From positions 3,538,501-3,602,500 of the forward strand of contig WPIO01000023.1 of the NCBI GenBank assembly GCA_009760855.2: a stretch of 64,000 nucleotides of DNA, written 5' to 3'. Below are positions 1 through 64,000 of the stretch, one piece after another (position 1 is the stretch's first letter; each line of letters opens with the position of its first letter). A model generated the notes under the pieces. It saw only the letters and a list, made by a program, of their open reading frames with translations, was not told where the DNA came from and did no database searches. A program made the position numbers and the translations under genes. The DNA comes from Cristatella mucedo (lineage: Eukaryota > Bryozoa > Phylactolaemata > Cristatellidae).

Positions 1-50
1 AATAGAGATTAAGTTCTTTTGGGGCGCTATATAAATGAATTATATTATAT
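1..50 (+). mobile_element. SINE-B 3' tail, cut by the window edge
   Basis: The window opens inside the tail of a tRNA-derived SINE. It shows gagattaagttctt followed by ggggcgctatataaatgaa, the same ending seen in complete copies at 30510-30655 (reverse) and 48158-48315. The tRNA-like head lies outside the window. Confidence 0.75.
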
Positions 51-311
51 ATCCTGCATGGTCACCTGCTATTGGCCAAGTTGTTTCAAGAGTCTCCACA
101 GAGTAGGCTCACCAATACTGATCGAACACTTCCTGTAGAAGAGCTTCCTAGAATTCTATGTTGATTTACTTGATGCCACAGCAGACTCCAGCAGACAGAG
201 CGAGCTGCCCAACTCGAATTGTCTGCAATTCAAGCTGCAGTGTCTGCGTTTGAGAAATGACCTAAGTGTAGTGTGTGCCTTTTGTGGCTTTCCATTTTTT
301 CTTTTGGACAG

Positions 312-1766
312 TGAACTACTTGCTGATCGAGAGCCTGCGCCGCTACTACTTCTACTACCGCGACTCCTTGGAACTCGAGTGCCCGACAGGCTCTGGCATT
401 TACATGAGCCTGGAAGGTGTAGCCAATGAGCTTTCAGCCAGACTCTGCCGCCTGTTCGAAGCAGACCCTCACACTGGCCAGCGGCCGTGCCACGGTGAGT
501 GAACATGCTCAATTAGGCTGTTGCTAAATGCTGTAGTGCGATGTATGCAGCGCTATCACCGCTATACCAGTGTGGCAGCATGGTGTGTGGCATAATGGGT
601 GTACCAGGATTTCGGCACTGGGGGGGCTAACAGGCTCACTTTGGTAGAGTATTGCAGTCAAGGTTAGATGGTGTGCCAAAAGAAAAACACTTTTTTTGCA
701 ACAAGCAGTGTGCGAGGTGAAGGCAATTAAACTATTAATGGCCATGATTCTCTTAGCATAATACAAATACATTTAATAAGATCCTGAGGCTTGTAAAACT
801 ATAATTACGCACGGTTTTATATCCTCTCCTACTATTGATACTGTTTTCGGCAATGCAGAAACTACCGTCTATCAATTAAAATTCGAAGTCTGTCAGTTAC
901 GTGGCTCGATAGCGAGACCTGCCGATATGCAGCTTAACGATTAATAGGAGTTGAGAGAATTATAAGCATAGTGCATCTCAAAAATGCTGAAGTACTAACG
1001 ATTAAGCATTTATTCCTGCTTAATAATAAAAATAAAAGATTTATATACTGTACATCGCCCTAAGAGAATGAAACCTCTTTCTAGGCACTTGATATATGCC
1101 CGAAAGAGCTCGTGTCTATCGGTCAGAAATAGCATGCACGACTAAAGTGATGTCGGTTGCATGAGTTACATTTTTGTAGGGCATACAAACCAAAGGTACA
1201 GTCTCCAGATGATTTGAGGGTTGTTATAGAGAGGCATAGCCCGACGACCAAAAAAAATTCAGAAGAGTGGGTTGGACAACGCGGGGCCTTATTAGGAAGT
1301 TTTTTGCATAGATAGGCTGGAGGACAGAATGAAGGGACCTGGAACTTAGTGACAGATGACGATCCTAAACTGTTAATAGCCATGCATCCTTATTCAACCA
1401 AGCTGTGCCGATAATGGGCCGCCACAGCTTCTCTCAGTATCGGCTATTGCTGACTGATTTGATCCTTTAGTATAAAAAAATTTAGTATGTAAATTCCTCT
1501 TTGAGCCGGCATGCTTAAATAATGTACACTCTACCGAAGCTAGCCTTGTGTGAGTGATAGCTCTGGAATGTGTACAGTTTTTTGTCATATATGCAGGTGG
1601 TTTTTCGAAATATGCAACTGATCCATTCTGGAAAGACCTCGTTCTATTCTATGAGTATTTTGATGGTGACAGTGGCCGTGGCTGTGGTGCCTCACATCAA
1701 ACCGGCTGGACAGCACTGATAGCCAACTGCCTGCGACAATGCGCAGGGAGCCCTGCAAACAGCTGA
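312..1766 (+). CDS. Glycoside hydrolase (GH63/MGH1-like), 3' end of an upstream tandem paralogue
   Basis: Two exons, 312-494 and 1597-1766, encode the C-terminal part of a six-hairpin glycosidase. The first begins after a cag acceptor with the [15 protein letters not shown] stretch and ends at a gtgagt donor in phase 1. The second follows atgcag, carries the [15 protein letters not shown] block typical of the C-terminus of this family, and ends at TGA 1764-1766. Both exons have exactly the lengths (183 and 170 nt) and phases of exons 14 and 15 of the complete gene at 13473-39122, and the proteins are very similar. The extreme C-termini differ: CAGSPANS here against VAESSVKK there. The copy shows no lesion in what is visible, so it is probably a functional neighbour whose first 13 or so exons lie to the left. 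Substrate is unknown; a glucosidase or other glycosidase role is inferred from family. Confidence 0.88.
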
Positions 1767-1932
1767 GGTGGCCTGCAGTATGTCTTAAACCAACCGCACT
1801 CCGTGCTCTTTCTCTAATGTCTCTGAGGGTAGCTACATATATTTGTGTCGACATATTGTCACGAATTAAAACCTTTACCTATTTCTGTTGCCTATTTTAT
1901 ACTGTTTTAGCTTTTACCCCACTGCATTCTTG

Positions 1933-2021
1933 ATTAAACAGTTTTTCCATCTGCCCTTTTTATGACCATTTCATATTCTCTAAGCTGCGGTTAAAGAGAG
2001 CCATCTGAATTATTTAATAAA
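1933..2021 (+). promoter_or_regulatory. Candidate polyadenylation signals of the upstream glycosidase
   Basis: ATTAAA at 1933-1938 and AATAAA at 2016-2021 lie about 170 and 250 nt after the stop codon. The second is at nearly the same distance as AATAAA 39379-39384 in the paralogue. Position and consensus are the only evidence. Confidence 0.4.
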
Positions 2022-2924
2022 TATTTGGGCTAACATGTATTGTTAGTTGCAATCGCGTGTAGGAAGAGCTGCCTAGCCTTTTTTTACGTTATCCTACCAA
2101 ACTAGCTCGTTAAGTGGCAATCGAAGTTCATTAGCTCTGTCGATTTGGTTTTGCATGGCTATGCAATTTGGCTCCTACTGCCCTCGGCGGAGTGATCTAC
2201 GGAAATACGGGATAAATTGTGTCTCCTTGTACGTGACCCCTACTCGCCTTGCCGTTTGTCAGCTTATTGACCTTTGACAGTTCCACCGGCATTATAGCCC
2301 ACCCTGAACTTACTTGCACTCGATAAATAAAAAGGTTGTATAGTGCCAGTGCCCCTCATTCTAGCCCGACTTGACTGTTTTGTCTAACCTGGCTGTCTTA
2401 TGTTTTGCTTACCGGGATTGCTTTCTCATATACCAGCCATTGTTTGTATCTCTGTGGCGTTTTTCTTATCATCTGTGGTTTGTTATTCTCTATTCTTACT
2501 GTGTCTGTCTTCGTCCACCTACCTGAACTATCGTAGCATGTCTAATCATTTCCAAATGTGGCACGTGCAGTGGAGCATTACAGAAATGCAAGCCAATAGA
2601 TTTTGACCGAAGCCTTGGGGCATTCCTCAGCAAGAGCTGGCGGAAAGCTATGACAGACAGCTTATATTATCGTTACTCTGCTGGCCGGGTTGTTTTTTCC
2701 CGAACCTCACTGCTTTCCTGGTTTTGATCGTAATTAGCTAATACAGAAGATCTCTATGATGTAGGAGTCACAAAAGCCTTATGAGTCAGACCATATCGTG
2801 AACCTAATATCTTACGATTTTGCTAGGTAGACTAGCCACCATAAAATCGCTCGACCGAATAAACAGCAACTCTATATTTTTAAGCTTTACCGAAGCTGCA
2901 AGTTGCTTGCTCAACTCTACCACT
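2022..2924. other. Intergenic stretch, nothing recognised
   Basis: AT-rich unique-looking sequence between the upstream glycosidase and the first LINE tail. An open frame at 2400-2606 reads as hydrophobic low-information sequence without a recognisable domain and is not called. Confidence 0.5.
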
Positions 2925-3030
2925 ATAAATTCGATCGTGCTTCCTTTACATCATATGTAAAGTGCCTAGAAAGAGATTGTGGGGGTGCTTTATAACTATT
3001 ATTATTAATTTTATTATTTTTATATTATAA
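2925..3030 (+). mobile_element. LINE-A 3' end fragment
   Basis: The fragment shows the LINE-A terminal module: atgtaaagtgcctagaaaga, then a ggtgcttta segment, then an (ATT)n tail. Only the last 100 bases or so of the element are present, as expected from 5' truncation. Confidence 0.75.
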
Positions 3031-3683
3031 CTAAAATATCGGTGGCAGCCAGCTCGCTTATATAGATCGTCATGAGTAGATGAGTTGCCAGTATTACCAG
3101 TTTTACTTTAGGGAGTCTCGAATTCATAGTTGGTGCTCGATCAATAGGTTGCCAATATTGCTTGCAGTTGTAAAATTATCGGGACGCGACAGATACCGAT
3201 TAAAATGTAAGCAGCTTCCACCGACTTAGGGTATGCCCATAGCATTAATAGAGAATATAATCACTCTGCCCATTTTCGTTACATCTTGAAACTCTCAGCG
3301 ATCCCTCTTAAGTTCCAGTAAGTTGTAACAATCGACCTTGAACCTTCTAGTAAATGTTTCGCAGCAATTGGCTGGTTGAGAAACAAGTGGGAGCTCCCCT
3401 TTCATTATAATACGAAGTCTAAAAAGCAAAAGAATGTCTGAAAAATTTAGCTTACTCATTCTCGTACCGTGTTGGTCCCACCGTCTCTCTTTATAACTTG
3501 CCTCATCTGGCGAAATGCAGTGTCCGTTAGCTCTCTAGAATTCCTCGGAACTGGCTACGTCCTCTGCAACCTGGCACCTGTTGAATTGTGCAACTCGCGC
3601 TCGTTTGGGATTGGTATCGGCTACGCCTGCTCAAAGTGCATATGCAATGAAACGGCAACTAACATCTTGGCAGTTTTGAGGGT
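3031..3683. other. Intergenic stretch, nothing recognised
   Basis: No gene, RNA or repeat family is recognised. An open frame at 3469-3702 runs into the SINE that follows and has no domain signature. Confidence 0.4.
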
Positions 3684-3855
3684 AGCCGTGATGGCACACT
3701 AGGTAAGGCGGTTGCGTTTCACGACCTCGGTCCTGACGTCGTGGCTCTAATCCTGTGATGGGTGATTCTTTACGACCACTGCAAGTGGCTGTAATCGCTG
3801 TAAAGGCGCTTCTGCCGCTAAACAAAAGAGGCTGTTAAATCATCGGTATTTGTTA
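3684..3855 (+). mobile_element. SINE-A (tRNA-derived)
   Basis: The A-box-like head gccgtgatggcacactagg is followed by a diverged B box, a gggtgattctttacgacc segment and the tail aaaagaggctgttaaatca. The order matches the better-preserved copy at 56178-56356. The B box is altered here (ctctaatcc), so this is an old copy. Confidence 0.8.
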
Positions 3856-5185
3856 TTGCACAGAGAATTAGAAAGACTGAGATGCATAAAAAGACGGTGG
3901 AAGAGAGACATTGACCTAAGGATAAGGAGGGCTAGGAAAATACGAGTTAAAATCTAGTGAGAGACGGGGGAGGAGAGAGCGAGAGAGAACAAGAAGAGAG
4001 AGAGAGAGAGAGAAAGTTGGTACCTCGCGACCAGGTAATATTTCTATCCGAAAAAACTTCAGCAAAAGGAAAATATGAAATTATCGTCTACAGATTTTCG
4101 GTTTTCTCACTTAAGATCTTCAACGGCTGACTGCAATGGTTGAAGCAACACGTGTCATCCCAACACTACTGTCAAATGTAACCATTTTTGAGGCAATCCG
4201 CTTGGACCTTTTCACCATTGTTCTACACACAAACGCCGATTGACAGGTTGAAGCCAAAAGCTTTCGAACTTGCTTTTGTCGTCCCGCCACTGCCTCGTGA
4301 CTTCAAAGCGAGAACTTCATGCTCGCATGCAGCGTCTCAGTTGTGTAAGCGCGATGCGACTCCTTCTTGGCACTCGGCGGTGTCTCTCGTTTTTTTTAAA
4401 TCTCAAGCAGACAGTTTTGAGCCTAAGAAATCCTCCCTCGGCAGTCTGCTGAAACAATCACCAGCAGCCGCCATTCATTCCTGTCCCGAGCCTTGCTCAT
4501 CCCTCCATCTCTTACTGCAAGCCTCTCTTTTTTTTTATCTCTTCAAGTCGCTGCACACGCCCTCGTCGGCGTGTGAGAGCAGCGAAAGCGACTTGCAGCT
4601 GTATGCTCGTCCCATTTGCTCAGCTGCCTCCGATGCGCGACTCAACTCGCTACCAAATATCAAACGTAGAACTATCGATTGCACACGCCGCCTGCGCCGC
4701 AGCTTGTTTCCGTTGCTCTGTCAAATACAGCACGGATCTGCGACCGCGACTTTGATCTGACCTCGCCGCTGCGGTCAATCGCTCTCTGGCGTATAAACAA
4801 GGGCTCACGAGGGTCTACCTGCTGGTCCCCCAAGGGCGTCGCTGCCCGCATTCCTGCTCGCTTGGAGACGATTATAGAATCCCTAGAGTGTTTAGAATCT
4901 TTGTAGAGTCTCATTATTTTACACTCGGTGGCTCATCTGCGTTTCTTTGAATTTGAGATAGCTCACACTCTCAAGTTTCTGCCATCTCCGGTTCGTCGGA
5001 AATAGTTTGGCTTAAAAGGGAAAAGGCGGGAAAGATTTTTTGCGAGCCTCCTACAAAAATGGTTAAAATCTTGGTTTACGAGGCAATATAAAATCTGAAA
5101 GCCTTCTTAAGCAAGGACATGCAGAGTAAAGCGAGTAGAGCTAAAGCCGCCCCCTGCCGCCAGCAGGTCAAACTAAAAAAAAATT
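3856..5185. other. Intergenic stretch with a GA-rich tract and a GC-richer block
   Basis: 3963-4016 is a GA-rich microsatellite. 4188-4914 is more GC-rich and holds several overlapping open frames on both strands (longest 190 codons at 4188-4760). They are Ser/Leu/Ala-rich with no recognisable domain, and their overlap suggests a compositional effect. gtataaac at 4791-4798 resembles a TATA box, but no gene is visible downstream. Confidence 0.35.
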
Positions 5186-5302
5186 CATATATAATGCATT
5201 TGTAGAGCGCCATAAGAGAACTTAATCTCTATCCATGTGATCTTACATATGTTGTATAGATCGAAGCCACGACGTAGGTCGTTAAAAGCCGAGCACCTTA
5301 AT
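5186..5302 (-). mobile_element. SINE-B, diverged copy
   Basis: Read on the minus strand it has a tRNA-like head, a degenerate B box and the tail agattaagttctcttatgg. Its order matches the copy at 30510-30655. Confidence 0.65.
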
Positions 5303-5304
5303 GA

Positions 5305-5520
5305 CAATGCGTTTATATAATACCCCCAGAGAACCAAATCTCTGTCTAGACACCTTACATATGCTGAAGAAAAAACATATAAACATAGTTAGTGGTAATA
5401 TTCACAGTGTCAGATTGCATAAGCACATACAGAATATTCGCGGGTCTTATCGAATGCAATGAGGAAAATGTGCATCTTAGCTTCTTTTTAAAATTCGTCA
5501 ATGGGTACTACGAAGCACTC
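5305..5520 (-). mobile_element. LINE-A 3' fragment
   Basis: Reverse-strand LINE-A 3' region. The terminal module at 5311-5365 is followed by the 3' UTR landmarks cacagtgtcag and cataagcacata and the end of the ORF near agcttctttttaaaattcgt. Confidence 0.65.
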
Positions 5521-6180
5521 CTGAATCAACAGAAACTGGTACAATAACGGCCTTCCAATGATGCTAGTGGCTTGTAGCAGTAAATACAGACATTGCAATG
5601 CAGACAAATACAATACGGACAAATGCAATACATTGCATGCAGGCATGCTAATAATATATGATGAGTTATCCGCGCAATGAAGAAACTCTTATCGTGCATT
5701 TTACGCTATTACATATAGGCAGAACTATCAATTAGCTGCGAAAAAGCACAAACGTCCAAAACCAGGTGACCAATTATCAGCATCTGCCTGCTAACTAAAG
5801 CTCTTACCTGTTGCACACTTGCCAACATTGTATTAAGCTCGAATGGACTAGATCAGAGATTATGATAATATTAACATATTTTGAGATTATAATAATAATA
5901 AAAATTTCCATTGTGGCTGGGCTACCGAGAAGAAACCCGTCCGGCCACTGCATTTGATGATGAACATGATTGCAAGGCTAGTTAACTAATCTTAGAGGTT
6001 CGCCATGTAAGGGGCTTCGATGGCCTTCGCTTGATCAGCGGATACAAAATACAGTCCTTACGCCGAGCCACTAGGCTAACACTGGCTTGGCTCCTTCATA
6101 ACTAGCTGAACTGATTCACCAGTTTCAGACTCCTCGTGCCCTCAGGTCTTCCATCGACAGTATATTACCTGTTTCATTCC
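5521..6180. other. Intergenic stretch, nothing recognised
   Basis: It contains a short cluster of imperfect repeats with acaaatgcaatac and ttgcatgcagg near 5590-5645 and an AT-rich aataataataa patch at 5892. No gene or known element is seen. Confidence 0.4.
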
Positions 6181-9100
6181 TATGCTTATAATAATAATAA
6201 TAATAATAATAATAACACACTCGATATAGCGCCCTCAGAGAACTCAATCTCTTTCTGAGTACTTTACATTTGCTGCAAAGGAAGCACGATCGAATGACTA
6301 GTGGTAGTATGCTCAATAAACAATAAGAATAACCTGGTTTTGGCAGGTCAGCTTACAAGTACGGTAGTGGCAGCATGCACAGTGTCAGCACGCATAAGCA
6401 GATAAAGGACGAATCGCATGGACTCACTAAATGCTGTCATAAATAGATGCGTTTTAGTTTCTTTAAAATGTATACAAGTCAGGAGATGTCGTGACGCAGG
6501 GTGGACGTGAGTACTAGGCTTTGGGGGCATACGAACTAAATGCATGATCTACAAAGGTATAAGGATTTGTACAAGGTATGAGTAAACAGTTGGATTCCGA
6601 AAAGTGGGTTGAACGATGCTTAGCCTAGCGGGGGAGTAGATCTGATAGACAGACTGAAGCCAAAGAATGAAGGGACCTAAACGTGAGGGACAAAACCGTG
6701 AAGTTGATGCGTTGCTTGACTGGGAGCCAGTGCAAGTCGGTGAAAAACGGTGCGATGTGGCAACTGCGACGCTCAAGACAGACAAGCCTAGCTGCAGAGT
6801 TTTTGCACCAGCTGTAAGCGCCTGATTGCACATATCGGTAGACCAGCAAGCAGTGAGTTACAGAAGAGGACGGTGTGTCACAAATGCGTGGACCAATTTG
6901 GATGTGGTATCCCTCTAAACAAGAACGAATTTTAGCTATGTTATACAGCTGAAAGTAGGAAGACTTGACTGTGGAGCTTATGCGGTCGTCTAATGTAAGG
7001 TTATTTTGGAACAGGACACCTAGATTTCGTGCAGATTTAACAGGAGATCTGCTGGCAGAGCCAATTTTTAGCGTTAGCCTTTCCAATTTCTGAATCTCAC
7101 TTGGTTTGCCCATAAGTAGTAAGTTGGCACTCTATATTGTGCTTGGCAATCACGTCGGCAAGAAGGAGAGAATAAATCGTGAAAGAACGACCAAGCACAG
7201 ATCCCTGATGTACCCCATATTTCAGAGTTTCCTCGGATGACTTATATCTATTTATAATGTAATGATAATTATTTATAATGTATCTCCGTCTGTAACTCCA
7301 CAAAGCCACAAAGACTATGTGAGTGTTAAGCAGGAGTTTTGTATAGCACACTCACAGCCTAAGCGGCTTTCGGTACGCATTCGGTAGCCAACAGACTTCA
7401 TCTCACGCAACAAAGAGAAAGTGGAAAGCATAGCAGAGTCTGTAGAGCAGTTGAGGTAGTGAGTAGCATGGAAGTAGCGGCTCAGGACCGCTGAAAATGA
7501 TGAGCCATAGTCGGCAGCAGGAGAATAGTTGTCATTGTGTAAGGATCGTGGAAGCGAGTTCCACTGCCTAGGACCTGTAGAGCTGAAGCTTCAGTCACCA
7601 ATAGTCTTTATGCAGAGAAATGGAACAGCTAATCTATTGTCCATACAAGACCTGAGGGCACGAGGAGGCTAAAACTGATGCAACAGTCCGGCTTGGTATG
7701 GAGGAACCAAGCCGTGGCAGGCCTTGTGGGTCACCGTAAGAACTTTGCTCTGTATCCGTTGATCAACCGGCATCCACCATCGCTCTTTTACCAAAGGAGA
7801 CATGTGTTCAAACCTCTGGGACTTTAAAAATAGCCTTGCAGCCATATTCATAGCCATTTGCAGTGGTCTAGTTGCATTTTTTGGTAGGGATTACAATAAT
7901 CAAGCCGAGAAAGAACTAAGGAGCTAGTTAAACCTTTTTGCAAGTACAATAGAAGACAGCTGCATATCTTAGATGGGGATCGGACGTGATGGCTAGCTGT
8001 AGAAGAAGTCTTCTGAATGAAGCTTTTAAAATGTAGGCAGCTGTCGAAAACGACACTTAAATTTCGAGCACCTGGTAATTGTCGTGCAACAGCATCACCT
8101 ATTAGAAGAGCAAAGCTTTCTAATCCAGCCACACGCTTAGAGTGTCCTATGAGCTGCAGTTCGGTTTTATCGTCATTTAGTTTTCAGAATTTGTCCGACA
8201 TCCAGGATCGAATTTCGGCAAGGCTAGCATTCAGTCTATCAGTTGCTGCAGTAGATTCCGATGGTTTGAATGACAAATACAGTTGAGTATCGTCAGCATA
8301 AATGTGATATCCTATTCCACGGGCCCTAATCACTTTTCCCAAAGGTTGAGTATAAATGGAAAACAGCAAGGGACCGCGACCCGGATTGAACACGATCAGA
8401 CAAGTACGATTTAAACCACGCCAGTGCCTCGTCTGCCAGACCGATCGTTGTTCTCAAACGTTCAAGTAACACATTGTGATCAACAGTATCGAAGGCAGCT
8501 GATAGATCTTGCAGAGCTAGGGCAGTGACATTCTCGTCATCGCTGCCGCATAGAATGTCATTGTTAACACGGAGGAGAGCAGTTTCAGTGGAGTGCTGTC
8601 TCTTGAACCCTGCTCAAATCAATACTCTGGAGTCTCTTACAGAGATGGGACCTGGACCATTGTAGTGCCGTGCCGATGATGCCCAGGCGAGATGAGAGGC
8701 GCTCAAGAAGGACTTGGTGATCGATAGCATCAAAAGCTGCCGAAGGATCGAGAAAAACAAGCACAGACTCTACCTAAATCTGCATTTCTAAGTAGATCGT
8801 TATACACCTGAAGCAAATGCTGACTCTATGGAGCGATCAGCTCTAAAACCAGACAGCAACTTACTAGCAAGATTTGAATTTTCAGTGCATGAGTTCAGCT
8901 GGTCTGCCGCGACTCGTTCCAGAAACTTTTATATGAAAGGTAGGAGTGAGGCTGGGCTGAAGTTGCTCAAGTTCTCTTGGTCCAGTGTTGCTTCGTGAGT
9001 AGTGGCCTGATTACGGCCTTTTTGAAAGGTGCCGGGACACGACCTGAGGCTAATGATATATTTGCGACGTTCAGCAGATCAATGCATCGTATAAGCAGGA

Positions 9101-9283
9101 CTGTGGGAATAGGGTCCAGAGGACTAGTTATCTTCTTTGATTGGCATGTAAACCTTAGGACAAGGTCACTAATGATCTTGAATTTAGATATTGAGATGCT
9201 GCATGGAATTGAGGGACGAGATTCCAGAAGGAATTCTATCATCTTAGGGATGGATTCCCTGATCTTGCTTTTCTCTACATATC
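6181..9283 (-). mobile_element. LINE-A copy split by a LINE-B insertion
   Basis: Reverse-strand LINE-A with its (ATT)n tail at 6189-6213. The segment 6189-7238 holds the tail, the 3' UTR and the RT thumb region. It stops at cctcggatgac, in the middle of the RT sequence. The RT sequence resumes at about 8613 with actctggagtctc and continues to about 9283 with the RT finger region (ATSPLDPIPT-like block, PAPFKKAVIRPLL). The point of interruption matches contiguous sequence in the LINE-A copy near 43140-43190. Many stops and frameshifts mark it as dead. It is 5'-truncated before the endonuclease domain. Confidence 0.85.
7239..8612 (-). mobile_element. LINE-B inserted in LINE-A, degenerate
   Basis: Reverse-strand LINE-B with its 3' tail first (aatgtatctccgtctgtaac at about 7278). 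Next come the C-terminal ORF end (SSTGPRQWNSLP-like) and RT blocks including [11 protein letters not shown] in the 8184-8393 frame. It ends near 8612 with a block encoding an AALQDLSAAFDTVDH-like RT motif. Several frameshifts and stops break the frame. The family is a CR1/L2-like non-LTR retrotransposon, assigned from RT motifs. Confidence 0.8.
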
Positions 9284-9578
9284 CTAGATTGTAGAACTCA
9301 CTTTTACAATTCATAAGCAACAACATATATTCTCTTGTTGCTGACTGTGGCACATCCTGTCCAGCAGTCCTGAGCTGCTACTTCCATGCTACTCACTACC
9401 TCAACTTCCTCCTGACTCTGCTATGCTTCCCACTTTCTCTTTGATGCGTGAGATGCTGTTGGCTACCGCATGTGTACCGAAAGCCGCTTATGCTTTGAAT
9501 GTGCTATACAAAACTCCTGGGTTACACCCACTTATACTTTGTGGAGTTATAAAAAGAGATACGTTACATTGCAATTCT
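9284..9578 (+). mobile_element. LINE-B 3' fragment
   Basis: Forward LINE-B 3' end. cctagattgtagaactcac matches the WNSLP-coding block at 18378, and it continues through tgaccgaaagcc-type sequence to the terminal agatacgttacattgca. It abuts the LINE-A copy in opposite orientation. Confidence 0.75.
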
Positions 9579-10109
9579 CCAGCAAGTAATACTTATAGAG
9601 CTAAAAGAAATAAGGTTAGTGCAGAGCAAAATCAGTGTGCACGTTCCTGTCAGGTTCCAGATGAGATGGGGGAAATCCAATTTTTAAGAGTTTCTGGGTG
9701 ACAAAGTCTTTTGTGAGTTGCTGATGGAGTGCAGTTTTTCATGATATGGTTCTCCATGTCGACATTTCCTTTGCAAGCCACCTCAAGCAATTAAAATCGA
9801 GCTGGCAATTTCTTTTTAGACGAGTGGGGGCCTAAAGATGCTATACGACGGAGCGCCTCCTATGGGAAAGTTCAGGTTATCTATAAAACGAAATGCAAAT
9901 CGGCTATTCCTTTTTATTTTTAGTTATTAGTTATTAGTTATTATTTAGTTTATTTTTATTTGTAATTCCTTTGTAGAGGGTCTGATGAGAATGCGGCCCC
10001 GGCTTTAAGCTTTTCGCCTAAAGGGTGGGGATTACCAGGATTATTATTTGAGTTGTTACTGAAACATCTGTCAGGTAGGTAGCCACCGAGGCGCAGATTT
10101 ATGCTCTTT
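9579..10109. other. Intergenic stretch
   Basis: AT-rich, with a short tandem block of ttagttat units at about 9923-9950. No gene recognised. Confidence 0.4.
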
Positions 10110-10430
10110 AACGTTTAGAGACCGTGCCTTCATTTCCTATGCTGCCAAAGCGCGTGGAACTCACTACCAACGCATGTCACAACGTCCCCTGACATGATGA
10201 CATTTAAAAAGAACCCTAAAAACGCACCTGTTTATTACAGAATTTGTTGGATCTTTGTGATTCGTTCTTCGTGTGCATGTGCCTGCTTACTCTATGCCTG
10301 CTGCTTGCGGATGTTACCACCAAACGTTTGGCAACGCTTTCTATACAGCATCTATAAAGTGCCTAGCAAGAGATTCAGTTCCCTGGTGACGCTATACGAA
10401 TACACTATTGTTATTATTGTTAATGGGTGC
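10110..10430 (+). mobile_element. LINE-A 3' fragment
   Basis: Forward LINE-A. The end of the ORF (accgtgcct through acgtcccctgac) is followed by the 3' UTR landmark gtgattcgtt and the terminal module aaagtgcctagcaagagatt at about 10356. A degenerate ATT tail closes the copy. Confidence 0.7.
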
Positions 10431-12401
10431 ACGGTCCCTTGGCTAATAGCGTGTACAGCTACTTCCGGTCGGCCCTCTGTCGGTTTATATTGTGAATTTC
10501 CCAAAATTTTGGAACATGGCCACTTTTGTTAAAGAGCTGAAAAGCCCATCTTATCGGAAAATTATTTGCGTGCAGAATCCGAGCTCGATTCCAGAAAAGG
10601 CAGCTATTTTTGTTTAAAAGAGGTTAAGAACCGTTGCGGAGGTAAGAGCTAAGAGTTACGATTCACTCTCGCGTCACATGGGGTCTTTCTTTAGTTACTT
10701 TATCATTCTACTACGGTTCACGAGAGCACACGTGAACAGGCTCCCACCCCAACGACGGGTCGAGCTAAGCAAACAGCGACATGCAGACTGAAATTCGATC
10801 CCTACTGCTCAACAGATGCTTCTCAAAAGTCTATTTGAACGTGACATTTTGACGTTTGTGTCGCTACGCAAACGCTGGAAAGTGAGGAGAGGATCGGTGG
10901 CCCTGGCAGTTCGCCGCCTACGCCCCGTAGACGCGAGGCTCAGCTCAGCACCAGCATTCGGACGACTCTCGCGAAGAATAATTCGCCTCGTGAGAGCCTC
11001 TCCGCACTCGCCTGGCCGCGATGTGGAAAGAGCTGCGAATCTGGATCGGCAGAACCAAGCCACCCAAGCATGGGCTCAAAGCATCTCTTTAAAAACTGCT
11101 ATTCAGCACTCATTTTCTTGTATTAACATGGCGCCCTCTCATTTTTACGAACTTTTTTCTGCTTGTCGTTTTGAGCGATTGCGGAGCGTTCTGTCGGTGC
11201 CGATCTGGCTGCCCATCAATTTGTTGCTCCTGGTAAACAGCGACGCGCGGTTCCTACGTCGCACTAGAATGGCTGGTATTAATTGCTCTGCTACGACATG
11301 AGCAGGTTTTTTACATTTCGACCTTAGAAAATGTCTGACGTGCGCATGTCCACGACCCTCCCCTTCCTCGATTCTCTCCTTTGTTCTACCGACTCCTTTT
11401 TTCTACCGTCGGCTTGCTTCGAGAACTTATTATTTTACGACACATTCTACAAGGGGAATCGTACCAAATAGTTTGACCGATTCAACGTAAAACTTCTGCT
11501 GCAAACTAGTTAGTGTAGGAGAGACTTTTACCTACGTGTGCTGTTCTACCACAAACGGCAATAAATACCCTTCGAGAGGCATGGGCACCTGCTGTGGCTT
11601 CCCGATCTCCCCCTCCCACACTGCCACCCCGCCGCCGCATTCCCCCCCCCCCCAGACAGCCAACCAAATCGCCGAGAGTCAATGCTGGCTTGTGGTCACT
11701 CTAGGACGCCTGCGGGATTTCGCGAGGGGGTGGCGATCGCCGCGGGGATATAGGAAGGGCCCCCCCCCCCGGTTGGATATACAGCGTCGGGGGACAACCA
11801 GTCGCTACACGTGCGTTGCCTTTCGGACGGCAGTGGTGCTGCGTTGGTGGCTAGGTACGCTAAGCATCGTCCTCCGAGGCGACATCGGGAGCGGCAAAAG
11901 CAGTGAGTCGTTCGGTCGCGTCTTCGCGGCGTCTACTCAGTGCACGTAGATGGCTGCTACATACCGCGGAGGAAGCGCAGCGTCTCACTCCAGTCGTCGT
12001 TGTCGTCGCATACTACAGCGATTCATCGCTAGAAAAAAGTAACCGGTTCTTATTTTCCTCTTTCGGTGGAGACTGCCGATTAATGATTTGTACAGGGGCA
12101 GCTGTAGCCGAGGCATTGTCTCAGCTATAATGCTGAAAGATTTTAGCCTTAGCCTCCCACACTGCTATTGTGCTCTAATATGTGAATCGTCTGAATGGAG
12201 TGTTTTTCATAGGGTGCTATTCGAAAGAATTGTGTAATTTTAACTACTGAGACTTTAATGTCAAGAGCTCGAAGCCTAAAGCCTAGCTAGCCACCGCCGG
12301 ACAGGTCGCATAGAGCGGCAGTTTCGTAGCATATATCGGCAGTTTCGTAATGGTCAGGTGCTGCAATGTGCTCTCACCCCTCCCCCCAAGCACCAGGCCA
12401 G
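10431..12401. other. GC-rich intergenic region with unassigned open frames
   Basis: A GC- and CpG-richer region with a C10 tract near 11641 and C-rich tracts near 11761. The longest open frame (10816-11301, + strand, 161 codons) has an Arg/Ser/Ala-rich composition and no recognised domain, and overlapping frames are open on the other strand. It could be a promoter region of an unseen gene, possibly the one that once carried the TSP1 exon, but nothing in it is diagnostic. Confidence 0.35.
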
Positions 12402-12581
12402 GTTCACAAGAAAACGGCGGCTGGTCCGACTGGGAGAACTGGGGCGAGTGCACGCTGCCCTGCAACGGCGGCCGACGCAAGCGCTTCCGTCAGTGCACGA
12501 GCCCCGCACCGGCACACGGCGGCCGCCAGTGCGCCGGCTCGAGCGAGGACCTCGGGCCATGTAACTAGCTGCCGTGCGCAG
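12402..12581 (+). pseudogene. Orphan thrombospondin type-1 repeat exon with an in-frame TAG
   Basis: A 180-nt segment between a ggccag acceptor and a gtgcgt donor encodes one thrombospondin type-1 (TSP1) module in phase 1-1, the symmetrical arrangement usual for extracellular modules. Visible TSP1 features are the WSDWENWGEC tryptophan ladder, CNGGRRKRFRQC, the NPAP-like SPAPAHGGRQC block and a terminal CN-x-LPC. The x codon is TAG at 12566-12568, just before the expected last cysteine. The rest of the frame is open, so the stop looks like a single change (for example CAG to TAG). TSP1 modules act in secreted or cell-surface proteins. No neighbouring exon of such a protein was found, so this is either a decaying exon, an isolated duplicate, or a C-terminal exon ending at this TAG. 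Confidence 0.75.
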
Positions 12582-13472
12582 GTGCGTGCCGCCTCCAGCC
12601 AGCCGTGCCGAGCCCGGTCGAATTCGGCCCGAAAATGGCCTCAGCTCGAACGCATTGCTCAAGCTCCTCGGCGTGCGCCGTGTTGCGCTGATGCTGCTGC
12701 TGCAGCTGCGCTGCAATCGTCGCAGGCGTGCTCCGCGAATTCGGGCTCGCACAGTCTGCCCGATGTCGCGGTCGGCATCATCAGCCTGCCGGGCGTCGCT
12801 CGACTTGCTTAGCTTGAGCGAGCGATATTCACCAGGCGGCTGATATGCATCGGTCATTCCCGACTAAAACTTTGTCGACAATCTTGTTTTTGCGATCGGC
12901 CTGCATTTGCATATTTTGTACTTAATCATCGATTTGCTGAAATTGATATTAAAATCTAAGACGAGTTGCCACTACTGGAGAGAAAAATTCTCGCACCGTC
13001 ACGGTTCACCTCGGATCGTGTCTAGCTAGAACCGTGACTTGTCGGCCAGTGGTGGTCGCACACACCCGCAGCGCCAAGCCCGGCGCCAAGCCCTAGAAGC
13101 AGTGAATTTGCTTAGCGATTCTCTCCGATCGGCGCTACTGGACTCACAAGTCTGTGTAGCAAGTAAAGTAACAATATGTGCTTCGCGAGGCAACGCGACT
13201 TTCGAATAACAGTGAAACCAGTCGCAACCTCCGAAATCTCAGCCCAGATCACCAGACGACTTTCCCGGCTCGCTTTGCATGCTATTCATTGCAGCACCCG
13301 AGCTGTGCTGTTCGGTCAGCATCCTGCCTAGCGTCCGCAGGAAAGACATGTTTGACACAGCTGTCCGAGAGGGCTATCCAAATTTATTTCGCTTTGTCAC
13401 TTTCTCTAATCACATCGGAACGCTGGCGCTGTTCCTGTGTGCATAATGGTTTTGCAGGGGTGTTGGGCTGCC
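12582..13472 (+). promoter_or_regulatory. Upstream region of the glycosidase gene
   Basis: This 0.9-kb region precedes the start codon. No TATA box or known element stands out. A pyrimidine-containing stretch followed by ttttgcag ends at 13456, which could be the acceptor of a 5' UTR intron just before the start codon. The initiation context gctgccATGG at 13473 fits the animal start consensus well. Confidence 0.4.
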
Positions 13473-16400
13473 ATGGCCGAAGAGTCGCGGCTACTTGAAG
13501 ACAAGGACCGGGTGAAGAACTGGAAACGCTGGGGTCCCTACCTCTCCGAGCGTCAGTGGGCCACCGTGAGGGAGGACTATTCAGAATATGGCCAATGGTG
13601 AGTCACTATCCCAAGTCGCAGTCCCTGCTGCCACTGCCTACTTCACTGCTGGCTTTTCTGCCTGCCCGAATCCCGAGCTGCATGGGTTATCGCTTTCCAG
13701 TTGGGACAGCTTCCCGCACGAGTCGGCCAGATCCCGTGCTTATCGATGGGGTGAAGACGGCCTTCTGGGAATAACGGACAGGGAATGCCGCCTGTGCATA
13801 GCGTTGGCCTTGTGGAACGGAAAAGACCCCATGCTAAAGGAGAGGCTGTTTGGCCTGACGGGAAGCCAGGTAACGTGATTGCGTATAATGCCAACCTAAC
13901 ATCTTGAAAGCTCGAGCACCTTCATGAAGGGTAATGCCCGAGTCGAACTCCTGCTGCACCGTCTCTTCTGAAGATTTCGGCATTTGGCTGACACTGTTGA
14001 CCTGCACTTCCCGACCGAATGAAGCACGCGGTCTGTTTTGACAGCAAACCAAACGAGTGTGTGATGTACCTGTCTAGCATGCTGAGCCACAAAGCGAAGC
14101 ATCCGGAGGTCGTGGCAAGACCGTCCGGAGCGGCACCCCGGTCCTCATTGCATCGTTGCTCACTGCATCCTGTCTTCATTGGTTGGCTCTAGTGGGCAGC
14201 ACGTCGAGCGATTCACTCGCATTTGTGCAGAATCGAGTGTTCGGTACTGGTCGTGAATCTTGAGGTGCCAGATGGTGGCTCCTTGTTTTTACTGTCCCAC
14301 AGCTTCTTTTGAAGCCGGATGTCTAAGTTTCGTCGACTCGTCCAGACGCCTATTCCCTTGGCTAGGTGCTTCCTGTTTGTTCCGAATAGCAAGACTCGCA
14401 GTTACACGCCTGGGTGGATGGCTGCAAATTCGGCACCATCAGCATTCGGAGAGAGTTCGGAGAGCATTTCTCTTTTGGCTTCCCACCAACTCCGCCGTTC
14501 GGTGCGAACCGTTGCCATTTTGTAGGGGAATCACGGCGAGGACTGCAAGGAGTGCTACTACTACCTCGACTCGACGCCGACTCACTCGTACATGAAAGCA
14601 CTTTATAAGTACCCGCAAGCGCCATATCCGTACAGCCAGCTCGTATCTGAAAATGCGTCGAGGGGTAAAGATCTTCCTGAGTATGAGCTGCAGGATACTG
14701 GTGCGTGCAGTTGCATCCTGGCTGCGTTCGGTTGACGGAACCAATGCTGCCTCTAATGCCTCCACCCCTGCCGCTGCCCCCTTTATGCCTGCTGCCATCC
14801 ACACTGCCTCTCCTACTATCGCTTCTGGTGCTGCTGCCGATACGAATGATGATGCTGATAGCTGTCTCATTGTATGCCTGCCGCTGCAGGTGTCTTCGAC
14901 GATGACCGATACTGGGATGTGTTGGCCGAGTATGCTAAAGCTGACGACAACGATGTGCTGTGCCGTTACACCGTGACAAATCGTGGGCCTGACACCGCAG
15001 ATCTGCACGTTCTTCCCACCGTGTGGTTTCGCAACACGTGGATCTGGGGCTGCAAGCACGAGGTGAGCGCAGCAGTGCAGCAACGCAGCTGCTTTGTCCT
15101 GTAAGTGATACCCGTGGTCTGCTGCTAGACCGTCCCTGGGGAAGTGACCTAACTAATGCATTAGGCTGTTTTCAGCTCCTAAGGTATGTCAGCAGACAGG
15201 CTAGGGGTTGTACAGTGTGTGTGTGCGTCTGCATGCGCTCACACGCATGTACTATGCATATGCCATGACTAGCAAGGGCGAGAGCTGTAAGCTCCACCAG
15301 AACAGAGAAGAGCTGCCTCCGTAACGATTCACAGCAACCTCCGTGCCTCCAGCTGCTGCTGCTGCATAAAATGCCAGGTGTAGATAGGGTAAAACCACAG
15401 GTGGCTTGGTTGTCGTGTGAATATAACTGGCAAGTGATCAGTATGTATTTTTTTAACGTGCTGTGTTTGTGCACAGATCAAGACGGCTCAGGCAGACGCC
15501 GTTTATTACGGAGATGCGGAACCAGGCCGCACGGCCAGCACGAGGGCTTGCAAGCAACCGCTGCAAGTGGGTCCGCTGTCTCGACCGGAAGAGCTCGGTG
15601 GATGGATAAGCCAGGCGGACCCAACGCAATGCATAATCACAAACCTCTCTTGTCATTTCAGTGTTGACTTTTGAGTATCCACAGCCCAAACACACAAATC
15701 GGAAGCAGGCTTGTGCAATGTCGAATGCAGAAGCCCTTACTTAGTTTGTGGTCACATGTCGTACACTGTAGATGGATATTGATCCTTGCCATTGACCGGC
15801 TAAGGCTAACGTGAGGAAAGTTCCTGCACAGGACTGCAAACGCTTGTGAAGTCGTGTGAGTGCTTGTGAATAAACACTCGTGCAGTGTAGGGCATTCATT
15901 TCATTCGGCTACCTTTCCTTCCTTCATACCCACACCATACGGCCGAATTAACTCAGAACTGTGAAAAAACGTAAACGGAGCAAATTTGTGACACCAGAAA
16001 GCAAACTGACAAAAGTTATTATAATAATAATAATACAGTTGATATACAGCACCCTCACAAAACACTCACTGGGGTTTCGTTTTACTTTCTTTTGGACTAA
16101 GGAAGACAGTTTGTTGGTTTTGAGAGATAGAGCCCGGGCATTCACCATCACAAGTAAGTAGCTCGGTCGGAACTTAAATCTCACCAGCTGACAACTTTCC
16201 TATGTCGAGGCTCGGGCCTCGATTTGATTGTGGCCGAGAAATTGCATACTGTATTGGACAGTCATAGCTGCCCTTACTGTTTTAATATGGATTGCCAATT
16301 GGATGTACCAGTCAGCCTTCTAGATTATATTGCCTCGGGCTGTGGACTGTCACGGGCTCCATTCCAATTACGTCATGACGCCCTGTGATTCTAGCAAAAC

Positions 16401-19400
16401 TATTTTCGCATCGGGGTGTTGGAGCACTTCAGATTCGGCTGACGTATAAGTAACACATTTCTGGGAATCGCCTTCAATTGCAAGGAACTGGGCTTGTGCG
16501 CCTTGAAAGTGTGCAGACAGCCAGCGATGTGATGTGTGGTTCCTTTAGAAATGCTTTACCTCTGTGGGGCGACTAGGAAGTTTGTTGTTGCAGTCAGCTA
16601 TCCGTTCATTTGAGCATGCATTCTAGACAGAGTGGCGCCAGTGGTGGCTGGAACAACCCCGCTCTCGGCGTGCTGTGACGGTCACTGTGCCTGCTATCAC
16701 TTCCAATCGACCTTTTATTGCAGGGATGCACCATGAAGCCAAACATAGAAACTTCTTCTTCCATTCCGAGTCAGGTGGTCTGCACTCACGAGTCATTATG
16801 TGAGTGCTTTGTGGCTTGCAAGCTGTGCACTAGCTACAAACACCGTGATTATACAGGAGCTGCTCGGGTAAAATTGATTGGGGCCACACGTGCGTTTGCA
16901 GGTGACTTAGTCTTTGCGTTCGACAAACGTCAGGATGGGACCACACCTCCATTGATATACACAGAAAATGAAACAAACATGCAGGGGCTCTTTGGTGTAG
17001 AAAACAGCTCTCCGTGCGTCAAAGATGCATTCCATAGATACGTCGTCAATGGTAAGTATAAAGTGGATAGCAATAAGCAGGTGGTACTTCTAAATTGGCT
17101 TTAAGGTGAACTGCAGCTGACGAACGTCTGCTATTAATATCCACTTGCGTTGAACACACAAATCGGTGTCTATGTCGTGCTCATTCGAACGAATTTGCAT
17201 CTCTTTAGTAGGAGTGGCATGTGCTCCTCTGTGTTGTAGCATAGCATCTGCCTAATATAGCAAGAAAATTTAATAAGTTTTCTCAAATCTGCCTTAATTT
17301 TCATATGTTGAGGCTCGGGCCTCGAATATCGGCTAGATAAATACTTTCGTGCAGAGTACAGAAGTTGGTTGCCCTTGGGTCTTAGCCTTGGGTAAGTAAG
17401 GTGGAGCTTCCACCACTCTTTATCACTTGGGTCACGTGTTCGAATCCTGCAGCAGAAAGCTTTTTATTCCCCACTGCAAGCGGGATTGATAGCTGCCAAG
17501 GTTCATCTGTCACTATGCAATTCAGACTGTAGAGTCAGCTGACCTTCACTTTTGACGGTCTGCAAAGCATAAACGTATGGACGAGCAAGCCAACTGACTT
17601 GACTATGCTTAATTAGGCAAGCAGTAAGTAGTAAGGGCAACTGCTAGGCGAGATGTCTTGGGTGTTTAATCGGCTGGCTTAAAACCTTTGCAACATTTAC
17701 GGATAACATCGACAGTGAAGGGTGCACTCAACAGCTGTTGGGTCACTAAGCAAAGCACTGTCGTTGGCTGAACTTTCGACCATCACTGCTCGATCGGCAT
17801 ATCAGGACTCGAGCTGGAGCTCGCGGTGTCAGTCACGTGACCTGAGGTGGGCACACTGCCACAGCTGTGGAACAAACTTGCACGATACATGGCTGAAGCA
17901 GGAGCGTGTTTGCACGTGTATGTGAGCATACGTTCGTGCATGTGTGCGCTCGTTCATGCGTGCATGTGCGTGCATGCATGTGCGTATGTACTTGTGTTCA
18001 TGTCTGCACGTGGGTACTCGTTGGCGCCTGTTGTCTGTTCCCACCGGTCGGCAGTCACGACATGACCTTCCCTTCACTGGCCGTGCAGTAAGTTCTACGC
18101 TACTCGAGCACGGGCCAGGCCTTCGGCCTTCTATAAAACAGTTTGGTATGAAGAAGCAAGAGTAATGACTGTAGTTCTGCAGCGCCGAGAAGACGACGTG
18201 TGAGCATCGTGTGAGAGAAGCAGCAGTGATATTCTTGAGGGGGTACTAAAGAGACAAGGCACTGTGCTAGCCACGTGGAGGGGTGTCCAGTCATGAGACC
18301 TGTAGCCACCTGCTGCTTAAGAAAATCAGGACCGAGCGACCTGTTCAAGATCTAGACAGAAGCTTTAGCTCTGCAGGTCCTAGACTGTGGAACTCGCTTC
18401 CACAATTCTTACCCAACGACAACTACTCTCCTGCTGCCGACTATGGCTCATTCTTTTCAGCGTTCCTGAGCTGCTACTTCCATGCTACTCACTACCTCAA
18501 CTGCTCTCCTGACTCTGCTGTGCTTCCCACTTTCTCTTTGTTGCGTGAGATGAAGTCTGTTGGCTACCGAATGCATACCGAAAGTGCTTAGGCTGTCAGT
18601 ACACTATATAAAACTGTCCTGCGTAACAACCCCATTGTCTTTATGGCTTTTTGGAGTACAGACGGAGATACATTACATTACATTACCTGCAAAGCAGACA
18701 GAACTGTCACCGACCTGTCACCGACAGTCTCAAGACGCATGTGTGGAATATGAGCTGGGGTGGGTCTGAGTAGATCTGATGTGGCTGGCAGGTCGTTGGG
18801 ACAACATGAGCTGTGTTAAATAGTCGGGGTGGGGCAGGACCCAAATAGGATTGATTTGTTAATCTTGAACGACAAAGAAGCGATGTCTCGAAGCTTGTTT
18901 GCTTGCTTTGCTTCTGCTACATGTTCCGTTTTGAATGCTGCAATCCTCGGCTTCGTCGTTCGTCAGGGGAAAAGGATGCCATTGCATCAAAGGCGGCCGG
19001 CACCAAAGTTGCAGCTGTATACACGGTCACTGTTGCCGGCGGACAGAGCGCTGTCATAAAGTGCCGTCTCTTTCCTCGGGACAGCTCGGGGTCCACGGGT
19101 GATCCCTTCGGACGTGAGTTCGACGGCATTTTCCGGCAGCGGCTTTCAGAGTCCGATGAATTCTACAGTAAGGTATGCCATGCTCGGCGCACTTAGTATG
19201 GTAGGACACTTAGTATGGTTGTGTGACACTTTTGATATTGTTATTACTGCTTGAGTTCCCCGAGCATTAATTATTATGTAAACGCATGCCGCTTGCCACC
19301 TTACGTGTAATACTGAAAGGCCTCTGTGTTAATGCAAGGCTTTGCAGTAGTTAAACAGTCAGCCCCATGGGCATTCCAATGGTGCAAGCCTTCATTTGCA

Positions 19401-22400
19401 TCGGAAACTTTATTATTGCAACTTGCTCCTCTTGACTACTACAGCATTTGGATGTGTGGGTTTCTTTTGAACATTGCATTGCGATCATTGAGCTTGAAAC
19501 GTGACCGAGGAGCCTAAGTTCTGCATTGTCATGGTCAAATAGCAGGCATCAGGTTTCTAGATTATCCCATGTCACGGAATGCTTGCTACATATGCAGATA
19601 GTCCCCTCTCCACAATCAGCCCTATTGTATATCGGTGCAAGTTTTATGGACATCTCGTCATAGCTAATGCCTGCAAAACCTTGGTTTCCAGGAAACTTTC
19701 TCTTTTAGCTATCTTTTATGCAACTCTTTTGCTGCTCCCAGCTGTACGGTTTTGATGATTTTGGAATGTCCCCATGTTAGCCAAGCTCGAATGATGCATG
19801 TATTTAAAGTCATGCTGACATCTGAGTGCTATTGCCGGCAGAGTCGTGTCAACACTGACATGGAGACCGAGTCCCATGAATAACTGCTTACTACTTACGA
19901 TCCACTTGCTAGGCTAAAACTAGGCAGCACTAAAGCCGTGTTAGCAGTTGTTTATTACATGGCAGTGTATACTGTACTAAGTGCGCTTTTAAAAGTACAT
20001 ACAATTCTGATTACGTTTACTCGAGATTACTGACATAAAAACTATGTGTGACCAACATATTTCGATATCCCTTATGAAGCTAATTATCGGTGGCATGAAG
20101 CTCAAATGGCTGTCTAGATTGTATTTACCAGTTTTCATGGCATTCCCACTTGTACTCCCCTGAGAAATTTGACGGAAGTTCTTTGTATCCGTACAATTGT
20201 GTGGGTGTAGCATTACTAGTCGGAAAACTGGCCAGTAGACAGGCAGAACTGTGCCGTTGATTCCTTTACACCATCGACATCCATTTGCAGTTTCTGGAGA
20301 AGGCATAAATGGAATTCTGCGAAATTTGGAAACTTATGATAAACAGTGTGCTGGGCATTACCATGTGTCGCGAAATTTTCCGGCAAATATCTTTATTGTG
20401 AATCGCAGTTAATTGTGGGACACGGTGATAAACGTTAGTAAGACTTGGGCTTGTTTGGTATTTCGTGCCTGTCAAACAGCGATTTGGTGCATTAAGCTGA
20501 ATGACACCTGTTTTTAGTAGCGCCTTTTAAGCCTGGGCGCAAGGACTTACACTGAAATGATGGGCTGTCTGAAGGATCCTTGGTTAAAACAAGCCAAGTT
20601 AATTAGTTGACCTATATTATGATCTTTATAACAATTTATAGAATGCCCGAAGAGAATCAAGTTTTTTATAAGACTTTGCATATGCTACCATTTTAGCATG
20701 CACACGTGAACAAAGAATAACTTGCTTAGCATTGCAGGAAACGTAGAGAGATTAGAATAATAGCAATAGTAAAGCATTGACTTAGCACCCAAGATTGTAG
20801 AAACGTGTATAATAATAATAAATTGTGTTAAGTACCCCAAGATAACTAAACCTCTTTGGAGGCACTTTGCTTCCAAGATGTACCTTGCAATTTCTTAGGT
20901 GCTCTGCGACCTGCAAGGAGATAATGCTAACATAGCACGGCAAGCATATGCAGGCCTTCTCTGGACCAAGCAGTTCTACAATTACGTGGTGGCCGATTGG
21001 TTGGCTGGTGATGCAAACCAACCTACACCGCCTGCTAGCAGACTCGGTGGCCGCAACAAAGACTGGAAGCACTTGTTCAACAGCGACATTATATCCGTAC
21101 CTGACAAGTGGGAATATCCGTGGGTAAGACCAACTGCAGTGCCACCTTCACCTTTATGGTGAAGATGTTGCTTGCTGTCCCGCAGTTCAAGGCAACATAC
21201 ACTCGGCAGCCATGATGATTTTGCAGTATGCCTCGTGGGACCTGGCCTTTCATTTGATACCTATTGCGGATGTGGACATAGAATTCGCAAAGAATCAGCT
21301 CGTACTCTTCCTGAGGGAATGGTATATGCACCCGAGTGGGCAGGTGAGTCATGTTCCTGAGGTCCTGCAGACTCCAGAAAATAACCTTACGACAACTTTC
21401 GGATGAATGTCCATCCTTGTTCGTCGTCTATCACTAAAAATTTTACTCCAATGGTTAAATCGTTTTTCTCAATTTACTAGAGCGGTATTTTTGTTCAGTA
21501 TTTGCATGTCGTAATTGAACTTTTTGAATGAGGTGTGATTACCTACCGATAGGTAAGTGTGCACACCGTGCAGTAGATTGGAGGTGTGATGTATCATGAT
21601 AACGTCCAAAGACTAAGCACGAATAAGCACACACGTGGCAGTTCACACGGACCCAGCAAATACTGTGAGAAACAGGTGTGATTGTAGCTTCTTTTTAAAT
21701 TCCGTCAAGTCAGGGTATGCCGAGACGTCAGTTAGGAGTCAATTCCAGGACTTGAGAGGATATGTATTATGTCTCTCCGTCTGCAACTCCACAAAGCCGT
21801 AAAAACTTAAGTGTTACAAAGGGGCACGGTCTCCAAATGATTGGAATTCGGTTAGTCACACCTAAGCGAGTTGATTCAGAAGAGAGAGTGGTACGATGCC
21901 TGATAGGATGCCCATAGCCTGATTAGGAAGTATATCTGGTAAATAGGCTAGAGCGAGTGAAGGAAAGGGTCTAAAATTGAGTAAAAAAACTTGGAAGTCG
22001 ATATGATGCTTGATGGCTAGCCAGTTCCCGATTGCTGAGAATTGGTGTAAATATGGCAATTGCACGATTCACGACAGGTAAGACCGGCTTCAAAGTGTCA
22101 CCAATTATATGCAACTGATTGCGCAGGCAGGAAGACCTGCTAGTTGTGAGTTAAATAGGTCTAGTTGCGATGTCACAAATACATAGACCAGCTTGGCTGT
22201 TGCATCATTACCCAAGAAAGCCCGAATTTTCACAATATACCAAAGCTGGAAGTTGGTAGAATTGGCTACTTAGCTTATGTGGATATCGAGTTCTTTTTAA
22301 GACCGGATTGCATACCGAAGCTGTAGATGATATGCTGACCAAGCCAATTAGGCTTTTCAATTTCTATATGATACTGGGTTTGCCCATAACTAGAAAGATA

Positions 22401-25400
22401 TTGGTATCGTCATTCAGTTTGAGAAAGTGTGTTTTCCAAGTGCAAGCATCAGCATTACATGCATTAAGGGAATTGAAAGAAATATGTGCTGAAAGGCAAA
22501 GATTAACACATAGATCCAGTTATGCAGATAACCCAGCTGGATCTATGCGTTAACCTTTGCCTTTCAGCACATAATACTCCTTCTCTCAATTCCCTTAATG
22601 CATGTAATGCTGATGCTTGCACCAGGACAACGCACTTTCTCAAACTGACTGCTCGGTCGACTGCCTCTCGTTGACACCAATGCTCTGGAATCTCCCACTG
22701 CATTAAGACCTAAAGCGTTGCAGTGCCAGCGAATCCCAGGTGAGATGAGAGGCACTCGAGAAGGACTTGATCACTGGCATCTAACGCTGTCGAAAGATCG
22801 ACCAAAACCAAGCAGAGAGACTACATACCTAGGTCTGGATCCCTGAGGTCATTCATTAGTAGTACATATCTATGTAGAATAATAATGACCTTTCAATGAC
22901 CTTTCATGCTAGAGTTTTCTTGATCATGTGTAAACAGACCTGACAAAGGGACGGTATATACACCGCAGGATGCAGTACACGGAGGTAAGGGAGTACGAGG
23001 ACTAGGGGGCTAGGCCAGTCTGCTCCCTAGTCCTCCCTTGGACAGACCTGCTGAATAGGTACCACACATTAAGCGACCAAGCTGCTTTGCACACCCATTT
23101 ACGTTTCTATAATTCTGTCTCTGGAAAACTCGTGAGGTCTGGCCCCTTTTTTCGCTTTGCGTGTGCTCATCGTATGGTGGTGCAACGATAACTCTCTCGC
23201 AAGCTGTAAAAGCACGTTTCGAGAAATATTGTACACAGAGTTGGCTGTCAAGTGAATGTTGGTGTATGTTGGTGTGCGAGCAAAAACTATAGCATAGAAG
23301 CAGAAGGCGGTTAAGTAGGGTTAGGTTTACCTTGATCATTCAATAAGAGGTCGTTACCCACTACAACTTGGCTTAAAGTTAGTGCAGACTGGTAGCATGA
23401 AAATTAGGTCTACGATTTCAATATGCATTGCAAAGGTAATCTGCTGCAATTCTCGATTGCACGAAAATGCAGCAGTCTATGCTAATGTCTGCTTGCTGCT
23501 GTTGATTTGACAATGATTTTTGATAGCCTTACTCATAGGTCAAGTACACAGTGAGTTGATCTTGTGGCCAGCAGTCGTTTTATATAATTTTACATAGATT
23601 GCCCGAGTGTAGTTTTTTAGGTAGGAAAGCTTCTCAGCAAATGCGACTGTCGAATATCTCTTTCATTGGCATTGTCCTGAAGCAGCACAGAGCTGGTATA
23701 CATACGCTCACACCGAGAACGCTCGCACGCACAAAATGTATTCGTGCATGGGTAGTTTTATTTAATTTGACCTTAGAAATTGCACCTTTCTTGTTAAGTT
23801 ACTCTCGCTTTTTCCTGCAGCCAGTACAGGCCCCTTCATACCAAGCAGAATATTTGAAGCACCTAACTCTTTATATTTATATACTTTGATTAGCGGCTTC
23901 AAATTCCTTGATATATATTTACGAATTGAAGCCTATGCATTATTCATTACTGCTGAGTGAGTTGCATGCATGCAACTGCATTGCTGGAACATGTTTGCTC
24001 CTGACCGCCGAATGTTTTTTTCTTTCTAGATACCGGCTTATGAATTTGAGTTTAACGACGTAAACCCCCCAGTACACGCTTGGGCTGTATTTAAGGTGTA
24101 CAAGAAAACTGGACCACGCGGTAATCGTGACGACTCATTTCTTGCTCGCTGCTTCCAGAAACTTATCATGAACTTCACGTGGTGGGTGAACCGGAAGGAC
24201 CCACGGGGCCTCAACATCTTTTCCGGTGGCTTTCTCGGTTTGGATAACATCGGTGTCTTCGACAGATCCAAGCCCCTTCCGACGGGCGGCGGCCTCGAGC
24301 AGGTGCGTCTCGTGATAAGAGATTAGCCATTGCCTCGTACAGATGTGTTAGTGCCTTAACCAGCAAATATCACGTTTCGTTTGATCACCTTATGCACTGC
24401 ATCGTGCATAACGTGTTGGAATCTATTTGCTGCAGCTGTTAGATACAGAAACTAGCCTATGAGGATTTCTTACGTTAACCATACAAATTATTGTATTCGC
24501 CCTGAGTTTCTATGATATGCAAAAGATTATTACTCTATTTATGCAACCTTTGTACAAGCACCGTTCTGTGTAGTACAACTATATGAAACTACACTGTATG
24601 TAATATAATGTAATGTAATGCATCTCCGTCAGTAACTCCACAGAGACCAAATGGGTGTTAACAGAGAATTTTTCTATAGCCCCTTCAAAGCCTATTCGGC
24701 TTTCAGTACGTATAATATAGCAGATGCTTCATGCATTGACATCTTGGCGACAAGCACCAATTTATTCTTGATGAGATGGAAGACCGATAAAAATGGCTTA
24801 ATGTTGTATTCTTTCTTAGCTTTACATGTAGAGATGTTTTTTCCTTAGTACCTGAAGATAACACTTTATCAGCTTTTGGTATCACTGCTGATGATCTCTC
24901 TTTCGTGTATAACTCAAACAATACCTTAGATGAGCGACAGTGATTTAATTCCGGTCACATTTAAGGCTGGCTTGTTGTTCTAATGGTACGCATCCATGCT
25001 TCAGAAAGCTTTTTTTAATTCCCGAACTTAATTAAGTTTTAGCTCTTGTAATGTAATGTATCTCCGTCTGTAACTCCACAAAGTCATAAAGACCATGTGG
25101 GGGTTATGCAGGAGAGTTTTATATAGAGCACTCACAGCCTAAGCGGCTTTCGGTACGCATTCGGTAGCCAACAGAGCAGCGTCTGCGATGTAGCCTGGTT
25201 AGACTGGTGGCCTCGCGATATCTGCTGGGCTTCATGATTGACTTGCACAAGTGGGTTAGACTCTCTCGCTTTTGATTTTATTTTAATGTCCTCGGTGCAT
25301 ATAAAGGGCATAACCAATCTACATAGATGTTGTCCCTTTGCAGCAAATGTAAAGCGCCTAGAGAGAGATTGAGTTCTCTGAGGGCGCTTTATCAAGTGCA

Positions 25401-28400
25401 TTATTATTATTTTTATTGATGAGGACTCCCGCTATAGCAAGGGTAGCCCTAAACATCATAGAATTTAGGCGTCCTCTTTGATAACTGTTCAATATTTAAA
25501 ATAATAATAAAAATTGCTTCAAAAGCTAGCCATCCCGTTCGATCCCTGTCCCAAGATTAGGGACTGCCTCACATAGTGCCAGACTAAAGATCTTACTAGC
25601 TCCCTGGTTCTGTCTATGCCGGACTGCTGTAATTCGGTTTTGGCAGGGTCACTCCAGAAGAAGCAATTAAGCCTCTGCTGGTGATGAATATGGCTGAAGA
25701 GTTCCCCCTAACCATGTTATTCATGTTTATCAAGCATGATATTACTCATCATTTGATCGCGCTTAAAGACTGTTGGTGACTGAAGCTTTTTCTCTGCAGG
25801 TCCTAGACTGTGTCATTCACTTGACAATCATTTGGCGTTCAGGTGTTCAAGTGCTTGGCTTTGACGAGGAGGTTGTGGGCTCGAGCCCTTCGGCTCGAGA
25901 AGCTCCTGGCTAGAGTTTTAAGTTCATTTAGGGTTCTAAACGAACGACTTACATTTATTTGCTTCTATTTAATAATAATACACTATAAAGCGCCCTCAGA
26001 GAACCCATTCTCTTTCTAGGCACTTTACATTTACTGCAAAGGAAACACGATCGAATGCTGAGTGGTCATCTTTTGATAAACAACATGAATAACATGGTTA
26101 GGGTTGACATGCCTCGTGTGCATGCACAGTGTCAGCATGCACAGTGTGGTTATTGACAGCATGCACAGTGTCAGCACTCATAAGTACATAAAGGACGATA
26201 GTTTCTTTTTCAATGTGGACAAGTCACGAGATGTCGTGACACAAGTCCCGAGTGAGTTCCAGGCTTTGGGAGCATACGAACTAAATGCACGGTATTCAAA
26301 AGATTTGAGGTTTTTACGAGGTATAGGTAAACAGTTAGTTTCCGAAAAGCAGGTGTTACGATGCTTGGCCTGGTGGAGGAGTTAAGCCCTATGTGCAAAG
26401 ACATCTTCTCTAATGCTGCCTACTGTGGCACAAACTTTCCAGCCTTCCTGAGCTACTAAGTACATGCTATATCTAATTCATTTATATAGCGCCCCAAGAG
26501 AACTTAATCTCTATTCAGGCGCTTCACATATGCCTCGGGGCTCGAGCCCACGACCTCAGTCAGACCTTGGTCGGGGTGAGCACTTAACCGCTTGACCAAG
26601 CTACTCACCTCCTCGACTGCCTTCCTGACTTAGCTTTGCTTCTCACTTTCATTTGATTTCATGAGAGGAAGTCTGTTGGCTGCCATGATGGCGCACTAGG
26701 TAAGGCGGTTGCTTCTCACGACCTCGGTCCCGAGGTCGTGGGTTCGAATCCTTCGGTGGGCGATCCTTTATCGCAGCTGCAAGCAGTAGCGATAGCCGTA
26801 AAGGCTCCTCTTTTGCTATACAAAAGAGGCTGTTGAATCAGCTAGTATGTTATTTTGGTGAGCCATGATGGCTCAATGGGTAAGGCGGTTGCTTTTCACG
26901 ATGTCGGTCCCGATGTCATGGATTTAAATCTTGTGGTTGACGATCCTTTATCGCAGCTGCAAGCGGTGGTGAAAGAGGCTGTTGAATCAGCTAGTATTTA
27001 TTTTTTTACTATATATGTGCACCGAAAGATGCTTAGGCTTAGTGTGCTACACTAAACGTTCTCAAATAAAACCCTCGTAGTCATATAGTTACAGATGGAG
27101 GTACATCACATAACAGTGACGTGGTGTTGCACTTCGGTTTCTCATCAAACCTGTGACCACGACCCCGAGCTTGCTGCTTACGGTACCCTCAAGTCTACCC
27201 AAATAATCCCGATGGTTAGGTCCTCTTTCTTGAAAAAATGCGTGAGCCCCTGGTACTAGTTCAAATGATTTAAGGCTTTTATTTGTCCTGTACATGTGCA
27301 TATGCTCATAGCAAGTATGAATTGCCGACTTTGTAGTTTGTCTCTCGTCTTAGGCCGATGGGACGGCATGGATGGCATTCTTCTGTGGCACGATGCTCGA
27401 CATTGCCTTGGAGTTAGCCGAGAATGATCCAGTCTATGCCGACATGGCTAGCAAATTCTTCGAGCACTTCGTCAGCATCGCTGATGCTATCAATCAAATG
27501 GGAGATCACGGTAATGAACTGCAGGATGAATTGTGTCGGCCTGCACATTGCTTTTCAGACCAGTGCAGCCAAGTGGGAGGCCCCTGCAATCTGCATCGTG
27601 CCTCTGTGCAGCTCTGGCTGCAGCCTTGTTGGGAAAAACTGTGATGCGCACTTGTTGCGCTGTATCTCCAAGCAGCCTGGTCAGGGGTGGTTACCGCTGC
27701 ATAACTGCAGTCAAGCATTTATCATTTCTGGCTGTCCATGCGTCTGCGTCCGTGCTTGTGCGCGCGTGCGTGCGCGCAAGTCCGTGTGTCTCCGTGTGTG
27801 TCTGCCAGAAAGTGTGCATGCTCACTCTCTCCACTAACGACAACCTCTGCACAGGGCTGTGGGACGAAGAAGATGGCTTCTACTACGACAGCCTGCGCTA
27901 CGATGATGGGACCACGCACCCGTTGAAAGTTCGCTCCATGGTGGGCCTCGTGCCACTCTTTGCAACTCTGACGATGGAAGAGTCTCGCATGGTGAAGCTT
28001 GGCGACTTCCATAAGCGCACTCAGTGGTTTCTGAAGTATCGCTCTGACCTTGTCAAGAGGGTAAGTGAGCTTCCATCCCCCCACCTTGTTTGCTCCTTCG
28101 TGGGGGACTACGAGATGTTATTTGCATTTTGGTTTGATGCCTAAAACCTTGTTTAATCCTAAATCCTTATTTGGCATAAATTTGCATCGCATTAATCATA
28201 CTGCTTAGAGCACCAGTCGGGATCTTTAAACCTGTTTGATTTTCTTAAAAGCTCGGAATTTTTCAGTGGAACATGTCGTGTTCAAAATAGCCAATAATAT
28301 TCTAATAATAGCAATCGCCCTGGTTAGGTCCTTGAACTGGTTGGTTCATGACCTATTACAGCATTTAATGGGTCGATGTGATTTTTCCTTTGAGCTTTTG

Positions 28401-31400
28401 CTTGCTGACACTGTGCATGCTGCTACTAACCATATTTGCATGCTGACCCTGTGAATTGTCACCTTTAACCATGTTATGCTTGTTGACATTTAGGATGCCA
28501 CCTCCAACCCATTCGATGCTTCCGATTCAGGAAACGTAAAGTTCCAAGAAAGAGATTTAAGTTCTCTGAGAGCCCTATGTCGTTATTATTATTTTTATTA
28601 TTATTATTATGTTACCGGTAATCAACAAAAATAGTCATGAAACGGCATGTAAGCACCGATTGGTATGCATAAGAGGTTTTAATAATGAGCAGTGCCGATC
28701 CGGAAATTAGCAAAGCTGCTGGCATGCCAAGTTTTCAGTGCAGTAGTTTTCTTTTCTCGAAAGTGATTCTTTGAGGGCTTGTGGAAGTTTGTGTAATTTA
28801 GTTACTGATATACTCGAGTTTAGTGCACTTATTGTGCAAGCCCTGGAAGCTGTCATCAATTTTAGACAAGAAATCTACCTGTATCTAAGTCCAGTGCAAA
28901 GGTGCACGTCTGGTCTATGTGAACAACGCCATGCCTAAAAGAGAAGAGACGCTCGATCTTCAATCGAATTAATCTATATAAGCACTGTTGTGACAAATCA
29001 CAATCGGTAATAATAATGCACTTGATAAAGCGCCCTCAGAGAACTCAATCTCTTTCTAGGCGCTTTACATTTGCTGCAACAGGAATCGTAGCTAATTTGA
29101 TTGATTGCTACCTTTCGTGACGCATACATATGTTTGAATTGAATTTCAGATTTCCTTCATGAGTGACATTCCGGAACGAGCAAACCAGATGCCTGGCTCT
29201 ACGTTCTTGCTTGCTATTCCAACAAAAGAACAGCTAATGTCGGTTATGAAGTATGTACTGGACGAGGAGGAGTTCCTTTCACCTTATGGTATCAGGTCAA
29301 TGTCCAAGGTAAGGATGGATTTTGTGATGCTACTATTTGCTGCTTTTTATAATGTTGTCCTAGCGCTGCCACTGCCCTTGTTACTGCTGCTCTGAGCCTG
29401 AGAAGCTCTCTGTCTGGTCTACAAGATCTTAGAAGTCACTCGAATGCTGCTGCAATGATGCGCCCTTGTAGCACGCCTATTTCTCTGCTATCAACCTGTG
29501 GCAGGAAAGGTATTAATTTGTTTCATCTCAATCGGCTGAGATCAGAATGCAGCTACTCCTATCACTTGTCCATCGTGCTCTAGGCAGCAGCCAGATTCTC
29601 ATCGTAGCTGCTGGCCCACTGCGATTGCGGTCCACAAACTTTATATTCACTGTAGGGGCATTCTGTCATTGCAGTTCCACGCCAAGAATCCATTTGTCAT
29701 GCACGTCTCAGGGCAAGAGTATCGAGTCGACTATTTGCCTGGAGAATCTAACAGCTACATGTTTGGTGGCAACAGCAACTGGAGAGGGCCAATATGGCTG
29801 TGCTGTGAGTTAATGCTCGGTCACTCTATTACCCCATAAATAGGGAGCAGGCGCCTGGGCTCAGATGAACCTGATGTATGCAGAAAGCAGTGCACTGCTC
29901 ACAACATTTACAGTGTAGTGATCCGCTGCCCATATGTATGAGCCGCACACGTCCAGTAGTCTTAGCACTACATTTCCTTTCTGATTGTTCTTATGGTAAG
30001 TGATCCTTAAGCAATGAACTCTCAAGAAGCAGTATTTTTGGCGAATTTTTGACAAAAATTGTATCCGGAGGAAAAAATACATGCCGAAGCTATCTCAAAC
30101 TGTCAGCATTCAGCATTCACGTTCTTGTCTGCCAATTGTCTCCTCTATATGTCTGCCATGGCAACGTCAGACTATCGTGTTAGAGGCTGCGTTGCAGATT
30201 ATTAGTGCAAATTCACATGAGTTCGTCAGGAACCAAATGGCTAACCTGGGGGCAAGTGCTTCGGGAGGGATGGGGTTGGGCTTGGTGCCAGGCTGTCCCC
30301 GTGTAGCTTGTAGAGCATTGTGCATCCAATAACCTTAGTGGGCTGCTTAGCATGACGTTTGCACTGTTTAGATCTTAGGGGTCAACGTTGCACTTGCTTG
30401 ATAAGCACAGAAGAAAAGAGGGCCGGGCTAGTACCAATGTATTCCTACTGCGCCACTTTGAGACATCTTATGGTTGGACTTTTAAGCTTAATATAATGAA
30501 TATATTAAGCCTAATATAATTCATTTATATAGCGCCCCAAGAGAACTTAATCTCTATTCAGGCGCTTCACATATGCCTCGGGGCTCGAGCCCACGACCTC
30601 AGTCAGACCTTGGTCGGGGAGAGCACCTTAACCGCTAGACCAAACCAGCTCGGCGCTTGAGCTACTTCGGCCTCGTACTTTGGCTTCAGCACAATCAATA
30701 CCACGTAGTCTAGATTCCCGGTCTCCAAAAAAGCCCTGTCGGCTATGTGTGGTAGCACTCTTGGTGTGAGTAAGCAACATTTTTCGTGAAATGCTACCAC
30801 AACCACGAAGCACGTTCATTCGCACTGTGCTGTTCGCTGTCTCTTGCGATTACTCTGTTCTGCTTTGCCTATTTAGTAGTCCATTACTTTCATCTCAATA
30901 TATGCATTATATTGTGCTCCAATAATTTGATGTGTGACTATTTCGAAGCACCGGCCAGGAGTGGGAATCCTTAAATTCGTTTCTTAAGTCAGCGAGCCAC
31001 TCGTGAGGAAATAATGACTGAACAATGACTATAGTGCGATGTGTACCGGATATTCATTTGCGCGTGGCTGACTATGCAGGCCTGTACTAATCTGTAGTGT
31101 CATTTCCGAAGAAGACAAAGAGTTACCCAGCCGCCTTTTTTAATGCTGGGGCTTTTTTACTTATGGGCGGGGCTAACTGCTTTGGGTGGGCAGCCAAACT
31201 GCTGATTCGAAATTGTCTACGATTGCTTGAGGGATTACTCTTATAAGCCTACGAACTAAGAACCTGCATGAAGATCTCTTTCGATCGTCACTAGCAACTT
31301 TCAACGGTGTTCGTCGGCTATCAATCAGGGGTGAAGGGCGTGCTCCCTAGGCAAGCTCGAACGGCAGCAGTGTGGTTAGGCTTGTGGTAGGACATCACCG

Positions 31401-33271
31401 GTCCATCTTCTATTGAGCCTCAAATTTGGTTCCGAGTAAAAAGAAAAACATAAAAATTATGGCCGCAAATTCAAAGTTTGCTATTTTAGTCTCTCGTTCC
31501 GTACATAAATAAAGCTCGAAGCAATATTAGGCCAATTTCAACTGTTGTTGGTGTGTGTCTATAGGATTGTACGGCGTCTGGTTAATTGTAGTGGGGCATT
31601 GCTATGAAAAAATGTGATAATATTAAGTAGCTTTTATCATCTGTAGAAAAGGACTCTTGTGTGCCTTTTTTCACGTCCAAAAGCAAATATAGACAAGGCA
31701 CTGATCTGTCAGATCGTGTTTCCTTTGCAGCAAACGTAAAGCGCCTAGAAAGAGATTGAGTTCTCTTAGGGCTGGCGCACTAAGCCAGCTGATATGCCCC
31801 TTTTTTATGGGCTTAGTGCAGTGCCATGATTGTCTGACTTGGGCAAGGCCATGGTTCAGCCTTCTCCTTAAAAATAGCAATAATAACAACAACTTTATTT
31901 AGCACCCGATCGAACCTATTCTCTTTTTAGGCTCTTTACATATGCTGAAAAAAGAAGCAGGTCAATTAACACGGTTAGTCACAACATAAGCAGTTTCAGA
32001 ACACGCAGGCACAAAAGGACAGGTCGCTCGGACTGAGCAAAGGCAACGAGCAACAATTAGGTTTTTAGCTTCTTTTTTAATTACGTTCCATCAGGGGATG
32101 ACGCGATGTCAGTCCCTAGAAGGCTATACTCTAATGCACTCTCTTTTGTTCTGAGCGTCTATTGCGCTAGGAGATAGCACGTGCACATCGAGGCACGCTT
32201 GGCACATGCTTCCGAGTTTGGCAAAAGTGAAAGTCTGATTAAGGGTTTGGGCTGCAAGACAAACGAAGTAGCACCTGCATATGCAGGTGATGCAGTGGTG
32301 TGCAAGTACCCTCAGGCCCAATAAAAGATAATTGAACATAGCTAGGACGATAAATTGTAGTGAAGTATAAGAAAAGCAACTCGGCTGTATCATATGGCAG
32401 GAGGAGCTGTAGGGAAAAGAGAATAGTACAAAATTAGGAAGTTTGATTGGCATCACTAGTCCGTCGCTGTATCAAGGGATTGAAGCCTCATTGCCATGTG
32501 GCACACCCCTTTTTTGGGCAAACTGCTGGTTGGTCTGCTTGATCAAGGTAAAGAGGATCGGCTCTCCCTTAACAGATAGACGCAGCCTCCCATTGCATTA
32601 TGCGAATTCCGAAGAGCACTGCGCACCTTTCACCGGCGAAATTCTAACCAGAAGGCTGTCGGCCAGCAAATGTTGCTGACTATAGCAGCTATGAAGGCAG
32701 GACTCTTGGTATTAAACCTGATGTCCAATGTTTTCTAATAAAAGCTAGTAAATTATTCTATCCGAGGTTTGTCTTCAGGCAGCCCGCAAGTAGACATTGC
32801 CCCGCGAAACCATACAACAGCATCCTGAACGTAAAGGCTAGCAGATTTAATAGCCTCGTGTATATAGCGCCAAAGTGAGCATTAAAGGCTTGCATCACCA
32901 CAATTAGCAGTTGGTAAAATCTGCTTCAGGACTCAAATCCATGACCTGGTTCTTGAGGTGGGAGACCCTTTCCCCTGTGCTAAGACCTAGGTTAAAGTAA
33001 CAGTACCTCCACTCCACTGAACTATTTGCTGGTGATTTGTGTGGTCTACATCAAAATGGTCTCTCACTGCATCACAGAAAATAAAAAGGTCGGCTAACGA
33101 TGCGTGCAGCACTTGAATGGCTCGATAAATTTATCGTAGAACCATGCACACGCTGTCTTTGGGTAATATACTCAACTGCCATGTTATTAGATGAATTGGC
33201 ATGAGCAGCTATGATCCAGTGATCAAAATCCAAGTAGCTTTTTGCTACTTTTTGCTTCAAGTTCTAGCTTA

Positions 33272-33304
<33 letters not shown>

Positions 33305-34303
33305 GACATTGAGACAAGCAGCAGAGCATGCTGCATAGCTGACTAACCAGAATGCATGCATACTCCTGTGCCAGCTCAGCTGGCTACGAATGCTATAAGT
33401 GATTGTAGTGACAAACTCACCGCCAAGACCTACAAAAATCAGATTTTGTAAATATGAGAAGTAAAATCTAGCACTTTTTGTCAAGTATCTCAAGCAGACT
33501 CCAATATGAAAAATTAGCTCGTGAAAAACGGCATTAGCTAAACAACAAATGCAATAGAAATTGCTTACTACTAGCTACTGACCATAGCTGGCTGCTGGTT
33601 GGGAGAAAAAAACAACATGGCATTGCGAAAGGACCTTTGATATAACAGCAGCTTAAGAGCTTCAAATTTTCATTCAGTGGGTGTACAAGACAGGTAGCTT
33701 CTATAGAACAGGAGGCTCACACTTTGTCTTAAGTCTTGCTATAGTCAGGCTGATTAAAAGAGCCTGACAAACGAAAAACCAGACAGTTCTGTGTTAGTGA
33801 GAAAACCAGATCTCATAGCCGATAGGAAAGGAGAGAAATTAATAAACTAGTAATCGGACATGACACGATGCTCATTTTTAGGAAGACCAGCACAGGATGG
33901 AAATGGTCCACTTGATTGTCCCACAATTATACTTGTTCTCTTTCGTAAGAGTAAAACCAGTTCAGCACATACTGTGTCATAACAGACAAGCACTTTTTCG
34001 TAGAGAAATCTTTTTCACACAGAAACTCTATGGTAAGTTTCACATACTAATTTCTGGATTTCATGAAAAATGCGATAATGAAACCTAAGTTCTTGATCGG
34101 AAAGACATGTGCATCAAATGGGAAATTACCAGTTGTCAATACAAAAGTCACAATACAAAAGCCGTCTGCACTTTTCGTTTACGAGTCTCGAATTTTACAT
34201 TGAGCAAATGGAGGGAAAGGGGCCAGTTATGAGAACCTATTCATAGCCTCAGCTTAGATCCACACCTACACCGGTATCTGAGCATATACATAAACATACA
34301 TAC

Positions 34304-34344
<41 letters not shown>

Positions 34345-37300
34345 TGTATATACATGTATATATAGCAGCTGAATGTCATGAAGCTAAGGTGCCACTTTTA
34401 CAGGCTCGAGGCCAGGGGGTGGAGCTTTTAGGTGTTTGCAAAGGCATGCTAAGAATGTCACGATGGCTAGGTAGAATGAGTCCAACATTCTCACTGTACC
34501 GGCTGCAGGCAGCCACTAAGGCAGTGGGCAGTTAAGGAAACCGTGAGAACTCGCAACCACTTCCTGCATGCACATTCCACCCAGCATACTAGATCACACA
34601 TTATGGCACGTCGTCAGCAAGCAGCCTCTAACATAGCGCTAGCACATCAGGTATATTGCAAAGCCAATAAATCAAGCCACACAAAGCTAAGCACACGCGT
34701 ACCTAAATCAGCACACAGAGTCTTGGCAAACTCTTCAGGGCTGTTCAACTTTTCGGACATATCCCACTCGAACTGGTCAACAAGTGCAATATTTCCCACG
34801 TGCATGTTGAGCTACATAAAAACAAATACAAAGTCAAGGCAGCAGCTTTGTAGAGGTCGTACAGTCGATTGAGCAGCAGAGGCATTTGTTGCGGTGCTGC
34901 TCCGAGCAAACGATATTGATGCGCATTCTTTGACACTTTGGGGGTTAGCAAGAGTTCTTCTAATAGCATTTACCTTTATGACAACTCTCCGGTCAGTTAC
35001 TTCCTCAGAAGGGTCGTCCACGGGAAACGATTCGACCTGCTCCCTGATGGAGGCAGCGATGGCCGGCACGTAATCGAATGGACTCAGATCCAGATCCTTG
35101 CATAAGATCTCGGCAAACTGCTCAGGTGTCATCATTTGCTCCGCAGTTACATATACAAACCGGCCTCATTAAAGGAGAGCCATAGCAATGTAGCCTGTGA
35201 GGCATCAATACATGCATCCACAAAGCCTACGCTGAGGCTGACAATCGGCGCCAACGTTGATGACAGCTCTAGACAATCCGACGCGGTGGGAAATCGTCTG
35301 CGTTCAGAGTGTACCGTTTTTGTTCCATGTAAAAGTGTCCCTCAGCTTTTGCCCGTCTAACTCCATGTCCAAGCGAATGGGTACCAATATCTCGCGCTGC
35401 TGTGCATTCTCCTTCACAAGCGCTGGATCTGCCTCATAAAAACTGAAAGAAAGAAAAAAGCATCAGTGCAGACCAGACGAAGGTGTTTCTTATGCGCTGG
35501 TTTTGGCTCACTAAAGTGGGCTAGGTCACGTCCTCCTGGTCTTGGGCCAAGCATTGCTCCAAGCAACGAATTGACCAAGGTTTTGTCGCTCACTTTTAGG
35601 TCCCTTCATTCTATTGCTCCGGTCTATCTCTCAGATATACTACCTCATCAGGCCAAGCATCGTACCACCCGCTTTTCGGAATCCAACAGTCTACAAATTC
35701 CTCGTACAAACCTCAAATCCTTTGGAGACCGTGCATTTAGTTCGTATGCTCCCACAGCCTGGAACTCCCTCCCGACCTGCGTCAGAACATCCCCTGACCT
35801 GACCACATTTAAAAGAAACTTAAAAACACCTATTTAGGACAGCATTTAGTGGGTCCCTGTGATTCGTCCTTGATGTGCTTATCCGTGCTGACACTGTGCA
35901 TGCTGCCACTAACCACATTTGCATGCTGACCCAGTGCATGTAACCCCTAACCATGTTATTCATTTTGTTTGTTTTTCAAGCATGATTTTACTTACTATTC
36001 TATTACGTATCACTTTGCAGAAAATGTAAAGCGCCTAGAAAGAGATTAAGTTCTCTGAGGGCGCTTTATCAAGTGCATTATTATTATTATGATTATTACA
36101 TCGTACAAGACTATTGCTAGCGTTTAAAGGTAGGCAGACAGATGCCCAATGTCGTTCGCATTGACAAGCTTTTTAAGGGATTACATCTGCTAAGAGAGCT
36201 TATGCTGCTTGGCGCATTTAGCTCGGTTTCTCGATGAGCTGCTTTCAGTTGGTTTGCGATCTGTCACGCCCCTCCGTTTTAGAATTCGGTGCTGCTGTGT
36301 AGAAATGTTCACATTGGCTACAGCACGCTGCCGCTTTATCCCTTGTTTTTTGACAATTTGCTTATGTTGTTTTCTTTTTTAAGTACACGTTTTTTGTAAT
36401 TGTGTATTATTTCATGCTTGCAAAACTCTTTGCCAGCCCAAAGAAAGTGATGGCACTGAATAGGGCTGCATTTATTTATTTACTCATTTATTAATCAGCA
36501 TAATCTGAATTTATTCTTTTGCTCGTAGAATAATACACCTTCGTTCAAGTACAGTCATGCCTTCTTCTTCTGGAACATTGTTACAAATCTCCCGGTTTCC
36601 TCCCGTGAATTTCTTGTGAATCCATTTCACGAAGAACCATCGGCCCCAGCAATAAAGCTTTCCTTAGATGATTAATAATTCTTGTCCGTGTAGCCTACTA
36701 GTTGTGAGCTGGCAACATGGGCTGTCAGGGATTTTATTCGGTGAATTCCTCACCCAATTTACGATCGCACGCACGCTAGGCGTAACACAAATTTTCCACA
36801 CGTATTTTCTTTCTATTTTCAATGTATTCTTTGATTTCCGTGGGCAGGTGGTCCTTGAGTGGCTTTCTTATTGCAATATCAGCAGTCTGGAGATAGGCAG
36901 TCATTCCTGTGGGAATCTGTATTTGATCTACTCTTCTCTCTTCGATGAAGTTGTTCATATATTTAGCGTGGTGAGTGCTGGCAGAATCTCAGACTAGCAG
37001 ACCTCATTGGCCATCTCGCAAGACAAGTGGCAGCATTAAACTACTTCCATATAAAAAATTTTGCCCTCCTATAGGACTTATTTTGGCGTAGGGCTTATAT
37101 TACGAGCATCCTGAAAAAGCCGTACTAGATTTTATTTTCCACTACGACTTATTATCGTGGAAATGCAGTATCATTCTACAGATAGAATGGGAATAGCACG
37201 GTATTTGTATATGGAAAGACTGCCAATCAGAATGACGTAAAAAATTCATAATCTTTACACAATTCTCGCCTGCTATCACAATGTGTGCCGTTGGAGATAA

Positions 37301-39122
37301 GTGACTATATACTTTAGATCCTCCTACTAATGATCTGCCCGAGCTCCACAAAATTTTAGATCGAGTTTTCGGCAGATTTCTAAGTCAGCTCTTTCAGATT
37401 ATAATGGAAAACCTTGGTCAAGTTTACCAAGATTTTTATCCCGCTCAATTAAGCTCTCGTGCCGTGACAAGCACTAATCTCGACTTGTCACAAAGCATCA
37501 TCATGAAAGTGTAATAGTCTCTAGTTCTGTTTAATAAAAGGGGGCCATGTGCAGTACCACACTTGTCCCTCATTGCGACAAAGCCTTCCGTATAATTTCT
37601 CGGCACTACTTGCAACATTTATCAAACTTGGTATGTATGTATCTTAAGGAAACGTTTCTGTTCACGATGACTTTTTTCTAGTCCTGCTATTGCTAGAGAG
37701 AGCCATCGGCTGCTTGGGGGAGCAGCTTGTGCATTGCTGTCAGACACGAACTCCATCTTGCTTTCAAACAGTGAACTATTTGCTCATCGAGAGCTTGCGT
37801 CGCTACTACTTCTACTACGGCGACTCCCTGGAACTCGAGTGCCCCACAGGCTCAGGTGTTTACATGAACCTGCAAGGTGTAGCCGATGATCTTTCAGCCA
37901 GACTCTGCCGCCTGTTCGAAGCAGACCCTCACACCGGCCAGCGCCCGTGCCACGGTGAGTGAGCGTGTGCCTGTGTTCCTGCTGGTTAATTGTGATCAGA
38001 CAAAATATTGCTCTGTGCAGCGCTACCACCACGTTACTGCGATGTGGAATAATAATAATAATAATAATAACTAACAATAGGGAATTTGTACAGTGCCGTA
38101 AGAGAACTAATCTGTGTACTTTACCAATGTTGTAAGGGAAGCATTTATATTGGCTAGTAATAATGTGCACAATGTGAGCACACGTGAGCACATAAAGGAA
38201 AATTAACCGGGACCCAGAAAATGGTGTTAGGAGCAGTTGCGTATTTAGTTTCTTTTTAAATATCATGGAAGTCATCATGGAAGGCAGCGTATCTCGTGAC
38301 GTAAGTTGGGAGTGAGTTCCAGGATTTGGGACCATGTGAACTGAGGCACGGCCTCTAAAGAATTTTGAGGTTGGTTAGGAAGCACACCAAAACGAATTGG
38401 ATCAGAAGAATAGGCCGTAATTTCGACCCTGACGACAGACAAGATTACTGCAGAGCTGTATACCAACTGTAAGCACCTTATTGCGTCGGCTGGAGGACCT
38501 AGTGTTGTGTCAATACTTTCAAGCTCGGACGACGGTGAACGCAATGGAGACTAAATGGCCATCAAGACCCGCTTTAAAAGCAGGGGCAATGATGGCATGG
38601 CACAGCAAGATGTCATAAGCATGGATTAAGCTTGGTAATAAGCTAAATGCAGTTCCGCGTACTTAAGTCATGCAGTTGCCATAAATCGTGGTTGGGAGAT
38701 TTATATCCACCAGATAATGACCAAGGTTGATAATTTGAAATTAATCATTCCTCCCTCTAGGTGAAATTCTTTTTAGCTACTCAGTCCCACCGCAGACAGC
38801 CTCCCTTTGCTTGATTGCTTGTCTCCGGAAAAAAAAACAGATTTCGGGATGCTGCTTGGATTTGCATAATTAGCCTGCACTCCCTGAGCTTTGTATGGGA
38901 TGACCCTGGCACTGACGGGCAGAAAGTTCAATTTCTGTTCTTATACGTGTAGGTGAATTTTCTAAATACGCCTCTGATCCATTTTGGAAAGACCTCGTCT
39001 TATTCTACGAATACTTTCATGGCGACAGTGGGCGTGGCTGTGGTGCCTCTCATCAAACTGGCTGGACAGCACTGATAGCCAATTGCTTGCACGAGGTCGC
39101 AGAGAGCAGTGTGAAAAAGTGA
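13473..39122 (+). CDS. Glycoside hydrolase, GH63/MGH1-like six-hairpin family, complete 15-exon gene
   Basis: Exons: 13473-13597, 13701-13869, 14526-14700, 14890-15062, 16724-17051, 18967-19172, 20899-21123, 21227-21343, 24030-24302, 27354-27510, 27855-28060, 29150-29308, 29675-29804, 37772-37954, 38953-39122. They join in frame to 931 residues ending at TGA 39120-39122. All introns are GT-AG and every phase matches. Landmarks are [20 protein letters not shown] (about residue 18), [12 protein letters not shown] and [17 protein letters not shown] (exon 2), NHGEDCKE and [20 protein letters not shown] (exon 3), TVWFRNTW (exon 4), IYTENETN (exon 5), [10 protein letters not shown] (exon 7), [12 protein letters not shown] (exon 8), [10 protein letters not shown] (exon 9), ADGTAWM (exon 10), [11 protein letters not shown] (exon 13) and [13 protein letters not shown] (exon 15). 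This order is that of the MGH1-like/GH63 (alpha/alpha)6-barrel hydrolases, known mainly from bacteria and fungi. No signal peptide or membrane segment is seen, so a cytosolic enzyme is inferred. Substrate is unknown. A second ATG at 13446 is in frame, but 13473 has the better context. Confidence 0.93.
16016..16078 (-). mobile_element. LINE-A tail remnant in intron 4
   Basis: An (ATA)n tail followed by gatatacagcaccctcacaa is the reverse of the LINE-A terminal module. Only the tail is present. Confidence 0.5.
17384..17520 (+). mobile_element. SINE-A in intron 5
   Basis: It contains the A-box-like gccttgggtaagtaaggtgg, the B box gtgttcgaatcctgcagc and the downstream segment tattccccactgcaagcggg. 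This is the usual SINE-A order; the tail is diverged. Confidence 0.75.
17888..18012. repeat. Alternating TG/CA-rich tract in intron 5
   Basis: An interrupted purine-pyrimidine alternation (repeated tgtgcg, gtgcatg and cgtgcatgc units). It explains the open frames on both strands here. Such tracts can adopt Z-form DNA; no gene is called. Confidence 0.6.
18290..18690 (+). mobile_element. LINE-B 3' fragment in intron 5
   Basis: This is the clearest forward LINE-B 3' end in the window. The ORF end ([19 protein letters not shown], then [19 protein letters not shown] and a stop) is followed by a short 3' UTR ending in agatacattacattacatt, a tail of tandem ttaca units. It ends about 275 bases before exon 6. 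Confidence 0.8.
20625..20885 (-). mobile_element. Two short LINE/SINE tail remnants before exon 7
   Basis: 20625-20690 (gaatgcccgaagagaatcaa) and 20805-20870 (aataataataaattg, then aaacctctttggaggcactt) are reverse LINE-A/SINE-B tail modules. The second lies a few tens of bases upstream of the exon 7 acceptor. Confidence 0.55.
21590..22900 (-). mobile_element. LINE-A copy in intron 8 with an internal hairpin
   Basis: Reverse-strand LINE-A. Recognisable blocks include the ORF end near 21690-21760, a stray LINE-B-like piece at 21775-21815 (gtctctccgtctgcaactcc), the thumb region 21860-22260 and the palm region 22650-22900 (gatgagaggcactcgagaag). The internal part 22415-22649 is replaced by an inverted duplication listed separately. 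Heavily mutated. Confidence 0.75.
22415..22649. repeat. Long hairpin (about 105-bp arms) inside a LINE-A copy
   Basis: Arms 22415-22519 and 22540-22649 are inverted copies: tcagtttgagaaagtg pairs with cactttctcaaactga, and tgctgaaaggcaaagatta pairs with taacctttgcctttcagca. The spacer is about 20 bases. Small indels separate the arms. The left arm aligns loosely with LINE-A sequence at about 42900-43020, so the right arm is an inverted duplicate of LINE sequence. Confidence 0.9.
24588..24715 (-). mobile_element. LINE-B 3' tail in intron 9
   Basis: The reverse-strand terminal repeat (taatgtaatgtaatg) is followed by catctccgtcagtaactcc and the 3' UTR down to cggctttcagtacgta, where the LINE-B ORF end begins. 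5'-truncated. Confidence 0.75.
25045..25175 (-). mobile_element. LINE-B 3' tail in intron 9
   Basis: gtaatgtaatgtatctccgt, then gtaactccacaaagtcataa and gcggctttcggtacgcattc mark the reverse 3' end of LINE-B. It is closer to the consensus than the copy at 24588. Confidence 0.8.
25325..25415 (+). mobile_element. LINE-A 3' tail in intron 9
   Basis: It shows gcagcaaatgtaaagcgcct, then gagattgagttctctgaggg, gcgctttatcaagtgcatta and an (ATT)n tail. This is a near-consensus LINE-A terminus. Confidence 0.85.
25690..25910 (+). mobile_element. Mixed LINE-A / LINE-B / tRNA-like fragments in intron 9
   Basis: 25710-25755 resembles LINE-A 3' UTR (ccatgttattcatgtttatc). 25755-25825 resembles LINE-B (tctctgcaggtcctagactg). 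25836-25910 carries a SINE-like B box (gtgggctcgagcccttcgg). The boundaries are uncertain. Confidence 0.5.
25968..26385 (-). mobile_element. LINE-A 3' fragment in intron 9
   Basis: Reverse LINE-A. The terminal module (ataaagcgccctcagagaac) is followed by the 3' UTR with duplicated gcatgcacagtgtcagca units and the ORF end with gagttccaggctttgggagc. Confidence 0.85.
26466..26608 (-). mobile_element. SINE-B inserted in LINE-B
   Basis: Reverse SINE-B. The tail (atttatatagcgccccaaga) comes first, then ggcgcttcacatatgcctcg, the B box gggctcgagcccacgacc and the A-box head near 26590-26606. Confidence 0.85.
26681..26856 (+). mobile_element. SINE-A, first of a tandem pair
   Basis: It shows tgatggcgcactaggtaagg, the B box gtgggttcgaatccttcgg, gggcgatcctttatcgcagc and the tail caaaagaggctgttgaatca. 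It is well preserved and starts directly at a LINE-B breakpoint. Confidence 0.9.
26861..27008 (+). mobile_element. SINE-A, second of a tandem pair
   Basis: It begins agccatgatggctcaatggg and has a mutated B box (atggatttaaatcttgtgg). It ends with aaagaggctgttgaatcagc and a T-rich stretch. It is shorter than the first copy, lacking part of the region before the tail. Confidence 0.85.
28350..28612 (+). mobile_element. LINE-A 3' fragment in intron 11
   Basis: It contains the 3' UTR landmarks gctgacactgtgcatgctgc and catgctgaccctgtg, a diverged terminal module (cgtaaagttccaagaaagag) and an (ATT)n tail. Confidence 0.8.
29006..29092 (-). mobile_element. LINE-A 3' tail in intron 11
   Basis: taataataatgcacttgata, then aagcgccctcagagaactca and ggcgctttacatttgctgca form a near-consensus terminus, inserted about 60 bases before exon 12. 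Confidence 0.85.
30510..30655 (-). mobile_element. SINE-B, complete copy in intron 13
   Basis: Minus-strand reading gives the head ccgagctggtttggtctagc, then ggttaaggtgctc, a duplicated ggtc region, the B box gtgggctcgagccccgagg and the tail with gcgcctgaatagagattaag ending in ggggcgctatataaatgaat. It serves as the local consensus. Confidence 0.9.
31715..32125. mobile_element. Two LINE-A fragments in opposite orientation in intron 13
   Basis: 31715-31770 is a forward terminal module (cgtaaagcgcctagaaagag). 31880-32125 is a reverse 3' end (attctctttttaggctcttt, then the 3' UTR and gcttcttttttaattacgtt). Confidence 0.7.
32857..33000 (-). mobile_element. Probable tRNA-like SINE remnant in intron 13
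   Basis: Read in reverse it has a SINE-B-like order: an A-box-like cttagcacaggggaaaggg, then the B-box-like catggatttgagtcctga and a tail with tttggcgctatatacacgag. Divergence is high. Confidence 0.45.
33271..33303. repeat. (AC)n microsatellite
   Basis: About 16 uninterrupted AC units. It accounts for the valine/cysteine run in the reverse-strand frame next to the SNF5 exon. Confidence 0.95.
33364..35442 (-). pseudogene. SNF5/SMARCB1-like domain fragment, antisense inside intron 13 of the glycosidase
   Basis: Four minus-strand exons in order are 35442-35315, 35140-34974, 34811-34703 and 33429-33364, about 155 residues in all. They match the SNF5 domain of the SWI/SNF (BAF) chromatin-remodelling subunit SMARCB1. 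Matching blocks are [20 protein letters not shown] (exon a), [17 protein letters not shown] and [16 protein letters not shown] (exon b), [19 protein letters not shown] with [14 protein letters not shown] (exon c), and [20 protein letters not shown] (exon d). Phases agree (1, 0, 1) and all donors are GT. Exon b would need to start after ctgcgg: its acceptor reads GG where AG is required, and the next AG two bases on shifts the frame. No N-terminal exons were found upstream and no C-terminal exon (the conserved region after SWH) downstream. It has introns, so it is not a processed copy. It is most likely a truncated genomic duplicate that has started to decay; a functional gene with unseen exons is possible. 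Confidence 0.82.
34282..34362. repeat. (TA)n microsatellite with flanking ACATATA variants
   Basis: A core of about 14 TA units lies between tacatatac-type imperfect units, in the intron between SNF5-like exons c and d. Confidence 0.9.
35500..36092 (+). mobile_element. LINE-A 3' fragment in intron 13
   Basis: Forward LINE-A with the ORF end ([48 protein letters not shown] and a stop), then the 3' UTR, the terminal module aaagcgcctagaaagagatt and an (ATT)n tail at about 36078. It is among the best-preserved 3' ends here. It lies just upstream, in antisense terms, of the first SNF5-like exon. Confidence 0.9.
36662..37010 (-). mobile_element. pogo-like DNA transposase remnant
   Basis: The reverse frame at 36958-36776 and its upstream extension read [14 protein letters not shown], then [20 protein letters not shown] and [15 protein letters not shown]. 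This matches the end of the DDE domain of pogo/Tigger-type transposases: a D-S-x-x-T-H block, then I-P-x-G-x-T-x-x-L-Q and the KPLKD block. A stop lies directly before the Asp block. No terminal inverted repeats were identified, so only a fragment is called. Confidence 0.6.
38048..38560 (-). mobile_element. LINE-A fragment in intron 14
   Basis: An (ATA)n run is followed by a degenerate reverse LINE-A terminal module (cagtgccgtaagagaactaa), 3' UTR and ORF-end sequence through gagttccaggatttgggacc. The upper part includes a tract aligning with the RT thumb region near 42540-42620. It accounts for most of intron 14. Confidence 0.7.
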
Positions 39123-39378
39123 GAAAACCTGCTGCCCGTTTTGAACCGATTGGGTTCACTTGCTTGTCTTTCTATATTGTCTCTATGAGGAATCACCGAT
39201 TTTCTTGCATCCTAAGTGTGACAATCGTTCAAGCTTTATCTCATACTGTCGAAGAAATGGGTCAGTTTGAGGCTTTAACGTGGCTATGTTGAATTATTCT
39301 CGGATCGGGACATTGCCAGCTTCTATTTCTGTGATGGTGCTTTATGTGTCCGTATATGCAGTTTAATATGAACTCTGA

Positions 39379-39384
39379 AATAAA
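39379..39384 (+). promoter_or_regulatory. Polyadenylation signal of the glycosidase gene
   Basis: AATAAA about 257 nt after the stop codon in an otherwise unremarkable 3' region. The distance is similar to that of the upstream paralogue. Confidence 0.55.
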
Positions 39385-39857
39385 ATCATTTGGATAACAT
39401 GTGTACCGTTGCACATCGGCTGTGGGCGGCTACTCGGCATAGCTTGGCCTGTGTTCACTTGGGCCTTGGCAGGGCTTAAGTAGGTGTGGTATTTCTCACT
39501 CATTCTAACATGAAGTCCGATTCATTCAAAGATACGCAGCTGCGGTTCTTAATCAAATTTCTAATGTCTTTTTAATCAATGCAACATTACTTTGACCTCC
39601 TTTCTCAGTTATACCTCAATACCGGTATATGCTGCCAAGTACCTAACTGTCTCAGCAAGCTTCAGCGAAGCTGTTGTCAGGCAACTTATTAAGCAGTCGG
39701 TAAGCTATTGGCCAAACCATCTGCCATTTGACTAAATTTGAATTTGATTAATTTAATAAATAATATTTATAAAATTTGACTAAGGGATAATACCGGAGGA
39801 GCTTTCCTCATATTAAAGCATCGAAATCACTGAGCAATGTCCATACACGTTGTACCT
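39385..39857. other. Intergenic stretch, nothing recognised
   Basis: AT-rich sequence with an aatttgattaatttaataaa patch near 39740. No gene or repeat family recognised. Confidence 0.4.
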
Positions 39858-40800
39858 ATAATGATAATAATTATTATTATTATACATTTGATATAGCGCC
39901 CTCTGAGAAAATCTACTAGGAGCTTAACATTTGCTGCAAAGGAAGCACGATCGAATGGCTATTGGTAGAATGCTCAATAAACAATAATAACATGGTTATG
40001 GGTGACATGCACAGGGTCAGAATGTCTGTATGGTTATTGGCAGCATGCACAGTGTCAGCACGCATGAGCACGAAGGTCGAATCACCAAATGCTGTGTTAA
40101 ACAAGTGCGTTTTAGCTACTTTCTAAATGTGGTCAAGTCAGGAGTTACTTTTTAAATGTGGTAAAGTCAGGAGATTTCGTGACGCAAATCGGGTCTGAGT
40201 CCCAGGCTTTGGAAGCATAACGAACTGAAGGCACGGTCTATGAATAATTTTGAGATTTTTATGGGGTATGGATAAGTAAACAGTTTGATTCCGAAAAGTG
40301 AGTGGCACGATGCTTCGCCTGGTGGGGGAGTGGATCTGATAGGTAGGCTGGAGCCAAAGAATGGAAGTGCCCTAAAAGTGAAAAAACCTTGAATTCGATG
40401 CATTGCTTGACTGGGAGCCAGTGCAGGTCGGCGAGAAGTGTTGAGACGTGGACACTGCTAGTCTCACGAAAGACAAGCCTAGCTGCCGAGTTTTGCAGCA
40501 GCTGTATTATTATTGCACACGCCGGTAGACCAGCGAGCAGTGAGTTACAAAAGTCAAGACGGATATCACAAATGCACGGACCAATTTAGATGTGGTATTC
40601 CTGTCTAAACAAGCCTAAATTTTAGCCAACGTTATGTAGCTGAAAGTAGGCAGGCTTGACTGGAGCCGATGTGGTTAATGAAAGGTCACTTTGGAACAGT
40701 ACACCTAGATTTCGTGCAGATTCAACACAGGAGAAATGCTGGCAGGGCTAACTAGTAAGTTGGTTTTGTCGTCATTCAGTTTATAAGAGTTTGCTGCCAT
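39858..40800 (-). mobile_element. LINE-A copy, 5'-truncated
   Basis: Reverse LINE-A with the (ATT)n tail at 39868-39882, then the terminal module, 3' UTR (cacagtgtcagcacgcatga), ORF end and RT thumb region. About 30 bases of the 40110-40170 region are tandemly duplicated (aaatgtggtcaagtcaggag, then aaatgtggtaaagtcaggag). Frames are broken. Confidence 0.85.
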
Positions 40801-40900
40801 CCATGTGCGGATACCTAATGGTTCTTTGTTACTTCTGCTGGCTCTTTTGGCAGCACTTGATACCATTGTCGCCCTTCGTCCTTCTTGAGCCCCATCGGCT

Positions 40901-41011
40901 CACCTGGGCATCGTCTCACCTGGGCATCGTCTCACCTGGGCATCGTCTCACCTGGGCATCGTCTCACCTGGGCATCGTCTCACCTGGGCATCGTCTCACC
41001 TGGGCATCAGT
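40901..41011. repeat. 16-bp minisatellite, seven copies
   Basis: The unit cacctgggcatcgtct is repeated from 40901 with copies at every 16 bases. The first six are identical; the seventh ends in catcag. Because 16 is not a multiple of 3, three units read as a 16-residue repeat in any frame. Position is directly next to the LINE-A copy. Confidence 0.95.
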
Positions 41012-41234
41012 AGCATTGCACTGCAAAGGCTTAGATCCTGTCCTAGCAAAAATTTCAAAACGTTAATTTCAGAGGCAGATGGCGCGATTCGATGGTTCTT
41101 CGTGCTCGACATTCCTGCTACATCTGCGTTGTGGTACTCCTCCGGCCACCCAGGATCTCACATTTAACACCGTTGCAGCAGCTTGCTTTTATTGCCAAAT
41201 TTCGCAGTAAAGTGGTAGCAAATTGAATGATAAG

Positions 41235-41279
41235 ACCAATCTAACGGCTATTTGCAAAGCTGATAGCCGTTAGATTGGT
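41235..41279. repeat. Perfect 17-bp inverted repeat (hairpin)
   Basis: accaatctaacggctat at 41235-41251 and its exact reverse complement at 41263-41279 are separated by 11 bases. It could be the core of a small foldback element, a recently inverted duplication, or a hairpin RNA. No flanking evidence decides. Confidence 0.9.
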
Positions 41280-41319
41280 GTCAGTTAGAAATGGAAAATC
41301 CTTAACCTCACAATGGCTC

Positions 41320-41880
41320 TTCCAGACCTTTCGGGTAATATGGACCTGGTGTGCTACAAAATGACCTTACGCTCGATGAATACAACTCAAAGTCTGCCTA
41401 TTTTTAGTTACGTAAAATTAAAAAACTTAGGCGTGCCTATATAAAGGTACGACAGCAAAGTTTTGCCATGATTTTTCGACATCGCATCTGGACCTCCTCT
41501 TGCAGGTCTTGCTGCCAATATCATTAAATGCTTTCAGTTCAGACGATGCAAACCTTGCCAACCATGATAGATAGCCTTTTGTTAACGTCGAAACTCCTTA
41601 AATTATTGACTATTCCAAATTGCAACGGCTTCTTATCAAGCAAAACATCGACTTCGGCCCTCTACATTGACTTTCAGGTCCATTTTATTCTGTTGCGCCA
41701 CCTATCGGATATCGGCTCGTAAAGTTTCACCTGCTTCAGCAGCTCGTCGGGTCGCTCAGCTGTCCCCTAACCAACCTCAAATCCTTTGAACACCGTACCG
41801 TCAGCTCCAATGCACCCAAAGCCTGAATATTAATGTCGCTAACCATTGACAACATTATTTCACTTAAAATTTGAAAGGAG
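41320..41880 (+). mobile_element. LINE-A fragment, heavily decayed
   Basis: The forward sequence translates to diverged LINE-A thumb-region blocks (NDLTLDE, then RHLSDIGS, then caaatcctttgaacaccgta). Stops and deletions are frequent. It sits back to back with the younger reverse copy that follows. Confidence 0.65.
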
Positions 41881-41929
41881 GCGAAATGCCGCTAGTTCCT
41901 CGTGGCATTTGCTTTATCGATGCGGTATG

Positions 41930-43507
41930 TAATAATAATAATAATAATAATAATATTGCACTTGATAAAGCGCCCTCAGAGAACTTAATCTCTTTCTAGG
42001 CGCTTTACATTTGCTGCAAAGTGATACGCAATAGAATAGTAAGTAAAATCATGCTTGAAAAACAAACAAAATGAATAACATGGTTAGGGGTTACATGCAC
42101 TGGGTCAGCATGCAAATGTGGTTAGTGGCAGCATGAACAGTGTCAGCACGCATAAGCACATCGAGGACGAATCACAAGGACCCACTAAATGCTGTCCTAA
42201 ATAGGTATGTTTTTAAGTTTCTTTTAAATGTGGTCAGGTCAGGGGATGTTCTGATGCAGGTCGGGAGGGAGTTCCAGGCTGTGGGAGCATACGAGCTAAA
42301 TGCACGGTCTCCAAAGGATTTAAGGTTTGTACGAGGTATTTCTAGACTGTTGGATTCCGAAAAGCGAGTGGTACGATGCTTTGCCTGATGGGGGGTAGTA
42401 TATCTGAAAGATAGGCTGGAGCCATAGAATGAAGAGACCTAAAAGTGAGCGACAAAACCTTGAAGTCAATCCGTTGCTTGACTGGTAACCAGTGCAGGTC
42501 GGCGAGAAGTGGAGTAATGTGGCAACTGCGACGCTCACGACAGACAAGCCTAGCTGCAGAGTTTTGCACCAGCTGCAATCGCCTGATCGCACATGCTGGT
42601 AGGCCAGTAAGCAGTGAGTTGCAGAAGTCGAGACGAGATGTCACGAATGCATGGACCAACTTGGACGTGGTATCCTTATCTAAACAAGCCCTAATTTTAG
42701 CAATGTTATGAAGCTGAAAATAGGCTGATTTGACCTTGGAGCTGATGTGGTCGTCTAACGAGAGGTCGCTTTGGAATATGACACCTAGATTTCGAGCTGA
42801 TGCAACTGGAGATATGCTGGCAGAGCCAATTTTGAAAGTCAGCCTTTCCAATTTCTGAATAACACTAGGTTTGCCCATAACTAGTAAGTTAGTTTTATCA
42901 TCGTTTAGTTTTAGAAAATTTGCTGCCATCCATGATCGGATGTCATCAATGCATGCAGCAAGTGAGTTGAGAGAATTTGAGGTGCTCGAAGGCTGGGAGG
43001 GATCAAAGCAAAGGTACAACTGAGTGTCATCCGCATAGAAGTGAAAGCCTAGATTGTGCTTGGCAATCACGTCAGCAAGAAGGAGAGTATAAACGGTGAA
43101 AAGGACCGGACCTAGCACAGAGCCCTGAGGTACTCCATATTTTAGAGGTACTTCAGATGATCTTTGTCCATTCACGTCAACACTCTGGAGTCTCCCACTG
43201 AGATAGGACCTGAACCACTGCAGAGCAGTGCCAGTGATGCCCAGGCGAGATGAGAGGCGCTCTAGAAGTACTTTGTGGTCGATGGTATCAAAAGCTGCCG
43301 AAAGATCGAGCAAAACAAGAAGAGACACTCTACCCATGTCTGCATTCCTAAGTAGGTCGTTGTATACCCGAAGCAATGCTGACTCTGTGGAGTGATTAGC
43401 TCTAAAGCCAGACTGGAACTTACTAGCAAGGTGTGAGGTTTCGATATACGAGTTCAGCTAGTCTGCCACGACCCGTTCCAGTGTCTCTGATAGGAATGGT
43501 AGTACTT

Positions 43508-43525
<18 letters not shown>
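41930..43525 (-). mobile_element. LINE-A copy with the best-preserved reverse transcriptase
   Basis: Reverse-strand copy with its (ATA)n tail at 41932-41955, a consensus terminal module, 3' UTR and a 344-codon open RT frame (43376-42342). RT motifs are visible in order: LLVLLDLSAAFDTIDHKVLL (motif A), YGVPQGSVLGP (B), [12 protein letters not shown] (C, catalytic YADD), then LKLNDDKTNLLVMG (D/E) and the thumb NLGVIFQSDLSLDDHI. The frame ends early at FRNPTV by frameshift, and a stop at about 43456 separates it from the upstream finger region. No endonuclease domain is present. CR1/L2-like by motif style. Confidence 0.9.
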
Positions 43526-43541
<16 letters not shown>

Positions 43542-43545
43542 TGAT
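43505..43545. repeat. TG/CG-type microsatellite
   Basis: Interrupted tgtgtgtgcgtgcgtgcgtg tract at the truncated 5' end of the LINE-A copy. Confidence 0.8.
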
Positions 43546-43825
43546 GGAATGGTGCATATCGTTGCCACTAATTATTTAATTTTAGCGTGTACCCATTAAA
43601 AATTGCGGGCACACGATATATTCAATTTAAAATTAAAATATACATATAGGCCTATAACTGTGCAAAGATCAAAATGACTCAACGGGTCTTATCCTAGGTG
43701 TACGGTGCTCGCACGAACAAGGTTGTGGTGATAGACAATATTGTATTACTTGCTGCAATGGGGCGAGAGCCGCAAAGGATCTTATGCCAATATATAAAGG
43801 AGGACGTTGAATCAACTTTTAACTT

Positions 43826-43912
43826 TTAACTTTAATATAATAATTTAATAATATATATATATGTATATGTATAATAATATAATAATAATTTAATATACTA
43901 ACTTTTATTCTT
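43826..43912. repeat. AT-rich microsatellite
   Basis: Mixed aataat and tatata units next to the solo LTR. Confidence 0.8.
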
Positions 43913-43945
43913 TTACCGACCGACAGACCTATCGCTAAGACTTGA

Positions 43946-44226
43946 CTATTGTTACGTTACAGTGTCTCCGGCGGCAGCAGCGCTAGAGGAGTCTCACGGA
44001 CACACGAAGACACGAGCGGTCGAACGCGAGCAGTGAACGAGACTCTCGTCTTTATTCCCCCAGCGGGTACATATTCGAGCTGGGCGTTGACACCACAGAT
44101 AACGGAGTGCAACTGGGGTGGGTCACATGCTTACGTCAAAGGCTGCACTGAGTCAATGGCTAAACCACCCCCCGCAGGTGGGGCATACATCAGCGGCCGA
44201 GAAGCAACAGCCGCACGCAACACTAT
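43946..44226 (-). mobile_element. Solo LTR with 4-bp target-site duplication
   Basis: The 273-bp segment 43950-44222 begins TGTTACGTTAC and ends CGCAACA, so both ends carry the TG...CA signature of LTRs. It is flanked by ctat at 43946-43949 and 44223-44226, a 4-bp target-site duplication. On the minus strand AATAAA occurs near 44055, followed by a short R/U5-like part rich in gacgagagtctcgtt sequence, which sets the orientation. No gag or pol sequence lies nearby, so it is a solo LTR left by recombination. The superfamily cannot be told; Ty3-like size is compatible. An open frame inside it (43949-44263) is not a gene. Confidence 0.75.
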
Positions 44227-45267
44227 TCCAGTCAGGCCCTTCCATTTTTATTTACGCCACTGAGAGATAATCTCCACCTCGTTAAACATGCACCTCATTT
44301 AAATACGCGATTAAGTAGAGCGCTGATCAAAAGCCTGCAAATCACTATTATACGCGCACTCACATTCAAAGTTATATAACTTGATGCTTCTTTCTCAGGC
44401 TATTTGAAATGTCTAGAAAGACGGTTTTGTAAAGGAAAGCGAGTTAAAGGTCGGCTTATTCAGCAGCCTCATTCACGTAGAGGCAGAGGTGATAAATGCG
44501 CCGCTACTTCGGTCTTCAAATCTCAGAAATGTAAGTCGTCTAATTTGCTTAAGGAGCTGCTGAAACGGCGGCGCCAGCTAAACTAGCCGGACTATAGCGG
44601 ATAATCATTATTCGAACTATGCGATCTTGTATGGCCAAAGCCGGCACGGTGAGATGGCAGTTGAGATTCTAGACTCGGCATAGGCATTTAAGCTTATTTG
44701 ATATCTAGGCCACAGAGCCGTTGGTGTACGTCGTGGCCACTGTTGAACGCTTATAACGGTCCGTTGCTGTCTATTAGACTTATCTATATAATGGATACGG
44801 ACTTTTTACGCTAAGGTGTTCGCGTTCTTCATCTGCGCTGTGATCCTGCTACTGTCAGCATGCCTACCCGCACTGGCGCAGCACCTGCAAGTAGCAAGCC
44901 GTGCTACTTGCAGGCTCACGCGTCACCAGCATTCGTCGAGCGGCGGCTCAAGTTAGCGCCGTTACGAGTGCTGCATTTGTGGCCTATTTCTGACTGGACG
45001 TGGAAGCCGCACACCGCGTTTGTAACTAACACTGCAACGACTCCCTCCTGGTTCTCCGCGGCAGGCAGGACTTTTACTCTGATCGACATGACCAAAAACG
45101 GCTTCGGCTCCGTCATGTCTAGCTGAGCTTCGTATCATCAGTTTCAGTTCCCCTCGTGCCTTTATGTCCTACCCTGACAGTAAATTCTTTCGCTCGGATT
45201 TCGTGCGACAGAAGCTGTTGATCCGTGGGCTCTAGAGTATTAGTTCAATTTCGCACAGCCTTTACGC
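44227..45267. other. Gene-free stretch with two unassigned open frames
   Basis: Open frames at 44404-44586 (60 codons, Lys/Arg-rich, ending LLKELLKRRRQLN) and 44860-45126 (88 codons, beginning MPTRTGAAPASS) are the only candidates. Neither shows a domain I recognise. An inverted pair acttgcaggctcacgc/gcacctgcaagtag lies near 44890. Either could be an exon of an unseen gene, but no splice or homology support was found. Confidence 0.3.
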
Positions 45268-45385
45268 AAGGACATCTTCGCTCCAGCTGACTATTCTGGC
45301 ACGAAACTTCTGGCCTTTCTGCGCTCTGACGTCAACGCTGCTTGCTTTCGCGACGCTCCTCTTGACTCGGCTACACTTTTTCCCT
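45268..45385 (+). mobile_element. LINE-B fragment, diverged
   Basis: ggacatcttcgctccagctg, then actattctggcac, parallels the LINE-B ORF end at 52815-52870. Short and degenerate. Confidence 0.45.
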
Positions 45386-45394
45386 TTTCTTAGG

Positions 45395-46040
45395 TCACAC
45401 TGCGACGGTCGCGAGACAGCATCACCTGTTAGAAGAGCAAAGTCTTTGAGTCCAGATACACGCCTGGGGTGTCCTGTGAGTAGCAATTCAGTTTCATCGT
45501 CGTTCAGTTTAAGGAAATGTGCCGACATCCAGGGTCGAGTGTCTGCAAGGCAAGCAGCAAGTTTATTGGTTGCTGCTGCAGATTTCGACGATTTAACCAA
45601 CAATTACAGCTGAGTATCGTCAGCATAGAAATGAAATCCGATCCCAGGGCCCACAATGACTTTTCCCAGAAGTTCGGTATAAACAGACCACAGCAAAATA
45701 CCGAGGACGGAGCCTTTTGGCTTGCACCACCGGTGACTGGTCTGGCGGATGAGACTTGACTCCTACACGACAAGGATTAAACACGAACGGACCAGTACGA
45801 TTTGAACCACGCCAGTAACTCGATTGCCAGACCGACCGTTGATCTCAAACGTTCAAGTAGGATGTCGCGCTCAATAGTGTCGAACGCAGCCGATAGATTC
45901 CGCAGGGCCAGGGCAATGACATTAATTATGCTCGTTGCTGCATCATATGTCATTTACTTCACGGAGGAGAGCAATGCCAGTGAAGTGGTGTCGCTTGAAT
46001 CCTGACTGAAACCCGATCTGTCAATTTACTAGTGCCACTT
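45395..46040 (-). mobile_element. LINE-B reverse-transcriptase fragment
   Basis: The reverse sequence aligns with the LINE-B RT at 8090-8610: a [20 protein letters not shown] block, a TGHPRRVSGLKDFALLTGDA block, and further up a region with ttgaacgtttgagatcaacg. It lacks a 3' tail and is broken by frameshifts. Confidence 0.75.
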
Positions 46041-47249
46041 CAGTTCCGTCATTCGCCGAGCTACTTGAATTATTTTCTTATAATCACTTTAAGATCATAC
46101 CTTAATCCTACATGTCACCTCTAACTAAAGTTATGTAGCATTCCCTTTTAATCTCTCTGGACCCATGCACAAGCTCTTGCATATGCCTGCTTTGGCATTC
46201 CAGCCCCCCCCCCGAGAGCACACGCACGTGGGAGCATTAGTACGAATATTTACCGTGTGTGATGATCGGCCCGGGAACAGCCGAAGTGCTCAAGAGGTTC
46301 TTTTTTGGTAGCTTCTTTGCCTATTCAGTAAATTTCAGCGATCTTATGGTGACTTTGGAGAATGTAAATAAAAGTGCCGGTTGATGTATGAGTGCCGGCT
46401 GTAGCTAAAATCAGCGAGACCACAACTTCGGTTTCCAACGGTGGCCACAGGTGAATTCCTACCAGTATCTCAAGAGTGTGCTTGCACACCTAGCAACTAG
46501 GGCAGAAGCAACTTGGCTAGTGGTACCACAACCCGGACTGCGAGAGCGTTTTTGGTGCCTATATGCTTTTTTAAAACATTCATCATTAAAATCTTTGGCA
46601 GCGTTCAGCCATCGAGTTCGCCGTAGTTTCACATTTTGAGCCACGCATCATGCCGTCGGCCGCCAAGTGCAAGCACCAAATCCCGACAACATCGGAAAGG
46701 CAATGCCGAGAAAGATATACGTACTGTTAAAAACTGGGTATAGCGCCTTCACTATCCGGAAAGAACACAGGCCGCACGCAAGCAAAGCTCTCGTATCGGT
46801 GATAGTCCCAGCCGAAGCGCGAAAACTACCAATGGAGCTCTGAACCTGCCGAGTACGACTGCTAGCGACGTGTAGATGCAGCATCGATTGCACGCAGGTA
46901 GTGGCGCCAACTAGTGGCGAAATACTTCTGCAGCAACAAAAAGGGTGCCCGCCGTTAAGCCTTAAGGCGGAAAATCCATATCCACAGCGTTGAGCAGTCG
47001 ATTCGACTGGGACAGAGAGCGATGGGCATCTAGTACAAGGCTAACCGCAAATCTCGTACCGCACCCAGAGCGCCGTTCGAATGACCTCTGACCTTCAGAG
47101 TCTCAACTCCCCGACTGACCTCTTATCTGAGGCTCAACTCCTGGCTGGCTCAAAGTCTCGAGCTCAACTACTGGAGTGTATATATAATATACAGGCGGCC
47201 TTTTACATGGCTTCGGCTTTCATGCTGCCTAACCATGGATTATCACATA
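46041..47249. other. Intergenic stretch, nothing recognised
   Basis: It holds a C10 tract near 46204. Otherwise it is unique-looking sequence with only short open frames and no domain or repeat similarity that I can see. Confidence 0.4.
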
Positions 47250-47815
47250 AGCAGTTCCAAGCCGGCTGCCAGTCAAGCAACGCATCGACTTCAAGGTTTT
47301 GCAACTCAATTTTAGGTCCCTTCATTCTTTGGCTCCAGCCTACTTATCAGATCTACTGCCCCACCAGGCTAAGTAAGTATCGTACCACCCGCTTTTCGGA
47401 ATCTAGCTGCTTACCTATCTTTCGTACAGACCTCGAATCCTTTGGAGACCGTGCCTTTAGTTCGTATGCTCCCAAAGCCTGGAATTCACTCCCGACTTGT
47501 GTCGCGATATCTCCTGACTTGTCCACATTGAAAAAGAAACTATAGACGCTTCTTTTATGACAGCATTTAGTAGGTTCCTGTGATTCGACTTTTATGTGCG
47601 CTTGCGTGCTGACACTGTGCACGATGCCACTAACCACACTTGCATGCTGACCCTATTCGTGTCACCCCTAACCATGGTATTCATGTTGTTTATTGAGCAT
47701 GCTACCACTAACCATTCGACCGTGCTTCCTTTGCAGCAAATGTAAAGCGCCTAGAAAGAGATTGAGTTCTCTGAGGGCACCTTATCAACATTATTAATAT
47801 TATTATTATTATTAT
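47250..47815 (+). mobile_element. LINE-A 3' fragment
   Basis: Forward LINE-A from the RT thumb (caagcaacgcatcgacttca) through the ORF end ([20 protein letters not shown]), 3' UTR, terminal module aaagcgcctagaaagagatt and (ATT)n tail. Frame largely open but with small indels. Confidence 0.9.
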
Positions 47816-48157
47816 TCAAGAATCTTCAATAATAAATACCCCCGCAGTCATAATCTGACTGATTTAGCAAGCCGCCGTTTCACTAGAGACAGACGGTTTG
47901 CTCTACTCCCTTGGATCTACAGCATGGATGTGACTTGATCAGCTTGATCGCCCTTTTCTCTATGGCATATCTTTGCGGACATGTGCAAACACAGCTGAGT
48001 CTTTAAGCACCAGTTTGAAGCTCCAAGATCTGATCCGGTCAACTATTTTGCCTCTCCGTTGGCTAGTGCAAGGAATTCCCGTAAAAACTGAATAATGCAG
48101 GTTACTTTTTGCACTCGCTCAGAAAGGCTAGTCCTCGCACGTCTTAGAGTGCGAGAG
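47816..48157. other. Intergenic stretch, nothing recognised
   Basis: No gene, RNA or repeat family recognised. Confidence 0.4.
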
Positions 48158-48315
48158 AGCCGCGTTTAGCCCAGCGATTAAGGTGCTCGCCTTAAACGAC
48201 CTAGGGCAAGGTGAATATACTTGATGACTGAGGTTGTGAGCTCGAGACCCGTGGCATTTGCGAAGTGCCCGAGCAGAGATTACGTTCTCTTGGGGCGCTA
48301 TAGAAATGAATTACA
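48158..48315 (+). mobile_element. SINE-B copy
   Basis: Head agccgcgtttagcccagcga, ttaaggtgctcgccttaaac, B box gttgtgagctcgagacccgt and tail gagattacgttctcttgggg then cgctatagaaatgaatta. It lies about 0.75 kb before the TRAF start codon. Confidence 0.85.
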
Positions 48316-48399
48316 GAAACGATTTACATTTAGCATGGATAGAGGCTGTCGCTTCACTTTTTCATTCTCGTGGCTTTTCAGACAGTTGAACGCAGCGAA

Positions 48400-49063
48400 T
48401 ACTTTGACGGAGTCTCTTTCATTGCGGCCCTGGCGCTCAATTCGTCGGCTCGTATCTTCGCATGTTGTCTTCTCTCCCGAACAAACGCGCGCGCTGGCTG
48501 CGTTTGCGGCCGGAAAGTGCGCTCGGGAATGACGTATGCGGGCTGACACGCGGCGCTTTTGCATCGCTGCGTCAGCGAACCGGCGTCCGCACCGGCGAAC
48601 TGCAGATCGGCCAAATCGTCGGCGTCGTCGCGTCCATCGTCGCTGTACTCTGCCGCACTCTGCTACAGGCGGCTAAGCGCGTTTGCGCCGGCCTCCTCGC
48701 TGCGGCGGCGCTGCAGGGACGGCAGCGGCGGGCGGGGCGACACCGAGACGCGACTACTTCAATATTGGGTGGATGGCGCCGCCGCTAGTCGGACAGCTCG
48801 GACTCCGCCTGCCAGGCCGAAATGAACAGAATCGATGGACAGCGCTGGGGGGCTGCCTCTTTGCCGTCCGCCCGAGCCTCGAAATATCGGACCCGAACTG
48901 TCGGACCGATCGATGCGCGTCAGATAATGCCGCCTATTATGGGCGCAGTCCCGTGCATTTAAGGCACCGGCCGCGCCAGGGCTTTCGCATAGCAACGGCC
49001 GGCCGGCGCCACCGTCGCCGCCGCCATAACGCGGTGCTCGCCTGCCAGCGAAGGGAAGGGGAG
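48400..49063 (+). promoter_or_regulatory. GC/CpG-rich upstream region of the TRAF gene
   Basis: In contrast to the AT-rich surroundings, this stretch is GC-rich with many CpG dinucleotides (for example cggccggccggcgccaccgt at 48988) and passes directly into exon 1. Overlapping open frames on both strands are a by-product of this composition. It is the likely promoter and 5' UTR; no TATA box is seen. The initiation site is not determinable. Confidence 0.55.
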
Positions 49064-52000
49064 ATGCCGGCGGAGAGGGCGGGCAAGACGATAGCCTCCG
49101 TGCCGCGGCCGGAGTCGGCCGAATCCAATGCCGACCTAGCGAAGGCGGCCGAGGATCTGCCGCTGATCTTCATCGGTCACCTCGAGTCGAAGTATCAGTG
49201 CGCTCTGTGCACGAAGTTCCTGAAGAACCCTCTGCAGTTCGAGGAATGTGGCCACAGGTGCTGCCTGACATGTCTTCCGGAGCTGCTAAGGTGAGTACGT
49301 CAGTCGCGCTGGCACCGCCGGCGCGGACTAGAGCGGCCGACGTTTTTTTCTACTCCCTCTCGAGCCGGGGTCAAGGGTCAAGCCGAGCGGCTGCTCTTAT
49401 CCCAGGAAGCCTTGCTGCGCCAGCTCGACTCGACCAAAATGCTCAGCCGCCCCTGCGGTGGCCAGAGGCCGAGCTTGCCCCCTCCCCTCCGCTTGAGGCC
49501 ACTTTGAAGCGGGCACCTGCTGACCGTCTGCTCATCTGTCCAGGGGTGAAGTGCTAGCTCTTCAAGACTCGGATCTTGGGTTCGAGTCCTTTAGCAGGCA
49601 ACCCTTTACTGCCCACTGTAAGCGGAGTTGTAGCTGCTAAATGCCTTTCGCCGGTACACCAACGAGGTTTTTGAAACCGCCGATTTACCTTTTATCTCAG
49701 TGTAATTCTTTACCTGCTCGCAGCCGCTGTAAAACCTTTATTGGCTTGCATTATCATAGGGGCTATCGCCACTGGGATTTAAGCCCAGGGAGTTAGGTGC
49801 TCCATCTTCACGACCCAGGTCGCAGGTTCGATTCCTGCAGTGGGCGATCCTTTATTGCCCACTGCAAGCGGGAGTGAAGGTCGTTAAGGCTCTTTGTCGC
49901 TATAAAAATGACGCTGTTAAATCAGCTAACTATTTTGTTTATCATTTATCTAAAAAAAAGACCAATAAGAACCCAATGGGCAGCTTAAAAATCACTATAA
50001 GCTCGAAGTTGCAACTACCTTGAGTAACGCGCCATTCGGCCAGGCTACGGCGAGAAGTCGTGTACGTATTCACTAAACGTGGTTGCCCTCCTCCACCCGC
50101 CGTAATCAAATTCCGCCGCCATTATTGTTGGCAGTGCTGATAAAGGTATGCAGTCTGCTAGGCCTATAACCACAACTCGCACCTGCCGAGAAACAGAAGA
50201 CGTCGACGAGTCGTAAACTCAAGAACTTACAGCCATACGCAATTGTCAAAGCATGTCTTACGGTGGTCAGTATCGTAGAGAGCCGCTATATCGAGAACGG
50301 CAATCCATGCTACAGGTTTAAGTATACTGCAGCCAGAACTAGTAGGGTCTTGGCTTTCCCGTCCGCGCTCCTTGAGGGCATCCTCGGGGCAAGCGGTCTT
50401 CACCAAAATGCGTGCGTCATGGGCGACTGACCTTTAGTTACCAGGTCATTGGATACTTTGGCCTCGTGATTCCTTCGCCTAGGTCTCTTTCCCTCACCGG
50501 CCAAGACCTTTCTTTTTTTTGCGCAACTTCCTTCTTGTCATCCAAAGCGGTTTGCTTGCTTGCTTCGTGAACAATTCGTCAAGCTTCGTTAAATAAACGC
50601 GACCTCAACTATGGAAGTAAGGCGATCGAAAAGCGTATTTATCCCTGCATACGTTTGGAACTAAAATTTTAATTACTATTTCCCGATTCATAGCACAAGC
50701 GAGACGGCATTTCGCTGACCCTATCAACCGCCGATGGTATTTTTTTAACTCTATTTTCCCCTCAAGAGACTATTAATTACTACGGATCAAACTAATGTAG
50801 CTGCTGACAATTGACCGGCGAAAAATACCCAGGCCTCCTGGACAGGCTAACTCTGGGATATTCTACATTAAAATGAGATCCATTATATATTAGCGCCTCT
50901 CTGCTCTTTTGATCACAAGCCTGCTTTCATGCTTTTTATCTAAATTAGCCATGGATTTGTGTACTGCCACGCTAGCATTAATCAGAAAAGAAAATTCGAA
51001 CACGGCTAACATCGCGATCGCTCTGTCATTTATTTTGCGTTCCTTAATTCACTTGCTTCGGCCCTGTCTATCTGAAATATACCATAATCAGGCTTTCTGT
51101 CATATCACTCGCTCTTATCTCCAAGTCGTGTAGCTATGCCTCTAACCAAACTCGAATCCTTTAGAGACCGTGCCTGCTGTCTCAATGTTTCCATATGCCT
51201 GGAACTAATTACCGGCGTACATAATAATAATAATAATAATACACTTGATAAAGCGCCCTCCGAGAACTCAATCTCTTTCTAGGCGCTTTACATTTGCTGC
51301 AAAGGGAATTACAATTGAATGGTGAGCGATATCATGCTTGATAAACAACATGAATAACATGTTTAGGGGTGACATAGGGTGACATCATGTGACCCTGACC
51401 TAACGGAACCTCACGAGTTCCTCTCAGCATTTTGGTTTGTCCGTATGCATTGCCTTTATGCGATGTGTACTTAAATTGTGCTTCGTATCACTAACAAATT
51501 GACATACTTCCTCTGCAGCATACGAAACGTGCCTAATCTAATTCTCTTCGAGCGCAATGCAAGCGTTTGACTATTATTAGTGCCGATGCATTTATCACGA
51601 GGCCTTTTTTTATTTTTAGAACAACAGCCCGGTGTCCACTGGATCAAGCAAAAGTCACCAAAAACAACGTAAGTTGGTAGGGCCACTGTTGCTGCAGCGC
51701 ATCCGTCAGCGCATCCTCCTTCTTTCACGATGCACGCGATGCACGCCTAGCACGTCCTTGCATCGAATACTGGGGAGCAGCACCTTGCAGAGTGAGGTTA
51801 TGCTCCCCCAGAGCGAGGTGCTGCTCTGTTTAGCCAATTACTTCACACGCACAAAACCTAAGCAGATGAAGTTCAGAAGCATCAGAATTCCATAGCTCGT
51901 ACATGCTTCGGTAGAGTACTACGGGCGATAAAAAGTGGTTTCCTGTACAAGCTCTTACGCATTTCGGTGGCTCTCGCAAAAGTGAACCTCACTAGCTGGA

Positions 52001-55000
52001 TTCACAGCGCGCTTTGCTACCGCTGCTATACATGCATTTGTGCTGCACCTTTGACTCGTTAGCCGTGCTTCGAGGCTCTAGTTCCAGTTTTGGTATTCGG
52101 TAACGCGGCAATCAAGTCCAGCAAGTGTTAAGAGCACTGTTTTTTGGGATAAAGTCTTAATAGTTCGCAACCTTTACATGGTTTTGTAGCTAAAAAGCTA
52201 GAAAGATATTTTGCCATCCCGGCTTGGCCCAGCGGTAAGGTGCTCGCCTTTAACGACTGAGGTTGTCTGCTCGAGCCCTGAGACATATGTGAAGTGCAAG
52301 GGTGAAGATTAAGTTCGCTTGCAGTGCTGTACAAAATGTATCATATATTGCATTATGTACATTTACTTATCTATCCATCTTAGGTCGTCAAAGAGAAAAT
52401 CGTACAGCTTATAATCTTTAATAAAAACGCTGCGTCAGCGCCCCTGCGATGTGTCAGTCTTAATCTGGGAAACGCTGACCAGGGGCCCATTGACTACCGG
52501 TACGCTATACCCGAGTTGATGGCTAAAATTTGGTATTTTTTGGTCGCACACTGGTACCTCTAGTGCCTAGCGGTCTCGATGCCAGCGACCGCTGAAAGAG
52601 CGATCGGCCAATCGTTGCGACCGTAGATCTGGATATGATAAATAGACATGGCGGCGAAACTCCAAGGCACCGACCATTATGAGTAGCTGGCAAATCACCA
52701 CAATAAATTATAAAATAAATCATGATAGATTTATGCCCACGCATAAAGACCTTTGGCGACAGAGGCTTTTGCTCTGAAGGTCCTAGACTGTAGAACTCAC
52801 TTCACACATTTCGTATGCAACGACATCTATTCTCCTGCTGCCGACTGTGGCACATCCTTTCCGGCCGTTCTGAGCTACTACTTCCAGACCCCTTTGATCG
52901 CCTTCTTTTTTTGTATAAGATGAAGTCTGTTGGATACCGAGTGCGGACTGGAAGCGTCTTAGACTTAAGTGTGGTATAGAAAAATTACCTGTATAACTAC
53001 TATTTAGTCTTTGTGACTTTCTCGAGTTACTGACGGAGATAAATTAGATTGCATTAAACAGCAATGACAAGTGTGAAGAACTAATGGTTACGGTTTAAAA
53101 AAAGCAAATTGCTTAGCATACCAATGGTTGAAACGCCGGATGCACTTTCTATAAGAGTTTGACATCAACTATTTTTCGGCTTAGTTCTTGATAGAAAATA
53201 TTCATATGATGCTCTTAGTATAATTTATTTTGGATACACAACCACAAAATGCAGAGTCTCTAATCAGTGCATTGAGAAGTAGCCGTGCAGCACAGCCGTA
53301 GCATTTGTAATCTTCCTGTTATTGCTTGCCATCAGACGGAAAGGAGCCTTAACAATATTGGCGCAAAACTAAAACAACTCTCCCCCCCCCCGTGAGACTC
53401 ATTCCAAAGGCGGTCGTTTCCTTTAAATAAATAAATCCTAGCTGATTAAACAGCTTCTTTTTGTATAGCGACAGTAGAGCCTTTACGGCTATCACCACCG
53501 CTTGCAGCGGCGATAAAGAATCGCCCACCGCAGGAATCGAACCCACGACCTCGGGACCGAGGTCATGAAAGCAACCGCCTTACCTAGTGTGCCATCACGG
53601 CTCTTTTAGTCGGTTCTTTTAGAAAAAGAAAAATACGGGAGCGAAAATGGAAAAAAGAGTGATAGTACTAAAGGGAGTACGAATAGGGAAGGAGAGGTTA
53701 ATTTGGGGAAAAGGCTGGAGAGAACAGATGAAGCTAGAGAAAGAAAGAGCCGTAGACAGACCCAATAGAGACAGGGATAGAAAGATCAGAGATAGAGAGT
53801 CAATGAGAGAGAGAGAGAGAGATAACAGTGCATGGTAACAGAGAAGACCTTGCATTCATTCCAAATTATTTACCAATTTACACAGCGAACGAAAACCGCG
53901 GACTAAAATTCGGGCTTACTCCAAAAATACAACAGACGTTCGGTGCCCCCCCCGTGAGACTCATACCAAAGGCGGTCGTTGAAGTAAGCTATTGGCTGGA
54001 ACCACGGATTATTAAAGACTTCCCCAATACGTGCGCCTGCTGAATTCCCTCCCCCCCCCCCCCGGCTGAGAGCACTCTGCGAAAGCAACTTTGTAGGAGA
54101 ATGGCCGCTGCGTTAGCTATCCGCTCGCATGAGAGCCGTCTGTTTGCCATTGTTTAGCGAAGCTACTCGAATTTGTTCAGACGAGGTCCGCAGAGGTCTC
54201 TGCAGGGTGGTGAACCTGCGTGCAGCGTGCAGCAGCTTCAAGCTCTGTCTCCGCGGCGGGCGGAGCTTGGACCGAGGGGGAGGGCGGCCTGCAGAGGAGC
54301 TCCGGGAAGTACTCGTTGACAGAGCGCTGCGAGTTCTCAGTCGGCCTCTAACGCGAGGACTGAAACCTCTGCGCAGCTTCCGACACAGCGAGCCTCGCAG
54401 ACAGTGGGATAGAAGCGAGCGACCAGCGATGACGAGAGAGGGGCGCCGCCAGCCGTCCAGGGCGCGCCGTCCAAGGATCTTGACATTCAGCAACGTCACT
54501 CGGCTGTGTTGCTCGAGCACAGAACCGCACGCACGCAGTGGCGGCGAGCGAGCGAGTGACGTTTTTACATTTTTTTCAGAGGAGCTGCAAAGCCCCTGCC
54601 AAATCTCTCGCTCGTCAGCTTCTCTCCTTCCTTCTTTCTCTTCTCCTTCTCTTCTCTCCTTCTCCGTCTTCGTCGCATCTTCACAGCTTCTTTCCGACTT
54701 TCTTTCCGACTAATTTGTTCATAATAAAAATGCCCTGGAAATGCACTGCGGCCATTGGCCGTCGGCAGCAATTAGTATTTCTTTACCTGTATTAGCTAAA
54801 ATAAGCAAGCTACGTCCGCAAGACCTGCGTCCGCCCAATCACTCATTTTTTATCCGAACAAGCCAGGTGGGCGCTGTTTGAAGGAGGCGCGTCTGCTCTC
54901 GGCTTGCGAAGCTGTCTGGACGGGGAACTTCACTGAGTGACGACGTCACGCCCTCTAGCGAACTCTGGTCGCGCCGACTCGAGGTCTAGATTCAGCCGCC

Positions 55001-55907
55001 TCCCCGGTCCCCCTTCGGGAAAAAACTCCCCACTAGGGGCTTGACGCCGCACATGTACCAGCTGCTCTGTTTCTCTTTCAGACTTTCGCCGACAAGACAA
55101 TTATAAAAGAGATGGAAAAACTTCCCATAAAATGCTGCAACCATGCGGCTGGCTGCAAATGGAAAGGAGTCGTCAAAGAGCTTCCGGTGAGCGCCACTCA
55201 AGAACATGAGCACCCGCTTACCGCGCAGCTTGCCAAGTCGGACGAGGGCGCTCCGACGGAGGCGCGTTTCTCTCTTGCACTACAGGCTCACAACGACGAA
55301 TGCCCGTTCTGCGTCATTTCCTGCCAGAGGAAGTGCGGGGCGACGTTCGAAAGGCGGCAGCTTGTCAAGCATCAAAAGGAGACCTGTCTAAAGCGCGATA
55401 CGATATGCGAGTATTGCAGGGAGGTGGTGCCGGCAGACGAGATGATGCCGCATCTAAACGTTTGCAGTCGATATCCGGTCTACTGTCCGAACGAGTGCAC
55501 GACGCAGCACATGCCGCGAGAGCAGGTACGCATGCCTGCGCGTAAGTGCGGTGCACACAGCAGCGGATACTGACGTCAAAGTCAACGGTGAAATCGCAAT
55601 GCTGTTTTCTCTGCCTTTTAGCTGGATGTGCACCTCGAAATAAAATGCACCCAGCGCGACGTTCCGTGTCCTTTCACCGAGTGCGGGTGCGAGTACAGGG
55701 TAAGCGAGCGCGTTTCCATGAGCTCACTCTCCTCGCCATCAGCACCGGTATATCAGTGAAGCTCTGAAATGCGCCCTACGGCGCACGGCACCGAACGTCT
55801 GTTGTATTTTTGGAGTAAGCCCGAATTTTAGTCCGCGGTTTTCGTTCGCTGTGTAAATTGTTAAATAATTTGGAATGAATGCAAGGTCTTCTCTGTTACC
55901 ATGCACT

Positions 55908-55978
<71 letters not shown>

Positions 55979-58900
55979 GACTCTCTATCTCTGATCTTTC
56001 TATCCCTGTCTCTATTGGGTCTGTCTACGTCTCTTTCTTTCTCTAGCTTCATCTGTTCTCTCCAGCCTTTTCCCCAAATTAACCTCTCCTTCCCTATTCG
56101 TACTCCCTTTAGTACTATCACTCTTTTTTCCATTTTCGCTCCCGTATTTTTCTTTTTCTAAAAGAACCGACTAAAAGAGCCGTGATGGCACACTAGGTAA
56201 GGCGGTTGCTTTCATGACCTCGGTCCCGAGGTCGTGGGTTCGATTCCTGCGGTGGGCGATTCTTTATCGCCGCTGCAAGCGGTGGTGATAGCCGTAAAGG
56301 CTCTACTGTCGCTATACAAAAAGAAGCTGTTTAATCAGCTAGGATTTATTTATTTAAAGGAAACGACCGCCTTTGGAATGAGTCTCACGGGGGGGGGGAG
56401 AGTTGTTTTAGTTTTGCGCCAATATTGTTAAGGCTCCTTTCCGTCTGATGGCAAGCAATAACAGGAAGATTACAAATGCTACGGCTGTGCTGCACGGCTA
56501 CTTCTCAATGCACTGATTAGAGACTCTGCATTTTGTGGTTGTGTATCCAAAATAAATTATACTAAGAGCATCATATGAATATTTTCTATCAAGAACTAAG
56601 CCGAAAAATAGTTGATGTCAAACTCTTATAGAAAGTGCATCCGGCGTTTCAACCATTGGTATGCTAAGCAATTTGCTTTTTTTAAACCGTAACCATTAGT
56701 TCTTCACACTTGTCATTGCTGTTTAATGCAATCTAATTTATCTCCGTCAGTAACTCGAGAAAGTCACAAAGACTAAATAGTAGTTATACAGGTAATTTTT
56801 CTATACCACACTTAAGTCTAAGACGCTTCCAGTCCGCACTCGGTATCCAACAGACTTCATCTTATACAAAAAAAGAAGGCGATCAAAGGGGTCTGGAAGT
56901 AGTAGCTCAGAACGGCCGGAAAGGATGTGCCACAGTCGGCAGCAGGAGAATAGATGTCGTTGCATACGAAATGTGTGAAGTGAGTTCTACAGTCTAGGAC
57001 CTTCAGAGCAAAAGCCTCTGTCGCCAAAGGTCTTTATGCGTGGGCATAAATCTATCATGATTTATTTTATAATTTATTGTGGTGATTGGCCAGCTACTCA
57101 TAATGGTCGGTGCCTTGGAGTTTCGCCGCCATGTCTATTTATCATATCCAGATCTACGGTCGCAACGATTGGCCGATCGCTCTTTCAGCGGTCGCTGGCA
57201 TCGAGACCGCTAGGCACTAGAGGTACCAGTGTGCGACCAAAAAATACCAAATTTTAGCCATCAACTCGGGTATAGCGTACCGGTAGTCAATGGGTTCTGC
57301 CCACCAGTGCTGCCCCTGGTCAGCGTTCGCCAGATTATGATTGACACATCGAAGGGGCGCTGATGCAGCGTTTTTACGCCAAGCTGCCGCGGCAATTTCA
57401 TATTTATACGTTGCTCCTATGGCTATCCATGTTTCCAGAATTGACCTACTCTTGGCTAAAAAAAATTTCCTTGGAGACAGAAATATTAAATTCCAGAGCT
57501 GTTCCGGTGGCCTTGAGGTTAACGCCACAGTTTTTTGAAGCTCTTATTCGAATCCTGCAGATCGCAGGGATTTTCGCCGGTCAATTTACACTGCTCTATT
57601 GAAGCTAACCATCACCGACCAGTCCACAGTGCCAAAGTGACAATTGGGATAAGACGGCAACCTTAACGTGGTTCCAAAAAAGCCACTCTCAGATCGGTAC
57701 GATGCGTCCTCGTCTATAGATAGGGCTATAAGGATGACAATTACCACAAATTTTAAGTCTTACTTTGCCAGTCTTTGCCTAGGCTAGTTCCAGCAATTTT
57801 GAACACGGTGATCCAAAATGCGTCCTCAAAGCTGGCCTTGGCATTCAGAAAATGATGCTAGCCCAGCTGCTAAGAGCGAGTCTAGAGGCAGACAAGGCGG
57901 TTCGCTAAATAAACCCTCTCCGATGACGTCTTTACAGAGCCCAAGAAAGGACATGGCTAAGCACATCAAGGAGCAGCCGATAAAGCATCTAACCATGCTC
58001 GGCATTGCCGCTGGGACGTCGAAAAAGAAGATCGAAGCTCACTCGGTGACCTTAGACAAGCATCGTGATTTGATTGGTAACACGCTTTTAAAAAAAGGCT
58101 TTTCTCCGGAAATTTCTTTTCTATTTTTTGATTTTTACAATGCACTTGCGTTCAAAATGAATTCACATGACCTGTAATTTGATAAAAAAAAAAACGAGCA
58201 AGTCTTTTAAAAACCAAGGACGCCAATCCCAAGTCGGCTTTGAGCACCTCCTTTAGCAGCCGCATGCCATTCGCTTCTTATCATTCCGTTAAGAGTAAAG
58301 CGCTCGGCGTGCGCTCTCTCCCTGATTCGGACACGAATGACCAACATATGTCTATGTACTACATACATGTTTTGACGCCTTCCGGCTTTCTGGTGCCAGC
58401 CTCTCACTTTTTATTTCAAAACCAGACCCCTATGATTATTTTATATCACGACCATAAAGATTCTCCTGACTCCTGGTGCAAATAAATGTTTCGGCGACAC
58501 CTAGTATCCAATAATTCACCACTTAAGCAGTCAGCTACCGGCATCTGAACGCGCAATATCTCTGTATATTAAAAATTTTTGCTCAAAAAATATCTGTACA
58601 CTATTGAAATCCACAAAATCAAGGTCATGAAAGCTGATTTATCTCTGTGTAAATATCCTTCTCATTCAGCAGCTTGACGTTATAATAGACACTAGCTGTC
58701 AATAGCCGCCTTCATTTTCCTAATTTTAAGATAAGTCAACGAGAAGCGTCACAAGCTTTGAGAAACTGTACGGCGCCCAAATGATTTGGAAAATAGATGG
58801 GTATGCTCAGAAGTTTGAGGAAGCCAAGACGGGAAAGAAGCCGATTATATACAGTCCGCCGTTTCTAACCCATCGAAATGGTTACAGACTGATGTTGTCA

Positions 58901-60848
58901 GCCTGCCTGAATGGAGATGGAAAAGGTAAGTCTCAAATGAAATCCAGCCCATTTCAGGTGCTACTGATTTGATGCAATCTGTCAAAGCCGCTGTTCAGAT
59001 TCCATCTCTTTTTGCCTCTGCACTAGAATGTGCAAGGCTTTCAATTGTTTTAAATCCCTCGAAAGTAAAGTGAGATCTGGATTTCGCCTTCCGTATCGCC
59101 CGTCGCGGTTGCGACGCTCGAAACAGGTGGACATTTTTGATTAGCTTATTTTTTGTCGGTTCAAACAAGTCGTTTACATGCAAATCAATGCTAACATTGG
59201 CGGTCAGAATTTCTCTCGTGAAGGACAATGAATTCGGTTGAGTTAGTTTCTTTATTTCGGATGGCCTATCAACTTCCGTCGAGGCATATGTTCTCATCCG
59301 CAGCAGGAGCCAAAATTCTCTAACGAGGATTAAAACCCTCAATCCTTGTGTGATGTCCGCCACAGTGATGCTTAATTTCAAACCATCTATTCACAACCGA
59401 AAGTTTTGCCTAGACGGATAAGACCAGATGTTATCCCTAAAAGCAGCTTTATCCAATCATGCTAGTGACTGTGTGCACGTAAGTAGGTCCCGTATTCATT
59501 GACGGAATCCATGTGCAGGCACGGAAATGCTTAAAAGGGTACAAGCCTGGTTCTATCTTGCGGGATGTAAAATATCCCCTATTGCAATTAAAAAGCGCTT
59601 TTCTAAGCGGGTCCTTGGTAAAGAGCGTGAACTTTAAATAAATAGATGGCTCCTGTCAACCTACTTACAAAACAGCTTGCACATATTCTTACGATTTCAA
59701 GATTTTCTATCGATCATTGCAAAGGCACAATGGTAACAGACTTCGGGAAAAACAAATTACTGGACACGAATGCAATAAAAGTGATTTCTGATCGGCCTCC
59801 CAAGTTTCCGCGAACCTTATCGATTGAATTCGAAAGTAAACAATGTTGCTGATCCAATGATGGACCACTCGACCGCATTTAAATGATGAGAGTAAAGTGC
59901 CATGATTTTATATGGTTTAGATGTGTCGGAAAGACATTTTCAAACGAGAGGATGTGCTATTAAATTTTTTCAGTATGCTTTGATGAGGTAAATAAACTAG
60001 CCTTGAAAATTTTTTACACACATCCTCTAGTATAATATAATAATAATAAGCTTCTTTACGCTTAGACCAAAAATGGCAGTGGCGGACAAGTCATTTGTTT
60101 GTACATTTTCACACTGGTGGTTGATGGTTTAACAGGCCGTGCGGCTAATGGGTAAGGAAATGCACTACACCGTCTTTAAAGTTTAAGTAACCTGTGACAA
60201 TTGCTACTGAAAATGTTTACTTACGACCAGCAGCAGGAAATTCTGAAAGTTTGGTTGACCAATAGCAGCTGCTGCTGCATTTTCAGTCAATCGCGGGTAT
60301 TCAGATGATACAGGGATCTCCTCTGCCTGCCAGGCTAGCAACAGACTCAACTTGGGACTAATATTGAGAACTTTTTAAAAATCAGAAACCAGGCTCTTCC
60401 CAGCTTCATTCTCACATTCACTACGACCACGTGGCCTAAAAAATAGTGCAACCACATTCGGTCATTCAACCAGCCATCCTTACATTGTGTGCACGCGAAA
60501 CAGCTCAGACCCGATTGAATGATTTGAATGGACCCACAATGCAATGCCTCATGTATATTGCATTGTCGGTTCCTCAGAGTCTGGGAGCATGATCCAGGTC
60601 TCTGGAGGAGAAATTTTAAAAATAGCCTATCTGCTGAAAATCTATAAATGCGATGCTTTTGTTTAGTACACCAGTCGTAACCACTGAATTTACTGACTGC
60701 CAGCAAATTATATAACAGTTTAAATAACCCACTTGTTCCTTACAGCATTTGCTCCGTCCTCGTGAATTGTCCTTTGTGTGCTTATTCGTGCCGACACTGC
60801 ACATGTTCTCACTAACCACTTGCCATGCTTTTTTCAACATAAATTTGC

Positions 60849-60908
<60 letters not shown>

Positions 60909-61705
60909 TGCCTAGAAAGAGCAACCTATCAGTAACCACTGGTAATAACTGTTCCTACGAGCAAGAAACCATTTGCTTGAAACTTCCACTTATATCACAT
61001 CACGGATCTTTTACTGTCATGTCTGCTATTGGATACCCCTTCGCCGACAGTTTGTTCTTCCTCACTGTTCTAGTCGCGGATTCCAAAATCTACGCCTGGC
61101 CCATGTATTTAGGCTCTGCTTGTAGTGCAGCCACGAAGTTATTATTAAATATAGCATTGATCATTTTAGTTAGTTGGCATCAATTAGATTGCTACACTTA
61201 AAAGCACTTGCAGACTTTACGAGCTGTGTCCAAAAATAATTGTTGGATTGATAAAATGCACAGCTTTCGATGGCCTCATTAGATTCGTCTGAAAACTACT
61301 CTAGCTGCCAAGTGGTGTGATGCTTGTTGCGAGTGCGTGGTTCTAGGATAAGTTGGGCCAGCCATTATCTTTTTAGTCAAGGACAGATCTATGTCTCTCT
61401 ACATATGCGTCTGCAAAGGTGACTTCGACGCACTTCTATTCTGGCCATTCAATCACCGGGTGACTTTTACGTTGATCGACCAATGTCAGGATCCCGAAGC
61501 AAGAAAGAATGTGACCTATTCAGTAAAGCCTAATACAAGCAAGGAGAACAAGCAGTTCTTGGGACGACCAGCAGGCGATAAGAACGCTAGCTTCGGAGCG
61601 CAGAAGTTCTGCGACCTGATAATGCTCAAGACTCTTGATTACATCCGTGAAGACACGATGTTTATTAAAGTTGTGGTGGACGTTGACGACATGACAGTTG
61701 TTTGA
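49064..61705 (+). CDS. TRAF family protein (RING, TRAF zinc fingers, MATH), complete 8-exon gene
   Basis: Exons: 49064-49290, 51620-51668, 55082-55186, 55286-55525, 55622-55699, 57938-58076, 58731-58925, 61377-61705. They join in frame to 453 residues ending at TGA 61703-61705; all introns are GT-AG with matching phases. Residues 46-84 form the RING (CALC, then ECGHRCCLTC, then CPLD), split by the 49-nt exon 2. Residues about 111-260 hold a series of TRAF-type C/H zinc fingers (CCNHAAGCKWKG, AHNDECPF, CQRKCGATF, CEYCREVVPADEMMPH, CPNEC, CPFTECGCEYR). A short linker leads to the MATH/TRAF-C domain from about residue 295 (MIWKIDGYAQKFEEAKTGKK, IYSPPFLTHRNGY, LNGDGK, FDALLFWPFNHRVTFTLIDQ). TRAFs are trimeric cytoplasmic adaptors, and RING members are E3 ubiquitin ligases downstream of TNFR/IL-1R/Toll-type receptors. 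The lack of a long coiled coil makes the subtype unclear. The start at 49064 follows ggggag; an upstream in-frame extension is open but looks like CpG-rich leader. Confidence 0.93.
49541..49680 (+). mobile_element. SINE-A in TRAF intron 1
   Basis: B box gggttcgagtcctttagcag, then caaccctttactgcccactg and a diverged tail. The A box is weak. Confidence 0.7.
49780..49940 (+). mobile_element. SINE-A in TRAF intron 1, second copy
   Basis: agcccagggagttaggtgct, B box gcaggttcgattcctgcagt, gggcgatcctttattgccca and the tail gacgctgttaaatcagctaa. Well preserved. Confidence 0.85.
51020..51390. mobile_element. Opposed LINE-A fragments in TRAF intron 1
   Basis: 51020-51220 is forward and decayed (cctttagagaccgtgcctgc near its end). 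51221-51390 is a reverse, better-preserved 3' end with its (ATA)n tail, acttgataaagcgccctccg and ggcgctttacatttgctgca. The younger copy breaks the older one within its ORF end. Confidence 0.8.
52216..52345 (+). mobile_element. SINE-B in TRAF intron 2
   Basis: Head cccggcttggcccagcggta, aggtgctcgcctttaacgac, B box gttgtctgctcgagccctga and a diverged tail (gaagattaagttcgcttgca). Confidence 0.8.
52423..53947 (+). repeat. Left arm of a 1.5-kb inverted repeat in TRAF intron 2
   Basis: This arm is the reverse complement of 55787-57375 with few differences. Inside it lie, in order, a degenerate outer part, a forward LINE-B 3' end (52738-53060), a reverse SINE-A (53425-53603) and a GA-rich tract with a run of GA units near 53808. 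The 198-base frame at 53349-53546 is the exact inverse of 56234-56431. The GA tract is much shorter here than the matching CT run in the other arm. Confidence 0.93.
53425..53603 (-). mobile_element. SINE-A inside the left arm
   Basis: Reverse SINE-A with an intact B box (gtgggttcgattcctgcggt on the minus strand). It mirrors the right-arm copy, so the SINE was present before the inverted duplication arose. Confidence 0.9.
53948..55081. other. Loop sequence before TRAF exon 3
   Basis: Part of TRAF intron 2 lying between the inverted arms. It has C-rich tracts at about 53947 and 54050, a CpG-rich block 54110-54560 whose overlapping open frames (194 codons at 54129-54713) look compositional, and a TC-rich tract 54615-54700. 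A CpG-rich block here could be an internal promoter, but no transcript evidence is available. Confidence 0.4.
55912..55976. repeat. (CT)n microsatellite
   Basis: About 32 uninterrupted CT units. The equivalent tract in the left arm has fewer than ten, so it has changed length since the arms were duplicated. Confidence 0.95.
56178..56356 (+). mobile_element. SINE-A, best-preserved copy
   Basis: Head agccgtgatggcacactagg, taaggcggttgctttcatga, B box gtgggttcgattcctgcggt, gggcgattctttatcgccgc, tail gaagctgtttaatcagctag and a short attt repeat. Used here as the family reference. Confidence 0.92.
57376..57937. other. TRAF intron 5, remainder
   Basis: Mostly unrecognised. 57505-57570 has a SINE-A-like A box (ggtggccttgaggttaacg) and B box (attcgaatcctgcagatcgc), probably an old SINE-A. 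Confidence 0.4.
58926..61376. other. TRAF intron 7
   Basis: A 2.45-kb intron. Apart from the LINE-A fragment at 60743-60925 and an AT-rich patch near 60035 it shows nothing recognisable. Reverse-strand open frames at 58995-59381 and 60347-60706 have no domain signature. Confidence 0.4.
60743..60925 (+). mobile_element. LINE-A 3' UTR fragment carrying a (GT)n tract
   Basis: LINE-A 3' UTR landmarks (gtgcttattcgtgccgacac, then tctcactaaccacttgccat) precede a (GT)n run at 60855-60906, followed by agtgcctagaaagagcaacc, the start of the terminal module. The final tail is missing. Confidence 0.7.
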
Positions 61706-61769
61706 CGAGAGAACGCTCGGCCGATTTTTTGACTGGTACTCGCACAGGGAGCTCCCAGGCTGTTTCATC

Positions 61770-61883
61770 AATAAATTGTGGGATTTTTTCAAGCTCGTGG
61801 CACAAGATATTCTCGGAATCTTCAGCTCGAATTCAGCCAGCTGACGGAAAGTAAGACGATGCACTAGTGTGGCTCGGAATAAA
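61770..61883 (+). promoter_or_regulatory. Candidate polyadenylation signals of the TRAF gene
   Basis: AATAAA occurs at 61770-61775 and again at 61878-61883, 65 and 173 nt after the stop codon. Either could serve. Confidence 0.55.
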
Positions 61884-62435
61884 ATGCGATAAGACGGACA
61901 TACGGCATACCTAAACGAGATCAGAAACGTACATGGCGAAATAGTCCTCCGCCGTCAAGTGCCGAAGCCGCCACTCTATCGTAGCTGCAAAACGTGTTTT
62001 AGGGTGCCAATTGATCGTTCTCTCGTTGTTAAGCACTTGTAATAGAAAAATGTTAATAATCGATCATTTTTGGTCTGGTTTTGGTCCGTTACTGTGCAGC
62101 GTTCACGCTACCGTGTCCATTGTAAATGATGCATACCCCCAGGCCAGTCGCTCTCGCTCAGATCTGGAAGACAGCGTGCAGGGTGTCTTCGAAGTTTTGC
62201 CCGTGCACTGAAAGTTAGCTTAAAACGAACATTGCGGACTTTTTCAGCTTATCCCCTTGTAACTTACTTGGACCTGCTCTATGGAAGCAGCTGCTTCTAG
62301 CTTTCTCGCAGTAGTACCAATGCTTTCAGATACCTTGACCGGCAGAACAAATTGAAAAAACTCGGATCAAATATTCTCCAGCGATTGTAATATTGCCAAA
62401 TGTTACCAGTCTGCAAATCTGACCACAAGATATTA
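61884..62435. other. Intergenic stretch after the TRAF gene
   Basis: No gene or repeat recognised. A short open frame at 62011-62211 has no domain signature. Confidence 0.4.
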
Positions 62436-62600
62436 AAATTGTATTAGCTGACTTAACAGCCTCATTTTATAGCCGCAAAAGAGCTTTAACGGCTTTCACC
62501 ACTTGCAGTTGCCCATGAAGGATCGCTAACTGCAGGATTCGAACCCACAACCTCGGTTGTGAAGAGCAAGTACCTTACCTTCTGGGCTACCATGACTCAT
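62436..62600 (-). mobile_element. SINE-A copy
   Basis: Reverse SINE-A. The tail (tagctgacttaacagcctca) is followed by gatcgctaactgcaggattc, the inverse B box ggattcgaacccacaacc and the head near 62590. Confidence 0.85.
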
Positions 62601-62786
62601 TCAGCCATCATTTGCGTCTCCTTCAGTATCAAAAATCAGGTTATTCAAAACTCTAAAGACCTTTTACGTTGATGCTATGCGTAAGGAGTGTCTTCCTTGC
62701 CCCTTCTGCATGATCCTTTGTCTAATCTGTCCCCATTCGTGGAATGCACCAAAACGACAACAGCCGACATTCTGCACAAATGTGAT

Positions 62787-62856
62787 TCTCTTGATAAGCT
62801 ACGTTACTACGTTCTCGCTCATCTCTTGATAAGCTACGTTACTACGTTCTCGCTCA
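62787..62856. repeat. 35-bp tandem duplication
   Basis: A segment starting tctcttgataagctacgtta is present twice in direct succession, with identical or nearly identical units. It lies upstream of the recognisable RT fragment. Confidence 0.9.
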
Positions 62857-63059
62857 GATGATCAAAATTGTATTTAGGACTTCTAAGGGCAAGCTAAGGC
62901 AGGCGTGCGAATGAACAAATGAACAAGACTCACTATCAACCGGCATTCGACGACTATTATAGGTTTTTCCGATGTATCCTCGCTAAGGCCCAAGTCTAGC
63001 TTCTAAAAAGAAACATTGGAACTGCAGATTCACAATGCAAAAACGCTTGATCTCAACTA

Positions 63060-64000
63060 TTAACTTTCTGTATGATCGCTAGCAGGTGAGCACCTTACCA
63101 AGTGATCCTTGTGGCGATCTAACAGATCGTCTCTCTGGCTTCTTTGCCAACAAGATAGATAAGATCGTAGAGTCAATCGCCGAAGGTAATGTCCCAGCTG
63201 GACTCCTCCCCCTCACTTCCTTGCTTTACCCTAATCGCAGACTTCACACCTGCCACTGATGACCTCATCTCGCAAGATCATCTCCCGAGTCTAAGAGGAC
63301 TACTAGCCCGCTAGACCCATACCCAATTGCTCTCATGAGATACGTCTAATTACTGCTGTCCTCCATAACTAGCATATAAATGTCCTTAACTGTAGCCTAG
63401 AACGCAAGACTAGACCAGTAGTACTTCAGCAACTTCTGCCCAGTCTCCTATTACCGCTCCTATCGATGGCAGTAGAATAACAGTGGCAGAAAAGCTGAAG
63501 TCCTACATAACACATCAAACCTAGCAATTAAGCTCCAGTCGACTCTAGTGGTAATCACTACAGAGTCTACACTGCTGAGTGACAGAAATTCCTTCAAACA
63601 TTTGTGACGAATTCCTGACAGAAAAACTCACAAATGCTTACCTACGTAGTTTCGCTGGTTCTATCTGCAGCGTTTGAGCTATCACCTCGTCTCGGCATAG
63701 TTGGCACTGCACTACAATGTTTCAAAACCCAGTGTAAAATTTCGGAGCGCTGATTTAAATGGGCATCGTTTATTCGGGTAGCCTTTTAAAGTATGGAGTA
63801 CCCCAGCGATCAGTGCTCGGTCCACTTCTTTTCACAATGAGTACCCCAGCGATCGGTGCTCGGTCCACTTCTTTTCACAATGTTCGCTCTACCTCATCCT
63901 GATGTAATCGCCAAGCTCAACTTGGACTTTGATTTTTAAGCAGACGCCGCAGAGCTGTACCTGAGCATTGATCCTTCTCTGTCGACTCATATGTCGAAGT
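63060..64000 (+). mobile_element. Decayed LINE reverse-transcriptase copy running off the window
   Basis: The forward sequence translates in pieces to an endonuclease-RT linker (LTDRLSGFFANKIDKIVESI near 63100-63175), then a region with SAAFELSPRLGIVGTAL-type RT motif A sequence near 63665-63710. Near 63785-63830 follows a KYGVPQRSVLGPLLF block, then DVIAKLNLDFDF and a mutated YADD-equivalent near 63940. Stops, frameshifts and a 43-bp duplication (63796-63881) make it a dead copy. It resembles LINE-A/LINE-B and may begin as far upstream as about 62620. Confidence 0.75.
63796..63881. repeat. 43-bp tandem duplication in the LINE RT
   Basis: gagtaccccagcgatcagtg begins one unit at 63796 and the near-identical gagtaccccagcgatcggtg begins the next at 63839. 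The unit length is not a multiple of three, so the duplication shifts the RT frame. Confidence 0.93.

Follow-up and report, generated by a model that had tools for sequence, protein, structure and literature searches.

A TRAF4-like gene and the inverted repeat within it

The window, a 64-kb stretch of Cristatella mucedo contig WPIO01000023.1 whose positions are used throughout, contains a TRAF4-like gene modeled with eight exons and encoding 453 aa in a frame that is open throughout (Table 1). A Pfam scan of the 453-aa model recovered RING, TRAF-type zinc finger, and MATH domains in one protein, the combination that identifies the TRAF family; the closest protein match is a TRAF4-like protein of Watersipora subatra (56% identity over 94%). 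The coordinates originally predicted for exons 3–5 are right, and so is their numbering, given that a 49-nt exon completing the RING domain was found upstream of them. These three exons form a block of 423 nt in total with phase 0 at both ends, so that the frame survives their skipping; a circle composed of the same exons has a coding frame without a stop. Canonical splice sites bound the block on both sides (a CAG acceptor before 55082 and a GTAAGC donor after 55699).

Table 1. Features of the TRAF4-like gene and of the inverted repeat (window positions)
Feature	Positions	Strand	Remarks
TRAF exon 1	49064–49290	+	First half of RING; as modeled from the first in-frame ATG
TRAF exon 2	51620–51668	+	49 nt; second half of RING; ends in phase 0
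Left arm of inverted repeat	52422–53947	+	1,526 nt; intron 2
Outer 65 bases of left arm	52422–52486	+	91% identity to 57312–57376; six mismatches, within 52434–52470
LINE-like fragment(s), left arm	52740–53056	+	70–83% to other window copies; right-arm counterpart 56724–57040
35-base arm stretch	53384–53418	+	Copied at 53946–53980
SINE, left arm	53429–53603	−	Many genome copies at 93–98%; right-arm counterpart about 56177–56351
35-base near copy	53946–53980	+	34/35; positioned precisely where the left arm ends on the inside
Loop separating the arms	53948–55786	+	1,839 nt; holds TRAF exons 3–5
TRAF exon 3	55082–55186	+	105 nt; phase 0/0
TRAF exon 4	55286–55525	+	240 nt; phase 0/0; TRAF-type zinc fingers
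TRAF exon 5	55622–55699	+	78 nt; phase 0/0; donor 87 nt before right arm
Right arm of inverted repeat	55787–57376	−	1,590 nt; intron 5
TC (GA/CT) microsatellite of right arm	55912–55975	+	46 bases longer than left-arm counterpart
TRAF exon 6	57938–58076	+	Begins in phase 0
TRAF exon 7	58731–58925	+	MATH domain start
TRAF exon 8	61377–61705	+	Remaining MATH domain and stop codon

The block lies in the loop of a large, nearly perfect inverted repeat, the left arm of which ends 1,134 nt from exon 3. This repeat had been predicted from the sequence and is confirmed here, its outer ends each having been placed one base short. Alignment of 52422–53947 with 57376–55787 gives a very high identity, with 9 mismatches in 1,526 ungapped columns, as well as two length differences: 18 bases found in the right arm only (about 57294–57311), adjoining the outer 65 bases, and the microsatellite excess of 46 bases. 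The inner 1,461 columns contain just three of the mismatches (99.8% identity; at 52692, 53750, and 53873), a near-identity over kilobases resembling that of palindromes. Sequence flanking the arms on the outside is unrelated between the two sides. Neither of the open 198-aa frames in the loop (54117–54710 on the + strand; 54116–54709 on the − strand) had a Pfam match, and no known RNA family was found at gathering score in positions 49000–64000.

The arms are the top-scoring inverted pair within the window. Arms of at least 1 kb at no less than 98% identity were absent from all 20 further 10-kb stretches sampled from this genome, in a scan that took inverted matches of at least 100 bases, limited to the four longest in any one stretch, that included one stretch with 2,500 N, and in which a 10-kb stretch captures a whole structure of 5 kb in only about half of placements.

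Origin and proposed homogenization of the arms

Both arms carry LINE and SINE pieces, and the alignment supports the original prediction that the arms are inverted copies of a single sequence in which these elements are embedded. The left-arm SINE is one that we take to be tRNA-headed, with its head at 53603, from its resemblance to a tRNA-like start. A transposon that had inserted twice, independently and in opposite orientations, like inverted Alu pairs, would account for such pieces, which are dispersed and have further copies in the window; moreover, ordinary inverted repeats made of LINE pairs occur in the same genome, at 89–91% identity in the largest pair of the background stretches (stretch L033) and at 94.9% in the window. 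The SINE and LINE pieces are, however, a minor part of each arm. In a search of the species' own 572-Mb assembly, the arm middle was found in two places, that is, in both arms only, the outer 65-base edge in this arm pair only, and the loop in one place. With dispersal limited to the SINE and LINE pieces, these data indicate a local inverted duplication, and an inverted transposon pair was rejected as an explanation that retains almost no probability. The identity of the arms had been described simply as high; this stands, and can be sharpened in that divergence is uneven along the arms and the duplication is a local one, confined to this locus in the assembly search.

The same search bears on the assembly itself. 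Inverted repeats are difficult to assemble, and a chimeric read or mis-join could have added one arm; an alternative haplotype lacking one arm was also looked for, and the loop was present once in the assembly with no second copy. Against an artefact, exons 1–8 remain in order, in phase, and on one strand from one side of the structure to the other, and the arms differ by nine substitutions, the 18-base gap, and 46 microsatellite bases, with unrelated flanks outside. An assembly artefact is thus very unlikely, given a loop present once, a gene that stays open throughout the structure, and arms that differ from each other.

The mismatches are unevenly distributed. Six of the nine fall within the outer 65 of the 1,526 columns (hypergeometric P 3.6e-7, or 1.7e-5 when corrected for 65-base windows, the boundary having been picked after viewing the data). 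Because these outer bases were found in this pair only, there is no sign that a dispersed repeat of other origin accounts for them. The jump in divergence suggests an older repeat that was later homogenized by conversion: an inverted duplication would have originated within the TRAF gene, its outer 65 bases would have gone on diverging, and recent gene conversion from arm to arm would have reset the remaining arm sequence. In the human palindrome P6, conversion is reported to be rapid and inversion rare (PMC3723533). The age of the embedded SINE was compared with this scheme. It differs from the majority of 20 copies at 4 of 169 positions, none of them private, in a sample biased to the best matches; about 7.8 differences would be expected if the SINE had inserted at the time implied by the outer divergence, and the probability of four or fewer is 0.11 with the same biased 20-copy sample, which makes the comparison suggestive at most. 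The case for conversion hinges on those six mismatches among the 65 outer bases.

The main rival to gene conversion is a single recent event of template switching during replication, of the break-induced or fork-switching type, through which intron 2 received a copy of the right arm and after which no conversion took place. That one error-prone event would then have left three scars: the outer mismatch cluster, the gap of 18 bases, and the 35-base copy. The cluster and the gap do sit at the outer edge of the left arm, and the inner divergence of 0.2% is compatible with a single young event. The 35-base near copy, which we infer to be a templated insertion, coincides with the inner edge of the left arm and fits a template switch at least equally well; in yeast, inverted duplications that are templated and very short have been reported to form at breaks (PMC11724301). 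However, change at about 9% of sites (six of 65) would in our judgment be very dense for synthesis errors, and we regard the template switch as possible but less likely than not.

Predicted hairpin and candidate RNA products

In pre-mRNA, the arms are predicted to pair as one hairpin. Folding of 5,041 nt, with a programme that leaves proteins and kinetics out of account, gave −3677 kcal/mol, with 1,518 of the 1,526 left-arm bases paired with the right arm and no exon base paired outside the loop; a control in which the right arm was reversed gave −1594 kcal/mol and 205 inter-arm pairs. The pre-mRNA hairpin of the original prediction is therefore recovered in the folding model, as a single hairpin with the exons in its loop. 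As in circRNA loci, reverse-complementary sequence is present in both introns flanking the block (2 and 5), and the prediction pairs intron with intron around the looped exons.

Circular, skipped, edited, or inverted products from this locus are plausible. Candidate products would be a circle of 423 nt with a back-splice from 55699 to 55082, an mRNA that lacks exons 3–5 and encodes a RING-MATH protein, and transcripts carrying A-to-I editing. In C. elegans, intronic reverse-complementary matches are reported as necessary for both back-splicing and skipping, and matches of just 7 and 13 nt affect the splicing of zip-2 (PMC8330042). The predicted hairpin would probably promote some back-splicing and in-frame skipping of exons 3–5. 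Taken as a whole, the reading that the 1.5-kb copies of an intron segment were converted recently and that their predicted hairpin promotes some of both processes has, in our judgment, about an even chance of being correct.

Alternatively, the structure may be a passenger in the DNA, a real intronic inverted duplication with no noticeable effect on TRAF RNA. Co-transcriptional splicing could take out the introns ahead of arm pairing. There would be no noticeable effect on the RNA if the introns were spliced before pairing matters, or if helicases or ADAR cleared the duplex. The TRAF gene model is open and alignable from end to end, as would be expected of a passenger, and circRNA loci are reported as often being by-products of young repeats (PMC8516420). 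Yet near-perfect complementarity over 1.5 kb far exceeds the 7- and 13-nt matches reported for zip-2 (PMC8330042). A passenger remains a serious contender, to which we assign somewhat less than an even chance.

Significance and comparison with known systems

The structure is a known kind of locus, unusually long and clean. Exon-flanking inverted repeats tend to be short or to consist of scattered transposons, whereas this one is long, nearly perfect, and locus-specific, and it encloses exactly the phase-0 block carrying the TRAF zinc fingers. A literature search on bryozoa and circular RNA returned nothing on the subject, judged by title. If the predicted RNAs exist, the locus would offer a clean natural test of the strength of intron pairing for circles and skipping, and also of how often arms at short spacing convert or invert. 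A far more speculative reading, which we consider highly improbable, is that exons 3–5 could act as a flip cassette, inverted by recombination between the arms in some cells, colony members, or alleles to give full TRAF or RING-MATH, with the gene in its uninverted state supplying the stopless 423-nt circle, which might be translated without end into zinc-finger repeats.

Among known systems, intron-pairing circRNA loci likewise have complementary sequences in two introns around an exon block; such intron pairs are reported to promote back-splicing and, in C. elegans, also skipping of the identical exons (PMC8330042; PMC11263572). Those loci rely on short matches or separate SINE copies, whereas the Cristatella repeat is a single local duplication of 1.5 kb known from genomic DNA. 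A spacer flanked by inverted arms that are very highly identical is also the layout of gene-converting palindromes such as human Y palindrome P6 and the primate X palindromes (PMC3723533; PMC8981503). Compared with these, the Cristatella arms are far shorter and lie within the introns of one gene, and conversion is suggested by one divergence step. The int1h repeat of F8 intron 1 similarly consists of near-identical inverted copies, one of them intronic, that are reported to recombine and invert part of the gene (PMC7507428). A distance of about 126 kb separates the int1h copies, of which just one is in F8, whereas both Cristatella arms belong to a single gene, and the 1.84 kb between them holds three exons and is seen in one assembled orientation.

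Arms and exon structure of the TRAF locus

The eight modelled exons of the TRAF4-like gene on the plus strand join at GT-AG junctions into an open protein of 453 aa; the model covers exons from 49064 onward, with the first ATG chosen by us as its start. A Pfam scan recovered RING, TRAF-type zinc finger, and MATH domains. The best of 49 protein matches was a TRAF4-like protein from the bryozoan Watersipora subatra (56% identity over 94%), as would fit a probable bryozoan source, the next match being from Lingula (49%), and alignment against five relatives revealed neither absent nor additional blocks at the exon 2 to 6 joints. The inverted repeat proposed around exons 3–5 was confirmed by alignment with small corrections, and the exon model and arm coordinates place its arms, as predicted, in introns 2 and 5, with 1,134 nt separating the left arm from exon 3 and 87 nt separating exon 5 from the right arm. 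Elsewhere in the window, an open frame (34815–35165, minus strand) matches SNF5/SMARCB1 (PF04855, E 4.3e-09), a second gene piece.

Coordinates of the TRAF exons and of the inverted repeat (window positions)
Feature	Position	Length	Method
TRAF exon 1	49064–49290		
TRAF exon 2	51620–51668		
Left arm	52422–53947		Inverted-repeat search, pairwise alignment
Loop between arms		1,839 bases	
TRAF exon 3	55082–55186	105 nt	
TRAF exon 4	55286–55525	240 nt	
TRAF exon 5	55622–55699	78 nt	
Right arm (inverted)	57376–55787		Inverted-repeat search, pairwise alignment
TRAF exon 6	57938–58076		
TRAF exon 7	58731–58925		
TRAF exon 8	61377–61705		

Identity and origin of the arms

Pairwise alignment upheld the high identity anticipated for the arms and showed it to be very high, with nine mismatches in 1,526 ungapped columns. 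Six fall within the outer 65 columns (left arm 52422–52486); the other 1,461 columns contain three (52692, 53750, 53873). Of two gaps, one is an 18-base stretch found in the right arm only, bordering the diverged and near-identical parts; the other comprises 46 bases of GA/CT microsatellite. Sequences flanking the arms externally are unrelated to each other.

Searches of the C. mucedo assembly (572 Mb, 688 contigs; very common words skipped) with a 1,337-base arm query returned the two arms and many SINE matches, among 40 scored of 9,277 candidates. With SINE-free queries, the arm middle (53060–53380) matched the two arms only, and a query of the right arm's outer edge plus flank matched only itself and the left edge; the loop occurred once. 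The bulk of each arm is locus-specific, with SINE and LINE pieces embedded in it. Because the arm middle and outer edge are confined to the pair and the loop is single, we infer that one arm arose from the other by local inverted duplication; that the arms are inverted copies was the original prediction, drawn from the shared LINE and SINE. Arms of at least 1 kb at 98% identity or more appeared in 0 of 20 sampled 10-kb stretches of this genome; ordinary inverted repeats of two LINE copies at 89–95% are likewise present. These include a second pair in the window (35560–36098 and 41936–42480; LINE pieces 94.9% identical, 5.8 kb apart) and a kilobase repeat in one sampled stretch, L033 (3251–8087; 89–91%, ~2.4 kb between copies). 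A LINE reverse transcriptase frame (42345–43457, minus strand, 371 aa, PF00078) has L033 copies at ~89–94%, and a quasi-palindrome at 22411–22651 aligns with its reverse complement at 84%.

Six of nine mismatches in one 65-column edge has P 3.6e-7 under even divergence (1.7e-5 window-corrected, the border being chosen post hoc). Since such clustering is very unlikely under a single origin with even divergence, we read the structure as a repeat of older date, later homogenized by gene conversion over its inner 1.46 kb; the conversion tract would end near the 18-base difference. The arm-shared SINE differs from the majority of its 20 best-matching copies at 4 of 169 positions, none private, versus ~7.8 differences expected were it as old as the outer divergence (P 0.11, for this best-match sample), which may lend weak further support to conversion. 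Speaking against conversion, a 35-base near copy (53946–53980) of arm stretch 53384–53418 lies exactly at the left arm's inner edge, a scar of the type left by a replication template switch, and the outer mismatch cluster could belong to the same scar. Such a switch is the main rival origin, less likely than conversion.

With this degree of identity and a spacing of 1.84 kb, the arms might also be capable of inverting the loop, which has a single orientation in the assembly. For human palindrome P6, conversion is described as far commoner than inversion (PMC3723533), and int1h repeats are reported to invert part of F8 (PMC7507428).

Predicted consequences for TRAF RNA

Folded alone, the joined arms gave a predicted −2994 kcal/mol with 1,518 inter-arm pairs (single arms, −401 and −427 kcal/mol). 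The same hairpin was predicted for the 5,041-nt segment (−3677 kcal/mol), with exon bases pairing within the loop only; reversing the right arm of this segment as a control left −1594 kcal/mol and 205 inter-arm pairs. Any perfect inverted repeat folds likewise, so the predicted fold reflects capacity, not use, and RNA consequences of the arms are predictions at present. The GC-rich part of the loop in intron 2 (54113–54713), possibly regulatory sequence, has 198 aa open on both strands; a Pfam search of both frames found no match.

Exons 3, 4, and 5 are each phase 0 at both ends; skipping them would keep the frame across the new junction of exons 2 and 6 and cost the protein 141 aa, including the bulk of the zinc fingers. 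In a hypothetical 423-nt circle of these exons, the coding frame and one other are stop-free, and the third contains stops. Circles made in vitro with an endless frame are reported to be translated in cells (PMC4639774); such translation of a TRAF circle is a bare possibility.

In C. elegans zip-2, 7- and 13-nt reverse-complementary intron matches are reported as required for normal levels of circular and skipped RNA (PMC8330042), and a similar role is described for inverted Alus in human genes, where ADAR1 loosens the duplex (PMC11263572). Because such intron pairs promote both products, some circular and skipped TRAF RNA, probably at low level, would be the likeliest consequence. Nearly as likely, the structure is a passenger without effect on TRAF RNA; the two readings partly overlap, since the DNA history may hold with no RNA effect, and their confidences are not exclusive. 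The structure is a further case of a known kind, unusual in its length and cleanness.
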